Below, piece by piece: positions 1-64,000 of a DNA stretch of 64,000 nucleotides. The translations under genes were made by a program, and so were the position numbers. The notes under the pieces were generated by a model. The model was not told where the DNA came from, searched no databases, and saw only the letters and a program-made list of their open reading frames with translations. Origin of the DNA: Olsenella profusa (lineage in GTDB: Bacteria > Actinomycetota > Coriobacteriia > Coriobacteriales > Atopobiaceae); the NCBI RefSeq assembly GCF_016900315.1, contig NZ_JACSNQ010000003.1:62001-126000 (forward strand), in the 5' to 3' direction. Every line of letters starts with the position of its first letter. The first letter of the stretch is position 1.

Positions 1-1160
1 ACGTGGGTGGCCTCCTCGGGTGACATGCCCATCCCCTCGTCGCGCACGGAGTAGGAGACGGCGTCGGCGTCTGCCGCCACGTCCAGCAAGATCCTCGTGC
101 CCGTCGCCGAGTAGCGCGCCGCGTTCTGCACGATCACGCGCGCGGACTGCTTGACCATCGACGCGTCACAGGTCACGACGAAGCGCTCGTCGCTCGCGGC
201 GTTGGTCGAGAAGCCCAGCTCGTAGGCGTGGTCGGCGTCGATCATGGCCGACTCGCCCGCCACCTCGCTCACCAGCGCGGCGAGGTTCACGGGCGCGAGC
301 TCGAGCGTGTTGCGCCCCGAGTCCCCGCGCGCGAGGAACAGCAGCTGCTCCACCAGCTCCTGCATGTGCGCGCCCTCGGCCTTGAGCGCGGTGATGGACT
401 CCTCCAGGACCGCTCGGTCGTCCTTGCCCCAGCGGTCGAGCATGTTCACGTAGCCCTGGATGACCGCGATCGGCGTGCGCAGCTCGTGGCTCGCGTCGGA
501 GACGAAGCGAATCTGCTGGAGCTTGGCCTCCTGCATCTGGCGCAGCAGCCCGTTGAGCGCCACCTCGATGCTCGCCAGGTCGTCGACGCCGGTCTTTACC
601 TGCGGCGAGTCGACCGACGCCCGCTCGATGGCCTGCTCGAGGCTCTCGATCTTGCTCGCGTCCATGATGTCCTTGGACCCGAGCGCCTCCGCGCTCAGGG
701 CGAGCGCGTTCAGGGGCTGCAGCCTGCGCCGGATTCGTCGGACGTCCGAGAAGATGCCCAGCAGGCTCAGCAGCTCGACGGCAAGAAGGGCGGCGCCCGC
801 GGGCCACAGGGAGATGAGGTCGGAGCCGGGCTCGAAGAAGAACCAGTCGCCCGCCGGGGTCGGACCCGTCTTGACGGCGAGCGTCAGCGCATCGAGCCCG
901 CTGCGACCCGTGCTGAAGAAGAGCTCGCAGGTCACGTGGTCTGCCGGGATGATGCCGTAGGCGAGCGCGTCGGCCGGGAGGTCCCGGGCGTACCCCACCC
1001 AGAGCGCGGCAAGCACGGCGAGAAGAGCGATCAGGTCCACGAGGACCCACCGCACCAGCCGCCTCCACCAGAAGCCGAGCGCGATTCTCCACGCAATCGA
1101 GGAGGAGCGCTTCTCGCCCGCCGCGAGCTGGGTGCTGGGAGGCTCAGCCTTCTCTGACAA
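1..1160 (-). CDS. Sensor histidine kinase, C-terminus cut by window edge
   Basis: Membrane sensor kinase of a two-component system, partner of the response regulator just upstream on the same strand. About 386 residues are visible. Two hydrophobic segments (about residues 33-55 and 130-150) flank an extracytoplasmic loop. A HAMP-like stretch follows, then the H-box SHELRTP with phosphoacceptor His near residue 225, and the ATP-binding domain up to the G1 box DEGMGM. The rest of the ATPase domain lies beyond position 1. No ATG starts this frame. I chose TTG at 1160, which has GAGGGG nine bases upstream and overlaps the regulator end by 17 bases, a sign of translational coupling. The signal sensed is unknown. 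Confidence 0.85.
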   Translation of the reverse strand, partial: MSEKAEPPSTQLAAGEKRSSSIAWRIALGFWWRRLVRWVLVDLIALLAVLAALWVGYARDLPADALAYGIIPADHVTCELFFSTGRSGLDALTLAVKTGPTPAGDWFFFEPGSDLISLWPAGAALLAVELLSLLGIFSDVRRIRRRLQPLNALALSAEALGSKDIMDASKIESLEQAIERASVDSPQVKTGVDDLASIEVALNGLLRQMQEAKLQQIRFVSDASHELRTPIAVIQGYVNMLDRWGKDDRAVLEESITALKAEGAHMQELVEQLLFLARGDSGRNTLELAPVNLAALVSEVAGESAMIDADHAYELGFSTNAASDERFVVTCDASMVKQSARVIVQNAARYSATGTRILLDVAADADAVSYSVRDEGMGMSPEEATH

Positions 1161-1833
1161 CGTAACCAACCCCTCGGACGGTGGTGATGAGCTTGACGCC
1201 AAAGCGGTCGTCGAGCTTGGCGCGCAGGTGGGCTATGTGCACGTCAACCACGTTGGTCTCCCCCACGTAGTCGTAGCCGAGGGCCTCCCGCGCGAGCTGG
1301 ACCCGCGTGAGCACGCGCCCCGGGTGCTCCATGAGGGCGCGCAGGACCTCGAACTCGCGGTTGGTGAGCTCCACGGGCTCGTCGCGCACGGAGACCACGT
1401 GGCGCTCGGGGTCGAGCGTCACCCCGCAGGCGGCGAGAACGCCCGCGGCGTCGGGCTCGGACAGGGCGGCGGGGGCGTGCCTCTTGAGCGCCACCCGCAC
1501 GCGGGCGAGAAGCTCCTCGATGGCAAAGGGCTTGGTCACGTAGTCGTCCGCGCCGGCGTCGAGGCCGGCGACCTTGTCCATCACCGCGTCGCGCGCCGTG
1601 AGCATGATGACGGGGACGTCCTTCTCGCGCCGGATGCGCCGCAGGACCTCCATGCCGTTGAGCTGGGGCAGCAGGATGTCCAGGAGGACGAGGTCGAAGT
1701 CCACGTCCAGCGCCCGGTCCACGGCCGAGCGCCCGTCCGCGACCCACGTGACCTCGTAGCCCTCGTGCGCGAGCTCGAGCTCGACGAAGCGCGCAAGCTT
1801 CTCCTCGTCCTCGACGAGCAGGACCCTAGTCAT
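1144..1833 (-). CDS. OmpR/PhoB-family response regulator
   Basis: DNA-binding response regulator of 229 residues. The receiver domain occupies residues 1-120 with the acidic pocket VEDEE near residue 8, phosphoacceptor Asp52 in LLDILLP and the conserved Lys in YVTKPF. The C-terminal winged helix (about 130-229) contains the OmpR-type segment LTNREFEVLRAL and ends GVGYVVREG. The start ATG at 1833 overlaps the end of the upstream DUF4342 gene by 8 bases, and the stop overlaps the kinase start. The three genes therefore form one transcription unit. Target genes cannot be read from the window; the co-transcribed membrane protein is a reasonable candidate. Confidence 0.93.
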   Translation of the reverse strand: MTRVLLVEDEEKLARFVELELAHEGYEVTWVADGRSAVDRALDVDFDLVLLDILLPQLNGMEVLRRIRREKDVPVIMLTARDAVMDKVAGLDAGADDYVTKPFAIEELLARVRVALKRHAPAALSEPDAAGVLAACGVTLDPERHVVSVRDEPVELTNREFEVLRALMEHPGRVLTRVQLAREALGYDYVGETNVVDVHIAHLRAKLDDRFGVKLITTVRGVGYVVREG

Positions 1834-2584
1834 GGCTCGGCTCCTCGGCGCCGCGCGCCTCGGGCTCGGGCTCCGGCGTCGCCGCCTCGTCGTTCGGCGA
1901 GAAGGACGCGGGCTCGTCGGCGGGCTCGGAGTCCGCACGCTCCTCCGCACGCGGCGCGGGCGCCGGGGTCGCCGGCCGCGGGGCGTAGGCCGGTGCGGGC
2001 GTCGGGGCAGGCGCGGGGGCCGTCGCGCGAGTCGCGGCGTGCGGCTCCTCCGCCTCCTCCGCCGGCCTCTCTATCCGACAGAAGAAGACCAGGTAGGCGA
2101 GGAAGAACACGGGAAGGATGAGCGCCATCCACCAGACGGGCTGGAACGGGCCCAGGTAGACGGCACGCCCGGTCGAGGCCGACGAGAGCAGCAGCCACAG
2201 CGCCTCGCCCACCACGGTGGGCAGAAGCGGCAGCTGCACGGACTTCTCGCCGTTACGGTAGGAGACCACCTTGCTGTCCATGCCGCGCCGCAGGAAGCGC
2301 CGGCACGCCGCCGCCATCCGCGAGAGCCAGCCCGCGGCCGCGCGCGGCCCCGACTGCGCCGAGCGAGCGTAGGCGTCCTGCGCCGCTCGCATCTCGCTCG
2401 AGACCCCCGCGCCCGGCGCGCCGGTTGACGCGCGCGCCGTCCCCGTCTGCGAGTAGCCACGCTCCTCCAGCCACACCAGGGCGTCCAGGACGTCGTCCCC
2501 GCAGGCGTCGAGCGCCGCCTTCGCGTCCGCGTAGCCCACGCCGGCCTTCTCGCGCACGGTCTCCACAAGCTCGATCTTCTCCAT
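1826..2584 (-). CDS. UBA-like / DUF4342 membrane protein with Pro-rich tail
   Basis: Protein of 252 residues of unknown function. Residues 1-45 resemble the UBA/TS-N fold (EKAGVGYADAKAAL, ALVWLEERGY). Residues about 100-135 match the DUF4342 pattern (a basic segment, then LPLLPTVVGEALWLLL). A strongly hydrophobic helix lies near residues 155-178 (WWMALILPVFFLAYLVFF). The last 70 residues are a Pro/Ala/Glu-rich, probably disordered tail containing SFSP. The ATG at 2584 follows GAGAGGGG. It is first in the operon with the two-component pair, so it may be an accessory envelope component of that system; this is inference from context only. Confidence 0.8.
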   Translation of the reverse strand: MEKIELVETVREKAGVGYADAKAALDACGDDVLDALVWLEERGYSQTGTARASTGAPGAGVSSEMRAAQDAYARSAQSGPRAAAGWLSRMAAACRRFLRRGMDSKVVSYRNGEKSVQLPLLPTVVGEALWLLLSSASTGRAVYLGPFQPVWWMALILPVFFLAYLVFFCRIERPAEEAEEPHAATRATAPAPAPTPAPAYAPRPATPAPAPRAEERADSEPADEPASFSPNDEAATPEPEPEARGAEEPSHD

Positions 2585-2708
2585 GGCAATCCCCTCTCTC
2601 GGTCGGTTGCCAGATCCGTCTCTGAGAACATGGTCCCAGGGCCAGATTAACCTCACCTTGAGAGGGGATTAACGTTTTCCCCAGCTTTGTCGGCCGGCGG
2701 GCCGGAAG

Positions 2709-2736
2709 GGATACGAAGGGACCGTCCCCTTGTCTC
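2709..2736. repeat. REP-like element abutting the argG stop codon
   Basis: Imperfect palindrome, read on the minus strand as GAGACAAGGGGACGGTCCC followed by TTCGTATC. It starts at the base after the argG stop codon. A near relative lies at 51611-51637, and half of the unit (GACAGGGGGACGG) recurs in the 53089-53196 inverted repeat. It resembles dispersed REP-type sequences, but no transposase for them is visible here. Confidence 0.6.
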
Positions 2737-3966
<1,230 letters not shown>

Positions 3967-4008
3967 GGTGATTCCCTTCGGTTGGTTGGCTAGCTGCTTG
4001 ACGTGCAT

Positions 4009-4034
4009 ACAAGAAAGCCCCGACGTCGCGGGGC
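4009..4034 (-). terminator. Candidate argG attenuator terminator
   Basis: On the minus strand GCCCCG, loop CGACGT and CGGGGC form a perfect 6-bp stem (4034-4017), followed by UUUCUUGU. It lies between the leader ORF and argG. Bases 4030-4023 (CGCGACGT) can instead pair with 4089-4082 (ATGTCGCG), immediately after the leader stop codon, giving an 8-bp competing helix with one G-U. The U tract is imperfect, so termination strength is uncertain. Confidence 0.5.
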
Positions 4035-4089
4035 GCTTGGAGCCGAGGCTGGCGATAAGAACCGGCAAGCTTGAAGCGACACGCGACAT

Positions 4090-4167
4090 CTAGGGCGTGA
4101 TTCGTCGGTTCTGGCGTCGGGAGGGGAGGAGGGCCGCAGCGGGCGTCTGCGCGCTGTGAACGTTCAT
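4090..4167 (-). CDS. Arginine-rich leader peptide upstream of argG
   Basis: A 25-codon ORF begins with ATG at 4167, nine bases after a strong ribosome site GAGGAGG, and ends with TAG at 4090-4092. Near its end it encodes SRRQNRRITP: four arginine codons (CGA CGC ... CGA CGA) within six positions, three of them the usually rare CGA. It precedes a terminator-like hairpin and argG. This is the arrangement of a ribosome-mediated attenuator: arginine-starved ribosomes would stall at the Arg codons. I know of no described homologue, so it is a prediction from sequence. A chance ORF remains possible, but the ribosome site and codon content argue against that. Confidence 0.55.
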   Translation of the reverse strand: MNVHSAQTPAAALLPSRRQNRRITP

Positions 4168-4284
4168 AAACGTTGGCCTCCTCAAGTACGTTGAGCGGGC
4201 GCGGGCTATTGGCCCGCGGCTGTCTGACGAGGCTGACTATAGACCGCCGCGGCGGCGTGGTCCGGAATTGAATTCGAGTGGAAA

Positions 4285-4320
4285 CAAAAAGGGCCGGACG
4301 CCGAGAAGGACGTCCGGCCC
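4285..4320 (-). terminator. Terminator of the sugar operon after deoC
   Basis: Perfect 10-bp stem GGGCCGGACG / CGTCCGGCCC with a 10-base loop, followed on the minus strand by TTTTTG. It ends the deoC transcript before the argG leader region. Confidence 0.9.
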
Positions 4321-4339
4321 GAGGGCTGCGGGAGCGCGG

Positions 4340-4981
4340 CTATCCGGCCACGATGGCGATGCCGCTGCTCGTGCCGATGCGGTCGGCACCGGCGTCGACC
4401 ATGGCCTGGGCCTCGGCGGCGTTGTGGATGCCGCCGGACGCCTTGACCTTGCAGCGGTCCCCCACGGTCCTGCGCATGAGGGCCACGTCCTCGACGGTGG
4501 CGCCGCCGGTCGAGAAGCCCGTGGAGGTCTTCACGAAGGTGGCGCCCGCCTCGACGGAGAGCTCGCAGGCGCGCACGATCTGCTCCGGCGTGAGCAGGCA
4601 GGTCTCGAGGATCACCTTGACGCAGCGGCCGCGGGCGGCCTCCACGACGGCGGCGATGTCGGCTCGGACCGCGTCGTCCTCCCCGGCGAGCAGCCAGCCG
4701 ACGTTGATGACCATGTCGAGCTCGTCGGCGCCGTCGGCGACGGCGCAGGTGGCCTCGGCCACCTTGCCGGCGGTGGACATGGCGCCGAGCGGGAACCCGA
4801 TGACCGTGCAGACCTTGACCGGGCTGTCGGCAAGGCGCTCGGCGGCCGTGGCCACCCAGCACGAGTTCACGCAGACGGAGGCAAAGCCGTGCTCGGCGGC
4901 CTCGTCGCAGAGGCGCTCGACCTGCTCGCGCGTGGCGTTGGCCTTGAGGACGGTGTGATCGATGATCGATGCGAGGCTCAT
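4340..4981 (-). CDS. deoC: Deoxyribose-phosphate aldolase
   Basis: Class I aldolase cleaving 2-deoxyribose-5-phosphate to glyceraldehyde-3-phosphate and acetaldehyde. The 213-residue protein has the DeoC family pattern: Schiff-base Lys151 in FVKTSTGF, the relay Lys180 in KVKASGGI, and DMVINVGWL at residues 89-97. Its ATG (4981) overlaps the stop of the transketolase C-terminal gene by four bases (ATGA), so translation is coupled. It is last in the PTS-transketolase operon. That setting suggests it works on a product of the imported sugar, or as a related aldolase with another short aldehyde, rather than in nucleoside salvage. No nucleoside phosphorylase is nearby. Confidence 0.93.
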
Positions 4982-5937
4982 GCGAGGCCTCCCTTGACCG
5001 AGGCCACGAGGTCGTCGGCGGTGAGGTGGAAGTCCTTCTGGAGCCACGCGGGGTCGCCCACCTGGCCGAAGCGCTCCTTCACGCCGTGACGGACGAGCTT
5101 GACGCCCGCACCGGCCTCGGCGAGCGTAGCGGCGACGGCGTCGCCCAGGCCGCCGATGACGCCGTGGTTCTCGAAGGTGACCACGAGCTTCTTGCCGGCC
5201 GCCTCGGAGAGCACGAGCTCCTCGTCGAGCGGCTTGACGCAGAACATGTCGACCACCGAGCAGGAGACTCCCTCCGCCTCGAGCGCCTCGGCGGCGTCGA
5301 GGGCCTCGCTCACGAGCTGGCCGCACGCAACGATCAGCACGTCGGAGCCCTCACGCAGGAGGTTGCCCTTGCCGAGCTCGAACGTGGAGCCGCTCTCGTA
5401 GACGGTGCGGACGGCCTTGCGGTTGGCGCGGATGTAGTGGATGCCCTCGAGCTTGGCGAACTCGGCGACGATCCAGCGCATCTGGGTCTCGTCGGCGGCG
5501 TCGCAGACGACGGCGCCGGGGATGGTGCGCATGAGCGCCATGTCCTCCCACGTGGTGTGGGTGCCGCCGTTGGTGCCGACGCAGAAGCCTGGGTCGGATC
5601 CGAAGATGTTGAGGGTGTTGTGCGCGTAGGCGCCCGACAGGAAGATCTGGTCGAACACACGGCGCGTGGAGAAGGGCCCGAAGGTGTGCGTGAACGGGTG
5701 GTAGCCCTCGGAGGACATGCCCGCCGCCACGCCGATCATGTTGGCCTCGGCGATGCCGCACTGGATGAAGCGCTCGGGGTACTTCTTGGCAATGTTGGTG
5801 AAGTGGCTCGCGCCACCCAGGTCGGCCTCGAGGGCGACGACCCGCTCGTCGACGGCCATGGCCTGCTCGATGGAGTCCACCATGACGTCGCGAAGCTCCG
5901 CACCCTTCTTGGTGCGGTCCTTGGCTAGCGTGAACAC
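4978..5937 (-). CDS. Transketolase, C-terminal subunit
   Basis: Pyrimidine-binding and C-terminal domains of a split transketolase, 319 residues. Seen are the thiamine-pyrimidine domain with the catalytic Glu region [15 protein letters not shown] (about residues 60-75), TFGPFSTRR, and the transketolase C-domain with [16 protein letters not shown]. The stop of the N-terminal subunit gene directly abuts this start, so both halves are made together. The enzyme moves two-carbon units between sugar phosphates using thiamine diphosphate. A dedicated split transketolase beside a PTS and a transaldolase-like gene points to catabolism of a pentose or pentitol entering the pentose phosphate pathway. 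Confidence 0.94.
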
Positions 5938-6792
5938 TTATGCCTCACTCCCCTCGATGTAGGCGCCCAGCTCGGCAATCGCGGCGTCGGCCGCCTCGCG
6001 GCAGGCGGGGTCGGAGAACTTCACCGAGTGGTTGCCGGGGTAGGTCTCGAAGAACGGCACGCCGGCGCCCTTGACGGTGTCCATGACCACGCAGGTGGCG
6101 GAGTCGGTGACCGCCTCGGCGGCGGCAAGCGCCTCGTCGAGGGCCTCGATGTCCTGGCCGTTGACCTGCTGCACCGCAAAGCCGAAGGCGCACATCTTCC
6201 CGGCGATGTCAAACGGGTTCATGACCTCCTCGCACGTGCCGTCGAGCTGGCGCTTGTTCCAGTCGATGACCACGATGCAGTTGCTCAGCTTGTAGTGGGC
6301 AAGGTACTCGAACGCCTCCCAGCACTGTCCCTCGTTAAGCTCGCCGTCGCCCACGATGAGGTAGACGTGGCGGTCGCTGCCCTTCATGCGCAGCGCGGTG
6401 GCGATGCCGGCGGCGGTGGAGGTGCCCTGGCCGAGCGAGCCGGTGGTCATGTCCACGCCCGGGGTCTTGGTGCGGTCCGGGTGCGACGGCAGGTTGGTGC
6501 CGCCCTGGTTCAGCGTGAGCAGCATCTCACGGTCGAAGAAGCCGCTCTCAGCGAGCGCCGAGTACCACGCGGGACCGGCGTGCCCCTTGGAGAGCACCAC
6601 TCGGTCGCGGCCCTCCCAGCGCGGGTTCTTGGGATCGTAGCTGAGGCGGCGTCCGTACAGCACGCTCATGAGCTCCACGATGGACATGGAGCCGCCCAGA
6701 TGGCCGGAGCCGGCCTTCTCGAGCATGACGAGGATGTCGCGGCGGATCTTGGCCGCCAGCAGCTTGAGCTCGGAAAGCTCCTCAGGCGTCAT
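5938..6792 (-). CDS. Transketolase, N-terminal (ThDP-binding) subunit
   Basis: Diphosphate-binding half of the split transketolase, 284 residues. It contains GSGHLGGSMS, SKGHAGPAWYSAL, GSLGQG and the thiamine-diphosphate/Mg motif beginning VGDGELNEGQ and reaching the later Asn in DWNK. The ATG at 6792 follows GGGAGGAG; the long upstream open frame lacks a comparable ribosome site. It abuts the C-terminal subunit gene with no gap. A terminator-like hairpin (6882-6912) and a 13-bp repeat motif separate it from the PTS IIB gene, so the enzyme half of the operon may be transcribed at lower or separate levels. Confidence 0.94.
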   Translation of the reverse strand: MTPEELSELKLLAAKIRRDILVMLEKAGSGHLGGSMSIVELMSVLYGRRLSYDPKNPRWEGRDRVVLSKGHAGPAWYSALAESGFFDREMLLTLNQGGTNLPSHPDRTKTPGVDMTTGSLGQGTSTAAGIATALRMKGSDRHVYLIVGDGELNEGQCWEAFEYLAHYKLSNCIVVIDWNKRQLDGTCEEVMNPFDIAGKMCAFGFAVQQVNGQDIEALDEALAAAEAVTDSATCVVMDTVKGAGVPFFETYPGNHSVKFSDPACREAADAAIAELGAYIEGSEA

Positions 6793-6851
6793 GTGAGGTC
6801 TCCTCCCTTTCTTGCTCTCTTCAACGGTTTCGGGTTTCGGCACGCGTCCTC

Positions 6852-6864
6852 GGCGAGAAGAACC
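6852..6864 (-). repeat. GGTTCTTCTCGCC motif, exact copy 1
   Basis: Exact 13-bp copy read on the minus strand, in the gap between the IIB and transketolase genes. The next five bases (TCGGG on the plus strand) are also shared with copy 2 at 11136. Confidence 0.8.
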
Positions 6865-6881
6865 TCGGGACGCGCGACAGA

Positions 6882-6912
6882 CACAAGAGGAGCCCGTGCT
6901 TGGACGGGCTCC
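6882..6912 (-). terminator. Hairpin between PTS IIB and transketolase genes
   Basis: Perfect 9-bp stem GGAGCCCGT / ACGGGCTCC with a 6-base loop, then TCTTGTG on the minus strand. The weak T tract suggests partial termination that lowers transketolase expression relative to the PTS genes. Confidence 0.65.
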
Positions 6913-6928
6913 CCTCGCTAGGCTGTTG

Positions 6929-7213
6929 TTACAGACCCATCTTCTCGCGAAGCTTCTGCTCCAGCTCGTTCTTGTCGACGATGTTCTGGAGAACCACGAC
7001 GTCCTCCTTGGGGACGTCCTTGATGAAGTCTGCGAGGTCGCGGCCGACGACGAAGAGGTCGGCGGCACCGGGGTGAACATCGGAGGTGGTGGAGTGGACG
7101 ACCTCCACGCCCTCGACGCCCATCTTCTTGAGGGCGTCCTGGATGTTCATCTCGACCATGAGGCTCGAGCCGAGGCCGGAGCCGCACGCGCACATGATCT
7201 TTCTCACCTGCAT
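6929..7213 (-). CDS. PTS system IIB component, ascorbate/UlaB type
   Basis: Cytoplasmic phosphocarrier that passes phosphate from IIA to the incoming sugar. The 94-residue protein starts MQVRKIMCACGSGLGSS. The family phospho-Cys is most likely the second Cys of this loop (residue 10), which precedes GSGLGSS as in lactose/ascorbate IIB domains. The ATG at 7213 has AAAGGAAG upstream. It sits between IIC (43 bases upstream) and the split transketolase. Family membership is clear. The substrate is not: UlaB-like IIB proteins occur in several uncharacterised pentose or polyol systems. Confidence 0.92.
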   Translation of the reverse strand: MQVRKIMCACGSGLGSSLMVEMNIQDALKKMGVEGVEVVHSTTSDVHPGAADLFVVGRDLADFIKDVPKEDVVVLQNIVDKNELEQKLREKMGL

Positions 7214-7255
7214 GTTGACTACTTCCTTTCTGTTGTGACGCCTGACGTCACTAGG

Positions 7256-8671
7256 CTACTCCTGGGTCTTGGGCTTGGGAGCAACGATGTTGTAGATAAT
7301 CGGCAGAAGGAAGCAGATGATGCAGACGACGAGCAGCGGCCAGCCCGGGATGATCTGGGCGAGGTTGCCGAAGAGGATGCCCATCCAGGAGAAGTCGGCG
7401 TCGGAGAACGTGGCCGAGGTGAAGCCGAGGGCCGTGAAGACGGGCATGCAGATGGCCGGCAGGAAGGTGATCAGCAGGCCGTGGGCGAAGGCACCGGCGA
7501 TGCAGCCCTTGAGGCCGCCCTCGGCGTTGCCGAAGACGCCGGCGGAGGCGCCGCAGAAGAAGTGCGGGACGACGCCCGGGAGGATCAGGGCAACCGGGGT
7601 GATGTTGGCGTTGATGAGGGTCAGGATGACCAGGCCAACGATGCCGGCGACGAACGAGGTCAGGAAGCCGATGATGACCGCGTTAGGAGCGTACGGGAAG
7701 CACACCGGGCAGTCGATGGCGGGCTTGGCGCCGGGGACGAGCTTCTCGGCGATGCCCTTGAAGGCGGGGACGATCTCGCCGACGATCAGACGGACGCCGG
7801 AGAGGATGATGTAGACGCCGCCGGCGAAGGACATGCCGGAGGTCAGCGACCACACGAGCCAGTTGGTCGTGGTCTCGGTGCCGACGTTGAGCAGCGTGTT
7901 GAGGTACTGGAACTGCGTCGGGTCCTCGCCGAGGATGCCACGGCCCACGGCGACGCCGGTGACGATCACGAAGAGCACCATCATCGTGATGGAGATGGAG
8001 ACGGTGGTGTCACGCAGGAAGATGAGGCGCTTGGGGAAGTTCACGTCCTCGGTGGACTTGCCACCCTTGAAGAAGTGGCCCACCCAGCCGGCGAAGGCGT
8101 AGCCGATGCCACCGAAGTGGCCGAAGGCGATGCCGTCGGAGCCGGTGATCTTGCGGAACGTAGGCTGGCAGTAGGCCGGGGAGAGAACCATGATGAGGCC
8201 GAGCAGGCAGCCGCCGGCGACGTAGAGGGACCAGCCCTCGAGGCCACCGATGGAGAGGACGACGGCGAGCATGCACGCCATGTAGAGCGTGTGGTGACCG
8301 GTCAGGAAGATGTAGGGCATGCGGGAGAAGCGCGCCAGCACGATGTTGAGAATCATGCCGAGGCACATGATGATTGCCGACGCCTGGCCGAAGTCGTTCA
8401 GGGCCATCGACACGACGGCCTCGTTGTTGGGAACGACGCCCTGCATGTTGAAGGCGTAGTTGAAGACCTCGCCGAAGGCGTTCAGCGAGCCGGACTGCAG
8501 GAAGCTGGAGCCCGCCTCAAGAACGAGGAAGCCGACGATGGTCTTGACGGTACCGGTAACGATGTCCTCGATGGGCTTGCCCTGAAGGGCGAGACCAAGG
8601 AGCGAGAGAAGGCCGACGAGAATGGCCGGGGTGGACAGAATGTTGACCACAAAGTCAAGGACTGCGTCCAT
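7256..8671 (-). CDS. PTS system IIC component, ascorbate/UlaA type
   Basis: Membrane permease of the PTS, 471 residues and about 11 hydrophobic segments, the usual UlaA/SgaT size. Recognisable segments are the N-terminal LSTPAILVGLLSLLGLALQ, the GHHTLYMACM stretch, FGHFGGIGYAFAGWVG and VPHFFCGASAGVFGN. It translocates the sugar, which is phosphorylated by IIB. The start ATG at 8671 follows GTGAGGTAGAGAAG. It is co-directional with IIA (119 bases upstream) and IIB. The accompanying transketolase, deoC and transaldolase-like genes argue that the substrate is not simply ascorbate, since no UlaD/E/F-type enzymes are present. Confidence 0.94.
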   Translation of the reverse strand: MDAVLDFVVNILSTPAILVGLLSLLGLALQGKPIEDIVTGTVKTIVGFLVLEAGSSFLQSGSLNAFGEVFNYAFNMQGVVPNNEAVVSMALNDFGQASAIIMCLGMILNIVLARFSRMPYIFLTGHHTLYMACMLAVVLSIGGLEGWSLYVAGGCLLGLIMVLSPAYCQPTFRKITGSDGIAFGHFGGIGYAFAGWVGHFFKGGKSTEDVNFPKRLIFLRDTTVSISITMMVLFVIVTGVAVGRGILGEDPTQFQYLNTLLNVGTETTTNWLVWSLTSGMSFAGGVYIILSGVRLIVGEIVPAFKGIAEKLVPGAKPAIDCPVCFPYAPNAVIIGFLTSFVAGIVGLVILTLINANITPVALILPGVVPHFFCGASAGVFGNAEGGLKGCIAGAFAHGLLITFLPAICMPVFTALGFTSATFSDADFSWMGILFGNLAQIIPGWPLLVVCIICFLLPIIYNIVAPKPKTQE

Positions 8672-8718
8672 CTTCTCTACCTCACTTTCCTAGATCCATA
8701 CCTGACTGTCTGCTGCCT

Positions 8719-8744
8719 GTCGACGATCTCTCCCTGTCGTCGAC
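8719..8744. other. Inverted repeat between PTS IIA and IIC genes
   Basis: Perfect 8-bp arms GTCGACGA and TCGTCGAC separated by 10 bases, in the untranslated gap between IIA and IIC. It has no T tract. It could be an RNA stem that adjusts relative expression or an operator half-site pair. Confidence 0.45.
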
Positions 8745-8790
8745 GAGAAAGCCGAAACCTGCTTACGGGCCGGGGCGCCCGCCGGGCCGC

Positions 8791-9237
8791 CTACTCGGCG
8801 ACGAAGAAGTCGTAGATCTCGTCGGCCGTGGCGGCCTCGGCGATCTTGGTGATGTTGTCCGGGTCACAGAACATCGTGGCCAGGCGACGCATGACCTCGA
8901 TGTGACCGTCGGCGTCCGTGGCGGCAAGCGTCACGAGCACGCGCACGTCCGGGCCCTCCTCCTTGAAGCGGATGGGCTCGCGCAGCACCGTCACGGCCAG
9001 CTGGCGCTTGAGGACGCCCTGGTCGGGACGGGCGTGCAGGAGCGCCAGGTCCGGGCAGATGACGAAGTAGGGGCCGAACTCCCTGGCGTTATCGATGATG
9101 CCGTCAATGTAGCGGCTCTCCACATAGCCCTGGTCGACGAGCGGCTGGACGGCCACGTGGACGGACTCCTCCCACGAGTCGACCTTCTCGACGATCTGCA
9201 CGTTCTCGCGCTTGAGCATTGACTGCATACCTGCCAC
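8791..9237 (-). CDS. PTS system IIA component (mannitol/fructose type)
   Basis: First gene of the sugar operon; a 148-residue cytoplasmic IIA domain that takes phosphate from HPr and gives it to IIB. The phospho-His is predicted at residue 68 in LALLHARP, in the place of the family PHG/PHA segment, followed by the typical GV..R.LAVTVLREPI-like strand. GTG at 9237 was chosen because GGAGG lies six bases upstream; an ATG at 9228 is too far from it. A tandem TTTCCTG...TTCCTG motif lies about 70 bases upstream and probably binds the divergent DeoR-type regulator. Confidence 0.9.
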   Translation of the reverse strand: MAGMQSMLKRENVQIVEKVDSWEESVHVAVQPLVDQGYVESRYIDGIIDNAREFGPYFVICPDLALLHARPDQGVLKRQLAVTVLREPIRFKEEGPDVRVLVTLAATDADGHIEVMRRLATMFCDPDNITKIAEAATADEIYDFFVAE

Positions 9238-9303
9238 GATGCGCCTCCTTCGCTGGCCACAAAGGCCCACTCGCATTCATACGGGCGATACTATACCGCT
9301 TTT

Positions 9304-9323
9304 TTTCCTGTTTCTTCCTGTTC
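9304..9323. promoter_or_regulatory. Candidate DeoR-family operator before the PTS operon
   Basis: Direct repeat TTTCCTG, four bases, then TTCCTG, in the gap between IIA (minus) and the DeoR-type regulator (plus). The same arrangement with the same four-base spacing recurs at 11089-11108 upstream of the transaldolase-like gene and was not seen elsewhere in the window. This makes it a likely binding site of the regulator encoded between them. Confidence 0.6.
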
Positions 9324-9461
9324 TGTTCATAATCCGTTCAAACACGGTGAATTATCGGTGAACGGTCTTTTTGAAAGCGAGGACCTCTTGAGCCCCTCTT
9401 GCCGCGCATTCGCGTATCCTGTTTGCGTATGTATATAGAAGGCAGGAGAGGCAAGCAGGGC

Positions 9462-10253
9462 GTGTTTCCCAAGCAGCGTCGCGAGAAGATCCTTGAGATC
9501 CTTAACTCGGCGGGTCATGCGACCGTCGAGGAGCTCGCTCGTGAGTTTGGGGTGAGCGTCGACAGCATCCGCAAGGACCTCAAGGTCCTCTCCGACGCGG
9601 GGCTCTGCCGGCGCGAGTACGGCGGTGCTCTGCGCGTGGGCGGCCCGGTGGCCCAAGCCCCCGCCGCGCCGGCCTCGCCCGTCCTGGCCGACACCTCCGA
9701 CGACACGCTGCTCGGCGACGAGGGCCGCATGGCCGTGGCACGGCGCGCCTACATGGAGATCAACGACGGGGACGCCATCTTCCTCGACATCTCCCGGACC
9801 AACCTCTATCTGGCCGACATCATCGCCGCCGGAGACAAGCGCCTCATCGTGACCACCAACATGATCGAGATCCCGCAGCGGCTGGCCGCAAACCCCAAGG
9901 TCACCGCCCTCGCCACGGGCGGCTACCTCAACGCGCAGCTCACCGGCTTCATAGGCTCGGCCACGATCAGCCTGCTGGAGCCCCTGCTGTTTGCCAAGGC
10001 CTTCATCGGCGCCAACGGGGTCGACCTCGCCACGAGCGCCGTCCTCGCCCATGACATGGACGACGGCATGGTCAAGGAGAAGGCCCTCAAGAACGCCTCG
10101 TACCGCTTCCTGCTGGCCGACAAGGCCAAGTTCCACATCGGCGGCGGCTATCGCTTTGCCTCCATCAACGACTTCACCGCCGTCATCACCGACGAGACGG
10201 ACCCCGAGGTGCTGCGCGCCATCGTGAGGACGGGGACGCCCGCGCTGTGCTAG
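9462..10253 (+). CDS. DeoR-family sugar-phosphate-responsive regulator
   Basis: Transcription regulator of 263 residues, divergent from the PTS operon. The N-terminal DeoR helix-turn-helix spans residues 1-58 (FPKQRREKILEIL, ATVEELAREFGVSVDSIRKDL). The rest is a DeoRC sugar-phosphate sensing domain with DGDAIFLDIS, TTNMIEIPQRL, GANGVD and LADKAKF. I chose GTG at 9462 because AGGAGAGG lies ten bases upstream and the protein then begins as DeoR members usually do; an in-frame ATG at 9429 would add 11 residues and lacks a ribosome site. It probably represses the PTS operon and the transaldolase-like gene until the phosphorylated sugar is present. Confidence 0.9.
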   Translation: MFPKQRREKILEILNSAGHATVEELAREFGVSVDSIRKDLKVLSDAGLCRREYGGALRVGGPVAQAPAAPASPVLADTSDDTLLGDEGRMAVARRAYMEINDGDAIFLDISRTNLYLADIIAAGDKRLIVTTNMIEIPQRLAANPKVTALATGGYLNAQLTGFIGSATISLLEPLLFAKAFIGANGVDLATSAVLAHDMDDGMVKEKALKNASYRFLLADKAKFHIGGGYRFASINDFTAVITDETDPEVLRAIVRTGTPALC

Positions 10254-10322
10254 GCGTCCCCGTTGTGGGGGTGCTCGGGTTGTCACGGGGCGGAAGCGCC
10301 TGGCTCCTCTCGTCGGGCGGGG

Positions 10323-10991
10323 CTATGCGAAGAGGTGGTCGCGGCCGTAGGTGGCCTGCCAGCCGGCGCTAAACTCGTCCACCGCCTTCTTGGTGCCCGG
10401 GTGGTCCATCATGAGCTCGATGACGTTGGGGGGAACCGTGACGGCGTCGACGCCGGCGCGGAGGAGCTCGTGGACCTCCTCGACGTTATGGAACGAGGCC
10501 CCCATGACCTTCGACTCCAGCCCGCTCGCGGCCAGCATCTCGATGAGGTCGAGGACGCGTCCCACGCCGTCGCCGTAGTTGCACATGCGGTTGACGTAGG
10601 GAGCCAGGTAGTCGGCGCCGTTCATCGCGGCAAGAAAGCCCTGCTCGGCGGTGTGGATGCTCGTGGCAAGGACGTTCAGCCCCTCCTGCTTGGCCGCCTT
10701 GATGGCGCGCAGGCCGGCGCGCGTCACGGGGATCTTGGCGTAGGTGTTCTCCGGGCGCAGCGCGTTGATGGCACGGGCCTCCTCCATGATGCCCTCGAAG
10801 TCGGTGCGCACCACCTGGGCAAAGAACTTCTGGTCCGGGCGCAGGTACGCAAGGAGGTCACCGATGGCCCGCTCGGGGTCCTTCCCGCTCTTGATGATGA
10901 TCGAGGGGTTGGTGGTCACGCCGGAGACGGTGAGCAACGAGTCGATCTCCCTGACGGCTTCAAGGTCGGCGGAGTCAACGATGAGTTCCAT
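10323..10991 (-). CDS. Small transaldolase / fructose-6-phosphate aldolase-like
   Basis: Protein of 222 residues of the short transaldolase subfamily (TalC/MipB/FSA), a TIM-barrel class I aldolase. Visible are SGVTTNPSII (residues 23-32), the Schiff-base Lys in AKIPVTRAG, ATSIHTAEQG and APYVNRM. It would transfer a dihydroxyacetone unit or cleave fructose-6-phosphate. The ATG at 10991 follows AAAGGACCTCGC. It lies apart from the PTS operon but shares the tandem TTCCTG operator, so it belongs to the same regulon. Together with the split transketolase it would convert pentose phosphates to glycolytic intermediates. True transaldolase versus FSA activity cannot be told from sequence here. Confidence 0.9.
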   Translation of the reverse strand: MELIVDSADLEAVREIDSLLTVSGVTTNPSIIIKSGKDPERAIGDLLAYLRPDQKFFAQVVRTDFEGIMEEARAINALRPENTYAKIPVTRAGLRAIKAAKQEGLNVLATSIHTAEQGFLAAMNGADYLAPYVNRMCNYGDGVGRVLDLIEMLAASGLESKVMGASFHNVEEVHELLRAGVDAVTVPPNVIELMMDHPGTKKAVDEFSAGWQATYGRDHLFA

Positions 10992-11088
10992 GCGAGGTCC
11001 TTTCCACAGGTGACGGGTGCGCGCCAGGGCACGACGGCACGTCCTTCTCGCCTGACTCTACACGCTTGGAAGGGCGTACGGCAGCGGA

Positions 11089-11108
11089 TTTCCTGATTTT
11101 TCCTGTTT
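11089..11108. promoter_or_regulatory. Candidate DeoR-family operator before transaldolase
   Basis: TTTCCTG, four bases, TTCCTG, matching 9304-9323 in sequence and spacing, about 100 bases upstream of the transaldolase-like start (minus strand). It supports one regulator controlling both units. Confidence 0.6.
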
Positions 11109-11135
11109 CGGTGCGGAGCCGTCGACGGGCGGCGC

Positions 11136-11148
11136 GGCGAGAAGAACC
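11136..11148 (-). repeat. GGTTCTTCTCGCC motif, exact copy 2
   Basis: Exact copy on the minus strand between tRNA-Lys and the transaldolase-like gene. A one-sided variant CGTCCTTCTCGCC lies close by at 11040-11052 in the opposite orientation. Confidence 0.8.
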
Positions 11149-11169
11149 TCGGGGCTGCCGGCGCAACGC

Positions 11170-11206
11170 AAAAGCCCCCGGCAGCGGAAGAACCGCTGCC
11201 GGGGGC
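11170..11206 (-). terminator. Terminator after tRNA-Lys
   Basis: Perfect 14-bp stem GCCCCCGGCAGCGG with a 5-base loop, then TTTT on the minus strand. It lies ten bases beyond the encoded CCA of tRNA-Lys. Confidence 0.93.
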
Positions 11207-11215
11207 GCTATGCCA

Positions 11216-11291
11216 TGGTGCGCCGTCAGGGCTTCGAACCCTGGACCTTGGGATTAAAAGTCCCCTGCTCTACCAGCTGAGCTAACGGCGC
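11216..11291 (-). tRNA. tRNA-Lys (anticodon TTT)
   Basis: Cloverleaf on the minus strand: acceptor GCGCCGT/ACGGCGC, D-loop TAGCTCAGCTGGTAGAGC, anticodon loop CTTTTAA (anticodon TTT), T-arm GGTTCGAAGCC, discriminator A and an encoded CCA. Length is 76 bases. Confidence 0.97.
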
Positions 11292-11321
11292 GCAGGGTCG
11301 ATTCTACCACGCGGCCGGGCA

Positions 11322-12602
11322 CTACTCCCAGGCCCACTGGCCGTTCACGAAGACCGGGGTCTCGGTGCCGTCGGACGCCACGCCATAGACGTTGAGGTCG
11401 TCGGTGCCGATCATGAAGTCCACGTGGGTGCTGCTCTGGTTGACGCCACGGGCGAGCAGGCCCTCCTTGCTCAGACTGGCGCCGCCGGCGATGCACTCCG
11501 GGAACCCCATGCCCAGTGCCAGGTGGCAGCTCGCGTTCTCGTCGTAGAGCGTACTGAAGAAGAGCGTCTCGCTCTGGCGGATGGGCGTGTTCTTGGAGAC
11601 GAGGGCCACCTCGCCGAGACGGCACGATCCCTCGTCCGTCTCGATGATGTGGCGCAGCACCTCACGACCCTGCTCGGCACCGAAGTCGACCACGCGGCCG
11701 CCCTCGAAGCGCAGCCAGAAGTCACGCACCATCTGGCCGGAGTAGACCAGGGGCAGGGCGGAGTGGACCACGCCCTCGGCGCGCATGCGGTCCGGCGAGG
11801 TGAAGACCTCCTCGGTGGGGATGTTGGGGAAGAATGCGACGCCGTCCTGCGTACGGCCGGCACCGCCGTCCCAGACGTGGCCGTCCGTCAGGCCCACCGT
11901 GAGGTCGGTGCCGGCGGCGGACTCGTAGCGGAGGGCGTCGAAGCGGTGGGAGTTGAGGAAGCGCTTGGTCTTCTCGAATGAGGCGTTGTGGGTCTCCCAT
12001 GCGCTCTCCGGGTCCTCGCCGTCGGCGCGGGAGACCTCGAGAATGAGCATCCAGAGGCGGTAGAGAGCCTCGGCCGGGGAGAGGTCGGGGAACACCTCGC
12101 GTGCCCAGGCCTGGACGGGCACGCCGGCGATGCACCACGCGTTGCGACCGAAGTCCATGCCGTCACGGAAGACGCGACACTCGGTGTTGCGAGACTTGGC
12201 AGCCGCGGCGGGCTTGGCCGGGTCAACCCCCTTGAGCATGGCCGGGTCAGAGCCCTCCAGGAACAGGAACGCCGCGCCGTCGGCGGCGAGTGAGTTGAGC
12301 TGCTCCACCTGCCAGGAGGGTGTGGTCTTGAAGAAGGAGAGGTCGCAGTTCTCATAGGTGAGGCGGGTGACCTCGTCGTCCCGCCAGATTACGGTGACGT
12401 GGCCGGCGCCGGCGCGGTAGGCGGCGTCCACCACGCGGCGCGCAAAGTCAGCACGCTCGACGGGCGCCTGCAGCACGAGCTCTTGGCCGAGGCGTAGGGA
12501 GGCCCCCTTGCGCACAAGAAGGCGTGCATAGAGGTCAAGCTGGTCGGAGAGCGCCTCGGTAGCGAGGCGGCACTCCTCGTCGGTCATGGGAATGAGTGCC
12601 AC
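11322..12602 (-). CDS. M29-family aminopeptidase (AmpS/PepS type)
   Basis: Cytoplasmic metallo-aminopeptidase removing N-terminal residues from peptides. The 426-residue length fits the family. Likely metal ligands are visible: Glu in RAEGVVHSALP, Glu in DEGSCRLGEVAL, His in CHLALGMGFPE, and His and Asp in STHVDFMIGTDDL. The N-terminal domain contains RKGASLRLGQELVL, typical of M29. GTG at 12602 was chosen because AAAGGA lies six bases upstream; the longer open frame upstream is unsupported. It is a single gene bounded by tRNA-Lys and the accessory patch. Confidence 0.93.
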   Translation of the reverse strand: MALIPMTDEECRLATEALSDQLDLYARLLVRKGASLRLGQELVLQAPVERADFARRVVDAAYRAGAGHVTVIWRDDEVTRLTYENCDLSFFKTTPSWQVEQLNSLAADGAAFLFLEGSDPAMLKGVDPAKPAAAAKSRNTECRVFRDGMDFGRNAWCIAGVPVQAWAREVFPDLSPAEALYRLWMLILEVSRADGEDPESAWETHNASFEKTKRFLNSHRFDALRYESAAGTDLTVGLTDGHVWDGGAGRTQDGVAFFPNIPTEEVFTSPDRMRAEGVVHSALPLVYSGQMVRDFWLRFEGGRVVDFGAEQGREVLRHIIETDEGSCRLGEVALVSKNTPIRQSETLFFSTLYDENASCHLALGMGFPECIAGGASLSKEGLLARGVNQSSTHVDFMIGTDDLNVYGVASDGTETPVFVNGQWAWE

Positions 12603-12784
12603 GATGGTTCCTTTCCGTTCTTGCCGCACGGCAGGGGCGGTGCGTCTTGTCATCACGCCAAACGACGGGGTTCCGCCACGCCTTGTGACGAAACCCCGCC
12701 GCACTGGGTAGCAAAACTATGTCACGCTTTTTCTACCCATAAAGACTACTTCAAGAACAGTACCTCAGCCCTGACGCCTATACA

Positions 12785-13168
12785 TTATGACGGAGCTGTT
12801 TGGACGGCGTCTGTCGGCTCGACAGACAGGGACCTGGCTATAATTGCTTTTCCATCTCTGCTATCAAGCCAGTGGTGCACGGAGACAGCATCTTCAATCT
12901 GAGCTTTCTCAAGCTCGTCAGGATGATTTGAAAAGTCGAACGTGACAATCGATCCGCGGTCAAATACACGGCTACTTTCAACCTCTATGGATATAAAGCA
13001 CCTATCTCGTGATATGTCTTTCACTGTTCCGCTACTCGTGAACATAGCGCTATTCAGGCCACCACCCGATGGAGACTGCCAAATCAAAATAACAATACAC
13101 AGAATGGACGTTAATGCGAATGCCGTAACCGCTCTATGACGCACGCTTAGTTTAGAAAAAAGTACCAT
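12785..13168 (-). CDS. Hypothetical membrane-anchored protein, low GC
   Basis: Reading frame of 127 residues from ATG 13168, or 146 from GTG 13225. I do not recognise the family. A single hydrophobic helix lies near residues 13-31 (AFALTSILCIVILIW) and is followed by a polar, probably extracytoplasmic domain. Base composition is much more AT-rich than the neighbours, suggesting recent acquisition. The start has no clear ribosome site. It overlaps the end of the Tat-signal ORF by 17 bases, so the two may be translated together or be pieces of one damaged gene. Confidence 0.5.
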   Translation of the reverse strand: MVLFSKLSVRHRAVTAFALTSILCIVILIWQSPSGGGLNSAMFTSSGTVKDISRDRCFISIEVESSRVFDRGSIVTFDFSNHPDELEKAQIEDAVSVHHWLDSRDGKAIIARSLSVEPTDAVQTAPS

Positions 13169-13349
13169 AGGTCGATTCAACCGCCAACGATGGAGAAAAA
13201 GCTGAGAGTCCGACGTCGGACTCACGTGCGCTAGATAATGTTAGTGAGAGGGACACTCCAGTGACAGCAGTGGCAAACATCTTTATAAAATTCCGACGAT
13301 TAATGCCTCCTATGGTCGCTCCTCTCAATCGTTGATACTTTAAGAACAT
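13152..13349 (-). CDS. Short ORF with twin-arginine signal, possibly truncated
   Basis: 65-codon ORF whose middle is a good Tat signal peptide: NRRNFIKMFATAVTGVSLSL fits the RRxFxK consensus, a hydrophobic core and a small-residue end (SSA). Only about 25 residues follow before the stop, too few for a usual Tat substrate. It may be a gene remnant or the exported start of a protein broken by frameshift into the next ORF. The start ATG at 13349 has no obvious ribosome site; GAGAGGAG and AGGAGG lie further inside the frame without a standard start codon. Composition is AT-rich. Confidence 0.35.
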   Translation of the reverse strand: MFLKYQRLRGATIGGINRRNFIKMFATAVTGVSLSLTLSSARESDVGLSAFSPSLAVESTYGTFF

Positions 13350-13439
13350 TATCTTGAAGTATCTTTGACCGTGAAATGGCAGCTACCGGCTGAAGGACCT
13401 GCCGCGGGAGAGGAGGCCCGAGGGATAGCCGGAAGCGGC

Positions 13440-13525
13440 GAAAGCACGTTGACGGGACTGATGAAAGCACGTTGGCGCGACCGGCGCCGATCCGTTTGCG
13501 AAATTGGCGAAAAGTAGGTTGACGG
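13440..13525. repeat. Three direct repeats, possible IS21-type end remnant
   Basis: GAAAGCACGTTGACGG (13440), GAAAGCACGTTGGCGC (13463) and GAAAAGTAGGTTGACGG (13509) are direct repeats just before the IS110 fragment. Multiple related repeats at the ends are a known trait of IS21-family elements. Assignment to that family is a guess, since no IstA/IstB reading frame is present. Confidence 0.4.
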
Positions 13526-13528
13526 TAT

Positions 13529-13897
13529 CACCTGTCGCGCGCCCTCGCCGACACGCACGACGACCTCCAGAGGGCGAAGCAGAGGATGTCCAAGTTCCTG
13601 CTGCGCCACGGGCACGCCTTCGACGAGGAGACCCCGACAGGCCGCAGGAAGGGGAACTGGACGCGCGCGTACTGGAGGTGGGCCGACGCGATAGAGTTCG
13701 GGGAGCCCGACGACGCCGCGGCCTACGAGCACTACCGCGACTGCGTGAGGCGCTGCCAGGAGGCGCGCGACGCGCTGGCCGCCAGGGTCGCGGAGTCCTC
13801 CGGCCGGCCCGAGTGGAGGCCCGTCGTCGCCAACTGCGCCACGACGCGCGAGACAGCGTGCTGGGCCTGGGCGATCGCGAGGATGGCCGTGGCGTAG
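13529..13897 (+). pseudogene. IS110-family transposase fragment
   Basis: The open stretch encodes RALADTHDDLQRAKQRMSKF, then LLRHGHAF, a WT/AYWRW-like segment and a long helix ending VAARVAE-like. This is the middle of IS110-type transposases (RaRxxL.kfLLRhG). The N-terminal DEDD part and the C-terminal Ser domain are missing, and the frame ends soon after the expected RG..T.A region, here VVANCATTRETACW. The frame upstream is closed by TGA at 13520. It is a relic without a start of its own; the flanking direct repeats suggest several insertions at this spot. Confidence 0.75.
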
Positions 13898-14005
13898 CGC
13901 CGCCCCGCCGGGGGCACAGAGCAGGGTCCGACCCCGGGGCCCGCCGCCTCCGGTAGCCCCGGGAGGGACGGGCCGGTTTTGCCCCTTGACAATGTTCAGC
14001 TCATA

Positions 14006-14028
14006 TTAAAAAGGGCCCCGAAGGGCCC
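14006..14028 (-). terminator. Terminator after tRNA-Gly
   Basis: GGGCCC-TTCG-GGGCCC followed by TTTTT on the minus strand, ten bases past the tRNA-Gly CCA. Confidence 0.92.
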
Positions 14029-14037
14029 GGAGGATTC

Positions 14038-14112
14038 TGGAGCGGGCAACGGGACTCGAACCCGCGAATGTCAGCTTGGGAAGCTGATGCCTTACCACTT
14101 GGCGATGCCCGC
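14038..14112 (-). tRNA. tRNA-Gly (anticodon CCC)
   Basis: 75-base cloverleaf on the minus strand: acceptor GCGGGCA/TGCCCGC, anticodon stem TCAGC/GCTGA with loop TTCCCAA (anticodon CCC), T-arm GGGTTCGAGTCCC, discriminator T and an encoded CCA. Confidence 0.96.
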
Positions 14113-14715
14113 GTGTGCTCTTGCCGGACAAGCCGGCGCAAGAGGTAGTATACCGTGCTCTTTTTCACCGGACAAGGCGTCTGCGGAATCGACAGCGAAG
14201 AGTGAGACGGACGTGTGGACGTTTCGTGACGCCGTTGGGTGACCTGCCGGAGACCAGGCCTCCCGGCATCTCGGGGACGCCACTCCAAGGCTGGGGCTCT
14301 CCGCCCGACGCAGAGTCTTTCGAAGGTCTCCCGGAAGCCCGTCGCGCGTGTTCCGAAAGACTCATCCCCTACGGTGTGCCCCACATGCGGCACAGGCGGA
14401 CGGAGGCTTTGATGGAGGGGACGCGCGCACGGCGGGAGCGGTCGAAGAACAGGGAGGCGCGGAGACGGCAAGAAGCACCGCGCAGTCGTCTCATAGGCGG
14501 CGACCCACTCGGTGGCGGCCTTCCCGCAGCGGTTGGCCATGCGGGAAGGATGACGCTGCTGGGACCGCTGGCCGGCCGACGATAGGGCCGAGGTCGAGCC
14601 CTCATGAGGGGGCCGCGCCGGTAGGCACGAGCCGTTGACAGCCGCCCCTACAAAGGGGGAACATTGCCCGCGCAGGCCGCACAAAACCTGCTCGGCCCCT
14701 GTGGATTGGACGAAC
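14113..14715. other. 603-base gap with several perfect stems, no gene recognised
   Basis: No convincing protein gene on either strand. Three perfect inverted repeats stand out: GAGTCTTTCG at 14313-14322 with its complement at 14354-14363, CCTTCCCGCA at 14519-14528 with its complement at 14540-14549, and CCCTCATGAGGG near 14602. I found none of the hallmark sequences of RNase P RNA, tmRNA or SRP RNA. It could hold a structured RNA or degraded mobile DNA next to the IS remnant. Confidence 0.4.
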
Positions 14716-15252
14716 ATGTCTCCCCGTCAGACAGCCCGCTGCGGACTCTGTGTAGCCCTTCTAGCCGTCGGGTCCTCGATCAGCGTGCCACTTGGTCCCG
14801 TGCCCTTCACCCTGCAGACCCTGGTCCTGGCAATGCTCCCCGTAGCGCTTGGCGGCAGGGACGCCACGGTGACCGTCGCCGTCTGGATCGTCGCAGGGGC
14901 CGTCGGCCTGCCCGTGTTTTCGGGCCTCTCGGGTGGCATAGGTCACATCCTCGGCCCCACGGGTGGCTACATCTGGGGGTTTCTCGTGGGGATGGTCCTC
15001 GCCGCGGCCGTCCTCCGACTTGGGGCGCTTCCCAGGCCCCTGCGCGAGGCGTTCGCCGTTACGGCGATGCTGCTCGTTTCCTACGCACTTGGCACGCTGC
15101 AGCTGATGGCCCTGATGGGGGTCGACCTCGCGGCGGCGCTCGGAATGGCCGTGGTCCCGTTTGTCATACCGGACGTGTTCAAGCTCGCCGCAGGCGTCGC
15201 CGCAGGGCGGGCGGTCAGGAGGGCCCTTCCCCTCGACGTGCAGGCCGCCTAA
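14716..15252 (+). CDS. bioY: Biotin transporter substrate-binding protein BioY
   Basis: Integral membrane S-component for biotin, working with an energy-coupling factor module encoded elsewhere. The 178-residue protein has six hydrophobic segments and the BioY patterns SISVPLGPVPFTLQTL (residues about 18-33), GGRDATVTVAVWI, GAVGLPVFSG and GPTGGYIWGF. The ATG at 14716 gives the usual family length; its ribosome site is weak. No EcfA/EcfT genes or biotin synthesis genes are adjacent, so the strain probably scavenges biotin through a shared ECF module. A bidirectional terminator follows. Confidence 0.95.
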   Translation: MSPRQTARCGLCVALLAVGSSISVPLGPVPFTLQTLVLAMLPVALGGRDATVTVAVWIVAGAVGLPVFSGLSGGIGHILGPTGGYIWGFLVGMVLAAAVLRLGALPRPLREAFAVTAMLLVSYALGTLQLMALMGVDLAAALGMAVVPFVIPDVFKLAAGVAAGRAVRRALPLDVQAA

Positions 15253-15317
15253 ATCCTCGGTGGACAGACCGCCTAGACAGAGGGAAGACCCTGGCTAGCT
15301 GAGGTTCCATAACAGAA

Positions 15318-15349
15318 GACCCGCCGGATACGTTCCGGCGGGTCTGTTT
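15318..15349. terminator. Bidirectional terminator between bioY and M28-like gene
   Basis: Perfect 11-bp stem GACCCGCCGGA / TCCGGCGGGTC with a 5-base loop, followed by TGTTT on the plus strand and TTCTG on the minus strand. It lies between convergent genes. Confidence 0.88.
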
Positions 15350-15388
15350 GCACGTCTACCTGTCGGCGACGCCCACCTGCGGCCCTCG

Positions 15389-17752
15389 TTAGGAGCGGCG
15401 AATCATCTCCGTGACAAGCTCGGCGACCTGCGCCGCCTGATCGCCACTCACGTTCTCCGGCAGGTCGTCGGCAGTCTGTGAGAGCGCCGCGAGCCCGTTG
15501 GCATCTACGCCACGGATGGTGACGGAGCGCAGTGAGGAGCGCATGGCCACGGTAGCGTCAGTACCCTGCCAGTCGCACGGGCGCTGGTCGAGCGTCATGT
15601 GCAGGTCGTTTGCCGCACCGGAGAGAAGGCGAGAAATACGGCGGTCCGCCCGGCGGTTGACCTCAAGCCCCTCGTTCTTGAGCAGACAGAGGTCACCGGC
15701 GCCCACGCAGTCGAGGTTGATGACGAAGCAGCCGCGAACCTCAGAGCGGTGCTGCTGCAGGAAGGCACGCATGCCCGCGTGGTCAAGGGAGGAGGCGCCC
15801 AGTGCGACGAACCAGATGTCATGGGAGACGAGGGCGTCGTCACCGAGCTTGAGAACGGCCTCACGCAGCTCCTCCTCGCTCGGGGCCTCCTCGTCCTCCA
15901 CGAGGCGCAGACCGGAGCGGGGCGCAGCGCCCCCGCGCCACATGCTGCCGCCGTCTTCCTCGGAGTCCTCCTGGTCATCGGCACCAAGCCAACCGCCAGT
16001 GGAGGGGGCCTCGTCCTTGGGGGAGCTCTTGCGAAGGCCCTTGATCCTATCAAGTAGGCCGCTCAGCGGGTTGTGCCGTGCCGGCGCGGCCTCCTCGCGA
16101 ATGGAGGAGATGGTCTCGATGGGCTCTGGGGCCACGGCGGGCGTCGGGGCCACGGACGCCGGGGCGTCCGAGGTACGCGGCGTTGCCACCTTGGGCGACT
16201 GGACGCGAGGCGCATGGGGGTCGGTCGCAAAGGGGTCGACCTCGCTCTCCGACGGATCGGGCAGGTCGAAGAGGGACGCTCTGCGCGCGACGCTGGAAAG
16301 CTGAGGACGGTAGCTCGTCTTGCCCCACTCAGGGTCTGTCGGAGCCGCCGTACGGGCGACGGGACGAGCGGCCTGCGTGGCGTCCGAGTCGCCCCTGTTG
16401 ACTGCTTTGCCGGCATGACCAGAGGTGCCCCTCTCGTCCGCCGAACGTGAGGTGTCGTCCGCCACAACTGAGAGGCGGGCAGTTGCGGACGGGCTCTCGT
16501 GGGGCACGTCGGCCCTCAGGGGCTCGGAGGGAGCCGTGACGTCAGCCTCGGACCCATCGTCTGCGACAGAAGAGTCCGCAGTCTCGTCCGGCGTGGCAAG
16601 AAGCGTGGTCTCGGAGTCCTGGGTCACTCGCGGCTGCGGGGCAGTCTGGGACACGCCTTCCTCGGGTGTAGGTTCGGGTTCGGTGGCGTCCTGCCGAACG
16701 GCTGGCTCGGAGACCTCAGCGAGCCCCGTGGGGGAAGGTTCTGAAGGGACGGAGAGTTCGATGGTTGAGCCAGGCTCCTCGGTATCGGCGGACTCGGTCA
16801 TCGGGGCTGCGGGACCGGGGGCGACCAGCGCGGGTGCCACGTACTCGATCTCGCAGTCCTCCGGAAGCATGCCGAGAGAGCGGAGCACCTCAGCCCCGTG
16901 ACGAACGCCCACGACCTCCTCGTAGACGGGCTGCGCAGCGGTAACGTCGGCCGCGGCGGGCTCGGGGGTCCCATCCTCCGGAGCGGTCGCAGGCTCCGGC
17001 GCAGCCGGGCGCTCGCGAGGAGTCATGCCGCTCGGGCGGACGTTCTCGAGAACGCCGAGCATCGCGGCGACGGACGACTTGTTGTCGTTTGCGCCAAGCG
17101 TGCAGGCCGCCATCCGCTGGGCGATGACGCCCACTGCCACGAGCAGGGCCGGCAGCGCGGCGACGATGCCGACGAGCCACAGCACGATACGGACGACGTC
17201 GGGGATGAAGCCGAGCAGCTGCAGGAGGGCGCAGACGGCGGTCACGTAGGAGCACGGTACGCTCAGCTTGGTGACAAGGGGAAGGTAGGGCGCCACGGGA
17301 GTCGAGAGAAGGAAGTTCTCTCGCGGGGAGTCATAGTGGGCAACCACCACGATCGTACGGTTGCCCTTGGTCACGAGGGGCCCCGTGGCACGGTGGATGG
17401 CAACCACATTCTGGCTTTGGGCGGGCGGCCCGAAGCCCAAGGACACCTCATGGCCAAACAGACGCAGAACCGCAATCGCCGCGGGAACGATCGCAAGCAC
17501 CAGACCGATGACGGTCAGCGGCAGGAAGCCGAGACCACTCACGAGCACGCCGAGAAACATCGCAACGGAGAGCGCGGCCGGAACCACGCCCGCGAGCGCA
17601 GGGGCATTGAACTCCTCTATCCTCGGCTCGACGTTGTGCTGCGCCATCAGCTCAGAGATGGTCTGCGCGGCCTGGAGCTCCTCCTGGCTGTTGGCCGGGG
17701 CTATGCCGACCTTCTCGTTGAGGTAGTCGAGGTAGTCATGTGTCATGGCCAT
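15389..17752 (-). CDS. M28-like membrane protein, catalytic residues incomplete
   Basis: 787 residues. Two clusters of membrane segments (about 54-100 and 165-212) flank an M28 zinc-peptidase-like core that carries His139 and Asp141 in AHYDSPREN and Asp223 in GANDNKSSVA. A roughly 350-residue Pro/Glu/Ser-rich insert separates these from the second half of the core. There the expected Glu-Glu pair is replaced (FVALGASSLDHAG), Asp is kept in INLDCVGAG, and the usual YHT histidine reads SQTADD. Loss of the catalytic Glu and a zinc His suggests a non-hydrolytic protein. ATG 17752 follows AAGGA at seven bases. It is divergent from the WYL genes across a short shared promoter region. Confidence 0.75.
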   Translation of the reverse strand: MAMTHDYLDYLNEKVGIAPANSQEELQAAQTISELMAQHNVEPRIEEFNAPALAGVVPAALSVAMFLGVLVSGLGFLPLTVIGLVLAIVPAAIAVLRLFGHEVSLGFGPPAQSQNVVAIHRATGPLVTKGNRTIVVVAHYDSPRENFLLSTPVAPYLPLVTKLSVPCSYVTAVCALLQLLGFIPDVVRIVLWLVGIVAALPALLVAVGVIAQRMAACTLGANDNKSSVAAMLGVLENVRPSGMTPRERPAAPEPATAPEDGTPEPAAADVTAAQPVYEEVVGVRHGAEVLRSLGMLPEDCEIEYVAPALVAPGPAAPMTESADTEEPGSTIELSVPSEPSPTGLAEVSEPAVRQDATEPEPTPEEGVSQTAPQPRVTQDSETTLLATPDETADSSVADDGSEADVTAPSEPLRADVPHESPSATARLSVVADDTSRSADERGTSGHAGKAVNRGDSDATQAARPVARTAAPTDPEWGKTSYRPQLSSVARRASLFDLPDPSESEVDPFATDPHAPRVQSPKVATPRTSDAPASVAPTPAVAPEPIETISSIREEAAPARHNPLSGLLDRIKGLRKSSPKDEAPSTGGWLGADDQEDSEEDGGSMWRGGAAPRSGLRLVEDEEAPSEEELREAVLKLGDDALVSHDIWFVALGASSLDHAGMRAFLQQHRSEVRGCFVINLDCVGAGDLCLLKNEGLEVNRRADRRISRLLSGAANDLHMTLDQRPCDWQGTDATVAMRSSLRSVTIRGVDANGLAALSQTADDLPENVSGDQAAQVAELVTEMIRRS

Positions 17753-17915
17753 GCTTGCATCCTTTTTATGAGTCCCGCAGTCGCCGTTATAAGGTGTGCA
17801 TACAATCAAAAGAGTATACGTCTTGTGCATTGTTTTCGTAGAAAAGACGCAGACGACTCAAACAACGGTGCGAAAGGACGCCCCTCACGCAGGCGTCCCG
17901 ACACGGAGGTCGGCA

Positions 17916-18884
17916 TTGAGGGTCACGAAGGACGACGAGCGAGCGCGGAGGATCTGCTCGCTCGCGCTTGAGTTCATGAACGCGGAGTCGCCGGTGCCGT
18001 CGTCCGAGCTCGCCCGGGACTTCTATCCCGGCCTCGCGCCGGAGAGCTTCCGGCGTGCGTTCTCCCGTGACCGGGCGGCCCTTGCCGCCTGCGGGGTCAC
18101 GGTCGAGGAGGTTCGCGCGGCAAGCGGCGAGTCCAGCTGGCGCGCCGACGATGGCTCCTTTGTCGGCGGGGCCGAGCTTGAGCCCCGCGAGGCCGCCGCG
18201 CTCGACGTGGCCTGCCAGCCCCTGCTGGACGACCCCGCCTTTCCCCTCTCGGATGACCTGCGCCTCGCACTCGCCAAGCTGACGCGCGCCTTCGCCGAGG
18301 TCGGCGCCGGCGTAGCAGCGGGGCCTGCCGCCGTCGAGGGCCGTGCCTTCACGGAGCTCCGGCACTGCCTGCTCGCGGGCTGTGCCGCGCGCGTGTGCTA
18401 CCAGGACGCCAGGGGACACGCCTCCGAGCGCGTCATCGCCCCGTACGGCCTCTTTGAGCTGCGCGGCCACCGCTACCTCGTGGCCGGCCGCCTGGACAAT
18501 CAGGGAGGCGTGGTTGGGGGCGGCGAGCGCACCTACCGCACGGACCGCGTGCTCCAGGCCGAGGCCCTGCCCGCGGTTCCGGTGGACGTCCCGCCCGACT
18601 TCTCCCCGCGGGACTGGAGGCGCCTCCCGTTCCAGATCGGCGATCCGGTCGTGGACGCCCGCTTCCTGGTGCCTCCCGAGCGCATGACGGACGTCCGACG
18701 TGCCGCCGGCAGCCAGGGCTCGTTTGCCCAGGACGGCAAGAGGAACCTCTGGACCGTCGAGGTCGCCGACCTCTCCGCGGCCGCGAGCTGGGCGGCCGCG
18801 CAGGGCATCCGCCCGCTCGCGCCGGAGGGGCTCGTGCGCGCATGGGAGTCGCTGCTTGAGGGGGTGCTGCGAGATGCCTCGTAG
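17916..18884 (+). CDS. WYL-domain regulator 1
   Basis: Transcriptional regulator of 322 residues with an N-terminal helix-turn-helix (about residues 8-65) and a WYL ligand-sensing domain around residues 165-240: YGLFELRGHRYLVAG and TYRTDRVLQAE match the family. TTG at 17916 was chosen because GGAGG lies six bases upstream; the frame extends upstream without a ribosome site. The following WYL gene overlaps its end by 11 bases. Such tandem WYL pairs are common in actinobacteria (PafB/PafC-like arrangement). PafBC normally controls the DNA-damage response, but the sequence alone does not prove that role. Confidence 0.85.
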   Translation: MRVTKDDERARRICSLALEFMNAESPVPSSELARDFYPGLAPESFRRAFSRDRAALAACGVTVEEVRAASGESSWRADDGSFVGGAELEPREAAALDVACQPLLDDPAFPLSDDLRLALAKLTRAFAEVGAGVAAGPAAVEGRAFTELRHCLLAGCAARVCYQDARGHASERVIAPYGLFELRGHRYLVAGRLDNQGGVVGGGERTYRTDRVLQAEALPAVPVDVPPDFSPRDWRRLPFQIGDPVVDARFLVPPERMTDVRRAAGSQGSFAQDGKRNLWTVEVADLSAAASWAAAQGIRPLAPEGLVRAWESLLEGVLRDAS

Positions 18885-19806
18885 GAAGGGTGGCGCGGGC
18901 CGGCCGGGAGGCCTCGACGAGGCGCGCGAGCTCGTGGCGCTCGTGGCCAGCCTGAGCGAGGCGGGCGACGCGCTGAGCGCCGAGGCCGTGGCCGCGCGGC
19001 TCGGCGTCTCCCGGGAGCGCGCCGAGAAGCTTGTGGCGCTCGTGCTCACGGCCGCGGGCGCGGGAGGGTCCCGCCTGCCGCTCGTTGAGGAGGACGAGGC
19101 CGTTACGATGCTGCTCACGCGCGGGATGCGAGGCCGGGCCGTGCGCCTGACGACGCGTGAGACCGTGGCCGTAGAGGCCGCGCTCGAGCGGCTCGGCGTG
19201 CGGGAGGACGACCCGCTCAGGGAGCACCTCGAGGGTGCGCTCGCCCCGGCGGCACCAAGCGAGAACCTCGTCCGGCGCCTCGTCTCCGGCGAGAAGGACC
19301 CGGCGCTCGCCGCGCTCATCGCCGACTGCGCCCGCGCGCTCGCGGAGCGGCGCGATCTGCGCTTCCTCTATCGCCGCGCCGGCGGCGGCCCCGCGGGGCC
19401 CCGATGCGTCACCCCCCTGCGCCTGCGCTGCGAGGACGACGCCTGGTACCTCGAGGCCTACGACCGTGACCGCGCCGGAGAGCGGACCTTCCGCCTAGAC
19501 CGCATGTCAGAGATGGAGAACGTCTCCCGCGCACCAGAGCCAGCCCCCACCCCGGTGCCGCAGACCGCACCAACGGTGCGTATCACCTTTGACGACCCGC
19601 GCGACCTTGACCTGCTCCCCTGGCACGACCTGCACGTCCTAGAGCGTGGCGAGAAGTACGTGGTGGCCGAGACGCCCTCCTACGGCAGCTCGTGGCTCCC
19701 TCGCATGCTCGCCGCCTGCGGCGGGAGCGCGCACGTGGACGACCCGACGCTCGCCGAGCAGGCCAGGGCCTACGCCCGGGAGCAGCTCGCCGAGGCACGT
19801 GCCTGA
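18874..19806 (+). CDS. WYL-domain regulator 2
   Basis: 310 residues, translationally coupled to WYL regulator 1 (ATG 18874 inside its last codons). The N-terminal winged-helix-like region (LSAEAVAARLGVSRERAEKL, about residues 32-51) precedes a WYL domain near residues 155-215 (RFLYRR, VTPLRLRCEDDAWYLEAYD, TFRLDRM) and a WYL C-terminal extension. The two proteins probably form a heteromeric or intramolecularly paired regulator. The gene ends ten bases from the convergent dinG stop. Confidence 0.85.
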   Translation: MPRRKGGAGRPGGLDEARELVALVASLSEAGDALSAEAVAARLGVSRERAEKLVALVLTAAGAGGSRLPLVEEDEAVTMLLTRGMRGRAVRLTTRETVAVEAALERLGVREDDPLREHLEGALAPAAPSENLVRRLVSGEKDPALAALIADCARALAERRDLRFLYRRAGGGPAGPRCVTPLRLRCEDDAWYLEAYDRDRAGERTFRLDRMSEMENVSRAPEPAPTPVPQTAPTVRITFDDPRDLDLLPWHDLHVLERGEKYVVAETPSYGSSWLPRMLAACGGSAHVDDPTLAEQARAYAREQLAEARA

Positions 19807-19815
19807 CGCGCCGCG

Positions 19816-22761
19816 TCAGCTCTCGTGGGAGGCGCGCCACATCCTGATGTAGCGACCGACGTTGGCGCTTTCCAGGCGGGAGACGTTGCTCGAGGGCAGC
19901 GAGCTCACGAAGAGCCGCCCGTAGCCTTTGCTCGCCACCCGCGAGTCCGCGAGCACGAGCACGCCCGTGTCCGTCGAGCTGCGGATCAGACGACCAGCCG
20001 CCTGCTTCACCGAGATCACCGCCTCGGGCAGCGAGTAGCGCCACCAGGCGCGGTCCTCGCGGCGGTCGCGCTCGCGGACGAGCGGGTCGTTGGGGCTCGC
20101 AAAGGGCAGCTTGGGGATCACCACACAGCGCAGGGTGTCGCCCGTCGCGTCGAAGCCCTCCCAGAACGAGCGCAGCGCCATCAGCGAGAGGGTCTTCTCG
20201 CTCATGAAGCGGGTGCGGAGGCGCCGCGGGGAGCTGCCGCGCTCCTGGCAGGCCACCTCAAGGCCCTCGGCGGCGAGCCGCGGGCGGAGGGACTCAAAGA
20301 CGCGTTCCATGTCACGGCGGTTGGTGAACAGCGTGAGCACCGAGCCGCCCATCGCCACGTGCACGTCAAAGAGCAGGTCCTCGAGGGCACCGAGGTAGGC
20401 GCGGTCGTTGGGAGCCGGCAGGTCGCGGGCCACCACCACGGACATGTGGGAGTCGTAGTCGAAGCTCGAGTCCAGCCGCACGTCCCGGTGCTTGGACTCG
20501 GGCAGCGCGGAGAGGCCGACGGCGTGGTCGAAGTGGGAGAAGTCGTCGCCCACGGCGATGGTCGCGGACGTGAAGACCACGCTTTCCATCTCCGGCAGCC
20601 AGCGCTCGGCGAGGTCGGCGCCCACGTCGATCTTCTCGGCAAGGAGGCGCTCGGTGGAGATGCGCCGCTTGGAGCGGGAGAGCTGCGCGGAGTAGACGTA
20701 GCGGGCGTCTGTGCCCTCGCAGATGAGGCGGATGCCGTCCAGAAGTGTCTTGAGGAAGCGCGAGGACTCGCCGAGCGAGGCGGCGTCCTGCGGGGCCTCA
20801 GCGGAGAGCGCCGAGACCGCGTCGGCGAGCGCGCGGACCGTCTCGTCGAGCGCGTCTGTCGCCGCGGAGGCAGCGCCGGCCACGGCGCCCCACTCGGGCG
20901 TGGCGCGGACGGCATCGTCTATCCAGAGCGTCACGAGGTCGTAGCCGCCATCGCTCCTTGCCAGCGGCGCGAGCTCGTGGACCGCCACGAAGAGGTCGGC
21001 CACCGCCACGCTCGCGCGGCTCACGGACGCGGCGGACTTGGTGAGCAGACCCATGGCCAGCGTTGAGGCGTCAAGCAGCATGGCCTGGACCATCGCCTGG
21101 TGGATGGCGCCGGTGCGGGTGCCGCCGAGCAGCTCGAAGGCCGCGCGGGCCTCCTCTCCGGAGACCTCGACGGCCCACTGGCGGCGGGCCTCGGCCTCGA
21201 AGCCGTGGGCCTCGTCGATCACCCAGTGGCGGATCGGCGGCAGGATGCGCCCCTCGGCCTCCACGTCGCGCAGGAGCAGCGAGTGGTTGGTCACCACCAC
21301 GTCGCCGCGGGCGGCGCGGCGGCGCGCCCCGTGGAGCAGGCACTCGCCGGGGAAGTACGGGCAGCGGCCGCGCAGGCACTCGCCCGGCGTGGTCGTGAGC
21401 ATCTGGCGCGGCACGGAGCGCCAGCGGATGCCGAGCGCGTCGAGGTCCCCCTCGGGCGACTGGCAGGCAAACGCGTAGGTCACCGCGATGGCCGTGAGCA
21501 TGTCGCAGGCAACGGAGTTGTCAGAGCGCCCGTCGTGGGCGGCCGCGGCAAGCGGCAGCTCTTCCGCCGCGGCGCGGTCCAGGCGGTACAGGCAGGGGTA
21601 GTGGTCGTAGCCCTTGAGGCTCGTGAAGGTGAGGCCCCCCGGCAGCGCGGCGGAGAGCGCCGGCAGCTCGTGGGAGACCAGCTGGTCGGTGAGGGCGTTG
21701 GTCTTGGTGGCTATGCCCACCGTGACGTGGTTGCGCTGGGCAAAGAGCACCTCCGGCAGCAGGTAGGCCACGGACTTGCCCACGCCGGTGCCCGCCTCGA
21801 TGGCGCGGTGCGTGGAGGTGGCGAGCGCGGAGGCCACCTCGCGCGCCATAGTCACCTGCTCGGGCCGGCGCTCCATGTGCTCGTACATGCGCGAAACCAC
21901 GCCGCCCGGGGCAAAGGCCGCCTCGACCTCCTCGGCCGTGGGGGCGTGCGTCTCGGGAAGCTCCGCCGCGTCGGCGCGCTGCTCCCCCTGGGCCGAGCGG
22001 ACCAGGGCCGCACGCACCTCCTTGAGCGAGAACGGCCGCGGCGACGCCTCGGCGGCGGCCCCGGCAAGGTAGGAGAGCACCGGCCGGAAGGGCCAGTCGA
22101 CCTCGGGGTGCATGGCCGCCAGCTTGGCGAGAAGCCCCTCGGGCAGGTCGGAGAGAGCGGTCAGCAGGACGGGCCACATGCCACAGAGCGCGTCGACGTC
22201 GTCCGCGGCCCGGTGGGTGACCGACGCGCAGTCGAAGGCCGCAGCCATGTCCGCAAGGCGGTGCGTGGAGAGCCGCGGCAGGGCGATCCGGGAGAGCGAG
22301 AGCGTGTCGATCCACGTGTCGGAGACCTCGGAGCCGCCGGGAACCGCCTCGATGAAGGTGCGGTCGAACGTCGCGTTGTGGGCGAGCACCGGCCGCCCGG
22401 CGGTGAACTCCGCAAGGGCCGCCACCGCCTCGCGCGGGCTCGGCGCGCCCGCCACGTCGGCGTTGGAGATGCCGGTGAGGCGGCTGATCTCGGACGGGAT
22501 CAGCATGCCCGGGTCGACGAAGGTCTCAAAGCGCTCGGTGACCTCGGTACCGCAGAGCAGGGCGGCCGAGATCTCAATGAGCTCGCAGTCCTTGAATGAG
22601 AGGCCCGTCGTCTCGGTGTCCAGCACCACGACCTCGTCCGTCAGGGGCCCGAAGTCTCGGCCGCGGGCCCTTCTCGCCAGGCTGAGGTACGCGGCTCGCA
22701 CGTGCTCGGGGGTACCGGGGAGCAGCAGGGCCTCAAGCGAGCGCGGCGCCTCCGCGCCCAC
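19816..22761 (-). CDS. dinG: DinG-type exonuclease-helicase
   Basis: 981-residue fusion of a DEDDh 3'-5' exonuclease and an XPD/DinG superfamily 2 helicase, as in Gram-positive DinG. The exonuclease motifs are VLDTETTG (about 46-53), AHNATFD and HRAADDVDAL. The helicase has Walker A AGTGVGKS, a cysteine cluster for the iron-sulfur region (ACQSPEG, then CLRGRCPYFPGEC), the DEAH box VIDEAHGF and the late motif QAAGRLIRSSTD. GTG at 22761 starts three bases after the ddl stop, with GAGGGGAG upstream. It acts in DNA repair and removal of R-loops or damaged structures. Confidence 0.93.
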   Translation of the reverse strand: MGAEAPRSLEALLLPGTPEHVRAAYLSLARRARGRDFGPLTDEVVVLDTETTGLSFKDCELIEISAALLCGTEVTERFETFVDPGMLIPSEISRLTGISNADVAGAPSPREAVAALAEFTAGRPVLAHNATFDRTFIEAVPGGSEVSDTWIDTLSLSRIALPRLSTHRLADMAAAFDCASVTHRAADDVDALCGMWPVLLTALSDLPEGLLAKLAAMHPEVDWPFRPVLSYLAGAAAEASPRPFSLKEVRAALVRSAQGEQRADAAELPETHAPTAEEVEAAFAPGGVVSRMYEHMERRPEQVTMAREVASALATSTHRAIEAGTGVGKSVAYLLPEVLFAQRNHVTVGIATKTNALTDQLVSHELPALSAALPGGLTFTSLKGYDHYPCLYRLDRAAAEELPLAAAAHDGRSDNSVACDMLTAIAVTYAFACQSPEGDLDALGIRWRSVPRQMLTTTPGECLRGRCPYFPGECLLHGARRRAARGDVVVTNHSLLLRDVEAEGRILPPIRHWVIDEAHGFEAEARRQWAVEVSGEEARAAFELLGGTRTGAIHQAMVQAMLLDASTLAMGLLTKSAASVSRASVAVADLFVAVHELAPLARSDGGYDLVTLWIDDAVRATPEWGAVAGAASAATDALDETVRALADAVSALSAEAPQDAASLGESSRFLKTLLDGIRLICEGTDARYVYSAQLSRSKRRISTERLLAEKIDVGADLAERWLPEMESVVFTSATIAVGDDFSHFDHAVGLSALPESKHRDVRLDSSFDYDSHMSVVVARDLPAPNDRAYLGALEDLLFDVHVAMGGSVLTLFTNRRDMERVFESLRPRLAAEGLEVACQERGSSPRRLRTRFMSEKTLSLMALRSFWEGFDATGDTLRCVVIPKLPFASPNDPLVRERDRREDRAWWRYSLPEAVISVKQAAGRLIRSSTDTGVLVLADSRVASKGYGRLFVSSLPSSNVSRLESANVGRYIRMWRASHES

Positions 22762-22763
22762 CG

Positions 22764-23732
22764 CTAGCAGCTCCCCTCGGAGCCCTCGAGCGCGTACTCG
22801 ATAAAGCGCGTGCAGAGCTCCGGGAAGTCGATGCCGCCGTGGCGCGCGGAGTCCGGCAGGAGGCTCTCGGCCGTCATGCCGGGGATGGTATTGGTCTCAA
22901 GAATCACGGGCTCGCCCTCGGCGGTCACGATGAAGTCGCTTCGAGAGCAGCCTCGGCATCCGAGCGCCCGGTGGGCACGTACCGCCAGGTCCTGTGCGCG
23001 GGCGTAGACACCTGGCTCCAGGCGCGCGGGAATCACGTGGTGCAGCGCGGACGGCTCGTACTTGACCGTGACGTCGTAAAAGTCGGCACCGGTAACGATC
23101 TCGACCACCGGCAGCGCGTGGGCGTCATCGTTGCCGACCACGGGGACGGTGATCTCCATGCCCGTGACGCACTCCTCCACGAGCACGCGCCCTCCGGCCG
23201 CGGACGCCGTGGCGATGGCATCGTTGACGGCGGACGCCTCGGTCACGCGCGTGATGCCGAAGCTCGAGCCGTTGGCGGCGGGCTTCACAAAGAGCGGCAG
23301 GCCGAGCTTGGCAACAAGCTCGTCTACCTGCTCCGCGGTGAGAGCGGTCCCTGCGGGGACGTCCACGCCACGGGGCGTGCGGATGCCCGCGGACTCAAAG
23401 ACGGCCTTGGCGAGCTGCTTCTCGGACGAGACGGCCGAGGCAGCGACGCCGGAGAAGGTGTAGGGAAGGTGCAGCACCTCGAGGAGCCCCTGCACACAGC
23501 CGTCCTCCCCGTAGGCACCGTGCATGGCAACGAAGGCCACGTCATAGCCTCCGCTCACGAGGCGCGTCATGAAGTCGCGCGCGGCGAGGTCGAGGGTGTC
23601 CACCCTCGTGAAGCCGGCCTCCACGAGCGCGTCGTGGCAGCGGGAGGCGGACTCGAGCGAGATCTCGCGCTCGTCCGACCAGCCGCCCCCTATGACTGCC
23701 ACGTGTAGGGAACGCAGCCGCTCTCTGTCCAT
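22764..23732 (-). CDS. ddl: D-alanine--D-alanine ligase
   Basis: Makes the D-Ala-D-Ala dipeptide for peptidoglycan, ATP-dependent, cytoplasmic. The 322 residues have all family blocks: GGWSDEREISLESA near residue 16, HGAYGEDGCVQGLLE, PLFVKPAANGSSFGI, VEECVTGMEITVPV and the metal/ATP loop EPVILETNTIPGM. The residue after GCVQGLLEVLHLPYTFSG is consistent with a D-Ala-D-Ala rather than D-Ala-D-Lac enzyme, though that is only suggestive. The ATG at 23732 has GGAGGGG upstream. It is co-transcribed with dinG and divergent from rlmN. Confidence 0.95.
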   Translation of the reverse strand: MDRERLRSLHVAVIGGGWSDEREISLESASRCHDALVEAGFTRVDTLDLAARDFMTRLVSGGYDVAFVAMHGAYGEDGCVQGLLEVLHLPYTFSGVAASAVSSEKQLAKAVFESAGIRTPRGVDVPAGTALTAEQVDELVAKLGLPLFVKPAANGSSFGITRVTEASAVNDAIATASAAGGRVLVEECVTGMEITVPVVGNDDAHALPVVEIVTGADFYDVTVKYEPSALHHVIPARLEPGVYARAQDLAVRAHRALGCRGCSRSDFIVTAEGEPVILETNTIPGMTAESLLPDSARHGGIDFPELCTRFIEYALEGSEGSC

Positions 23733-23827
23733 CCGAGCCCCTCCATCTGCCGCGCGCGTACGCTAGACTTGTCGTAATCCTCCTGTTGAGGATACTCCAA
23801 ACGAACACGACCTCAGACGGAGGACCC

Positions 23828-24913
23828 ATGCCCCAGGACACCACCCCGAGCACGCCGCAGCCAAACGGCGAGAAGAACAGCGAGAAGCGCGACCTCCACT
23901 CCCTCACCCGCGGTGAGCTTCAGGCACTTCTGACCTCGCTCGGCCAGCCGACGTTTCGCGCCAAGCAGATCGAGGACTGGGTCTGGGTCAAGAACGCCCA
24001 GAGCTTCGACGAGATGACCAACCTGCCCAAGTCCCTGCGTGAGGAGCTGGCGCGCCACGTCACCCTTGGCGGCGTGAGCGAGCTCGCCCGTCAGGTCTCG
24101 GTGGACGGCAGCCGCAAGTACCTGCTCGGCTTCTCAGACGGCGCCAGCGTGGAGTGCGTGGGCATGCCCACCCGCAACAAGCTCTCCGTCTGCGCCTCCA
24201 CCCAGGCGGGCTGCCCGATGGGCTGCGCGTTCTGCGCCACCGGCGCCGCCGGGCTCACCCGCTCCCTCACCGCCTCTGAGATCTACGAGCAGGTCATGCA
24301 CGTCCGCGACGACTTCAACACGCGCGTGACCAGCGTGGTCCTCATGGGTCAGGGCGAGCCGTTCCTCAACTACGACGCCACCGTCTCGGCGCTGCGCCGC
24401 CTCAACTCGCCCGACGGCGCCGGCATCGGCGCGCGCCACCTCACGGTCTCCACCTGCGGCCTCATCCCCCAGATCATGCGCTTTGCCAACGAGCCCGAGC
24501 AGTTCACCCTTGCCGTCTCGCTCCACTCCGCCGTCCAGAAGACGAGAAACGCCCTCATGCCCGGCGTGCGCAAGTACTCCCTCGTCAACCTCTACAACGC
24601 GATGGGAGAGTACGTCAACAAGACGGGCCGGCGCCCCACCTACGAGTATGCGCTCATCGCCGGCGTGAACGACACGGAGAGCGAGCTCCAGGCCCTCTGC
24701 GACTTCTGCGAGGGAACGCTCGCTCACGTCAACCTCATCCAGCTAAACGAGGTCGAGGGCTCCCGGTTCCAACCTTCCACCGAGGCGCGGGCCGAGGACT
24801 TCGTGCGCCGTCTCGCGAGCGTGGGCGTCGAGGCCACCATCCGCAACTCCCGCGGCGCTGACATCGACGCGGCCTGCGGCCAGCTCCGCCAGCGCGTCTC
24901 CAAGAAGGAGTAG
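23828..24913 (+). CDS. rlmN: 23S rRNA/tRNA adenine-C2 methyltransferase
   Basis: Radical-SAM enzyme methylating C2 of A2503 in 23S rRNA and A37 of some tRNAs. The 361 residues contain the cluster motif CPMGCAFCATG (Cys ligands), GMPTRNKLSVCASTQAGC, MGQGEPFLNYD, HLTVSTCGLIP, SLHSAVQKTRNALMPG and the catalytic Cys region DIDAACGQL at the C-terminus. The ATG at 23828 follows GGAGG at four bases. The N-terminal 20 residues are polar and include the near-copy of the 13-bp repeat (GGCGAGAAGAACA). A strong terminator follows. Confidence 0.97.
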   Translation: MPQDTTPSTPQPNGEKNSEKRDLHSLTRGELQALLTSLGQPTFRAKQIEDWVWVKNAQSFDEMTNLPKSLREELARHVTLGGVSELARQVSVDGSRKYLLGFSDGASVECVGMPTRNKLSVCASTQAGCPMGCAFCATGAAGLTRSLTASEIYEQVMHVRDDFNTRVTSVVLMGQGEPFLNYDATVSALRRLNSPDGAGIGARHLTVSTCGLIPQIMRFANEPEQFTLAVSLHSAVQKTRNALMPGVRKYSLVNLYNAMGEYVNKTGRRPTYEYALIAGVNDTESELQALCDFCEGTLAHVNLIQLNEVEGSRFQPSTEARAEDFVRRLASVGVEATIRNSRGADIDAACGQLRQRVSKKE

Positions 24914-24972
24914 CACTGCTTTCCTCCTTTTTGAGAAGAACATTAGTTCTGCGTACGTTTGTTCGTCATAAG

Positions 24973-25009
24973 AAGAGAGGGTTGGATTTTTGTCCAACCC
25001 TCTCTCTTT
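24973..25009. terminator. Bidirectional terminator after rlmN
   Basis: Perfect 13-bp stem AGAGAGGGTTGGA with loop TTTTTG, followed by CTTTT on plus and TCTTCTT on minus. It serves both rlmN and the convergent parAB unit. Confidence 0.95.
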
Positions 25010-25023
25010 TGCAGGTGGATTGC

Positions 25024-25269
25024 CTAGAAGCCGAGAAACTCCCATTGCTCTCTGGTCCTGACGCGGTTGGGGAGCTCGTCCTCCTCCATGACCGAGCCCT
25101 GGGCATCGGAAACCGCTTCTGAAATCTTCTGGAAGGCGTCCTTCGTCGCTTTTACCCCTGCGCGCAGGCTCTCACGGGCAGAATCGGTCAGCAGCACGCG
25201 GTACGTCACGTAGCCTACCGCAGTCACTCCCGTAATCAGAATCACTGGAACAAAGGCGCGCACCTTCAC
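25024..25269 (-). CDS. Small membrane-anchored protein downstream of parB
   Basis: 81 residues: one N-terminal transmembrane helix (FVPVILITGVTAVGYVTYRVLL) and a polar helical tail rich in Lys, Glu and Asp. I do not recognise a family; the layout resembles YtxH-like small proteins. The start ATG shares four bases with the parB stop (ATGA), so it is the last gene of the parA-parB unit. It could help tether the partition complex or simply be a co-transcribed envelope protein. It ends close to the bidirectional terminator. Confidence 0.75.
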   Translation of the reverse strand: MKVRAFVPVILITGVTAVGYVTYRVLLTDSARESLRAGVKATKDAFQKISEAVSDAQGSVMEEDELPNRVRTREQWEFLGF

Positions 25270-26135
25270 TCAGACCACGTCCCCGGCCCGGCGAGAAGAT
25301 CCACGATGTGGGCAAGCTCATCCTCGCTCTTGAACTCAATCTCTATCTTGTTCTTGCCTCGAACGTTCTTCACCTTGACGTTGGTATCAAGTGCCAGCTT
25401 CATCTGACGGGCGGCGCGCTTGAAGGACTGGGGAACCGGCAGGCGTACCGGCTTCTCAGTCTTCTCGCTGACAGAAAACAGTGGGGCAAGACTTTCTGTC
25501 TGACGCACCGACAAATGCTCGTCCACCACCTTGTTAGCCAGACTGATGCGGCCCTCCTCACTCGGGACGGCTAGGATGGCACGGGCATGGCCTGCCGTGA
25601 GTTTTCCCTCGTCCACGAGGTTCTGAACCTCCTGAGGAAGATCGAGGAGCCTGAGGGTGTTTGTGATGGTAGAGCGAGACTTGGAGAGAGCCTTGGCAAG
25701 CTCTTCTTGTGTCAGACCCTTCTCCTTGATGAGCTGTCGATATCCCTGCGCCTCCTCCAGAGGGGTGAGGTCAGACCGCTGAAGATTCTCAATCAAGGCA
25801 AGCTTGAAGACGTCCTCGTCTGATATCTCACGAATGATGACCGGAACCTCGTCAAGCCCTGCGGCCTTGGCCGCCTGATAGCGACGCTCTCCAGCCACAA
25901 TCTCATAGTAGTCACCCTGCTTTCGTACCAGGAGTGGCTGCAGGATTCCATTTTGTTTGATTGAGTCAGTCAGTTCGGCAAGGTCATCAGCCTTGAACGT
26001 CTTTCTCGGCTGTCCTTTGTTTGGACGAATCTTGCTTAGGGGAAGCGTCGAGTCTGGGTGCATACCCGCTGTCTCGGCATCCGCTTCTCCTACAAGGAGC
26101 CCAAGGCCTTTGCCTAAACCACTTTTCTTAGCCAC
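25266..26135 (-). CDS. parB: Chromosome-partitioning protein ParB
   Basis: CTP-dependent clamp that loads at parS and spreads along DNA, working with ParA and SMC in origin segregation. The 289 residues include the N-terminal KSGLGKGLGLL, the ParB/Srx nucleotide motif AGERRYQAAKAAG, IENLQRSDLTPLEEA, and the KorB-like helix-turn-helix EELAKALSKSRSTITNTLRLL. GTG at 26135 was chosen over the longer frame. It overlaps the parA end by 8 bases. Four parS sites lie within 1.6 kb upstream, as expected for an origin-proximal parAB locus. Confidence 0.97.
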   Translation of the reverse strand: MAKKSGLGKGLGLLVGEADAETAGMHPDSTLPLSKIRPNKGQPRKTFKADDLAELTDSIKQNGILQPLLVRKQGDYYEIVAGERRYQAAKAAGLDEVPVIIREISDEDVFKLALIENLQRSDLTPLEEAQGYRQLIKEKGLTQEELAKALSKSRSTITNTLRLLDLPQEVQNLVDEGKLTAGHARAILAVPSEEGRISLANKVVDEHLSVRQTESLAPLFSVSEKTEKPVRLPVPQSFKRAARQMKLALDTNVKVKNVRGKNKIEIEFKSEDELAHIVDLLAGPGTWSE

Positions 26136-26928
26136 GTGCAACCACCTCTCTTGCCAGCTTCGAATAGGCAAGGGCACCCTTGCTCACGCGCGCGTACATT
26201 GCAACTGGAAGACCATGGCTTGGAGCCTCAGACACCTTTACGTTGCGCGGGATAATGGTCTTGAACATCTTCTTGCCAAAATAGTTCTGGACCTCGTCAA
26301 CGACTTGCTTCGAAAGCGTCGTCCTACTGTCGAACATCGTCATGACCACGCCAAAAATCTCTAGATCTGGATTCATGCGACGCTTTACCATCTGCATTGA
26401 CTCAAGGAGCTTTGCCACACCCTCAAGTGCGTAGTATTCGCACTGAATCGGAATGATGAGGCTATCCGCAGCGACCAACGCGTTGATGGTGAGAAGACCC
26501 AGTGAAGGGGGACAGTCAATAAAGACGTAGTCGAATTCGTCCTTTACCTTCTCGATAGCCTCCTTGAGCACAGACTCACGTGCCATGGCGGCCACAAGCT
26601 CGATTTCCGCTGTTGCAAGCTGAATCGTGGCGGGAACTATAAAGACATTAGGCTCACAGGTCTCAACAATTGTGTCCTCGATAGGTTGGTCATGAAGAAT
26701 GACGTCGTAGATGTCATGCTCCAGGTCCTCTTTTTCGATTCCATAGCCACTTGTTGAGTTTCCCTGCGGGTCAAAGTCAACAACAAGCACCTTTTTCTTG
26801 CCCTCCCCAAGACAAGCCGAAAGGTTAATGACTGTTGTTGACTTTCCAACACCACCCTTTTGGTTAATTACCGCGACAACCTTGCTGTTACGCTGTGGAA
26901 GACCTCGTTTTACGTCTTTGTAGCTCAT
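26128..26928 (-). CDS. parA: Chromosome-partitioning ATPase ParA/Soj
   Basis: Deviant Walker-A ATPase of 266 residues that forms DNA-bound gradients to move ParB-parS complexes. Motifs: KGGVGKSTTVINL (residues 24-36), DFDPQGNSTSG, and FIDCPPSLGLLT. It is the first gene of the parA-parB-small-membrane-protein unit. The 657-base region upstream holds three of the four parS sites, so the partition complex may influence its promoter. Confidence 0.97.
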   Translation of the reverse strand: MSYKDVKRGLPQRNSKVVAVINQKGGVGKSTTVINLSACLGEGKKKVLVVDFDPQGNSTSGYGIEKEDLEHDIYDVILHDQPIEDTIVETCEPNVFIVPATIQLATAEIELVAAMARESVLKEAIEKVKDEFDYVFIDCPPSLGLLTINALVAADSLIIPIQCEYYALEGVAKLLESMQMVKRRMNPDLEIFGVVMTMFDSRTTLSKQVVDEVQNYFGKKMFKTIIPRNVKVSEAPSHGLPVAMYARVSKGALAYSKLAREVVARG

Positions 26929-26987
26929 TTGTCCCCCATATTTCTTTCGGTTCAGTAGAAATGCCTTGTATCAGCATCATACGTGAT

Positions 26988-27003
26988 TGTTTCACGTGAA
27001 ACT
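26988..27003. promoter_or_regulatory. parS: parS site 1
   Basis: TGTTTCACGTGAAACT matches the bacterial parS consensus in 15 of 16 positions. It lies 60 bases upstream of parA. Confidence 0.95.
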
Positions 27004-27045
27004 GTGTCAATCTTCCTTATTGCAGCCTATATCTAGCAGAAGACA

Positions 27046-27061
27046 TGTTTCACGTGAAACC
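27046..27061. promoter_or_regulatory. parS: parS site 2
   Basis: TGTTTCACGTGAAACC, 15 of 16 consensus positions, 58 bases from site 1. Confidence 0.95.
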
Positions 27062-27156
27062 TGAGCTCATTACGCGAATTTGTATACAGGTTTCTTCAAA
27101 CCTGTCTATGGGGGCTTCGATTCCAATGAATCGGATGCTTAGTTTGCTACATATCA

Positions 27157-27172
27157 TGTTTCACGTGAAACC
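27157..27172. promoter_or_regulatory. parS: parS site 3
   Basis: TGTTTCACGTGAAACC, the same 16-mer as site 2. Confidence 0.95.
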
Positions 27173-27529
27173 TAGCCTGCAGTTAAATATGGGCAAGCCA
27201 GGTTCGCCTATTATTCCTGTTTACTATGACGTATGAAAACATCCGTCATATATATTTTGAGATGTGTTTACCTATCTCAGCAACTAGGTCTGGAGAACTG
27301 GATTGTAGAGTTCGGAGTAAACGGCTGACCGTACTCATCTCGCTCCATAGAAGCGTCTCGATAAAGTTGCGATTCTTTGAACACCAAGACAGACAAATGG
27401 TGACTGGGGCCATTCAATCTGATTTGACAAGTGCTCGGCTAAGGTCATAAGCCTAATGTCGTTCTCCTAGCAAGCTATAACTCGTTTTGTTTTTGACATG
27501 AGGTACTTCCATCATCTCCAGACTAAAGG

Positions 27530-27561
27530 CCTCCCCATCGTTTGTCTGAACGATGGGGAGG
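27530..27561 (-). terminator. Terminator after rsmG
   Basis: Perfect 13-bp stem CCTCCCCATCGTT / AACGATGGGGAGG with a 6-base loop, 25 bases past the rsmG stop on the minus strand. The T tract is weak (CCTTTAG). Confidence 0.75.
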
Positions 27562-27585
27562 ACACATGAACAATCTTTACGGGAC

Positions 27586-28311
27586 CTACTCTCCTAGAGG
27601 TTCCCTCTTTGCAAGCCCTGTCTTTCGAGGAAGCTTGATCGTGGGCTTTCTCACCTTCTTAAAGACAAGAACCTCTCGATGACCAAGTCCTCGGGGCAGC
27701 TCAAAGGTTTCACGTGAAACAAGTTCTAGACCACAAATCTTAGCTGCACGAACACCCCTCTCAATTTCCTCTGTCTCAGGACGTCCCTTCTGAACAAGAA
27801 GCAGCCCATTGTGAGAAAGAAGAGGGGTGGCATACTCAACGAGTGCGTTGGTCTGAGCCACAGCGCGAGCAAGTACTATTGTCTGACTCCCACCATGAGT
27901 TCGAGCATAGTCCTCAACACGGTCGTGAACCGCAACAAGCCTTCTCATTCCAAGCTCCTGAATGAACTCGTTGACGGCAGCAACCTTCTTTCCAACTGAG
28001 TCAAGAAGAGTCCCGTGGGAACCAGTCATCACCCCAAAGGGAATCCCAGGAAACCCACCACCTGTACCAAGATCAAGGTAGCGGTCCTTCTCGCTAACCG
28101 AAACTTCACGGGAGGCAAGCGGAAGAAGAGAGTCCACAAGATGCAATGTCACCGCATCAGCCGGCTCAGTGATACGAGTGAGGTTAACCACCTTGTTCTT
28201 CTCAATGAGAAGCTCAAGGTGACGAACCATCAGCTCGGCCTGTTCCTTCTTACATCTAATCCCAAAGACAGCAAGCTCTTCAACGAGCTGTGCGATAAGA
28301 GCATCATGCAT
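27586..28311 (-). CDS. rsmG: 16S rRNA G527 N7-methyltransferase
   Basis: SAM-dependent enzyme modifying G527 of 16S rRNA. The 241 residues carry NKVVNLTRI, HLVDSLLPL, the SAM motif DLGTGGGFPGIP and LARAVAQTNALVEYA. ATG at 28311 is preferred (TGGATT upstream); an ATG at 28338 would add nine residues without a ribosome site. The gene contains the fourth parS site (27706-27721). A terminator separates it from jag upstream, so it probably has its own promoter although it belongs to the conserved rpmH-to-parB origin cluster. Confidence 0.96.
   Translation of the reverse strand: MHDALIAQLVEELAVFGIRCKKEQAELMVRHLELLIEKNKVVNLTRITEPADAVTLHLVDSLLPLASREVSVSEKDRYLDLGTGGGFPGIPFGVMTGSHGTLLDSVGKKVAAVNEFIQELGMRRLVAVHDRVEDYARTHGGSQTIVLARAVAQTNALVEYATPLLSHNGLLLVQKGRPETEEIERGVRAAKICGLELVSRETFELPRGLGHREVLVFKKVRKPTIKLPRKTGLAKREPLGE
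27706..27721. promoter_or_regulatory. parS: parS site 4, inside rsmG
   Basis: GGTTTCACGTGAAACA, 15 of 16 consensus positions. It is embedded in the rsmG coding sequence about 530 bases from site 3. Confidence 0.93.
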
Positions 28312-28373
28312 GTTAATCCAATCAGGACAACTGACCATGACAAGAAGTCACGATGCAGAGGTTTTTGTCATAG

Positions 28374-28402
28374 AAAAGGGAGGGCGCCTGAGACGCCCTC
28401 CC
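28374..28402 (-). terminator. Terminator between jag and rsmG
   Basis: 9-bp stem GGGAGGGCG / CGCCCTCCC with a 7-base loop, followed by TTTTC on the minus strand. Confidence 0.88.
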
Positions 28403-28459
28403 TAAGGATACAGAATCAATCAACGCTCCGTCGAGTGAACGAAGCTGAGGAATCAGAAG

Positions 28460-29044
28460 CTACCTGACCGCAGTAATGACCACGCGACGCTCCGGCTCCT
28501 CGCCTTCGGAATGCGTGACCACGCTATCGTCATCACGCAGGGCAAGGTGAATCAACCGACGCTCGTAGGCGTTCATAGGAGCGAGGGTCACCTTACCGCC
28601 GCGCTGGCGAGCACGCGCCGCAGAAGAGCGAGCAATCTCCTCGAGCTTGCGCTTACGGCGGCTCTTGTAGCTCTCGATGTCCACGGTCACGGGATAGTAG
28701 AACTTGATCTTGCTACTGAGCAGCGAGGTCAGAACCATCTGCAGGGCGTCGAGCGTACGACCATGACGACCAATGAGAACGGCCAGGTCCCCTTCGCTCA
28801 CGTCAAGGATGAGCTCGCCGTCCTCCCCGTCATACTCGTCAATGGAGCAGTGGTCCTCCCCAAAGAGAGACAGGATACCCTTGAGGTAGCCAACCGCAAG
28901 GTCTGCAATGCGATCCATCTCGTCGTCGGTCAGGGCGACACCGGCCTCGTAGTGCTCACGGATGGAGGCGAACTCGTCGGCGTCCTCGACGCCCGTCTGT
29001 CCCTCGGTGAGCTCACTGGAGTCCATCATCGCGTCCTCCGCCAT
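28460..29044 (-). CDS. jag: RNA-binding protein Jag/KhpB
   Basis: 194 residues with a KH domain (LAVLIGRHGRTLDALQMVL, about 85-105) and a C-terminal R3H domain (NAYERRLIHLAL, then VTHSEGEEPERRVVI). The Jag N-terminal domain of some Firmicutes is absent; instead there is an acidic 40-residue N-terminus. KhpB partners KhpA to bind small RNAs and mRNAs and influences cell elongation. ATG 29044 follows AGGAGG. It is downstream of yidC in the rpmH operon order. Confidence 0.93.
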   Translation of the reverse strand: MAEDAMMDSSELTEGQTGVEDADEFASIREHYEAGVALTDDEMDRIADLAVGYLKGILSLFGEDHCSIDEYDGEDGELILDVSEGDLAVLIGRHGRTLDALQMVLTSLLSSKIKFYYPVTVDIESYKSRRKRKLEEIARSSAARARQRGGKVTLAPMNAYERRLIHLALRDDDSVVTHSEGEEPERRVVITAVR

Positions 29045-29113
29045 CTCAGCCTCCTGCAATATAAATAACTAAAACTAAACGACTCTATAAGAGCAGCTTG
29101 TAAATAGGAACAA

Positions 29114-29875
29114 CTAGCTCTTCTTGTGCGGGCGCGGCTTCTTCTCGCGACGCACCACGTCAACCTCGATGGGCTTGTTGGCAGCCTCAGCGGCGGCCTC
29201 GGCCTTGGCCTTCTCCATGACGCGCTTGGTGATGAGCTGCTGCTGGACGACCTGCCAGAGCGAGGAGGTCACATAGTAGAGCAGGACGGCTGCCGGGCAG
29301 CTTGCCCAGCCGAACCACAGCATCAGGATGGCCATGACGCCACCCATCATGTAGCTCTGGGAGCGCTGCTCGGCAGGCTGGTTGCGGGCGGTGAGCACCA
29401 TCGGGACAAACGTCAGGATGCCAAAGAGCACGTCAAAGGCAATGTAGGGAACCGCCGCCACGATACCGGAGGCATCCACGACCTGCGCAACGGAGAGGGA
29501 GATCGAGGGGAGGATGTTGAAGAAGCTCGCGTCCGTGGGCACGTTGCGTACCACGGAGAACAGGCCGAAGAAGACCGGCATCTGCAGGATGAGCGGCAGG
29601 CAGCCCCCAAGCGGGTTGAACTTCATGTCCGCGTAGACCTTGCGCAGCTCCTCAGCCTGGCGCGTCGGGTCGTCGGCATAGCGCTCCTGAATCTCCTGCA
29701 GCTTGGGCTGCATGACCTGCATGCGCGCCGTCGACTTGGTGGAGTGCGTCATGAGCGGCGTCAGGATGAGTCGGATGATGAGGGTCAGCACGATGACAGC
29801 AAGTCCCCAGTCTCCGACGAACCCCTCGATGCCCGCGAGAATCGCGGTCAGTAAGTTAATAAACCATTCCCACAT
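29114..29875 (-). CDS. yidC: Membrane protein insertase YidC
   Basis: 253-residue YidC/Oxa1 insertase placing proteins in the cytoplasmic membrane. The core has five hydrophobic helices with the family hallmarks GDWGLAVIVLTLIIRLILTPL, KFNPLGGCLPLILQMPVFFGL and WASCPAAVLLYYVTSSLW. The positively charged residue in TM1 (IIRLIL) that serves nascent chains is present. It lacks the long periplasmic domain of Gram-negative forms and has a short basic tail. ATG 29875 follows GGAGGAACC. Confidence 0.96.
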   Translation of the reverse strand: MWEWFINLLTAILAGIEGFVGDWGLAVIVLTLIIRLILTPLMTHSTKSTARMQVMQPKLQEIQERYADDPTRQAEELRKVYADMKFNPLGGCLPLILQMPVFFGLFSVVRNVPTDASFFNILPSISLSVAQVVDASGIVAAVPYIAFDVLFGILTFVPMVLTARNQPAEQRSQSYMMGGVMAILMLWFGWASCPAAVLLYYVTSSLWQVVQQQLITKRVMEKAKAEAAAEAANKPIEVDVVRREKKPRPHKKS

Positions 29876-29898
29876 GGTTCCTCCGTGGCCCGCGCCCC

Positions 29899-30135
29899 TC
29901 AGGGCACGGGGTCATATCCGCCAGCATGGAGGGGATGGCACCTGAGGATCCTGCGAACCGCAAGCCCGCACCCCCGAACGAATCCGTGGCGCTCGATGGC
30001 CTGACGCGCGTACTCGGAGCAGGTGGGCAGATAGATGCACCGCGGGGCAAGGAGCGGGGACACGTGCCTCTGGTAGAGGTCGATGGCCCAGGTGGCCACG
30101 CGCGCCGCCGCCGTCTGCCCTCCGCGGGGGGTCAC
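29899..30135 (-). CDS. yidD: Membrane protein insertion efficiency factor YidD
   Basis: 78 residues with the family signature [23 protein letters not shown] and [13 protein letters not shown] (Cys-rich, amphipathic). It supports YidC-dependent insertion at the membrane surface. GTG 30135 starts one base after the rnpA stop, so the genes are coupled. It lies in the usual place between rnpA and yidC. Confidence 0.94.
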
Positions 30136-30136
30136 C

Positions 30137-30457
30137 TTACACGCCCGCCTTTCCGAGCAGCCTCCTCAACGCACCAGACACCTGCTCAGGCGAGCTGTCA
30201 TGGGTCCGGTACGTCGAGAGGAGAATCACGTCATAGCCGTCCCTCGGAAGCCCGGCAAGGCGCGCCGACTCTCTCAGCACGCGCTTGCACCTGTTCCGAA
30301 AGACGGCGTTACCGAGCCTCTTCGCTGCGACGAAGGCGACCCGCCCGGGGCCGCCTTCGTCGAGCGGTGCCACTCGAATGCGCAGGTAGGAATCGTTGTA
30401 ACCCCTCCCCTGCGAGAAGACCCTCTCAAAATCCCTGCGTGACTTGATGGTCTTCAT
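30137..30457 (-). CDS. rnpA: Ribonuclease P protein component
   Basis: 106 residues; the basic protein subunit that helps RNase P RNA mature tRNA 5' ends. The RNR signature [18 protein letters not shown] lies at about residues 46-63, and the N-terminus [13 protein letters not shown] is typical. It is nine bases downstream of rpmH. Confidence 0.96.
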
Positions 30458-30466
30458 AAGACGTCG

Positions 30467-30601
30467 CTAGACGGTGAGGCGCTTGCGACCCTTGGCACGA
30501 CGACGGGCGAGGACGGCGCGACCGCCCTTGGTGGCCATGCGGGCACGGAACCCGTGCGTGGTGGCGCGCTTGCGCTTGTTCGGCTGATACGTACGCTTCA
30601 T
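30467..30601 (-). CDS. rpmH: 50S ribosomal protein L34
   Basis: 44 residues, too short for many gene callers: starts [18 protein letters not shown], contains [19 protein letters not shown] and ends KRLTV. ATG 30601 follows GGGAGGAATAGCT. It is first gene of the rnpA-yidD-yidC-jag unit pointing away from the origin. Confidence 0.98.
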
Positions 30602-30962
30602 AGCTATTCCTCCCGATTGGGTTTAGGCGTCCTTTAGAGCAATAAGCTCAGAGATTGTAAGGGTCTTTCACGCGACGTGTCAATTTAGCCACCAAAGAAT
30701 CTCCATGTTTGGGCCGCTCAGACACCTCGTTTGTCACCGCGGCGAGAAATGCCAGGGTGAGACGCAGCTTTCACTCGATGAATCCATCTTTGCATATGGA
30801 TGAAAGATGTCTTTCTCATGGTATGATTTTTCAGCACACGGAACCCACATAGACCGAGTTTTCTACTATTGATAATCAGCTGTAGAAAACTTTCGTTCAT
30901 ATCGAATTCTCACTGAAAAGTTTTCGACACTTGTTCAGCGATTGTAGAAAGGGGAGAAGACG
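30602..30962. other. Origin-proximal gap with DnaA-box-like sites
   Basis: 361 bases between divergent rpmH and the ATPase gene, AT-rich compared with the genome. DnaA-box-like nonamers are TTTTCTACT (30859), TTTTCTACA on the minus strand (30881-30889) and TTTTCGACA (30921). No gene is seen. It should carry the rpmH promoter and that of the plus-strand gene. A short minus ORF (30718-30900) has no ribosome site and is discounted. Confidence 0.65.
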
Positions 30963-32045
30963 GTGGCGCGGGACTTCTATCCCTTTGTCGAGAAGGACGA
31001 CGCCGACGCAACCGACGGGGACGCTGGAGGGAACCTCGAGGTCCACCATCCCGCGCGCATAGCCGTCTACGACGACGCCTCCGCCGCGCCGCGCGTAGTG
31101 GTCATAGAGCCCTGCGAGGTGCGCGACTACCTCGAGCAGATCACGGCAGCGGTGAACCGTCTCTCTCACGAGCAGGGCGGGACCATTCCTTTCATGGTCA
31201 TCAGGGAGATCGTCGAAAACTTCATCCACGCCTACTTCCAGGCGCCGACGATCACCATCCTCGACGGCGGCAACACCATTCGCTTCTCCGACCAGGGCCC
31301 GGGAATAGCCTCCAAGGACCTCGCGCTCGAGTACGGGACGAGCTCGGCCACCGAGGAGATGAAGCACTACATCCGCGGGGTGGGGAGCGGCCTTCCCTAT
31401 GTCCAGCAGTACATGACGGACAAGGGCGGCAGCCTTGAGATAGAGGACAACATCGCAGGGGGGACCGTGGTGACCATCTCCACCCACCCACGCGAGGAGG
31501 CCCGCGCCGTCTCGGGAGTCTCCACGGCCCCCTCGTCTCCGATGTCCGCGCCGACCTCCCCGCAAACACAGTCTCCCTGGCAGCCCCCGGCGTCACAGGC
31601 CCCGGTGCCGCAGCAGATGCAGGGGTGGGCACAGCAGGCATACCCCGGTCCCTGGTCCCAGCCCTACCAGCAGGGAGCATGGCAGCCAGCGGCGCAGGCC
31701 TGGGTGCCACGTGGCCCGTCGGCCTACCCCTATCAGCCGGCGCCCGGCGCTCCCTCGTCCTTCTCGCCGGAGCCGCAGCCGCAGCCGCAGGCAGCCTACC
31801 AGGTGCCCTCTCCTCAACGGCAGGTTGCACCCTTCGTGCCGGCCATCCAGCTTGACGACCGTTCCCACCAGGTGCTCACCTTCCTCGCGGAGCACGAGGT
31901 CGTGGGCCCAACGGAGCTCGTGCGCGCCTTCGGCTCCTCGGCAGCCACCTGGTCTAGGACCCTCTCTAACCTGAATGCCCAGGGGCTGGTGACAAAGGTC
32001 GGGCAGAAGTACCAGCTCACCGCCGTGGGCAGGACGTTCGTCTAG
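30963..32045 (+). CDS. GHKL-ATPase / winged-helix protein next to dnaA
   Basis: 360 residues. The N-terminal 165 residues contain a histidine-kinase-type ATPase fold: N-box REIVENFIHAY, G1-like FSDQGPG, and GVGSGL with a following GTVVTIST strand. No phosphoacceptor His domain is present. A Pro/Gln-rich, probably disordered linker (about 180-280) leads to a C-terminal winged helix (VLTFLAEHEVVGPTELVRAF, WSRTLSNLNAQGLV). GTG 30963 follows GGGGAG. It lies between two DnaA-box clusters, directly upstream of dnaA and in the same direction. That suggests a role in origin control or in sensing that feeds DnaA expression, but I know of no assigned function. Confidence 0.8.
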   Translation: MARDFYPFVEKDDADATDGDAGGNLEVHHPARIAVYDDASAAPRVVVIEPCEVRDYLEQITAAVNRLSHEQGGTIPFMVIREIVENFIHAYFQAPTITILDGGNTIRFSDQGPGIASKDLALEYGTSSATEEMKHYIRGVGSGLPYVQQYMTDKGGSLEIEDNIAGGTVVTISTHPREEARAVSGVSTAPSSPMSAPTSPQTQSPWQPPASQAPVPQQMQGWAQQAYPGPWSQPYQQGAWQPAAQAWVPRGPSAYPYQPAPGAPSSFSPEPQPQPQAAYQVPSPQRQVAPFVPAIQLDDRSHQVLTFLAEHEVVGPTELVRAFGSSAATWSRTLSNLNAQGLVTKVGQKYQLTAVGRTFV

Positions 32046-32059
32046 GCGTCGGCGGAAAC

Positions 32060-32099
32060 TTATCAACAATCACCTATACTGTGGCAGCAGTTTTCGACA
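32060..32099 (+). promoter_or_regulatory. DnaA boxes upstream of dnaA
   Basis: TTATCAACA (32060-32068) and TTTTCGACA (32091-32099) lie in the 73-base gap before the dnaA start. They probably allow dnaA autoregulation and contribute to the origin. Confidence 0.6.
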
Positions 32100-32118
32100 T
32101 TTGGTGATTGCGGGGCAC

Positions 32119-33666
32119 ATGGACATATCTCTGGAATCTGACGCCGAGGCGCTGTGGCAGGACGCGCTCGACCTTCTCGCTGACAGGAGCCTGCCGGAGG
32201 CGGTGCTTGCCATGCTGCGGAACTGCGTTCCAGTGGGCATGGACGACGGGGTCCTCCGGCTTGAGACGCCCATGCGCCTGGTTCTCAAGACCGTCTCCAA
32301 GAACGCCCCCACGATAGAGGAGTGCCTCACGCAGGCGGCCTTCCAGCCGATGCGCCTGGAGATCTCCTTTGCCGCCGGCAAGGCGCCAGCGCCGCGGCCA
32401 ACGTCCACGATGACCCGCGCCGAGGCCGAGAGTTGGAACGCCGACACCACGCCGGGCGCCCAGGTGCCAGCTCCGCGGACCCTCATCGAGGACACCTGGG
32501 ACGAGCGTGCCGCCGTCGCGGAGCGTGAGGAGGAGAACCGGCGCCGCCGAGCACGAAACCCCCTGGTGGAGGACATCTCCGAGGCAACCTCAAAGCTCAC
32601 CTTTGACCGCTTTGTCCGTGGCGAGGAGAACGACATCGCCTACCAGGCGGCACTGCAGGTGGCAAACGGCATGAACAGCACCTACAACCCCCTCTTCATC
32701 TACGGCAAGAGCGGTCTGGGCAAAACGCACCTGCTACGCGCCATACAGAACTACATAGCCCGGAACGACCCCTCCCGCCTGTGCGTCTACCGCGACGCCT
32801 CGGCCTTCATCACCGACTACACCGAGGCCATGCGCCACTCCGAGCGCTCGGCCGCCTCGGTGCTGCGTCAGAACTATGCGGACATCGACGTCCTCATCAT
32901 CGACGACGTGCAGAAGATGGCCGGCAAGGCGGGCACCGTGGGGTTCTTCTTCGACACCTTCAACGAGCTCGTGGGCAACGGCAAGCAGATCGTGCTGGCC
33001 GCCGACCGCACGCCCGCTCAGCTCGGAATGGGCAAGGACGGCTTCGACGAGCGCGTCACGAGCCGCCTGAGCTCGGGCTTCACCGCGCCGATCCAGGTCC
33101 CGAGCTACGAGCTCAAGCTGCGCCTCATAGAGACCTTCTGCGAGCGCATGCGCGACGACGCCCTGCGCGAGAACGTCCATGGCCTTACCGGCGAGGTCCC
33201 CGAGGAGGCACGTCAGTACATGGCCGAGCGCGCCGGGACCAACATCCGCGTCATAGAGGGGTTCTGTCAGCGCTGCCTCTTCGCCGCGACCGCGGCGGAG
33301 GCGCGCGGGGAGAGGCTCACCCGGGAGGAGATCGAGTCTCTTGCGCGCGAGTGCTGGCCCAGCGCGCGGCTCACGGTCTCCATAGAGGACGTGCAGAAGG
33401 CCGTCGAGAAGTACTATGACATCGACCACTCGAGCCTCATCGGCAACAAGCGTCACAAGTCACTGATGGAGGCGCGGCACGTGGCCATCTGGCTCTCCCG
33501 CGAGCTGTGCGACCGCACGCTCGCCGACATCGGCAAGCACTTCGGCGGGAGGAGCCACGCCACGATCATGCACAGCATCAGCGTGGTGGACGAGGCCAAG
33601 CGGGAGGACAAGGGGTTCTACGACCGACTCATGCAGATCCGCGAGTCGATAACGGGAAACGTCTAG
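32119..33666 (+). CDS. dnaA: Chromosomal replication initiator DnaA
   Basis: 515 residues. Domain I is residues 1-85, followed by a variable linker (about 90-165) and the AAA+ domain with Walker A GKSGLGKTHLL, Walker B VLIIDDVQKM and sensor segments. The C-terminal domain IV carries the DnaA-box signature IGKHFGGRSHATIMHSI. The start ATG at 32119 has GCGGGG close upstream; GTG 32104 or TTG 32101 in the same frame are alternatives adding five or six residues. It is followed by the oriC gap and dnaN. Confidence 0.97.
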   Translation: MDISLESDAEALWQDALDLLADRSLPEAVLAMLRNCVPVGMDDGVLRLETPMRLVLKTVSKNAPTIEECLTQAAFQPMRLEISFAAGKAPAPRPTSTMTRAEAESWNADTTPGAQVPAPRTLIEDTWDERAAVAEREEENRRRRARNPLVEDISEATSKLTFDRFVRGEENDIAYQAALQVANGMNSTYNPLFIYGKSGLGKTHLLRAIQNYIARNDPSRLCVYRDASAFITDYTEAMRHSERSAASVLRQNYADIDVLIIDDVQKMAGKAGTVGFFFDTFNELVGNGKQIVLAADRTPAQLGMGKDGFDERVTSRLSSGFTAPIQVPSYELKLRLIETFCERMRDDALRENVHGLTGEVPEEARQYMAERAGTNIRVIEGFCQRCLFAATAAEARGERLTREEIESLARECWPSARLTVSIEDVQKAVEKYYDIDHSSLIGNKRHKSLMEARHVAIWLSRELCDRTLADIGKHFGGRSHATIMHSISVVDEAKREDKGFYDRLMQIRESITGNV

Positions 33667-33918
33667 CGTTGCGCGCGCACGAATGTAGACAATCGTGTTG
33701 ACAGGCTGTCAGAGGGAGGAGAAAAACCATGAGGTCGTGTAGAAGGAGTTTTCGACAACGCCGGTGATGTCGAGGCGTGTCAAAGGCGAGCCCGTCTTCC
33801 AAGAGCATGGCGCAACACCTCTGACCTCGTGTTTCTCTGAGTTTTCCACTTATCTACACGCTCTATTACTACTACTGCTCTTATATTTATCTATAAGTAC
33901 AAACAGAAGGGGTCAGCC
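33667..33918 (+). other. oriC: Replication origin region (oriC) with unwinding element
   Basis: 252-base gap between dnaA and dnaN. DnaA-box-like nonamers: TTTTCGACA (33749), TTTTCCACT (33842) and TTATCTACA (33850-33858). Five bases after the last one comes a run of 3-mers, TAT TAC TAC TAC (33864-33875), then an AT-rich tract to 33900. Box, short spacer, DnaA-trio-like triplets and an AT-rich segment is the basal unwinding layout known from Bacillus subtilis. Switch in gene polarity and parS nearby agree. Confidence 0.8.
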
Positions 33919-35019
33919 GTGAAGTTCACCGTCAGCCAGTCAGCGCTCATGAAGGCCCTCGCCGTGGTGGCCAAGGGCATGGGAACCAACTCGACCCTCC
34001 CCATCCTCTCCGGGATCTACGTCCGTGCGGGCGAGGGGACCCTTGAGTTCCAGACCAACAACCTGACCATCTCCATCCGCCACCTCATCCCCGCCAACGT
34101 CGAGGAGCCCGGCGAGACGGTGGTCTCCGGCAAGGTGCTCACCAGCATCGTCAAGACCCTCCCCGACGCTGCGGTGACCTTCGACGGCGCCGACCGCAAC
34201 CTCAAGATCTCCTGCGACAAGTCAACCTTCCGCCTCAACACGCTCAACCCCGCCGACTGGGCTGCCTTCCCGGAGCTCGCGCCCACGCGCACGATCGAGC
34301 TCCCGAGCGACCTGCTCTCCCGGATGGTGGACAAGGTCTACCGCGTGACCTCGCGTGAGACGAGCCGCCCCATCCTGCAGGGCATCCTGCTCACGGTGGA
34401 GGACAACACCATCCGTCTGGTGGCAACCGACTCCTTCCGCCTGGCCGTCTGCGACTCCTCCGTGGAGGCCGCGCCGGGAGAGGCCTTCCGTGCCATCGTG
34501 CCGGGCACGGTCTTCCACGACGTCCTGGGCATGCCGTCGATGACGGACACGGTGCAGATCGGCACCACGGACAGCCAGGTGGTCTTCTCCTTTGGCAACA
34601 CGACGTTCGTCTCGCGCCGCATCGAGGGCAACTTCCCCGACTACAAGCAGCTCCTGCCTCCCACCTGTGCCACCGCAGTGGAGCTCGACGTGGAGGCGTT
34701 CTCGGCCGCGCTCAAGCGCGTGTCCGTGATCGCGCTGCAGAACGCCTCGGTCCGCTTTGACATCGACGCCGACGGAGGCCTGGTGCGCCTCTCCGCCTCC
34801 TCGCCCGAGCAGGGAGAGTCCACCGAGACCATTGCCTGCGAGGTGGAGGGCCAGAGCATGGCCATCGCCCTCAACTACCACTACGTCTTCGACTGCGTGA
34901 ACGCCGTCTCCGAGGGCTCGGGCATGCGCCTGGAGCTCCAGGGCTCCACGCAGCCGGGCATCTTCAAGAGCAACGGCAAGGTGAACTACCTCTACCTGCT
35001 CATGCCGGTGCGCCTCTAG
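33919..35019 (+). CDS. dnaN: DNA polymerase III sliding clamp (beta)
   Basis: 366 residues forming the ring-shaped processivity clamp. Three repeated clamp domains are visible by pattern: MKFTVSQSALMKALAVV, ELPSDLLSRMVDKVYRVTSRE and the C-terminal VNYLYLLMPVRL typical of DnaN ends. GTG 33919 follows AGAAGGGG. It is twelve bases upstream of recF, and the pair is probably co-transcribed. Confidence 0.98.
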   Translation: MKFTVSQSALMKALAVVAKGMGTNSTLPILSGIYVRAGEGTLEFQTNNLTISIRHLIPANVEEPGETVVSGKVLTSIVKTLPDAAVTFDGADRNLKISCDKSTFRLNTLNPADWAAFPELAPTRTIELPSDLLSRMVDKVYRVTSRETSRPILQGILLTVEDNTIRLVATDSFRLAVCDSSVEAAPGEAFRAIVPGTVFHDVLGMPSMTDTVQIGTTDSQVVFSFGNTTFVSRRIEGNFPDYKQLLPPTCATAVELDVEAFSAALKRVSVIALQNASVRFDIDADGGLVRLSASSPEQGESTETIACEVEGQSMAIALNYHYVFDCVNAVSEGSGMRLELQGSTQPGIFKSNGKVNYLYLLMPVRL

Positions 35020-35030
35020 CGAGAAGGACC

Positions 35031-36137
35031 GTGGGTCTTCGGGTCACAGAGCTCGCCCTCGCGGACTTCCGCAGCTTCGAGCGCCTCGAGCTCGCGCTCT
35101 CGCCCTCGGTGACGGTCTTCGTGGGGCCCAACGCGGCCGGCAAAACCAACACCGTGGAGGCGCTGCAGCTGCTCACCGCCGGGCAGTCGTTCCGTCGCCC
35201 CGCGCCGCGCCAGCTCGTGCGCGATGGTGCGGAGTCGGCGCGGATTGACGCGCGGATGGAGGGAGACAGCCGCGTGCTGGACGCCCGCTGCGACGTCACG
35301 CTGACGCCCCCGCGCCGGCAGTTCTCCCGCAACGGGAAGCGCTGCCACGCGGCCGACATGCCCGAGGCGCTCATGAGCGTGCTCTTCACCCCGGACGACC
35401 TCGCGCTCGTGAAGCGCGGGGCGTCGCACCGCCGCGCGGAGCTGGACGACTTCGGCCGGCAGGCCAACCGCGGCTACGCCAACGTGCTCTCGGCCTACCT
35501 GCGCTCCGTGGAGCAGCGAAACCGCCTGCTCAAGGACGAGTTCCCGGACGCCTCGCTCATCGACGCCTGGGACGCGTCGGTGGCGCTCGGCGGCGCCACA
35601 CTGCTCCATGCGCGCCTTCGGCTCTTCGGTCGCCTGGCGAGGAAGGTCTCGGCGGTCTATGCCACCGTCTCGGGCGGCGAGGAGCTCTCCTGCACCTACG
35701 AGTGCACCCTCGGGAACTGCACGGAGCTGGCGGGTCTTGGCCGTGACGAGCTGCGCGACCGCTTCATGGAGCGTCTGGCCGCCTCCCGCGCGGAGGACCT
35801 GCGCCGCGGGCAGACCTGCGTGGGGCCCCACCGCGACGACGTCCGCTTTGAGATCTCTGGTCGCGACGCCCGCTCCTTCGGCTCCCAGGGCCAGCAGCGC
35901 TCCGTGGCACTCGCGCTCAAGATGGCCGAGGTGGAGCTCGCCGAGGAGATCCTCGGCTCCCGCCCGGTCCTGCTGCTCGACGACGTGATGAGCGAGCTCG
36001 ACGAGCGCCGCCGCGACGCCGTGATGTCCTTCGTCCGCGGTGGGATCCAGACGGTGGTCACCACCACCAACCTCGGGTACTTCTCGCCGGAGCTCATCGA
36101 TGCGGCGGAGGTGGTGCGCTTTGGCGAGAAGGACTGA
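35031..36137 (+). CDS. recF: DNA replication and repair protein RecF
   Basis: 368-residue SMC-like ATPase that loads recombination proteins at single-strand gaps. Walker A is GPNAAGKTNTVEAL (about 33-46), the signature region is SFGSQGQQRSVALALK and Walker B is RPVLLLDDVMSELDE. GTG 35031 follows GAGAAGGACC, which is itself a near copy of the 13-bp repeat family. The DUF721 gene begins inside its last codons. Confidence 0.97.
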   Translation: MGLRVTELALADFRSFERLELALSPSVTVFVGPNAAGKTNTVEALQLLTAGQSFRRPAPRQLVRDGAESARIDARMEGDSRVLDARCDVTLTPPRRQFSRNGKRCHAADMPEALMSVLFTPDDLALVKRGASHRRAELDDFGRQANRGYANVLSAYLRSVEQRNRLLKDEFPDASLIDAWDASVALGGATLLHARLRLFGRLARKVSAVYATVSGGEELSCTYECTLGNCTELAGLGRDELRDRFMERLAASRAEDLRRGQTCVGPHRDDVRFEISGRDARSFGSQGQQRSVALALKMAEVELAEEILGSRPVLLLDDVMSELDERRRDAVMSFVRGGIQTVVTTTNLGYFSPELIDAAEVVRFGEKD

Positions 36138-36729
36138 CGGCGCGCGTCCCAGCACGGACCACCTCCCGCCCGTGACCTCCGAGCTCGTGGCGTCCGAGCT
36201 CAGGCGAGCCGCCGCCCCGACGCCAGCCGCAGACGTCTTCTCCGCGTGCTTGGACGCCCTCGACGGGCACGGCGAGGTACGTTCCACGTGGAGCGCCGGC
36301 CGCGCGTGGAACGCGGTGAACGGGGACATCGAGCGTGCGCACACCACTGGCGTCTTCGTCCGCGAGCCGCACGGACACGAGCAGCTGCCCACGCTGATCG
36401 TCTACGTGGACTCCCGCAGCCGCGTCACGGACTTCACCGCCAACCGCGAGGTCTACCGCGCGCGGCTGGAAAACGTCGGGCTGCGCTTCCAGGACGTGAC
36501 CTTCCGCGTGTCCAAGCGCCCCACCCGCGCCGCCGCGGCCGCGCCGAGGAAGGCGGACGGTGCGGCGGGAGGTCCTTCTCGCCCGCTGCCGGAGCTCACG
36601 CCGGAGGAGGCCGCAGAGGTCGAGAGGCTCTGTGCGTGCCTGCCTGACGCGCTGAGGGACAGCGTCTCTCAGGCGATGAGGCTCTCGTATCGCCGGGAGC
36701 GAGACGAACAGAGCGGAATTGGTGAATGA
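36121..36729 (+). CDS. DUF721/DciA-like protein downstream of recF
   Basis: 202 residues if started at TTG 36121, which overlaps recF by 17 bases and has GGAGG nine bases upstream; a GTG at 36172 would shorten it by 17 residues. The central region (LPTLIVYVDSRSRVTDFTANR, YRARLENVGLRFQDVTFRVSK) matches DUF721, the family that includes the DnaB-interacting helicase factor DciA. It sits in the usual recF-gyrB slot in actinobacteria. Helicase loading is therefore a reasonable inferred role. The C-terminal segment is Glu/Ala-rich. Confidence 0.8.
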   Translation: MARRTDGARPSTDHLPPVTSELVASELRRAAAPTPAADVFSACLDALDGHGEVRSTWSAGRAWNAVNGDIERAHTTGVFVREPHGHEQLPTLIVYVDSRSRVTDFTANREVYRARLENVGLRFQDVTFRVSKRPTRAAAAAPRKADGAAGGPSRPLPELTPEEAAEVERLCACLPDALRDSVSQAMRLSYRRERDEQSGIGE

Positions 36730-36859
36730 GGGCTTAGACAGTCTCTCACGGCCCCACAAGCGGTATCATTGAATCGTCTGGGCAGATTTTGGTCTGGGAC
36801 CAGACAAACATCGAACCCTGAGCACATCGCCGCAGCTCTTGTCAAAGAGAGGATGACGC

Positions 36860-38902
36860 GTGGCAAAGAAGAACGAGAACGAGTACGGCGCGAGCGAGAT
36901 TAAGATCCTCGAGGGACTCGAGGCCGTCCGCAAGCGCCCCGGCATGTACATCGGCACCACGTCCGCGTCCGGCCTGCACCACCTGGTGTGGGAGATCGTG
37001 GACAACTCGGTGGACGAGGCCATGGCCGGCTTCTGCACCAAGATCCGCGTGACGGTGCACCCGGACAACTCGATCACCGTCGAGGACAACGGCCGCGGCA
37101 TCCCCGTGGAGAAGCACCCGGTCAAGAAGATCCCGACCCTCGAGGTGGTCCTCACCATCCTGCACGCCGGCGGCAAGTTCGACAACAACGCCTACAAGGT
37201 CTCCGGCGGCCTCCACGGCGTGGGCGTCTCCGTGGTCAACGCGCTCTCCAAGAAGCTCATCGCGCAGGTCAAGCGCGACGGCAAGATCTACGAGATGGTC
37301 TTTGAGCGCGGCAAGACCGTGCAGAAGATGAAGGTCGTGGGCACCTCCAAGGCCACCGGCACCACGATCACCTTCTGGCCGGACGAGGAGATCTTCGAGA
37401 CCACGGTCTACAGCTGGGACACCCTGCACGACCACCTTCAGGAGACGGCCTTCCTGAACAAGAACCTCAAGATCTCCCTCACCGACGAGCGCGAGCTCAT
37501 GCCTCGCACCGAGGAGTTCTGCTACGCCGGCGGCATCATCGACTTCGTGAAGTTCCTGAACGCCGAGAAGGACATCCTCCCCGGCCTCTCCCGCCCCATC
37601 TACATCGAGGGGCGCTCCGCCGCCGACGCGCCGGAGTCCCAGATGGGCGAGGTCGAGGTGGCCATGCAGTGGAACACCGGCTACTCCGAGCACACGCTCT
37701 CCTTTGCCAACGATATCTACACCGAGGAGGGCGGCATGCACCTCGAGGGCTTCCGCACCGCCCTCACCAAGGTGATCAACGACTACGGCCGCAAGCAGAA
37801 CATCATCAAGGAGAAGGACGCCAACCTCACCGGCGACGACATCCGCGAGGGACTCACGGCCGTCATCTCCGTGAAGCTTCCCGACCCGCAGTTCGAGGGC
37901 CAGACCAAGGCCAAGCTCGGCAGCTCCTATATGCGCACACTGACCAACCGCATTGTGTCGCAGGGCATGGCCGAGTACCTCGAGGAGCACCCCAACCAGG
38001 CCAAGGAGATCCTGAAGAAGGCCTCCCAGGCTGCCAAGGGTCGCCTTGCGGCCCAGAAGGCGCGCCAGGCCACGCGCCGCAAGAGCCTGCTCGAGAGCGC
38101 CGCGCTTCCCGGCAAGCTGGCCGACTGCTCGGTGCGCGACGCCGAGATGACCGAGCTCTTCATCGTGGAGGGTGACTCCGCAGGTGGATCGGCCAAGGAC
38201 GGTCGCCGGCGCGACATCCAGGCCATCCTGCCGCTTCGTGGCAAGATCTTGAACGTGGAGCGCGTGGGCGACCACAGGGCCTTCTCGTCCGACACCATCC
38301 AGGCGCTCATCACCGCCATCGGCACCGGCGTGACCACCGGCACCGGCGAGGGCGGCGACTTCGACCTCTCCAAGGCGCGCTACCACAAGATCATCATCAT
38401 GACGGATGCCGACGTCGACGGCGCGCACATCCGCATCCTGCTGATGACCTTCTTCTACAAGTACATGCGCCCGCTCATCGACGCCGGCTACGTCTACATT
38501 GCCACGCCGCCCATCTTCGGCGTGAAGGTGCGCAACAAGATCCACTACGTCTACCCCGACGGCAAGACCCCCGAGGACGAGCTGCTGCGCCAGACCATCC
38601 GCGGCCTTGGGCTCGACCCCGACGAGGAGGACGAGACCGACAAGTCCCAGGCGGCCATCAAGGGCTCGGGCCGCAAGCGCAAGGGCTACTCCGTCCAGCG
38701 CTACAAGGGTCTGGGCGAGATGGACCCCAAGCAGCTCGCGTCCACCACGATGGATCCCAAGACGCGCATTCTGCAGCGCGTGACCATCGAGGACGCCGCC
38801 ATGGCCGACCGTGCCGTGCGCGAGCTCATGGGCAACCAGGTCGAGTACCGGCGCGACTACATCGAGAAGCACGCGCACGACGCCCGCTTCCTCGACGCGT
38901 AA
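36860..38902 (+). CDS. gyrB: DNA gyrase subunit B
   Basis: 680 residues; the ATPase half of gyrase. Seen are RKRPGMYIGTT, VDNSVDEAMAG (N-box), ENNGRGIPV-type VEDNGRGIPVEK, GGLHGVGVSVVNALS, the TOPRIM motif TELFIVEGDSAGGSAKDGRR and DADVDGAHIRILL, and the C-terminal RYKGLGEMDP. GTG 36860 has GAGAGGATG upstream. The gap before it holds a small palindrome TCTGGGACCAGA (36793), possibly regulatory. It is 33 bases upstream of gyrA. Confidence 0.98.
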   Translation: MAKKNENEYGASEIKILEGLEAVRKRPGMYIGTTSASGLHHLVWEIVDNSVDEAMAGFCTKIRVTVHPDNSITVEDNGRGIPVEKHPVKKIPTLEVVLTILHAGGKFDNNAYKVSGGLHGVGVSVVNALSKKLIAQVKRDGKIYEMVFERGKTVQKMKVVGTSKATGTTITFWPDEEIFETTVYSWDTLHDHLQETAFLNKNLKISLTDERELMPRTEEFCYAGGIIDFVKFLNAEKDILPGLSRPIYIEGRSAADAPESQMGEVEVAMQWNTGYSEHTLSFANDIYTEEGGMHLEGFRTALTKVINDYGRKQNIIKEKDANLTGDDIREGLTAVISVKLPDPQFEGQTKAKLGSSYMRTLTNRIVSQGMAEYLEEHPNQAKEILKKASQAAKGRLAAQKARQATRRKSLLESAALPGKLADCSVRDAEMTELFIVEGDSAGGSAKDGRRRDIQAILPLRGKILNVERVGDHRAFSSDTIQALITAIGTGVTTGTGEGGDFDLSKARYHKIIIMTDADVDGAHIRILLMTFFYKYMRPLIDAGYVYIATPPIFGVKVRNKIHYVYPDGKTPEDELLRQTIRGLGLDPDEEDETDKSQAAIKGSGRKRKGYSVQRYKGLGEMDPKQLASTTMDPKTRILQRVTIEDAAMADRAVRELMGNQVEYRRDYIEKHAHDARFLDA

Positions 38903-38935
38903 CCCCACTTCGTATCACCCAGAGAAAGGCCACAC

Positions 38936-41695
38936 GTGGCAGACGAGAACAACACCACCCCCGACGGAATGCCCGACGACCTGAGGCGTCTTCTCGCCCG
39001 CGCCGAGCAGGGCGACGACGCCACCGGAGACGTCTACATCGAGGACGACTCCGATGATGAGGACGACGCCGACGACGGCGAGCTCGAGGAGAGCTTCGGC
39101 ACCAACGCCCGCGGCGAGGACGCCGGCGAGACGGACATCAACGGCGGCTCGCTGCAAATCAGCGAGTTCGGCCACGAGATGAAGCAGAGCTTCATCGAGT
39201 ACTCGATGTCGGTTATCACCGCGCGCGCCCTGCCGGACGTGCGCGACGGCCTCAAGCCCGTGCACCGCCGCATCCTCTACGCCATGAACGAGTCGGGCAT
39301 CTTCCCCAACCGACCGCACAAGAAGAGCGCCTGGACGGTCGGCGAGGTCATCGGCAAGTACCACCCGCACGGTGACTCCGCCGTCTACGACACCATGGTC
39401 CGCCTGGCCCAGTGGTTCTCCATGCGCGTGCCGCTGATCGACGGTCACGGCAACTTCGGCAACATCGACGGCGACGGCGCGGCGGCCATGCGATACACCG
39501 AGAGCCGCCTGGCCAAGCCCGCCATGGAGCTCCTGCGCGACCTGCAGAAGGACACCGTCGACTGGCAGCCCAACTACGACGAGTCCCTCGCAGAGCCGCA
39601 GGTCCTGCCCGCGCGCTTCCCCAACCTTCTGGTCAACGGCTCCTCGGGCATCGCCGTCGGCATGGCCACCAACATCCCGCCACACAACCTCGGCGAGGCC
39701 GTCGAGGCCACCTGTGCCTTCATCGACAACCCCGACATCACGGTCGACGAGCTCATGCAGGTCATGCCCGGCCCGGACTTCCCCACCGGCGCCATCATCA
39801 TGGGCTCCGACGGCATCCGCCAGGCCTACGAGACCGGCCGCGGCTCGCTCACCGTGCGCGCCAAGGCACACGTGGAGTCCACCAAGACCGGCCGCTCGCG
39901 CCTCGTCTTCACCGAGATCCCCTACCAGGTGAGCAAGGGCACGCTGCAGGAGAAGATCGCGCAGCTCGTCAACGAGAAGCGCATCGAGGGCATCTCCGAC
40001 ATGCGCGACGAGTCCACGCAGAAGGGCCTGCGCCTGGTCATCGAGCTCAAGAAGGGCGTGGTGCCGGAGGTCGTCCTCAACAACCTCTACAAGTTCACCT
40101 CGCTGCAGACCACCTTCGGCGTGAACAACCTCGCGCTCGTGGACGGCGTGCCCAAGTGCCTCTCGCTCCGCGAGATCCTGCGCTGCTATGTGGACCACCA
40201 GGTCGACGTGGTGACCCGTCGCACCGAGTACGACCTCAAGAAGGCGCGTGCCCGCGCCCACATCCTCGAGGGCTACCTCATCGCGCTCGACAACATCGAC
40301 GAGGTCATCCACATCATCCGCTCCTCGCAGACCGACACCGAGGCCTCCCAGCGCCTCATCGAGCGCTTCGGCTTCACGCCCGAGCAGACCCAGGCCATCC
40401 TCGAGATGCGCCTGCGCCGCCTCACCGGCCTCGAGCGCGACAAGATTGAGGAGGAGCTCGCGGGCCTGCGCAAGGCGATTGCCTACTACGAGGACCTTCT
40501 CGCCCACGAGAACAAGATCCTCGCGGTCATCAAGCAGGAGATGCGCGAGATCGCGTCCAAGTACAGCGACAAGCGCCGCACGGAGATCTCCGGCGCCGCG
40601 CGTGACCTCGACGTGGAGGACCTGATCGCCGACGAGGACATGGTCGTCACGATCACCCACACCGGCTACGTCAAGCGCATCCCGGTGGCCACCTACCGCT
40701 CCCAGAAGCGCGGCGGCAAGGGCGTCCAGGGCCTCTCCCTCAAGGACAACGACTTCGTCGAGGACCTCTTTGTGGCGAGCACCCACGACTACGTGCTGTT
40801 CTTCACCAACCTCGGCAAGGTCTACCGTCTCAAGGTGCACGAGCTGCCCATCGGCAGCCGCCAGGCGCGCGGCTCGGCCATCGTCAACGTGCTCGCGCTC
40901 GCTGAGGGCGAGCACCCCACGGCGGTCATCACCACGCGCGAGTTCCCCGCGGACGAGTACCTGATGTTTGCCACGCGCGGTGGCATGGTCAAGAAGACGG
41001 CCATGAGCGAGTACGACAAGAGCCGCCGCGACGGCATCATCGCCATCAACCTGCACGAGGGCGACGAGCTCGTCAACGTCCGCCGCGTGCGCCCCGGCGA
41101 GAAGGTCATCCTGGTGTCCACTGACGGCAAGGCGATCCTCTTCGACGAGACCGAGGTCCGTGCGATGGGCCGCAACACCTCCGGCGTCCGTGGTATCACC
41201 CTCAAGGGCGAGGCCAGGATGCTCGGCATGGAGATCACCAACGGCAACGGCGACCTGTTCGTCATCACCGAGAACGGCTACGGCAAGCGCACGCCCATCT
41301 CCGAGTACCCCGAGCACAAGCGCGGCGGCCAGGGCGTCTACACCATCGCGATGACGGCCAAGAAGGGCAACCTCGTGGCCTGCCGCGTGGTAGGCCCGCA
41401 GCACGAGCTCATGATCGTGAGCGAGGAGGGCGTCGTCATCCGCGTGAAGTCCGGCGACGTGAGCCGCCTCGGCCGCTCCACGCAGGGCGTCAAGGTGATG
41501 AACCTCGCCGACGGCGACCGCGTGAGCGCCGTGGCCCGCATGGTGACGCACAAGAAGAAGGCCCCGAAGCACGACGAGGCCCAGGGCATGCTCGACCTGG
41601 CCGCGGCCGGCGCCAAGGACGCCGACGAGCCCGAGAGCGTCGACATCGGCGGCGACGAGGAGCTCTCCGACGACCTGATCGACGACGAGGAGTAG
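38936..41695 (+). CDS. gyrA: DNA gyrase subunit A
   Basis: 919 residues; the breakage-reunion half of gyrase. An acidic N-terminal extension of about 70 residues (rich in Asp/Glu) precedes the normal start region [14 protein letters not shown]. The active-site Tyr is in [11 protein letters not shown]. The quinolone-resistance region reads [17 protein letters not shown], with Ser and Asp at the positions equivalent to E. coli 83 and 87, i.e. wild type. The C-terminal beta-pinwheel repeats include the GyrA-box region [13 protein letters not shown] strong terminator follows. Confidence 0.98.
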
Positions 41696-41732
41696 CCTGT
41701 CGCGGCGCTGTGCCGCGCAGGAGTGAGACGAA

Positions 41733-41772
41733 GGGCGGTCCGCGGGTTCTTCTCGCCGCGGGCCGCCCTTTT
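41733..41772 (+). terminator. Terminator after gyrA, loop made of the 13-bp motif
   Basis: Stem GGGCGGTCCGCGG / CCGCGGGCCGCCC (one G-U pair) followed by TTTT. The loop and closing bases are the repeat GGTTCTTCTCGCC. Confidence 0.93.
41745..41757 (+). repeat. GGTTCTTCTCGCC motif, exact copy 3
   Basis: Exact plus-strand copy forming the loop of the gyrA terminator. Confidence 0.8.
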
Positions 41773-41903
41773 GCGGGGAGCGAGCCGTGCCGCCTGTGAC
41801 TGGCCATGTTGTCGCAGGCTGTTCCGCCGCCCTGGTGCGGGATTTGGCGGGGATGTGTGCTGCGCGGGAATCCCTGGGAGTGTGCGTAGGAGGTGCGAGA
41901 AAA

Positions 41904-41939
41904 ACCGCCCGTGTGCGTAGGGGTGCGCACACGGGCGGT
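41904..41939 (-). terminator. Terminator after the bifunctional nuclease gene
   Basis: 14-bp stem ACCGCCCGTGTGCG / CGCACACGGGCGGT with an 8-base loop, then TTTTTC on the minus strand. Together with the gyrA terminator it accounts for most of the 324-base gap 41696-42019; I see no gene there, although GTGTGCGTAGG occurs twice. Confidence 0.85.
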
Positions 41940-42019
41940 GATTTTGGCGGCGAAAACGCACACGCCCGGCGAATCAGGCGCAGACGCACGGCAAGTTGGT
42001 GGACGCGGCGCGACTCCGG

Positions 42020-42556
42020 TTACTCGCCGTCCTGCTCGCCGTGCGCCACGTTGAAGTCCTCCGGGGAGAGCTGCTCCACGAAGGCGTGGAACTCCTCGAG
42101 CTCGTGCGCGCGCTCGTCGGCCTCGACGCCGCGGAAGTCCGGTAGCGCGGCGGCGGCCAGCACGGACTCGTCCGCGTAGATGGCCACGCCCTCGCGCACC
42201 GCAAGCGCGATCGCGTCCGAGGGGCGTGCGTCCACGTAGTGGCGCTCCCCGGCCGCGTCCAGAAGCTCCACCTGCGCAAAGAAGGTCGTGCCCTGGACGG
42301 ACATGACGCGCACGCTGAGACAGCGGCCCCCGAGCTCGGCAATGACGGCGCTCAGGAGGTCGTGGGTCATGGGCCGCCCGCCGGAGCGGTCGCGTACGCC
42401 CATCGTGATGGCCGTGGCCTCCACGGAGCCGATGCGGATCGGGAGCTGCTGCGGCGTGGCGCCGGCCGGCACGTCGTGCGTGACGAGGACGATGAGGGAC
42501 GCGACCGGTCCCCCGCCCACGACCACGCTCTGTATGTCCATCCGTCTCAGCGGCAC
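42020..42556 (-). CDS. Bifunctional nuclease (BFN/DUF151) family protein
   Basis: 178 residues of the DUF151 family, described as having DNase/RNase activity in some members. The core motif is visible: RHYVDARPSDAIALAVREGVAIYADESVL (about residues 95-123), preceded by TMGVRDRSGGRPMTHDLL. The C-terminus is an acidic tail. GTG 42556 was chosen because GGGAG lies five bases upstream. It stands alone on the minus strand between gyrA and the tRNA genes. The biological role in actinobacteria is not settled. Confidence 0.88.
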   Translation of the reverse strand: MPLRRMDIQSVVVGGGPVASLIVLVTHDVPAGATPQQLPIRIGSVEATAITMGVRDRSGGRPMTHDLLSAVIAELGGRCLSVRVMSVQGTTFFAQVELLDAAGERHYVDARPSDAIALAVREGVAIYADESVLAAAALPDFRGVEADERAHELEEFHAFVEQLSPEDFNVAHGEQDGE

Positions 42557-42650
42557 GCCGTCTCCCTTCTCTTTCCGTTGGCATATCCTACCCAATCGCG
42601 GGGCCTTCGCAACCTGTGCGCACCGGCAGAAAAGAAATTGCAAAAAGGTG

Positions 42651-42679
42651 TTGACCCTCGGCGGGGGGCTGTGTAATAT
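42651..42679 (+). promoter_or_regulatory. Promoter of tRNA-Ile
   Basis: TTGACC (42651-42656), 17-base spacer and TAATAT (42674-42679), about 14 bases upstream of the tRNA-Ile 5' end. This is close to the housekeeping sigma consensus. Confidence 0.8.
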
Positions 42680-42692
42680 ATCTCCTTGCGTT

Positions 42693-42769
42693 GGGCCTGT
42701 AGCTCAGTTGGTCAGAGCGTCCGGCTGATAACCGGGAGGTCACAAGTTCGAACCTTGTCAGGCCCACCA
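42693..42769 (+). tRNA. tRNA-Ile (anticodon GAT)
   Basis: 77-base cloverleaf: acceptor GGGCCTG/CAGGCCC, D-arm GCTCAGTTGGTCAGAGC, anticodon loop CTGATAA (anticodon GAT), T-arm CAAGTTCGAACCTTG, encoded CCA. A hairpin terminator follows. Confidence 0.98.
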
Positions 42770-42783
42770 CTTCCTGACAATAG

Positions 42784-42828
42784 TCGCCCCAGCGTTAGCC
42801 GAGTCGCCGCTGGGGCGATTATTCTTTT
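42784..42828 (+). terminator. Terminator after tRNA-Ile
   Basis: 11-bp stem TCGCCCCAGCG / CGCTGGGGCGA followed by TTATTCTTTT. Confidence 0.85.
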
Positions 42829-42856
42829 CCGGCGAGCTTTCTGCGCCGGGCCCAGA

Positions 42857-42932
42857 GGGGACGTAGCTCAGCTGGGAGAGCGCGGGCTTTGCAAGCCTGA
42901 GGTCGTGGGTTCGATCCCCATCGTCTCCACCA
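42857..42932 (+). tRNA. tRNA-Ala (anticodon TGC)
   Basis: 76-base cloverleaf: acceptor GGGGACG/CGTCTCC with one G-U pair, anticodon loop TTTGCAA (TGC), T-arm GTGGGTTCGATCCCCAT, encoded CCA. The Ile-Ala order resembles rRNA operon spacers, but no rRNA is present here. Confidence 0.98.
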
Positions 42933-42939
42933 CACGTTC

Positions 42940-42966
42940 GCCGGGACCCTCGGGCCCCGGCTTTTC
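42940..42966 (+). terminator. Terminator after tRNA-Ala
   Basis: GCCGGG ... CCCGGC stem followed by TTTT, eight bases past the CCA. Confidence 0.75.
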
Positions 42967-43015
42967 CTTATGCTGCGGTATCATCCCAGCAGGACACGTG
43001 ACGCAAAGGAGCCTC

Positions 43016-43441
43016 ATGGCCGAGAAGAACCTGAGGGAGGGGGTCTCCCCCCAGACCGACGAGCTCGCAAGCACGCTCATGGGCGATGCGTTTGACCTGC
43101 TTGCAGACGGAGAGCCGTTTGAGGTGCTCCTTGCCGTGCAGGACGCTGGCGGCAGGGTGTCAAGCTACGAGTTCGTGGACGACGGCCCGGAGGCCTGCCT
43201 CGAGGGAGCCCGTGCCCGTGTTCGCGAGGCGGCGGGCCACGGCGCGGTGCGCTATGCGATCGCCTACGAGGGCGCGGTGGCAGATGACGACGGCTCCTTT
43301 GCGGACGCGCTGCTGCTGGAGTTCGGCGAGCGGGGTTACCGCAGCTACTCGGCCTTCTCTCTGATCGACGGCAAGGGGGCCGGCGACGGCTTCACGTGGA
43401 CCGACCCCGCGCCGGCCGGCGAGATGGAGCCGCTGCTGTAG
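43016..43441 (+). CDS. Hypothetical acidic protein
   Basis: 141 residues, soluble and acidic, with no motif I recognise. ATG 43016 is supported by AAAGGAGCCTC just upstream, and codon use matches the neighbours, so it is probably a real gene. The middle (FEVLLAVQDAGG, GAVRYAIAYEGAV, ALLLEFGERGYRSYSAFSL) looks like an alternating alpha/beta fold. It lies alone between tRNA-Ala and typA; no functional inference is justified. Confidence 0.7.
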   Translation: MAEKNLREGVSPQTDELASTLMGDAFDLLADGEPFEVLLAVQDAGGRVSSYEFVDDGPEACLEGARARVREAAGHGAVRYAIAYEGAVADDDGSFADALLLEFGERGYRSYSAFSLIDGKGAGDGFTWTDPAPAGEMEPLL

Positions 43442-43515
43442 GCGTGCCGGCGGCCACGCATACCGCCATCGGCCCGGGTCTCCTTGGGCGCTTCCTATAG
43501 AGTCTGTGACCTGCG

Positions 43516-43528
43516 GGTTCTTCTCGCC
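43516..43528 (+). repeat. GGTTCTTCTCGCC motif, exact copy 4
   Basis: Exact plus-strand copy in the intergenic gap upstream of typA, 20 bases before the likely -10 element. Confidence 0.8.
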
Positions 43529-43547
43529 ATGCATACCGTCCGCGCTG

Positions 43548-43553
43548 TATAAT
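43548..43553 (+). promoter_or_regulatory. Likely -10 element of typA
   Basis: TATAAT 48 bases upstream of the typA start. No clear -35 hexamer is visible at the usual distance. Confidence 0.55.
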
Positions 43554-43600
43554 GCACCGGTTGCCGAATAGTTGCACACAGAACAGACCGAGAGGGACCC

Positions 43601-45439
43601 ATGCGCCAGGAGAACATTAGAAACATCGCGATCATCGCGCACGTCGACCATGGCAAGACCACGCTCGTGGACCAGATGCTCAAGGCCACGGACGCCTTCC
43701 GCGAGAACCAGCAGGTCCAGGAGCGCGTGCTTGACTCCAACGACCAGGAGCGCGAGCGCGGCATCACCATCCTGGCGAAGAACATCTCGATCGAGTATCA
43801 GGGCGTCAAGATCAACGTCATCGACACGCCGGGCCACGCCGACTTCGGTGGCGAGGTGGAGCGCGTGCTGCGCATGGCCGACGGGGCGCTGCTGCTGGTG
43901 GACGCCGCCGAGGGCCCAATGCCGCAGACGCGCTTCGTGCTTCGCCACGCCATCGACGCGCACCTGGCCATCATGATTGTGGTCAACAAGATCGACCGCG
44001 AGGGCGCGCGCCCGGAGGAGGTCGTCAACGACTCCCTCGACCTCATGATGGACCTCGGCGCCACCGACGAGCAGCTCGAGTTTGCCATGGAGCACGTGGT
44101 CTACGCCTCCGCAGTCAACGGCTTCGCCCGCCTGGCGCCCGACGACGGCAACATGGACATGTACCCGCTGCTGGACATGATCGTGGACGCGCTGCCCGCC
44201 CCCGACGTGGACGTGGACGGCCCGCTGGCCATGCAGTGCGTGACCATCGACCACTCCGAGTACGTGGGTCGCATCGGCATCGGGCGCATCTACTCCGGCA
44301 CCATCCACGACGGCGACAAGATCCTTGTGGTGAAGAACGACGGCTCCCGTGCCATGAGCCAGGTCAAGCAGCTCTTCACCTTTGACTACCTGGGCCGCAA
44401 GGAGGCCACCGAGGTGGCCGCCGGCGACATCGCGGCCGTGGTGGGCGTGGACTCCACCGACATCGGCGACGTCTACACCGACCCCGACAACCCCGTGGAG
44501 CTGGAGCCCATCGAGATCGACCCGCCGACGCTCTCCGTCATCTTCGAGCCGTCGACCTCCCCGCTCGTGGGCCGCGAGGGCGACATCGTGGGCGGCCGCC
44601 AGCTCAAGGAGCGCCTGATGCAGGAGCGCGAGAACAACGTGACCATGCGCATCGAGGAGCTTCCCGACAAGACCGGCATCGAGGTGGCCGGCCGCGGCAT
44701 CCTGCACCTCTCCGTGCTCATGGAGACCATGCGCCGCGAGGGCTTCGAGTTCCAGGTGGGCCGCCCGCGCGTGCTCTTCAAGAAGGACGAGAACGGCGCC
44801 ATGACCGAGCCGGTGGAGCAGGCCGTGGTGGAGTGTCCCGGCGAGTACTCCGGCAAGGTCATCGAGGTCTTCGGCAACGCCGGCGGCACCATGTCGAGCA
44901 TGGAGACCGGCACCACGCAGACCCACCTTGAGTTCAAGATCCCCACGCGCGGCATCATGGGCCTCAAGAACCGCATCCTGAACGTCACCCACGGCGAGGC
45001 CGTGTTCTACCACACGTTCCTCGAGTACGGCCCCTATGCCGGTGAGATCGGCGTGCGCCAGAACGGCGCGATGATCTCCATGTCCACCGACAAGGCCGTG
45101 GCCTACGCGCTCGGCACGCTGCAGGAGCGCGGCCAGCTCTTCGTGGGTCCCGGCGACGAGTGCTACGAGGGCATGCTCGTGGGCGAGCGCTCCAAGCCCG
45201 GCGACATGGTGGTCAACATTGCACGCACCAAGAGCCTCGGCAACCAGCGCAGCTCCACCGCCGACATCGCGGTGCAGCTCACCCCTCCGCGCACCTTCAC
45301 GCTGGAGGAGGCGCTCGAGTACATCATGGACGACGAGCTCGTGGAGGTCACGCCCAAGAGCATCCGCATGCGCAAGCGCATCCTCTCCGAGACCGAGCGC
45401 CGCAAGTGGGCCGTGCGCACGGGCAAGGTGAAGAAGTAG
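43601..45439 (+). CDS. typA: Ribosome-associated GTPase TypA/BipA
   Basis: 612-residue translational GTPase that binds the ribosome and aids assembly and stress responses. G1 is [13 protein letters not shown] (about 14-26), switch I ends [12 protein letters not shown]3 is [16 protein letters not shown] and G4 is [10 protein letters not shown]. The EF-G-like domain III and the BipA-specific C-terminal domain ([18 protein letters not shown]) are present. A hairpin terminator follows before the convergent TRIC gene. Confidence 0.97.
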
Positions 45440-45477
45440 CGTCTCGCAGTGCCTCTGTGACGCGCAACCGCTCCGTT

Positions 45478-45513
45478 CGCCTGTGTCGCCTCTCCGGCGG
45501 CGCAGGCGTTTTT
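45478..45513 (+). terminator. Terminator after typA
   Basis: CGCCTGTGTCGCC pairs with GGCGGCGCAGGCG (two G-U pairs), then TTTTTCTT. It reaches the stop of the convergent TRIC gene. Confidence 0.8.
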
Positions 45514-45514
45514 C

Positions 45515-46261
45515 TTAGCCGCGCCGCGAGCGCCTGTGGGCCTTGCGCCAGCGTGTCACGCGGACGCGCCGGGCAGCGCGCTGCACCGGCTCGACCACGC
45601 GCGGCGCGAGGTCCACGTCTGCCGGCGTCTTGACGTTGAACCGCAGGGACCACCGGCGCAGCCCGATGGTCACGAGGATGCAGAGGACCGCGCCCCAGAG
45701 CTTGTTCAGGGAGCACAGCACCACGGCAAGGTAGTAGACGACCGACCCGGCCAGCGCGCAGACCGCGTAGAGGTTCGAGCGCTGGAAGATCCGTGGCACC
45801 TCGCCCAGGAAGACGTCGCGCAGCATGCCACCCCCCACGCCGGTCATGATGCCCATGAGCACGCACGAGGCCGGGAGCATCCCGTAGACCAGCGCCTTGT
45901 CGGTGCCCACCAGCGCAAAGAGCGCCACGGCCATGATGTCCAGCCACTCCAGGAGGTTTGGGACGCTGTCCAGGGAGCGAGGGAAGAGGAAGCCCAGCAG
46001 ACCCGTGGCGGCGCTCGCCAGGATGGCAAACGGCGAGTCCAGCATGTAGACGCTCCCCACCTGCATCATGACGTCTCGGATGAGGCCGCCGCCCAGCCCG
46101 CACAGGAGGGCCAGTCCCACAAACCCCACCGCGTCCAGGTGTCGCACGCGGGCTACGAGCACGCCGCCCGCAGACCCCACGATCACCGACGCGAGGTCAA
46201 CCCACGTGGGCAGCGAAACGGCCGCGAACTCGGGGTTGATGGTGGAGAAGATCTCTGGCAC
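45515..46261 (-). CDS. TRIC-type (UPF0126/YadS) membrane protein
   Basis: 248 residues with about seven membrane helices. The duplicated glycine-rich signature is clear: LLCGLGGGLIRDVMM (first repeat) and TGVGGGMLRDVFLGEVP (second repeat). Prokaryotic TRIC proteins form trimeric cation channels; some UPF0126 members are proposed glycine or other small-molecule transporters. GTG 46261 was chosen because AAGGAG lies five bases upstream; the long upstream frame is unsupported. The C-terminal 45 residues are strongly basic. Confidence 0.9.
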   Translation of the reverse strand: MPEIFSTINPEFAAVSLPTWVDLASVIVGSAGGVLVARVRHLDAVGFVGLALLCGLGGGLIRDVMMQVGSVYMLDSPFAILASAATGLLGFLFPRSLDSVPNLLEWLDIMAVALFALVGTDKALVYGMLPASCVLMGIMTGVGGGMLRDVFLGEVPRIFQRSNLYAVCALAGSVVYYLAVVLCSLNKLWGAVLCILVTIGLRRWSLRFNVKTPADVDLAPRVVEPVQRAARRVRVTRWRKAHRRSRRG

Positions 46262-46396
46262 GTGCGCTCCTTGGGTCACTCCTGCGATGCCCGTCCATTG
46301 TTGCGCACCCCGCATCACACCGAGGCGAGAAAAACCATGAGATTGTGGTCGCGCGCGGGGCGCTCTTACGCTATACTGACCGCTGCAGCATTTCAT

Positions 46397-46487
46397 GGAG
46401 AGTTGTCCGAGTGGCCGAAGGAGCACGATTGGAAATCGTGTAGGCGCCTAAAGCGTCTCCAGGGTTCAAATCCCTGACTCTCCGCCA
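46397..46487 (+). tRNA. tRNA-Ser (anticodon GGA)
   Basis: 91-base class II tRNA: acceptor GGAGAGT/ACTCTCC, anticodon loop TTGGAAA (GGA), long variable arm TAGGCGCCTAAAGCGTCTCC, T-arm GGGTTCAAATCCC, encoded CCA. Confidence 0.98.
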
Positions 46488-46527
46488 GAACTTTCTCGTG
46501 GCGCCTTCGGGCGCCACGTCACCCTTC

Positions 46528-46617
46528 GGAGGGGTGGCAGAGTGGTTGAATGCGGCGGTCTCGAAAACCGTTTACCCCTTCGGGGGTACGAGGGTTCGAA
46601 TCCCTCCTCCTCCGCCA
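46528..46617 (+). tRNA. tRNA-Ser (anticodon CGA)
   Basis: 90-base class II tRNA: acceptor GGAGGGG/CTCCTCC (one G-U), anticodon loop CTCGAAA (CGA), variable arm TACCCCTTCGGGGGTA, T-arm GGGTTCGAATCCC, encoded CCA. A GTGGCGCC-TTCG-GGCGCCAC hairpin separates it from the preceding tRNA-Ser. Confidence 0.98.
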
Positions 46618-46744
46618 GAGCATGAATGGGTCGGCACGCAGGCGCGGGTCGGCCTTTTTCATGTCGCTAAACTGCCTCCCCTGCAAACCTTCCCCCGTAC
46701 GTTTGGGGTACGCTACAGGAAGTCCACGACCAAGGGGGGGACAG

Positions 46745-48112
46745 ATGGTATCTGAGAACGAACTCGAAGGCTTCCGCCGCGACCGCTACTTTGCGCGCTC
46801 CTGGGCCCTGCTTACCAGGGACCGTGGCTGGGTCAAGCCCGTCCTCGTCATGACCGTGGCACTGCTCGTGCCCGTCGTGGGAGTACTCGGCGTCATGGGC
46901 TACGTCCTCGAGTGGGCACGCCTGACCGCCTGGGGCGTCAACTCCGCCCCCAAGCAGCGCGACGTGGCCGTGGGCGCCTGTATCGCCAGCGGCTGGCGCG
47001 CCCTGGTGGTGATGGTCGTCTGGGGCATCTGCGTGGGCCTCATCGGCGGCGTGCTGGCCGTGGTCCCGCTTCTGGGCGGCCTGCTCTCGTTTGCGTGGAC
47101 CGTCTTCGGCATCTTCCTGAACCTCGTGCTCATGGCGGCCCTCGTCCGCGCCACCATCTACCAGGAGATCAAGGCCGGCCTGCGTGTGCCCACGATCTGG
47201 CAGATGGCCTCGCACGACGCAGGCGGCCTCCTGCGCGTCCTGGGCATCCAGGTCGTGGGTAGCGTCATCATCGGCGCGATCACCTTCGTCGTGGTCTTTG
47301 CGACGATGATGAGCATCCTCCCGCAGCTCATCTACCTCTTCGAGTACATCGCGGCCTATGAGAGCATCATGTCAGACTCCATGCTCGCCGGCCTCATAAT
47401 CTCTCGGGTCATCTCGATCCTGCTCTCCCAGTGGCCGGCCCTCGTGGTGCTGACGCTGGTCGGCGGCTTCTTTGGCATCGTGGTGAACATGCTCGCCCTC
47501 ACGTCCGTGGGCCTCTGGATGCGTCAGTTCAACGTGGGTGCCTGGACCCGCGAGGAGGACCCGCTGCCTCCCTACGTGAGCGACCCGCGCGACGCCGGCC
47601 CCTCCTACGGCTACGGCTCCGCCCCGCAGCAGCCGCCCGTACCGCCGACCCCGGGTGCCCCCGCTTCCGGCCCGGCCCCGTCTGCCGACCCTGCGCAGGC
47701 CGCGCCTACTGCCGGCGCTCCCGCAGGGACGAGCCCCGACAGCGCGACGCCCTACAACGTGAGCCCGACCCCGGCAGCCCCGTCCCCCGCCGGCGAGAAG
47801 ACCGACTACACCGACGGCTCCTGGGTCAGGGAGGTCACGCCCGCCGCCGCGGCGCCAGACGCCGCGCAGGTCCCGGCCGCACCAGTTGTAAACGTGGCTC
47901 CCGCAGCGCCGGTGCAGTCCGCGCCCACCCCGGTACCCGCGGCCAGCCCCGAGCCGCCCGAGCCGCCGGCTGCGTCCCAGGACGGCCCCGTGGCGCCGCC
48001 CGCGCCGCCCGAGCCCGCCGCTCCCGCGCAGGGCAGCGAGCCCACGTCCTTCTCGCCGGTGAGCGAGGAGGGGCCGGAGGGCCCCGCGAAGCCCGAGGGA
48101 CCCATCTCCTAG
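46745..48112 (+). CDS. DUF4013 membrane protein with Pro/Ala-rich tail
   Basis: 455 residues. Residues 1-265 contain about six hydrophobic segments with the DUF4013-like pattern (ALLVPVVGVLGVMGYVLEWAR near residue 40). The remaining 190 residues are a low-complexity Pro/Ala/Ser tail, cytoplasmic or exposed, ending with SFSPVSEEGPEG. That SFSP is encoded by a copy of the CTTCTCGCC DNA word, as in two other disordered tails in the window. ATG 46745 follows AAGGGGGGG. Function unknown; it may be an envelope scaffold. A terminator hairpin follows. Confidence 0.8.
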   Translation: MVSENELEGFRRDRYFARSWALLTRDRGWVKPVLVMTVALLVPVVGVLGVMGYVLEWARLTAWGVNSAPKQRDVAVGACIASGWRALVVMVVWGICVGLIGGVLAVVPLLGGLLSFAWTVFGIFLNLVLMAALVRATIYQEIKAGLRVPTIWQMASHDAGGLLRVLGIQVVGSVIIGAITFVVVFATMMSILPQLIYLFEYIAAYESIMSDSMLAGLIISRVISILLSQWPALVVLTLVGGFFGIVVNMLALTSVGLWMRQFNVGAWTREEDPLPPYVSDPRDAGPSYGYGSAPQQPPVPPTPGAPASGPAPSADPAQAAPTAGAPAGTSPDSATPYNVSPTPAAPSPAGEKTDYTDGSWVREVTPAAAAPDAAQVPAAPVVNVAPAAPVQSAPTPVPAASPEPPEPPAASQDGPVAPPAPPEPAAPAQGSEPTSFSPVSEEGPEGPAKPEGPIS

Positions 48113-48144
48113 GGGCCGTCACGCCGTGCCTGTGAAGACCATGT

Positions 48145-48180
48145 GGACGCCGGGAGGCAGCGCGCCTTCCGGCGTCCTCT
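48145..48180 (+). terminator. Hairpin terminator after the DUF4013 gene
   Basis: 9-bp stem GGACGCCGG / CCGGCGTCC with extra wobble pairs, followed by TCT. The T tract is weak. Confidence 0.6.
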
Positions 48181-48402
48181 GCGTTATGGGCTCCTACCAC
48201 GGCGGACCCCGCACTGGTGAAAGGGTGTGGGAAGGCAGGCGTGCGTCATCTGTCACGCCGGCTGGGTACCATCCCGGAAGAGGGGAAGTCGTGGAGGTTT
48301 TCGCAGGTACCCGTTGACTGTGATAGGATGTCCAGTCGAACCTTTCCTGCTCCGGGCGCACCTTCACTTCCCGGAGCCATTAGCCCAGAGGAGGTGAAAC
48401 AC

Positions 48403-48690
48403 ATGAAGGCCTATGAACTGCTGTACTTTGTCGACCCCACGTGCAACGAGGAGACCCGCGCTGGCATCATGAAGCGCATCGAGGTCGCCCTTGGCGATGG
48501 CAAGGTTGACAGCGTCGAGGACTGGGGCAAGCGCAAGCTCGCCTTTGAGGTCGACGACCTTACCGAGGGTGACTACATCCTCATCAACTTCCACGCAGAT
48601 CCCACCGTTATCGCCGAGCTCGACCGAGTTCTGCGCATCAACGACGCCGTGAAGCGTCACATGGTGGTCCGTCGTCCGGACAAGGACTAG
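48403..48690 (+). CDS. rpsF: 30S ribosomal protein S6
   Basis: 95 residues: MKAYELLYFVDP start, KRKLAFEV, TEGDYILINF and LRINDAVKRHMVVRRP typical of S6. ATG 48403 follows GAGGAGGTG. It is first gene of the conserved rpsF-ssb-rpsR run. The 290-base gap before it contains a possible -10 (TAGGAT near 48323) but no recognised regulatory element. Confidence 0.97.
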   Translation: MKAYELLYFVDPTCNEETRAGIMKRIEVALGDGKVDSVEDWGKRKLAFEVDDLTEGDYILINFHADPTVIAELDRVLRINDAVKRHMVVRRPDKD

Positions 48691-48735
48691 GCATGGAAGC
48701 GCGGGCCCAAGCGGCCCGCAGAGAGGAAGTGAGTC

Positions 48736-49236
48736 ATGAGCATCAACAGGGTGAACATTTCGGGAAACCTGACCAGGGACCCCGAACTGCGCATGACGAA
48801 CAGCGGCATGCAGATTCTTTCCTTTGGTGTCGCCGTCAACGACCGTCGTCGCAACCAGCAGTCCGGCGAGTGGGAGGACTACCCCAACTTCGTTGACTGC
48901 GTTGTCTTTGGCGCCCGCGCCGAACCGCTCTCCCGCTTCCTCTCCAAGGGCTCGAAGGTTGCCGTCGAGGGCAAGCTTCGGTACAGCTCCTGGGAGACCA
49001 AGGACGGCCAGAGGCGCAGCAAGCTCGAGGTCGTCGTCGACGAGGTGGACCTCTTCAGTTCGAGGGACCAGCAAGGTGGCGGCGCGCAGGCTTCCTACCA
49101 GGCAACCTCGTCGTACGGCGCGCCCGTTGCCGCCGCCCCGCAGCCCGCGCCTGCCATGTCGCAGCAGGGCGGCTACACGCGGCCCGTCCAGACCCCGCCG
49201 GCGACTGACGTCTACGACGAGGACATCCCGTTCTAA
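48736..49236 (+). CDS. ssb: Single-stranded DNA-binding protein
   Basis: 166 residues: OB fold (VNISGNLTRDPELR, FVDCVVFGARAE, VAVEGKLRYSSW) in residues 1-105, then a Gly/Ala/Gln/Pro linker and the acidic partner-binding tip DVYDEDIPF. It coats single-stranded DNA in replication and recombination. It sits between rpsF and rpsR in the usual order. Confidence 0.98.
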   Translation: MSINRVNISGNLTRDPELRMTNSGMQILSFGVAVNDRRRNQQSGEWEDYPNFVDCVVFGARAEPLSRFLSKGSKVAVEGKLRYSSWETKDGQRRSKLEVVVDEVDLFSSRDQQGGGAQASYQATSSYGAPVAAAPQPAPAMSQQGGYTRPVQTPPATDVYDEDIPF

Positions 49237-49290
49237 CCACCGGGCGACAGGGCGTGAGCCTGCGTCGCCAACAGAAAGGCAAAACAAGAC

Positions 49291-49563
49291 ATGGCTAAGC
49301 AGAAGCAAGACTATCAGCGCCAGCCGCGTCGCAAGTACTGCCAGTTCTGCAAGGAGGAGACCGAGTACATCGACTACAAGGATGTGCAGCTTCTCCGCAA
49401 GTACATGACCGACCGCGGCAAGATCAAGCCGCGCCGCGTCACTGGCGTCTGCACGCAGCACCAGCACGACATCGCGCTCGCTATCAAGCGCGCCCGCGAG
49501 ATGGCGCTTCTTCCCTACACCATCCCCGTGGTCTCCAGCCGCGGCGGCCGCAACCGCGGCTAG
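49291..49563 (+). CDS. rpsR: 30S ribosomal protein S18
   Basis: 90 residues, containing [36 protein letters not shown] and [10 protein letters not shown], all diagnostic of S18. The paired Cys at the N-terminus (CQFC) are of the zinc-binding type. It is 54 bases downstream of ssb. Confidence 0.97.
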
Positions 49564-49591
49564 GCGCCTTTTCGGGAGAAGAGCGCAGGCA

Positions 49592-50656
49592 ATGAGCGGC
49601 TGGCCCGACAACGGCTTCCCCACACCCCCGCAGGGGGCGGGGGATGCGCGTGAGCGCTCCACTGACGAACGGGGCATCGTGCCCGCCGGTCAGGGGAACG
49701 GACCACGCCGGCCGGCTCTTTCGCTGCCCTCGGGCCTGTTCTTCTGCGTGCTCGGAGGTGCGGTGGCGTCATCATCGATGGCGTTGCTCGCCCCGGCGCT
49801 CGTAGGGTACGGGTTCGTCTCTGCGTCATTTACGGGAGGGCCGCATGGCAAGGTGGCGGGGCTGGTGGCCTCCGTCGCCCCCGCGGTGGCCCTGAGCGTG
49901 ACGCTTGGGCCGTCGTCCATCGTCGCTGCCGTCATCTGCTGCCTTCTGGCGTGCGCGGCGGGCGAGCTTGCCCTTCGGGGTCGGCTCACGCCCGGTGTGG
50001 CCTGCGTGGCGGTCGCCCTTGCGGCGCTTGCGCAGATTGGGGCGGACAGCGTCGTCAGCGCCGCCCAGGGCACGACCATCGCCGCAAGCGTCGACTCGCT
50101 CGTGTCTGCCTACCAGGACTCGCTTTCCGAGACCTCGGTGGCGGCAGCGTCCCTGATGCAGCAGGTCCGGGCCGTGATGGCCATCATGTGGCCAACCGCC
50201 TACGTCCTGTCCACCGTGGCCGAGTACCTCTTCGCCTCGGTGGGAGTGACGCTTGCCGTAGCGCGGATCCCGGAGCCGTCCGTGAGGATGCCGCGTCACG
50301 CGGAGTTCGACCTCCCGCTGTGGGTGGTCGGCGTCCTCGTGGCAGGTGTCGCCGGGCTTGCCTTTGGGCTCACGGCCTCTGGGCCGGTGGCAGGCGTCGT
50401 CCTCATGGTCGCGGCCAACGTGGTCATGGCCCTGAGAGTCGCCCTTGCGGCGCAGGGACTCGCGGTGTTCGCCTGGCTCCTTGGGCGGCACCACCTCGGG
50501 CCGCTCGCGTGCCTGGTGCTCGGCGGCGCGGCGCTCTATCTCGAAGTACAGTTTTTCGTAATGACCCTCGTAGGTCTCGTGGACGTGTGGGCCAACTTCC
50601 GCCACCTCGCGCGTGGCGGGCGGCCTGGCGACAAGCAGATCGCGGGTCAAGACTAG
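49592..50656 (+). CDS. DUF2232 (YybS-like) membrane protein
   Basis: 354 residues with a 45-residue polar N-terminus and about eight hydrophobic helices. Position between rpsR and rplI and the topology match the YybS/DUF2232 family, whose role is unknown. Segments such as LGGAALYLEVQFFVMTLVGLVDVWANFR near the C-terminus fit the family. ATG 49592 is preceded by a modest GGGAGAAG site. Assignment rests partly on synteny. Confidence 0.8.
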   Translation: MSGWPDNGFPTPPQGAGDARERSTDERGIVPAGQGNGPRRPALSLPSGLFFCVLGGAVASSSMALLAPALVGYGFVSASFTGGPHGKVAGLVASVAPAVALSVTLGPSSIVAAVICCLLACAAGELALRGRLTPGVACVAVALAALAQIGADSVVSAAQGTTIAASVDSLVSAYQDSLSETSVAAASLMQQVRAVMAIMWPTAYVLSTVAEYLFASVGVTLAVARIPEPSVRMPRHAEFDLPLWVVGVLVAGVAGLAFGLTASGPVAGVVLMVAANVVMALRVALAAQGLAVFAWLLGRHHLGPLACLVLGGAALYLEVQFFVMTLVGLVDVWANFRHLARGGRPGDKQIAGQD

Positions 50657-50691
50657 GGTCGGCTTCGGCCGATCGACCGAAGGAGTGTCAC

Positions 50692-51222
50692 ATGAAAGTC
50701 ATCCTTTTGGGTGAGCTCCGGGGCAAGGGCGGAGAGGGCGACGTCGTAGAGGTCGCCCAGGGCTACGCGGAGAACTACCTGTTCCCCAACAAGATCGCCC
50801 AGCCTGCCACCCCGGGCAACATCAAGCAGCTCGAGGAGCGTCGTCACAACATCGAGAAGCGCGAGGCACAGCGCATCGCCACCGCCGAGGCCACCAAGGC
50901 CGCGCTCGACGGCAAGTCCGTGACCGTCGACGCCAAGATCGGCGAGGAGGGCCAGCTGTTCGGCTCCGTCACCCCCGCCCAGATCGCCGACGCCATCAAG
51001 GCTCAGCTCGGCGTCGAGGTCGACCGCAAGCGCGTCGGCCGCGGCAACAACATCAAGACCTCTGGCAAGCACGCCGTCGAGGTCAACCTCTACCGTGAGA
51101 TCACCGCGGTGGTCAACGTCCTCGTGGGCGTGACCGAGGAGGAGGCCGCCGAGGAGGAGGCCGACGCCGCCGAGACCGAGGCTGAGGCCGAGGTCACCGA
51201 GGAGGCCGCCGACGCCGAGTAG
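50692..51222 (+). CDS. rplI: 50S ribosomal protein L9
   Basis: 176 residues: N-domain MKVILLGELRGKGGEGDVVEV and GYAENYLFPNKIA, long connecting helix, and C-domain with GSVTPAQIADAI and IKTSGKHAVEVNLY. A 25-residue Glu/Ala tail extends beyond the usual end. ATG 50692 follows GAAGGAGTG. A strong terminator follows at 51301. Confidence 0.97.
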   Translation: MKVILLGELRGKGGEGDVVEVAQGYAENYLFPNKIAQPATPGNIKQLEERRHNIEKREAQRIATAEATKAALDGKSVTVDAKIGEEGQLFGSVTPAQIADAIKAQLGVEVDRKRVGRGNNIKTSGKHAVEVNLYREITAVVNVLVGVTEEEAAEEEADAAETEAEAEVTEEAADAE

Positions 51223-51300
51223 GCGCGGCACGAGGTTTTCAACGAGCCTCTCGCTGAGCTGGGAGTTTCTACAATAACCGCAGGTCAGCAAAGTGTAAGA

Positions 51301-51342
51301 AGGAGCCTCGGCTGGCAGGAGACCAGCCGGGGCTCCTCTTTG
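51301..51342 (+). terminator. Terminator after rplI
   Basis: 15-bp near-perfect stem AGGAGCCTCGGCTGG / CCAGCCGGGGCTCCT with a 7-base loop, followed by CTTT. Confidence 0.9.
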
Positions 51343-51610
51343 GCTCTGAATGTCGATACCAGCGTTTACCTGCGGCTTTGTTAGGCATATCACGCTTTTA
51401 CATACATTGTCATAGGTCCGGCCCGCCGCCTTCCGGCTCTGTTGAAAACTGGAAGAATTGTCTAAAACTTTTGAAATCCTGCGGGAATAGAAATGATGAA
51501 AACGTCGAAAGATGAAGAATCCGCCGGTTGACGGGGAGTTTTTTCTCATCGGGCGTGTCGAAGACCGGAGACGCTGAAAATGACCCCTTGACAGCGGGCC
51601 GTCGATGAAT

Positions 51611-51637
51611 GACACGAAGGGACTGTCCCCACGTATC
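51611..51637. repeat. REP-like element upstream of dnaB
   Basis: GACACGAAGGGACTGTCCCC followed by ACGTATC, an imperfect palindrome. It matches the element at 2709-2736 (GATACGAAGGGACCGTCCCC) at most positions, in the same plus-strand orientation. Confidence 0.6.
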
Positions 51638-51697
51638 ACTTCCATGGGCGGGGCCTTCGCTAGAATGTACGGACGGACCGGGAGCGAGGAGAGAGCC

Positions 51698-53089
51698 GTG
51701 GCGCAGAGTGACTACTCAGTGAACCCAACCAGGATGACGGTCGGCGGCGAGGGCGCCTCCATGCCGCAGGATCCCGAGGCCGAGGCCTCGGTGCTCTCCG
51801 CCATGATCGTCTCCCCCGACGCGCTGCAGGAGTGCCTCATCGACCTTGAGCCGGACGACTTCTACCTGCCCTCCAACCGCACGGTCTTTCTTGCCATGCG
51901 GGAGATGTTCGACAAGAACCTCCCCATAGACACCATCTCCCTGGCCGACTACCTCAAGAGCTCCGGCGAGCTCGAGCGCGTGGGCGGTCGGAGCTTCCTG
52001 CTGGGCCTGGGCAACAACTCGCTGGCGCTGGTGGGCTGGCGCCGGCACGTGGAGATGCTCCACCGTGACACCACGCTCCGCAAGATGATCAGTGCTGCGG
52101 CGCAGATCACGGCCCTCGCCTTCGACGCCCCGGAGGACACCAAGGAGGTTGTGGACCGCGCCGAGAAGCTCCTGCTGGACGTCACGGACCGCGACGTCCA
52201 CGCTGGCGAGCAGTCCCTCGAGGAAATCATGGCGGACCTCTACGAGGACCTCGGGCAGAACGCCGCCAACCACGACAAGCCGCTCGGCGTCTCCACGGGC
52301 TTCCCCCGCATCGACGAGACGCTGCTCGGCCTGCGTCCCGGCCAGATGATCGTCATCGGCGCACGCCCGGGTGTGGGCAAGACGTCCTTCGCGCTGAACC
52401 TTGCCACCAACGCCGCCTTTGCCGGGGCGTCGGTGGCGCTCTTCTCGCTGGAGATGTCCAAGGTGGAGATCGCCCAGAGGCTGCTGGCCGCAAACGCCCG
52501 CGTGGGCCTCCAGGAGATCCGCTCCGCCCGTATCAGAAACGAGCAGTGGCCGCAGATTCTTCAGGCCACCAACGACCTCTCCCAGCTTGACATCATGATT
52601 GACGACACCCCGGGTACCACCGTCACCGAGATTCGCGCCAAGGCGCGCCGCATCCTGCACGGCAAGCCGCTCGGCTTGGTGATTATCGACTATCTGCAGC
52701 TCATCTCGCCACCGGCCGGGGGGCGCCGCGCGGACAGCCGCGCCACCGAGGTCTCCGAGATGAGCCGCGGCATCAAGATCATGGCCAAGGACCTCGAGGT
52801 GCCGGTTGTGGCACTCTCCCAACTCAACCGTACCGTGGAGAACCGCACCGGCAAGCGCCCGCAGCTCTCCGACCTGCGCGAGTCCGGCTCCATCGAGCAG
52901 GACGCCGACATCGTGGCCCTGCTCGACCGCTCGATGAACGAGGAGGAGGCCGCCCGCGACGACCGCCCGGACATGAACGAGACCACGTTCATCATCGCCA
53001 AGAACCGCTCCGGCGCGCTGGCTGACATCGCGCTTACGTTCTTGCCGGGGTCCACCAAGTTCGTCGAGGTGGACAGCTTCCACAGCTAG
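51698..53089 (+). CDS. dnaB: Replicative DNA helicase
   Basis: 463-residue hexameric helicase of the replication fork. The N-terminal domain (PQDPEAEASVLSAMI, residues about 20-120) is followed by a linker and the RecA-like domain: Walker A GARPGVGKTSFALNLA, VALFSLEMSK, Walker B LVIIDYLQLI, and LSQLNRTVENR and KNRSGALADIAL. GTG 51698 follows GAGGAGAG. The stop codon's last base begins the 50-bp inverted repeat, so that element must have inserted, or arisen, exactly at the gene end. Confidence 0.97.
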   Translation: MAQSDYSVNPTRMTVGGEGASMPQDPEAEASVLSAMIVSPDALQECLIDLEPDDFYLPSNRTVFLAMREMFDKNLPIDTISLADYLKSSGELERVGGRSFLLGLGNNSLALVGWRRHVEMLHRDTTLRKMISAAAQITALAFDAPEDTKEVVDRAEKLLLDVTDRDVHAGEQSLEEIMADLYEDLGQNAANHDKPLGVSTGFPRIDETLLGLRPGQMIVIGARPGVGKTSFALNLATNAAFAGASVALFSLEMSKVEIAQRLLAANARVGLQEIRSARIRNEQWPQILQATNDLSQLDIMIDDTPGTTVTEIRAKARRILHGKPLGLVIIDYLQLISPPAGGRRADSRATEVSEMSRGIKIMAKDLEVPVVALSQLNRTVENRTGKRPQLSDLRESGSIEQDADIVALLDRSMNEEEAARDDRPDMNETTFIIAKNRSGALADIALTFLPGSTKFVEVDSFHS

Positions 53090-53196
53090 GTGAGACAGGG
53101 GGACGGAGAGAGACAGGGGGACGGGGGAGGTGTCCCACGTGTTCCAGTGGGACACCTCCCCCGTCCCCCTGTCTCTCTCCGTCCCCCTGTCTCACC
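53089..53196. repeat. Perfect 50-bp inverted repeat between dnaB and purA
   Basis: Left arm 53089-53138 and right arm 53147-53196 are perfect complements, with an 8-base loop GTGTTCCA. Each arm contains GACAGGGGGACGG twice. The left arm starts at the G of the dnaB TAG. There is no T tract and no ORF of its own. It is shaped like a MITE or paired REP element and could also stop transcription before purA. Confidence 0.92.
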
Positions 53197-53216
53197 CGTC
53201 TCGCAGGCGCATGCCG

Positions 53217-53222
53217 TATAAT
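53217..53222 (+). promoter_or_regulatory. Likely -10 element of purA
   Basis: TATAAT 37 bases upstream of the purA ATG and 20 bases beyond the inverted repeat, so the -35 region would fall at the edge of the repeat's right arm. Confidence 0.6.
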
Positions 53223-53258
53223 CCGTGTGTATGTGACTTTCGCGACGAGAGGGAGCTT

Positions 53259-54539
53259 ATGTCGGCATCAGTGCTCGTGGGTACTCAGTGGGGCGACGAG
53301 GGCAAGGGCAAGGTCACCGACCTGATCTCGGGCGACTTCGACGTCGTGTGCCGCTACGCCGGCGGCGCCAACGCCGGCCACACCGTCATCGCCAACGGCA
53401 AGAAGCTGGCACTGCACCAGGTTCCCTCCGGCGTCATGTACGAGGGCACCTACCCCGTGATCGGCAACGGCTGCATCGTGGACCCGGAGATCCTCCTCTC
53501 TGAGATCGACATGCTCGCCGAGCAGGGCATCTCCGCCGAGCACCTCAAGATCTCCGGCAACGCGCACATCGTCATGCCCTATCACAAGGACCTTGACGGC
53601 GCGCACGAGAAGAAGCTCGGTAAGAACCTCATCGGCACCACCAAGCGCGGCGTGGGTCCCTGCTACATGGACAAGATGAACCGCACGGGCCTGCGCATCC
53701 AGGACATGCTGGACGAGAAGATCTTCCGCCAGAAGCTGGAGAGCGCGCTGGCCTATACCAACCCCATCCTGGAGAAGGTCTACGAGCTGCCCACCTACAC
53801 GGTTGACCAGATCTGCGAGACCTACCTGCCCTACGCCGAGCGCATCCGCCCCTACATCGTGGAGAGCAGCCTCTTCCTTAACGAGCAGCTCGAGGCCGGC
53901 AAGAACATCCTCTTCGAGGGCGCTCAGGCCACGATGCTCGACATCGACCACGGCACCTACCCGTTTGTGACCAGCTCCAGCTGCACCGCCGGCGGCGCCG
54001 TCACCGGCTCGGGCGTGGGTCCCACCAACATCGACCGCGTGCTCGGCGTGGCCAAGGCCTACCTCACGCGCGTGGGCTCGGGCCCCTTCCCCACGGAGCT
54101 CTTTGACGAGGTGGGCGAGAAGCTCGGCGAGGTGGGCCACGAATATGGCGTGACCACCGGCCGCAAGCGCCGCTGCGGCTGGTACGACGCCGTGGTGGTG
54201 AACTACGCCGCGCGCGTGAACGGCCTCACCGACCTGGCCATCACCAAGCTCGACGTGCTCGGCTGCCTGGACGAGATCAAGGTCTGCGTGGCCTACGAGT
54301 GCGACGGCGTGGAGTACCACACCGTTCCGGAGCACCAGAGCGTCTTCTACCACGCCAAGCCGGTCTACGAGACCCTGCCCGGCTGGAAGTGCGACATCTC
54401 TGGCATCCGCAACTTCTACCAGCTCCCGCGCGAGGCCAAGGACTACATCGACTTCCTCGAGCAGCTCGCGGGCGTGCGCGTGTCCATCATCACGGTGGGC
54501 CCGGACCGCGAGCAGACCATCGACCGCTACTGGCACTAA
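53259..54539 (+). CDS. purA: Adenylosuccinate synthetase
   Basis: 426 residues; joins IMP and aspartate with GTP in AMP synthesis. Motifs: GTQWGDEGKGKVTD (residues 8-21), NAGHTVI, GTTKRGVGPCYMDK, GAQATMLDIDHGTYPFVTSS and TTGRKRRCGWYD. ATG 53259 follows GAGGGAGCTT. The frame remains open through the inverted repeat upstream, but that part encodes repeat sequence, not protein. Confidence 0.98.
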   Translation: MSASVLVGTQWGDEGKGKVTDLISGDFDVVCRYAGGANAGHTVIANGKKLALHQVPSGVMYEGTYPVIGNGCIVDPEILLSEIDMLAEQGISAEHLKISGNAHIVMPYHKDLDGAHEKKLGKNLIGTTKRGVGPCYMDKMNRTGLRIQDMLDEKIFRQKLESALAYTNPILEKVYELPTYTVDQICETYLPYAERIRPYIVESSLFLNEQLEAGKNILFEGAQATMLDIDHGTYPFVTSSSCTAGGAVTGSGVGPTNIDRVLGVAKAYLTRVGSGPFPTELFDEVGEKLGEVGHEYGVTTGRKRRCGWYDAVVVNYAARVNGLTDLAITKLDVLGCLDEIKVCVAYECDGVEYHTVPEHQSVFYHAKPVYETLPGWKCDISGIRNFYQLPREAKDYIDFLEQLAGVRVSIITVGPDREQTIDRYWH

Positions 54540-54560
54540 GCGGCGACGTGGGGCCAACCT

Positions 54561-55523
54561 GTGGCAGAGGGCAACTTCGGCATCATCTGTGACGAGGGCT
54601 GCGACCTCCCGGCCGCGTTCCTCGAGCGTGCTGGTGTGGTCTGTGCGTCCCTTGGCGAGAAGAACCCAGGGCCCACCCGCGCGGACGGTCACGCGGGCGC
54701 GTCCGGTACGGCCGACGGCTCGGCCGTGACCGTCGCCGACATGGCCCCCGTCCTCGAGGCGTGCTATCGCGCGCTGGCGGCGCGTGGGGTGACGGAGGTG
54801 GTCTCCGTGCACTCCGCCGGGTGCTTCTCGCCAGCGGTGGAAGCCGCGCGGCAGGCGGCTGCCGCCTGTGCGGACGAGCTGCGCGTTGAGGTGGTGGACT
54901 CGGGGTCTGGGTCCGCCGCCACGGGGATGCTCCTGGACCGCGCATCCTTCTACCGCTCCCGGGGCGCAGACCTTGACGCGGCAACGACTGCATTGAGTGA
55001 GCTTGCCTCCCACGTGCGGCTGCTCGTGGTGCCGGCGACGTCGGCGCCCCTGGTGCGCCGTCGTGCGCGCCGGGCCCACGCGGGCCTGCTCAGCCGGGCG
55101 ACCGCCTCGCTCAGGGTGCGGATCTCCGGTGAGCGCGGCCTCTATCTGGTGACGCGCGGCGAGGTCACGCAGCTCGCGCGCTCCACTGACCTGGCGGAGC
55201 TCACCGGCCGGCTGGCCCACGCCATGAGCGCCGTGGCCGCAAACGAGGGCCCGCTCACTTACGTGGTGGTGGAGACCGGTGACTCCCGCTCCCTGCGCGC
55301 GCTGGAGAAGCCGCTGGACACCAACGAGTTCGACGCGCGCCGCCTGGGCACGGTGCGGGCCGGCGTCTCCGTGGGAGAGGCCGTCGGTGCGGGAGCCGTC
55401 GCCGTGGCGCTGGTGCCCACTATCGCCTATGACCGGCTGCCCGGCGACGAGGGGACGGCCGAGGACCTTGTGGACGTCCTCGCCGCGGCCGAGGCGGGCG
55501 TACCGGAAGACGCGACCGCCTGA
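54561..55523 (+). CDS. DegV-family fatty-acid-binding protein
   Basis: 320 residues of the DegV/FakB type, which hold fatty acids for fatty acid kinase. The N-terminal motif ICDEGCDLPAAFLE, the mid-domain SVHSAGCFSPAVEAAR (family SS.LSGTY..A), VVDSGSGSAATGML and a C-terminal GAGAVAVALVP segment support this. The Thr/Ser lipid-binding residues are less canonical than usual, so the ligand is uncertain. GTG 54561 starts 21 bases after purA. It contains an exact copy of the 13-bp motif (54654-54666) in a non-conserved loop after the N-terminal motif. Confidence 0.82.
   Translation: MAEGNFGIICDEGCDLPAAFLERAGVVCASLGEKNPGPTRADGHAGASGTADGSAVTVADMAPVLEACYRALAARGVTEVVSVHSAGCFSPAVEAARQAAAACADELRVEVVDSGSGSAATGMLLDRASFYRSRGADLDAATTALSELASHVRLLVVPATSAPLVRRRARRAHAGLLSRATASLRVRISGERGLYLVTRGEVTQLARSTDLAELTGRLAHAMSAVAANEGPLTYVVVETGDSRSLRALEKPLDTNEFDARRLGTVRAGVSVGEAVGAGAVAVALVPTIAYDRLPGDEGTAEDLVDVLAAAEAGVPEDATA
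54654..54666 (-). repeat. GGTTCTTCTCGCC motif, exact copy 5
   Basis: Exact copy on the minus strand inside the degV-type gene, where it encodes LGEKNPG-like residues in a probable loop. Confidence 0.8.
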
Positions 55524-55586
55524 CTCCGGTCCGACGGCACAGACTAGACAAGAGCGGCCCCGCGGGGCCTGACCAAGGAGGTACAC

Positions 55587-56873
55587 ATGAGCGACGCTAA
55601 GGTTGACATCCTGCTTCTGGGCTCCGGTGGCCGCGAGCACGCGCTTCTCGCCAAGCTGGCGGAGTCCCCGCGCGCGGGCAAGCTCTACGTGGCGCCTGGC
55701 AACGGTGGCATGAACGCCCTGGCCGAGCCCGTCGAGCTAGACATCGAGTCCCCGGTGGACGTGGCAAACTGGGCACGCGAGCACGCCGTGGGCCTCGTGG
55801 TCATCGGCCCCGAGGCACCTCTTGTGGCCGGCGTGGCCGACGCGGTGCGCTCCGCGGGCATCCCGTGCTTTGGACCCAACGGCAAGGCCGCGCAGATGGA
55901 GGGCTCCAAGAAGTTTGCCAAGCAGGTCATGAGCCGCGCCGGCGTCCCCACCGCCGCCTACCGCACCTTCACCGACGAGGCCAGCTGCGCCGAGTACGTG
56001 GAGCGCGAGGGTGCGCCGATCGTCATCAAGGCCGACGGCCTGGCCGCGGGCAAGGGCGTCATCGTGGCCAAGACCACCGAGGAGGCTCTGGAGGGCGTGC
56101 ACGAGTGCTTCTCCGGCGCGTTCGGCGAGGCCGGTACCACCGTGGTGGTCGAGGAGACGCTCGAGGGGCCGGAGTGCTCGCTGCTGGCGCTCACCGACGG
56201 CACGACCGTGGTGCCGCTGGCCACCGCGCAGGACCACAAGCGCGCGCTCGACGGCGACCGCGGCCCCAACACGGGCGGCATGGGCGTGTACTCGCCGGTT
56301 CCCGAGCACCTGGTCTCCGCCGAGGAGCTCGCTGCGATGGTGGACATCGAGAAGCGCGTGGTGGCCGAGCTGGCCTCCGAGGGCATCATCTACTCGGGCT
56401 GCCTCTACGGCGGCTTCATGCTGACCAAGGACGGCCCCAAGGTCCTGGAGTTCAACGCGCGCTTCGGCGACCCGGAGACCCAGGTGGTCCTGCCGCGCAT
56501 GAAGGCGGACCTGGTGGACGTGTTCCTGGCCTGCGACTCGGGCACGCTCTCCGAGGACATGGTCTCCTGGGACGACGACTGGGCCGTCTCCGTGGTGCTG
56601 ACCTCGGCCGGCTACCCGGGCAGCTACGAGAAGGGCAAGGTCATCACCGGCATCGAGCGCGCCGAGGAGCTGCCCGGCGTGACCGTCTACCATGCCGGTA
56701 CCGCCCTGCGTGACGGCGAGCTGGTCACCAACGGCGGCCGCGTGCTCGACGTGACGGCCGTGGCGCCGACCTTCGAGGAGGCCCGCGCACAGGCCTACCG
56801 CGCCTGCGAGCTCATCGACTTCGAGGGCAAGACCTACCGCAGCGACATCGGCATACGCGCGATCAAGCAGTAG
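55587..56873 (+). CDS. purD: Phosphoribosylamine--glycine ligase
   Basis: 428-residue ATP-grasp enzyme of de novo purine synthesis (second step). Motifs: LLLGSGGREHALLAKLAESP, APGNGGM, VVIGPEAPLVAGVAD, PIVIKADGLAAGKGVIVA, QDHKRALDGDRGPNTGGMG and EFNARFGDPETQVVLPRM. ATG 55587 follows AAGGAGG. It is placed after purA and the degV-type gene, so at least two purine genes are clustered here. Confidence 0.97.
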   Translation: MSDAKVDILLLGSGGREHALLAKLAESPRAGKLYVAPGNGGMNALAEPVELDIESPVDVANWAREHAVGLVVIGPEAPLVAGVADAVRSAGIPCFGPNGKAAQMEGSKKFAKQVMSRAGVPTAAYRTFTDEASCAEYVEREGAPIVIKADGLAAGKGVIVAKTTEEALEGVHECFSGAFGEAGTTVVVEETLEGPECSLLALTDGTTVVPLATAQDHKRALDGDRGPNTGGMGVYSPVPEHLVSAEELAAMVDIEKRVVAELASEGIIYSGCLYGGFMLTKDGPKVLEFNARFGDPETQVVLPRMKADLVDVFLACDSGTLSEDMVSWDDDWAVSVVLTSAGYPGSYEKGKVITGIERAEELPGVTVYHAGTALRDGELVTNGGRVLDVTAVAPTFEEARAQAYRACELIDFEGKTYRSDIGIRAIKQ

Positions 56874-56888
56874 CCTGGGGGTGCTTGC

Positions 56889-57671
56889 ATGGCCGGGAGC
56901 AGGGCAACTGTCAGGATTGGCGTCGTAGACGACGACGCCTCTGATCGCGCACAGCTCCACGCGGCCATCGACCGCTTTGGGGCCGAGAACGACGTGGCGC
57001 TGAGCGTCACGGAGTTCCCGAGCGCCGGGGTGTACCTCTCCGAGCCTGGCGGCGTCTTCGACATCCTCTACCTCGACATAGACATGCCGGGCATGTCTGG
57101 CATGGAGCTTGCCGAGACCATCCGCCAGACCGACTCGGGCGTCGTGATCATCTTTTGCACCAACCTCCAGCAGTTTGCCGTGAACGGGTACCGCGTCTCC
57201 GCCCTGGGCTTCATCGTGAAGCCGGTGGAGTGGTACCCGTTCCAACTGTTCTTGAGCCGTGCCCTGCGCGCGGTGGGCCTGCGCGCCGCCATGCGCAGCA
57301 AGGGCTCCGGTAAGCGGATCGTTCTCAAGGACGGCGGGGTCTCGCGCGTGGTGAGCGTGGCGGACATAGAGTGCGTCGAGGTTCGCAAGCACTACCTGCT
57401 CTACTACGTGCATCCGCGTGAGACCGACTCCGAGTCCGTGCTGCGCGTCCGGGGCACCATGCGCGCCGCCGAGGCGGAGCTGGCCCCGTACGGCTTCTCT
57501 CGCTGCAGCTCAAGCTATCTGGTCAATCTGAGTCGCATCGCCTCGGTGGAGCGCAACGACGTGCACGTGGGTGGGCAGACCCTCTCCATTGGGCGGACGT
57601 TCAGGGACGGCTTCCGGCGGGACTTCTCCCACTACCTCGCCAACCGGGGATGGGAGGGTGCACGGTCGTGA
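56889..57671 (+). CDS. LytTR-family response regulator
   Basis: 260 residues: receiver domain with VVDDDASDR, phosphoacceptor Asp63 in YLDIDMPGMSG, and Lys in FIVKPVEW; then a LytTR DNA-binding domain (VSVADIECVEVRKHYLLYYV, SSYLVNLSRIASVERNDV, LSIGRTFRDGFRRDF). This is the AgrA/LytR output type. ATG 56889 lies 15 bases after purD. The stop overlaps the kinase start by three bases. It probably controls the GH3 and Ig-like membrane genes immediately downstream. Confidence 0.93.
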   Translation: MAGSRATVRIGVVDDDASDRAQLHAAIDRFGAENDVALSVTEFPSAGVYLSEPGGVFDILYLDIDMPGMSGMELAETIRQTDSGVVIIFCTNLQQFAVNGYRVSALGFIVKPVEWYPFQLFLSRALRAVGLRAAMRSKGSGKRIVLKDGGVSRVVSVADIECVEVRKHYLLYYVHPRETDSESVLRVRGTMRAAEAELAPYGFSRCSSSYLVNLSRIASVERNDVHVGGQTLSIGRTFRDGFRRDFSHYLANRGWEGARS

Positions 57672-58969
57672 TAGGGCTCGTTTCCAGTGCACAGGTGGGC
57701 CTGGGTCTTCTGTTCGCCGCGCTCTTCTTTGTGCCGTGGAACCAGCGCCGCGGCCCCGCGTGGGCCGTCGTGTTTGGTGGCGTGGCCGCGGTGCTTGTTG
57801 TCTCCGAGCTGCTCAACTTGGAGGCCGTGCCGGGCCTGGTGTCGCTGAGCGTCTCGGCGGGCCTGGTCCTCCTGTGGGCAATCGCGTGCTTCCGCTGCGA
57901 CGTCGTCCATGCGCTCTTTGCGCTGACCTGCGCCTACACCGTGCAGCACATGACGAGCAAGTTCGTCTACATGATCGTGATGGCGCTGCTGATCGACTAT
58001 CAGGTGCCGCTTCCCACCTTGTGCCCACTCGTTCTTCTCGCCGTGGCGAACGTCATCGTGCTCGTCCCCGTCTACCTGAAGTTCACCCGTCCCTACCTGC
58101 ACAACGGCAGCATCACGTTCAACCGCATGCAGACCGTGGTGCTGCTTGCGCTCTTCCTGGGTGCGGCCATCTTCCTAAGCTGGGTGCTCGAGGACACCCT
58201 GGACTCCTCCTCGTCGAGCTACCTCACCAGCTACCTCTGCCTCAATAGCCTCTGCGTCCTGCTTGCCGTGACCGTCCTGTGCCTCGAGCTCACCAACTGT
58301 AGCGTCAAGCGCCTTGAGGGGGAGAACGACGTGCTGGAGCGCCTGCTTGAGGAGGACCGCGTCCAGTACGAGCAGGCGCAGCGGGACATGGAGAAGATCA
58401 ACATCCGCTACCACGATCTCAAGCAGCAGTACACCCACGCCCAGGCTGAGGACCGCGCCGAGCTCGAGGCCGAGATGAGCGAGCTGCGCCCGCGCTACCG
58501 CACGGGCAACAAGGCCCTTGACGTGGTGCTCACCGAGAAGAGCGCGGCGTGCGAGAAGGACGGCGTGCAGCTTGTGTGCTCCGTGGACGGCCAGCTGCTC
58601 GGGGGCATGCGGAGCTACCACGTCTACTCCCTCTTTGGCAACGCCCTCGACAACGCGGTCGAGTGCCTCTCCCAGGTGGAGGACCGCAGCCGTCGCGTGG
58701 TCTGGCTGAACGTCGAGCCCGTTGGCGAGATGGTGGTCGTGCGCGTGGAGAACTACACGCCGTCCGAGCCCGTCGTCCGGGGCGGCTCCCTCGTGACCAC
58801 CAAGGAGGACGCCGCGTCGCACGGCTACGGGATGAAGAGCATCCGCAACGTGGCGGAGATCTACGGCGGCACGGCTGAGTTCTTCGTGGAGGACCACCTC
58901 TTCCGTCTGGTGGTGACCATGCCCCTGGCGGAGCTGCGGGTGCACGAGCAGCGCGAGGACGCCGCGTAG
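57668..58969 (+). CDS. GHKL sensor kinase (AgrC/HPK10-like)
   Basis: 433 residues: about six membrane helices (residues 5-205), a coiled-coil-like stretch (LLEEDRVQYEQAQRDMEKI) and a GHKL ATPase domain with N-box SLFGNALDNAVECL and G-box GYGMKSIRNVAE. The likely phosphoacceptor is His249 in YHDLKQQY, a variant of the AgrC-type RHDxxNH. GTG 57668, with GGGAGGG nine bases upstream, is preferred over ATG 57650. No autoinducing-peptide gene is obvious beside it, so the ligand is unknown; it might be a sugar or peptide linked to the downstream glycosidase. Confidence 0.9.
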   Translation: MIGLVSSAQVGLGLLFAALFFVPWNQRRGPAWAVVFGGVAAVLVVSELLNLEAVPGLVSLSVSAGLVLLWAIACFRCDVVHALFALTCAYTVQHMTSKFVYMIVMALLIDYQVPLPTLCPLVLLAVANVIVLVPVYLKFTRPYLHNGSITFNRMQTVVLLALFLGAAIFLSWVLEDTLDSSSSSYLTSYLCLNSLCVLLAVTVLCLELTNCSVKRLEGENDVLERLLEEDRVQYEQAQRDMEKINIRYHDLKQQYTHAQAEDRAELEAEMSELRPRYRTGNKALDVVLTEKSAACEKDGVQLVCSVDGQLLGGMRSYHVYSLFGNALDNAVECLSQVEDRSRRVVWLNVEPVGEMVVVRVENYTPSEPVVRGGSLVTTKEDAASHGYGMKSIRNVAEIYGGTAEFFVEDHLFRLVVTMPLAELRVHEQREDAA

Positions 58970-59098
58970 CGCGCCCCGACGCCCCGCGCAGCCCCGGGCG
59001 CGGAGGGGCCGCGTGTCGATTGGGCCACTCTTGCTGACGTCCGTGCCTACCCTGAGGTACTTCTCGCCCTGTCGAAATACTGTGGACTCACTGACGCA

Positions 59099-59130
59099 AC
59101 CCGCTGGAGCGGTGCACAGCTCCAGCGGGT
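59099..59130 (+). promoter_or_regulatory. 12-bp hairpin upstream of the GH3 gene
   Basis: Perfect stem ACCCGCTGGAGC / GCTCCAGCGGGT with loop GGTGCACA, 37 bases before the GH3 start, without a T tract. It could be a 5' UTR stem, a kinase-gene terminator of weak type, or an operator. Confidence 0.5.
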
Positions 59131-59167
59131 GCGCTGAGTCATGCACGTAAGAAACGAGGGAGGTTAT

Positions 59168-62152
59168 ATGTCAGAAGCAAAAGCGCCCCGGAACGTGACC
59201 CGGCGTTGGCTCGGCGCCGCCGGCGTCGGCGCCGTGCTCACGAGCCTCATGGCATCCGGTACGACCGTCGCGCTCCAACAGGAGGGCGAGGTCGACCACG
59301 CACTCGGGACCGGCGGCTCGGACTCCGCCTACGGCGGGACCGAGTTCACCGCGGACGGCTCGCTTTCCGACGAGGGCTTCGAGCGCTACATCGCCGCGGC
59401 CTACGAGTTCTGCGAGCGCGAAGAGGAAGAGGGCAGCGTCCTTCTCTACAACAAGGACAACGCCCTGCCCCTCAGCGACTCCGAGCGCAACGTGACGGCC
59501 TTTGGCCGCGGGAGTATCGACCCGGTCTTCCGCAGCACCGCCGGCGGCTCGTCCACCAACAAGGACTATCAGAAGACGCCCGTCGACGCCCTCAAGGACG
59601 CCGGCTTCAACGTCAACGAGACCCTGCTTGACGCCTACGCCAACGCCGACGCCCCCGCCGACCGCACGGTGAGCAGCGTGGGAGAGTACGACCCTGCCGT
59701 CTTCAGCGACGACGTGAAGGGCTCGTTCTCGGGCTACGGTGACGTTGCCTTTGTGACGATCTCGCGCTTTGCGACCGAGGGCCAGGACCTTGCCATGTCC
59801 AACGACGCCGGCAAGCGCATGCTCGAGCTCGACGACAACGAGAAGGCCATCTTCGACACCATCCAGGAGTCGGGCCAGTTCAAGAAGACCGTGGTCCTGC
59901 TGAACTCCGTCTTTGCCTTCGAGCTTGGCTGGCTCGAGGACTATGACGTGGACGCCGTGCTCTGGGTGGGCAACCCCGGCTTCTACGGCATGCCGGGCGC
60001 CATCCGCGTCATCACCGGCGAGGTGAACCCCTCGGGCCACACGCAGGCGACCTTCGTGGCCAACTCGCTCTCCGCCCCGTCTGCGGAGAACTTCGGCCTG
60101 CACTCCTTCGACTACGCCGGTCGCACGCCGCGCACCGCGGGCGAGAGCTTCGTGACCTACAGCGAGGGCATCTACGTGGGGTACCGCTACTACGAGACGC
60201 GCTACGAGGACTGCGTGCTCGGCCAGGGCAACGCCGACTCTACGGCGGGCGTGAAGGCGTCCTCCGACGGCTGGAACTACGCCGAGGAGGTCTGCTTCCC
60301 GTTTGGCTTCGGCCTCTCCTACACCACCTACGAGTACACGCTCGACGACGTGACCTACGACGCGGCGGCCGACAAGTTCACCGCCAGCGTCACCGTGGAG
60401 AACACCGGCAGTGTGGACGGCAAGGCCAGCGTCCAGCTCTACGTGCAGTCCCCCTACACGGACTACGACAAGCAGAACGGCGTGGAGAAGTCCTCGATCC
60501 AGCTGGTGGCCTACGCCAAGGTCGACGTGCCGGCTGGCGGCGAGCAGAGCGTGCAGCTGGAGGTCCCGTGCTACCTGCTGGCCTCCTACGACGCCAACTC
60601 CGCCAAGGGCTGGATCCTCGACGCCGGCGACTACTACTTTGCCGTGGGCAACGGCGCCCACGAGGCTCTCAACAACATCCTCGCGCTCAAGTGCGGCGAC
60701 GAGGTTGAGGGCCGTCTCGTCGACCACAACGGCGACCCGGCGGAGCCCAACACCAACGCGGCCAAGCTCTGGACCTCGGAGAACGCCGACACGGACACCA
60801 AGAAGTACCGTCAGTCACCCTACAGCCCCGACGTCGAGGTCACCAACACCTTTGACGACGCCGACCTCAACTACTGGGCTAATGACGACCAGAAGATCAC
60901 CTACCTCTCGCGCTCGGACTGGGAGGGCACCTACCCGCAGACCGTCTCCACGCTCACGGTCAACGACGCCATGTACGACGGCCTGAACATGCAGTTCTAC
61001 AAGAAGGCGGCCGACGCCAAGAGCGTCTCCGACTTCCAGCTGGGCGTCGAGCTTGACGAGAAGATCAACTTCCTCGACATGAAGGGCGTGGAGTTTGACG
61101 ACCCCAAGTGGGACGACTTCCTCTCCCAGCTCACGATGGACGACCTGCTGCTCAACATGGGCGACTCCAAGGGCATCAAGACCGTCAAGGCGGTCAACAA
61201 GCCCGGCTGCACCATCGTCGACGGCCCCGAGGGCATGAACGGCCAGTTCAAGTTCGGCGACCGCCGCAACTGCACCGGCTGGGCCACGCTCTCCATCGTT
61301 GCCGCTACGTGGGACCCCGACCTGCAGTACCGCTTTGGCCAGATGTATGGCGAGGACGCGCTCTACGCCTCCATCCCCATCGCCTACGCGCCGGCGACCG
61401 ACATCCTGCGATCTCCGTACTCCGGCCGTACCTCCGAGTACTTCTCGGAGGACCCGATGCTGGGCTACTACGCGGCAAAGAACGTCATCTCCGGCATGCG
61501 GACCAAGGGCCTCATCGGCACGATCAAGCACTTCTTCCTGAACGAGCAGGAGGCCGGCCGTCAGGGCATCGCCACCTTCGCCAACGAGCAGTCCATCCGT
61601 GAGATCTACATCCGCGCCTTCGAGGGAACGCTCGCTGCGGGCGAGTCGCTCGGCGTGATGACGGCGTACAACCGCATCGGCCTCATGTACGCCGCCGCGA
61701 GCCAGGGCATCCAGCATATCCTCCGCGACGAGTGGAACTACGGCGGATTCATTATCGACGACGCCCTGAGCGCCTCCGAGTACTCCTCGGCGCCCGAGAT
61801 GCTCATGGCGGGCAACAACATCTTCTGCCTGGACACCGCCCGTCCCACCGAGGTCGGCAAGCTCATCAACTCCACCGACGACGGCGACCTGCTCCAGAAG
61901 GTCATCGACTCCAACCACTACCTCTACTACGTCATGCTGCAGTCCTCCATGGGCACCCTGTCCTCCGACACGGTGGTCTCGGACTCCATGCAGTGGTGGA
62001 AGATGGCCCTCTTTGGGGTGGACGGGGTCCTTGCCGCGCTCACCGTGGGAGCCGCCGCCGTGTACGGCGTGAAGGCCTACCGCGAGTCCCACCCGGTACC
62101 TGACGGTCCCGGCTCCGGCTCTGACGACAAGAGCCTCGACGAGAAGAACTAA
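59168..62152 (+). CDS. Membrane-anchored GH3 glycosidase, domain order reversed
   Basis: 994 residues. A hydrophobic helix lies near the N-terminus (LGAAGVGAVLTSLMASG) and a second near residues 940-962 (ALFGVDGVLAALTVGAAAVYGV). Between them the usual GH3 C-terminal alpha/beta domain comes first (GSVLLYNKDNALPL, TAFGRGS, FPFGFGLSYTTYEY), then a fibronectin-III-like domain, and the TIM-barrel last (GPEGMNG, IKHFFLNEQE, EQSIREIYIRAFE). The catalytic nucleophile should be Asp865 in GGFIIDDALS. This circularly permuted layout is known from some gut and rumen beta-glucosidases. ATG 59168 follows GAGGGAGG. It probably acts on glycosides outside the cell. Confidence 0.88.
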   Translation: MSEAKAPRNVTRRWLGAAGVGAVLTSLMASGTTVALQQEGEVDHALGTGGSDSAYGGTEFTADGSLSDEGFERYIAAAYEFCEREEEEGSVLLYNKDNALPLSDSERNVTAFGRGSIDPVFRSTAGGSSTNKDYQKTPVDALKDAGFNVNETLLDAYANADAPADRTVSSVGEYDPAVFSDDVKGSFSGYGDVAFVTISRFATEGQDLAMSNDAGKRMLELDDNEKAIFDTIQESGQFKKTVVLLNSVFAFELGWLEDYDVDAVLWVGNPGFYGMPGAIRVITGEVNPSGHTQATFVANSLSAPSAENFGLHSFDYAGRTPRTAGESFVTYSEGIYVGYRYYETRYEDCVLGQGNADSTAGVKASSDGWNYAEEVCFPFGFGLSYTTYEYTLDDVTYDAAADKFTASVTVENTGSVDGKASVQLYVQSPYTDYDKQNGVEKSSIQLVAYAKVDVPAGGEQSVQLEVPCYLLASYDANSAKGWILDAGDYYFAVGNGAHEALNNILALKCGDEVEGRLVDHNGDPAEPNTNAAKLWTSENADTDTKKYRQSPYSPDVEVTNTFDDADLNYWANDDQKITYLSRSDWEGTYPQTVSTLTVNDAMYDGLNMQFYKKAADAKSVSDFQLGVELDEKINFLDMKGVEFDDPKWDDFLSQLTMDDLLLNMGDSKGIKTVKAVNKPGCTIVDGPEGMNGQFKFGDRRNCTGWATLSIVAATWDPDLQYRFGQMYGEDALYASIPIAYAPATDILRSPYSGRTSEYFSEDPMLGYYAAKNVISGMRTKGLIGTIKHFFLNEQEAGRQGIATFANEQSIREIYIRAFEGTLAAGESLGVMTAYNRIGLMYAAASQGIQHILRDEWNYGGFIIDDALSASEYSSAPEMLMAGNNIFCLDTARPTEVGKLINSTDDGDLLQKVIDSNHYLYYVMLQSSMGTLSSDTVVSDSMQWWKMALFGVDGVLAALTVGAAAVYGVKAYRESHPVPDGPGSGSDDKSLDEKN

Positions 62153-62167
62153 CGGAGGTGGAATCAG

Positions 62168-63772
62168 ATGCTTGAACGTATGAAGAACCGCGGCGTCGGC
62201 GGGGTGCTCTGCCTGGTGGCCGGGCTCGTGGCGCTGGTGACCGCGGTCGTGTTCTTTGCGACGCAGGCCGAGGCCGCACCGCTTGGCCACACGGGCATCA
62301 TGCCCGGCGTGGCGCTTCTGGCCGGCGTCGTGGTGACCGTTGCGCTGACGCTCGTGCCCCTGCGTTTTGGCGCGCTCATCCAGACCGTGGTCTACGGCGT
62401 GGCCGTGTACTTCTCGGTGACGCAGCTCTACCTCGTGTTTGCCGACGTCATCTTCAGCGTGACGTACGCGGGCGGCAACGCGCTGCTCTGCGTGATGTAC
62501 ATGGCCGGCGCGCTTCTAAGCTGCGTGCTCTGCGTGGTGGCGTGCTTCTTTGAGAAGCCCGTCTCCCAGAAGGACCGCCAGGGCTCCAAGAAGCTCGTGC
62601 CGGTGGCCGCCGTCCTGGTGGTCGCCGCCGTGGTGGGGGTCTTTGCGGCGAACCTGAGCCTTGGTCCCGGGGCGGCCACGAGCTCCGATTCTGCCTCCGG
62701 CTCCGAGGAGGCCGCTACCGGCGCCACGATGAAGTACGCGGACAACGAGTTCAAGGACATGTCCATTGACGAGCTCGCCGCCATCCCCCGCTCCGACTGG
62801 GAGGCCAAGGAGGCCAACGGCGACGTTGCCTACTTCTTCGAGGGCCAGTACACCGAGGGGTTTGCCACCGTTGTCGACCCGGCGTGCCTGGACATGTACC
62901 TCTGCACGGACGGCTCCATGTACGGCTCCCTGAGCGGCCCGGTCACCTCGGTTGCCCCGGGCGTCACCTACGTGTACGGCTACTGGTACAACGTGGACGA
63001 GTCCGGCGAGAACAACTTTGTGATTCACCTTGCTGGCACCCAGAGCGCTGACGGCACCACGCGCGCCACGAGCACCGAGGGCGGCGAGGACGCCGACATC
63101 CAGATCTTTGACACCGACCACGGTGACTACAACTGGGAGGCGAGCTTCAGCCTCGGTCTCTACGGCGGCGCGATGACGCGCAACATGAACATCTACGGCC
63201 AGGTGTACGCCCCTGCCCAGAGCCTTGAGATCGACGCGTCCCAGCTTGACACCTTCTACACCGGCGACACTTTCAATCCTGCCGCGCTCTCCGTCACCGT
63301 GGTCCGCGCGAGCGGAGCCACCGAGAACATCTGGGGCGGACGCCTGAGCTTCAGCGGCTACGACTCCGAGACCACCGGCACCAAGACGGTCACGGGCTCG
63401 TTCCTCGGCGCCACCGCTACCTTTGACGTGACGGTCGACGAGCTCAACGCAGAGACCTATGCGGGCACGTACGGCCTGGTTACGGGTGATGCGGTCGTTG
63501 ACACCGACGTGACCATGACGGTGGACTACTCCCACAAGACCGTGACCATTGCCTCGGCCGACGGCTCGGCCAAGGTCGTCGGGACGATCAGTGATGCGAC
63601 CGACACCGCCGTGACGATGTCCATCAACGGCAGCGAGCCGCTGACGGCCACGATTTCCGGCTCTGGCGACGCCAAGACCATCACGGTCCCGGCTCACCAG
63701 GAGGTGGTGAACGGCATGACCGGAAGCACTACCTACGACGTGGGTGAGTACACGCTCACGCTGAGCAAGTAG
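62168..63772 (+). CDS. Membrane protein with bacterial Ig-like domain
   Basis: 534 residues, 15 bases after the GH3 gene with GGAGGTGG upstream. Four hydrophobic helices fill residues 1-165. A long extracytoplasmic part follows, with a repeat-free beta-rich region (about 190-350), a BIG-like domain (LDTFYTGDTFNPAALSVTVV ... TVTGSFLGATATFDVTV, about 355-430) and a final beta-rich segment. No catalytic motif is visible. It probably partners the anchored glycosidase in binding or presenting a substrate at the surface. A terminator follows. Confidence 0.75.
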   Translation: MLERMKNRGVGGVLCLVAGLVALVTAVVFFATQAEAAPLGHTGIMPGVALLAGVVVTVALTLVPLRFGALIQTVVYGVAVYFSVTQLYLVFADVIFSVTYAGGNALLCVMYMAGALLSCVLCVVACFFEKPVSQKDRQGSKKLVPVAAVLVVAAVVGVFAANLSLGPGAATSSDSASGSEEAATGATMKYADNEFKDMSIDELAAIPRSDWEAKEANGDVAYFFEGQYTEGFATVVDPACLDMYLCTDGSMYGSLSGPVTSVAPGVTYVYGYWYNVDESGENNFVIHLAGTQSADGTTRATSTEGGEDADIQIFDTDHGDYNWEASFSLGLYGGAMTRNMNIYGQVYAPAQSLEIDASQLDTFYTGDTFNPAALSVTVVRASGATENIWGGRLSFSGYDSETTGTKTVTGSFLGATATFDVTVDELNAETYAGTYGLVTGDAVVDTDVTMTVDYSHKTVTIASADGSAKVVGTISDATDTAVTMSINGSEPLTATISGSGDAKTITVPAHQEVVNGMTGSTTYDVGEYTLTLSK

Positions 63773-63798
63773 CTCTCTCCGGATTGCCCCCTTCCCTT

Positions 63799-63837
63799 AG
63801 AGGCCCGTCGCAGAGTCTGTCTGCGGCGGGCCTCTTT
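63799..63837 (+). terminator. Terminator after the Ig-like membrane protein gene
   Basis: 16-bp stem AGAGGCCCGTCGCAGA / TCTGCGGCGGGCCTCT (one G-U), then TTTG. The remaining 160 bases to the window end show no gene; they contain the palindrome CGACCACGTGGTCG (63967-63980). Confidence 0.9.
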
Positions 63838-64000
63838 GTCATGGGGCGGCGCGTGCTGTCCTGCTGCGCGGCTGACTTCGATATTCCTCTCCCTGCTTGT
63901 TCGATGTGGGCCACTGAATATGAGCAGGTAGATGATGGCAAAGTCGATTTAGCCGATACCGGTTGCCGACCACGTGGTCGATGGTGGAAACGCCGCCTAC

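Follow-up and report, generated by a model that had tools for sequence, protein, structure and literature searches.

An arginine-codon leader peptide with two mutually exclusive RNA folds probably restricts argG expression in a gut bacterium mainly to arginine shortage

Introduction

Classical leader-peptide attenuators control trp, his, leu, ilv, thr and pheA. In the textbook trp and his leaders, a protector helix promotes termination in the absence of leader translation, and this helix is dispensable to the basic mechanism. T-boxes bind tRNA directly. The fungal arginine attenuator peptide is a eukaryotic nascent peptide that stalls ribosomes at high arginine and acts on translation and mRNA decay. 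For bacterial arginine synthesis, the textbook regulator is a protein, ArgR.

The portion of PMC1262725 available to us reports leader-peptide attenuators of trp, trpS and leuS in Actinobacteria, names arginine T-boxes and gives the arginine operons of the Actinobacteria examined as without conserved upstream RNA structures; the string 'Coriobacteri' is absent from its text. Leader-peptide candidates in the accessible part of PMC8632094 include those before cysS and aroF, with none for argG. In the Salmonella speF leader ORF orf34, consecutive Arg codons sense arginine through ribosome pausing, and the arginine response is kept with frequent Arg codons (PMC6386406, in the part available).

Amino-acid attenuation is thus already known, and an arginine version at argG would, as far as we searched, be new. 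An arginine leader-peptide attenuator of a bacterial arginine synthesis gene was named in none of the matches listed, which comprised titles and the starts of abstracts, with most subscription papers and all preprints outside the search. A later attenuation survey by the Lyubetsky group could contain an arginine case. A first, sequence-only reading of this DNA held an Arg-codon leader for argG to be undescribed; the literature search agrees as far as argG is concerned, while Arg-codon sensing elsewhere is known from speF orf34 (PMC6386406, in part). Here we describe an argG leader that, judged from its sequence, from comparison with relatives and from folding models, is very probably an arginine-specific, ribosome-mediated transcription attenuator.

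Results

Genomic setting of argG

The window, which is the whole 64,000-nucleotide stretch analysed, carries the regulated gene on the minus strand (2737–3966), as are all leader features described below. The 409-residue product has close relatives throughout the Coriobacteriia and is presumably argininosuccinate synthase, the name argG being taken from the sequence-only reading and not from a family scan. The protein is 100% identical to ArgG of Olsenella sp. An188, and the loci with at least 97% identity come from records named Olsenella, Thermophilibacter, Atopobium or Atopobiaceae; by sequence, the source genome is of the Thermophilibacter/Olsenella type. The minus-strand order is an upstream gene, which we take to be deoC, a terminator (4320–4291), the leader region and argG.

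argH lies on the same strand as argG, 4.4 kb further on (G000:C31:59027–60385), and argC is located on a separate contig. With three carbamoyltransferase-family genes in addition, the genome holds several of the arginine genes. argR is present as well, on a different contig and away from argG. About 20–50 bases upstream of argC (L235; G000:C6, just before 7388) lies TTGCATATTTTGCTGTGAATATGCAA, which resembles an ARG box. This suggests that ArgR may control argC and the leader argG, a split control of one pathway.

At the gathering score, an Rfam search of the whole window returned no family except tRNAs, and on the leader stretch it gave just two lncRNA matches at chance level and no T-box match. 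The leader was also considered as an arginine T-box and rejected, since the T-box covariance model gave no match.

An in-frame leader peptide with conserved arginine codons

Upstream of argG lies a leader peptide ORF of 25 codons, MNVHSAQTPAAALLPSRRQNRRITP (4090–4167), which ends with the stop codon TAG (4092–4090). Its ribosome-binding site, GAGGAGG (4177–4183), stands nine bases ahead of the ATG and is 100% conserved in 25 relatives. The putative regulatory codons, CGA CGC CAG AAC CGA CGA (4102–4119), comprise four Arg codons (CGA 4119–4117, CGC 4116–4114, CGA 4107–4105 and CGA 4104–4102) with CAG and AAC between. The ORF with its GAGGAGG, the Arg-Arg-Gln-Asn-Arg-Arg run and the hairpin that follows had all been noted in the sequence-only reading, and each is present as claimed to within 1–2 bases.

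For comparison, 46 distinct leaders were derived from 180 upstream regions (80 named, two of which lack upstream sequence, and 100 unnamed, partly from the same genomes), leaving out motif-less regions, duplicates and failed hairpin searches (at least L010, L126 and L140). The Arg block shares its frame with a start codon preceded by a ribosome-binding site in 45 of the 46, and the other two frames offer both in just 2 and 4. The lone leader without an in-frame start by that count, L061, was assigned an in-frame ORF by a separate ORF reading. By sequence, the short leader ORF with a ribosome-binding site that an attenuator requires is therefore present, and so, with few exceptions among the 46, is a run of codons for the pathway's amino acid, four Arg of six codons. 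Codon by codon, the block reads CGA (41 leaders), CGC (40) or CGT (4), CAG (45), a variable codon, CGA (all 46), and CGA (37) or CGT (9). In contrast to this block, the N-terminal peptide sequences and the ORF lengths vary widely among relatives.

The constancy of the block bears on nascent-peptide arrest, in which RRQxRR would stall the ribosome in the presence of a small molecule, be it arginine, ornithine or citrulline, and would operate an identical RNA switch. Retention of the Gln between the Arg pairs in 45/46 leaders, and conservation of the block beyond what codon starvation alone requires, would fit such arrest. However, the position after the Gln is highly variable (Asn, Met, Asp, Ala, Gly and Ser among others), the first Arg codon is missing in 5/46 leaders, the peptide N-termini differ, and Collinsella has RRQRAISRRR and the Eggerthellaceae other Arg runs, which leaves CGA codons as the shared feature. 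We consider arrest unlikely and prefer a stall at the codons themselves.

CGA accounts for 2 of the 104 Arg codons in seven window genes, which were our own choice, and for 10 of 1351 across 78 argG genes; it is strongly over-used in the leaders relative to genes. The Arg anticodons among the 49 tRNA genes of the same genome, all typed in an assembly that is 93% complete, are only ACG, CCG, TCT and CCT. Under the usual decoding rules, CGU, CGC and CGA are all read by one ACG (inosine) tRNA, and with the anticodons so limited the inosine tRNA should be the only one to decode CGA. Because these three codons should share one tRNA, charging alone leaves the retention of CGA unexplained, and its presence at one position in 46/46 leaders would favour an arginine-independent slowing at CGA, where inosine-A pairing is poor, so that the leader would sense translation speed, TadA editing or coupling. 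Yet Arg is kept when the codon changes (CGT as the fourth Arg in 9/46, CGC or CGT as the second in 44/46), and the gene downstream is an arginine gene, argG, in 15 of the 17 motif genomes searched for it, although the comparative set was itself gathered upstream of argG. Arginine-independent slowing therefore seems improbable to us, and a response to tRNA-Arg charging remains the preferred reading.

A candidate promoter upstream of the leader

The hexamer TATAGT (4236–4241; 76–100% per-base conservation in 25 relatives) is a likely −10 element of a promoter ahead of the leader. No clear −35 element was seen for it, and a strict sigma-70 consensus scan of 3500–5500 returned no promoter, the proposed TATAGT included. 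Between the leader stop and argG, nothing both conserved and promoter-like was seen in the 25 relatives. The candidate promoter thus likely sits upstream of the leader ORF; a start beyond 4090 was what the sequence-only reading had named as refuting it. In the same relatives, per-base conservation is 84–100% over 4229–4190, and the ribosome-binding site, the start codon, the second Arg pair and both RNA strands of the antiterminator are also conserved; conservation is poor at 4046–4037 and past 4007.

The region also contains a 5´ hairpin, GCGGGC-CAATA-GCCCGC (4201–4217), with a per-base identity of 84–100% in the 25 relatives. It lies close to where the transcript is presumed to begin, and some more distant relatives carry similar-looking hairpins made of other bases. 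A perfect inverted repeat of 6 bp, AACGTT-TATG-AACGTT (4174–4159), holds the leader start codon in its loop, and both its arms are 100% conserved in the 25 relatives. TGTTTC (4286–4281), some 40 bases ahead of the presumed −10 element, shows 88–96% per-base conservation in these relatives and is possibly a regulator site.

Terminator and antiterminator compete for the same strand

The intrinsic terminator hairpin, GCCCCG-CGACGT-CGGGGC (4017–4034), has all 6 pairs invariant in 20 relatives and is followed by the U-rich tail TTTCTTGT (4009–4016, read from the sequence), whose U tract is short. Terminator-like sites number 3 in 2 kb, as against 0.7 expected from shuffles. An intrinsic terminator between leader and gene is thus present in the window; in relatives it is in some cases weaker, and the search of leader-bearing loci did not find one in some, for example L010 and L072.

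The 5´ strand of the predicted antiterminator (4080–4096) overlaps the leader stop and pairs with 4032–4017, a 3´ strand (4017–4032) that is common to the terminator. Inside it, an inner helix (5´ side 4074–4078, paired with 4038–4034) has 73% of cells paired in 20 relatives. The sequence-only reading had proposed an 8-bp pairing of 4089–4082 with 4030–4023, which was to engage the 5´ side and loop of the terminator. This pairing exists, with one G-U pair, as the core of the longer helix 4096–4080/4032–4017; the loop is engaged as proposed, and the 3´ arm of the terminator is also taken up, beyond the extent claimed.

Folding of 4102–4008 gives the antiterminator with the inner helix at −41.9 kcal/mol (z −4.4), and none of 200 shuffles was as good. 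A fold that starts at 4080 (4080–4008) gives the terminator, with an unexceptional stability that 26/200 shuffles equalled, and the fold of 4150–4008 gives the antiterminator again (15/200 shuffles as good). No protector (1:2) helix was found in the window leader, and a ribosome-free model also yields the antiterminator.

The main helix is 97% paired over 20 genus sequences, with 12 of its 15 pairs invariant. One pair is changed on both sides (C-G to U-A) in 2/20, a second has U-G in 15 sequences and C-G in the remaining 5, and a third is unpaired in 9/20. The covariation score was reached by 4/500 shuffles and other covariation measures were not above shuffles; since most pairs are invariant and one is so often unpaired, covariation within the genus is weak. 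Across genera, the evidence on co-varying stems, which had been suggested as a check, is stronger. Among 22 of the 46 leaders, chosen as dissimilar (string similarity <0.85), the cognate antiterminator duplex averages −24.3 kcal/mol, compared with −19.2 kcal/mol when strands are swapped between leaders. The observed mean was reached by 0/20,000 permutations, which is not a true probability because the permutation ignores relatedness and clade composition. Seventeen of the 22 duplexes beat dinucleotide shuffles at 15/300 or fewer, and five did not (L026, L032, L043, L052 and L069).

A second helix, which was to pair the Arg-codon region (4112–4106) with 4064–4058, did not hold up. It is present in the window and complete in 9/20 relatives, and over nine leaders the cognate pairing (−10.0 kcal/mol) scarcely differs from the non-cognate one (−9.8 kcal/mol). 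As it is complete in so few relatives and swapping partners costs nothing, this pairing is probably not functional and was rejected.

The modelled switch falls after the Arg codons and before the stop

To model the ribosome, the leader was treated as covered as far as 12 bases downstream of where the A-site codon begins, an assumed figure, and the remaining RNA was folded at equilibrium, not cotranscriptionally. In the window leader, the probability of the terminator is 0.00 with the A site at any of the four Arg codons, 0.03 one codon past the last Arg, 0.95 two codons past it and 0.98 at the stop codon. The modelled switch therefore lies past the last Arg codon but ahead of the stop, in keeping with the earlier proposal that a stalled ribosome allows the competing helix and a finishing ribosome the terminator.

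An antiterminator favoured by a stall at the codons is thus predicted for the window and, by strict modelling, for 9 of 24 leaders. Counting from CAG, the strict rule required a terminator probability <0.2 when 18 bases were covered and one of ≥0.7 when 36 were; the nine include all five tested leaders with the GCCCCGC-type terminator of the genus. Several of the 24, distant ones, prefer the terminator whatever the ribosome position, and one never forms the called hairpin. L001, the window's own type, gives a terminator probability of 0.05–0.35 at 45 or more bases covered after CAG, a position beyond its stop codon.

Computation gave the component parts and how well they are conserved, the helix pairing and the switch position; from these we infer a start site, stalling, termination and an arginine response. 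Transcription would begin near 4230, and a ribosome would translate the leader peptide while following RNA polymerase. At low levels of charged tRNA-Arg, the ribosome would stall at 4119–4102 with its leading edge kept upstream of ~4090; 4096–4080, or the free part of it, would then pair with 4032–4017, break up the terminator and let argG be transcribed. When arginine is plentiful, the ribosome would reach the stop codon (4092–4090) and cover 4089–4080, upon which the terminator (4034–4017) would form and transcription would end.

Distribution of the leader and its relation to argR

The sequence-only reading had named relatives without the leader ORF or its Arg codons as refuting it, and this check came out largely in its favour. 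The leader is present in 10/10 genus members whose argG upstream region was read and in 51/78 named argG loci, and absent in 27/78. By reading, 47 of the 51 are of the window type or close to it and four are of the Collinsella type; some leaderless loci have an argG that is ~89% identical (L023, L024 and L029). With one mismatch allowed, the motif occurs in 48/140 family genomes, as a single copy in each, and in 24/31 of the same genus, whereas the reversed-pattern control occurs in 1/140. The seven motif-negative genus genomes include G022, whose leader uses other codons. Among 17 motif genomes also searched for argG, the motif lies directly upstream of the gene in 15; the matches in the other two (G028 and G033) are probably due to chance, as they are divergent and no argG was found. 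The only exact match in the window's own genome is the copy before argG, and a viral collection held no exact copy of the 26-base motif.

ArgR was found in 129/149 genomes of the order, the window's own included, and argG in 134. The idea that the leader substitutes for the ArgR protein was rejected given this wide occurrence of ArgR. Besides the window's own genome, argG was matched in 133, and upstream regions were obtained from 100 of these; the 33 left out are Collinsella near-duplicates, four Eggerthellaceae, one duplicate and matches that were incomplete or distant. Over 101 genomes, with the pattern written post hoc and adjacency judged by eye, an Arg leader precedes argG in 44/53 in which argR is absent or not beside argG and in 0/48 in which argR is beside it. 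Nine of the 11 genomes with no detectable ArgR among the 101 have the leader. By these sequence comparisons, the position of argR is a better correlate of the leader than the presence of ArgR. Counts of ARG half-sites upstream of argG gave no signal.

These results also weigh on the plainest account, in which the terminator is accompanied by an unrelated short ORF and ArgR alone controls argG. The genome does have ArgR, together with an ARG-box-like sequence ahead of argC. Nevertheless, argR lies on another contig, the leader block is conserved in frame, and the same-genus genomes G022, G043, G056 and G064 retain the leader with no detectable ArgR. Control by ArgR alone is accordingly the least probable of the alternatives, and we judge it very unlikely beside attenuation through the leader.

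Other leader architectures in the order

In Collinsella and its kin, the leader ends with RRQRAISRRR-stop or similar, and the sequences vary between genomes (L135, L136, L162–L164, L172, L173, L194, L202, L205 and L210). In the minimum-energy fold, the CGACGACGA codons pair >30 bases downstream in 16/17 Collinsella-type regions and with a near segment in L190. Where argR lies just upstream of argG in the Eggerthellaceae, a frame ends with CGA CGA CGN stop (LRRR) in 15/17 regions, for example L182 (G083), L168 (G107), L176 (G087) and L156 (G111); this frame is already open at the upstream edge of the region retrieved and was read as argR by its position. A GTCGTC-type partner, identified by pattern, closely follows in 13 of those 15, often with a T-rich stretch after it, and the same ending occurs in 0/31 genomes of other families with argR beside argG. 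From its sequence, the 3´ end of argR in the Eggerthellaceae looks like an attenuator.

Four genomes with no detectable ArgR, L187 (G123), L192 (G139), L204 (G047) and L206 (G037), carry Arg-rich leaders that end with LRRR, LRRRCA or LRRRRA. These endings are like the last residues of argR in relatives, and the leaders are possibly argR remnants.

We give an even chance to a joint reading in which the Coriobacteriales switch argG through stalling at CGA codons in at least three architectures, namely (A) the window leader, (B) the Collinsella form and (C) the Eggerthellaceae form, with a free-standing Arg leader usually replacing a lost or distant argR. As part of this evenly balanced reading, the CGA codons of the (RRQRAIS)RRR-stop peptide in (B) would themselves supply the 5´ side of a long hairpin. 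In (C), a terminator-like hairpin ahead of argG would take its 5´ side from the last codons of argR, which would make the repressor's own reading frame the leader. On sequence grounds we take the Collinsella and Eggerthellaceae forms as related, still unproven, solutions.

Discussion

If the proposed attenuator operates, gut bacteria would add a tRNA-charging control of argG to the protein control exerted by ArgR, and the switch is readily testable. The strict use of CGA despite a tRNA that CGU and CGC should share would make codon choice in attenuators directly testable as well. The version at the end of argR, if true, would be an unusual fusion in which two regulators share one reading frame.

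Like the classical attenuators, the argG leader has a short ORF with codons for the product of the pathway, mutually exclusive antiterminator and terminator folds, and a biosynthetic gene after them. Unlike them, it would sense arginine, it uses mostly one rare codon (CGA), and no protector helix was found. Arginine T-boxes would share with the proposed leader the sensing of tRNA-Arg charging, but they act without a leader peptide. The fungal arginine attenuator peptide and the argG leader are both upstream peptides on an arginine synthesis gene, and the arginine response in the argG leader is a predicted one. The speF orf34 leader ORF likewise has consecutive Arg codons, according to the part of PMC6386406 available. 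In contrast to the argG leader, it belongs to other bacteria and its target is ornithine decarboxylase, not an arginine synthesis gene; it works through Rho, masking of the ribosome site and RNase G and not through an intrinsic terminator (PMC6386406, same part).
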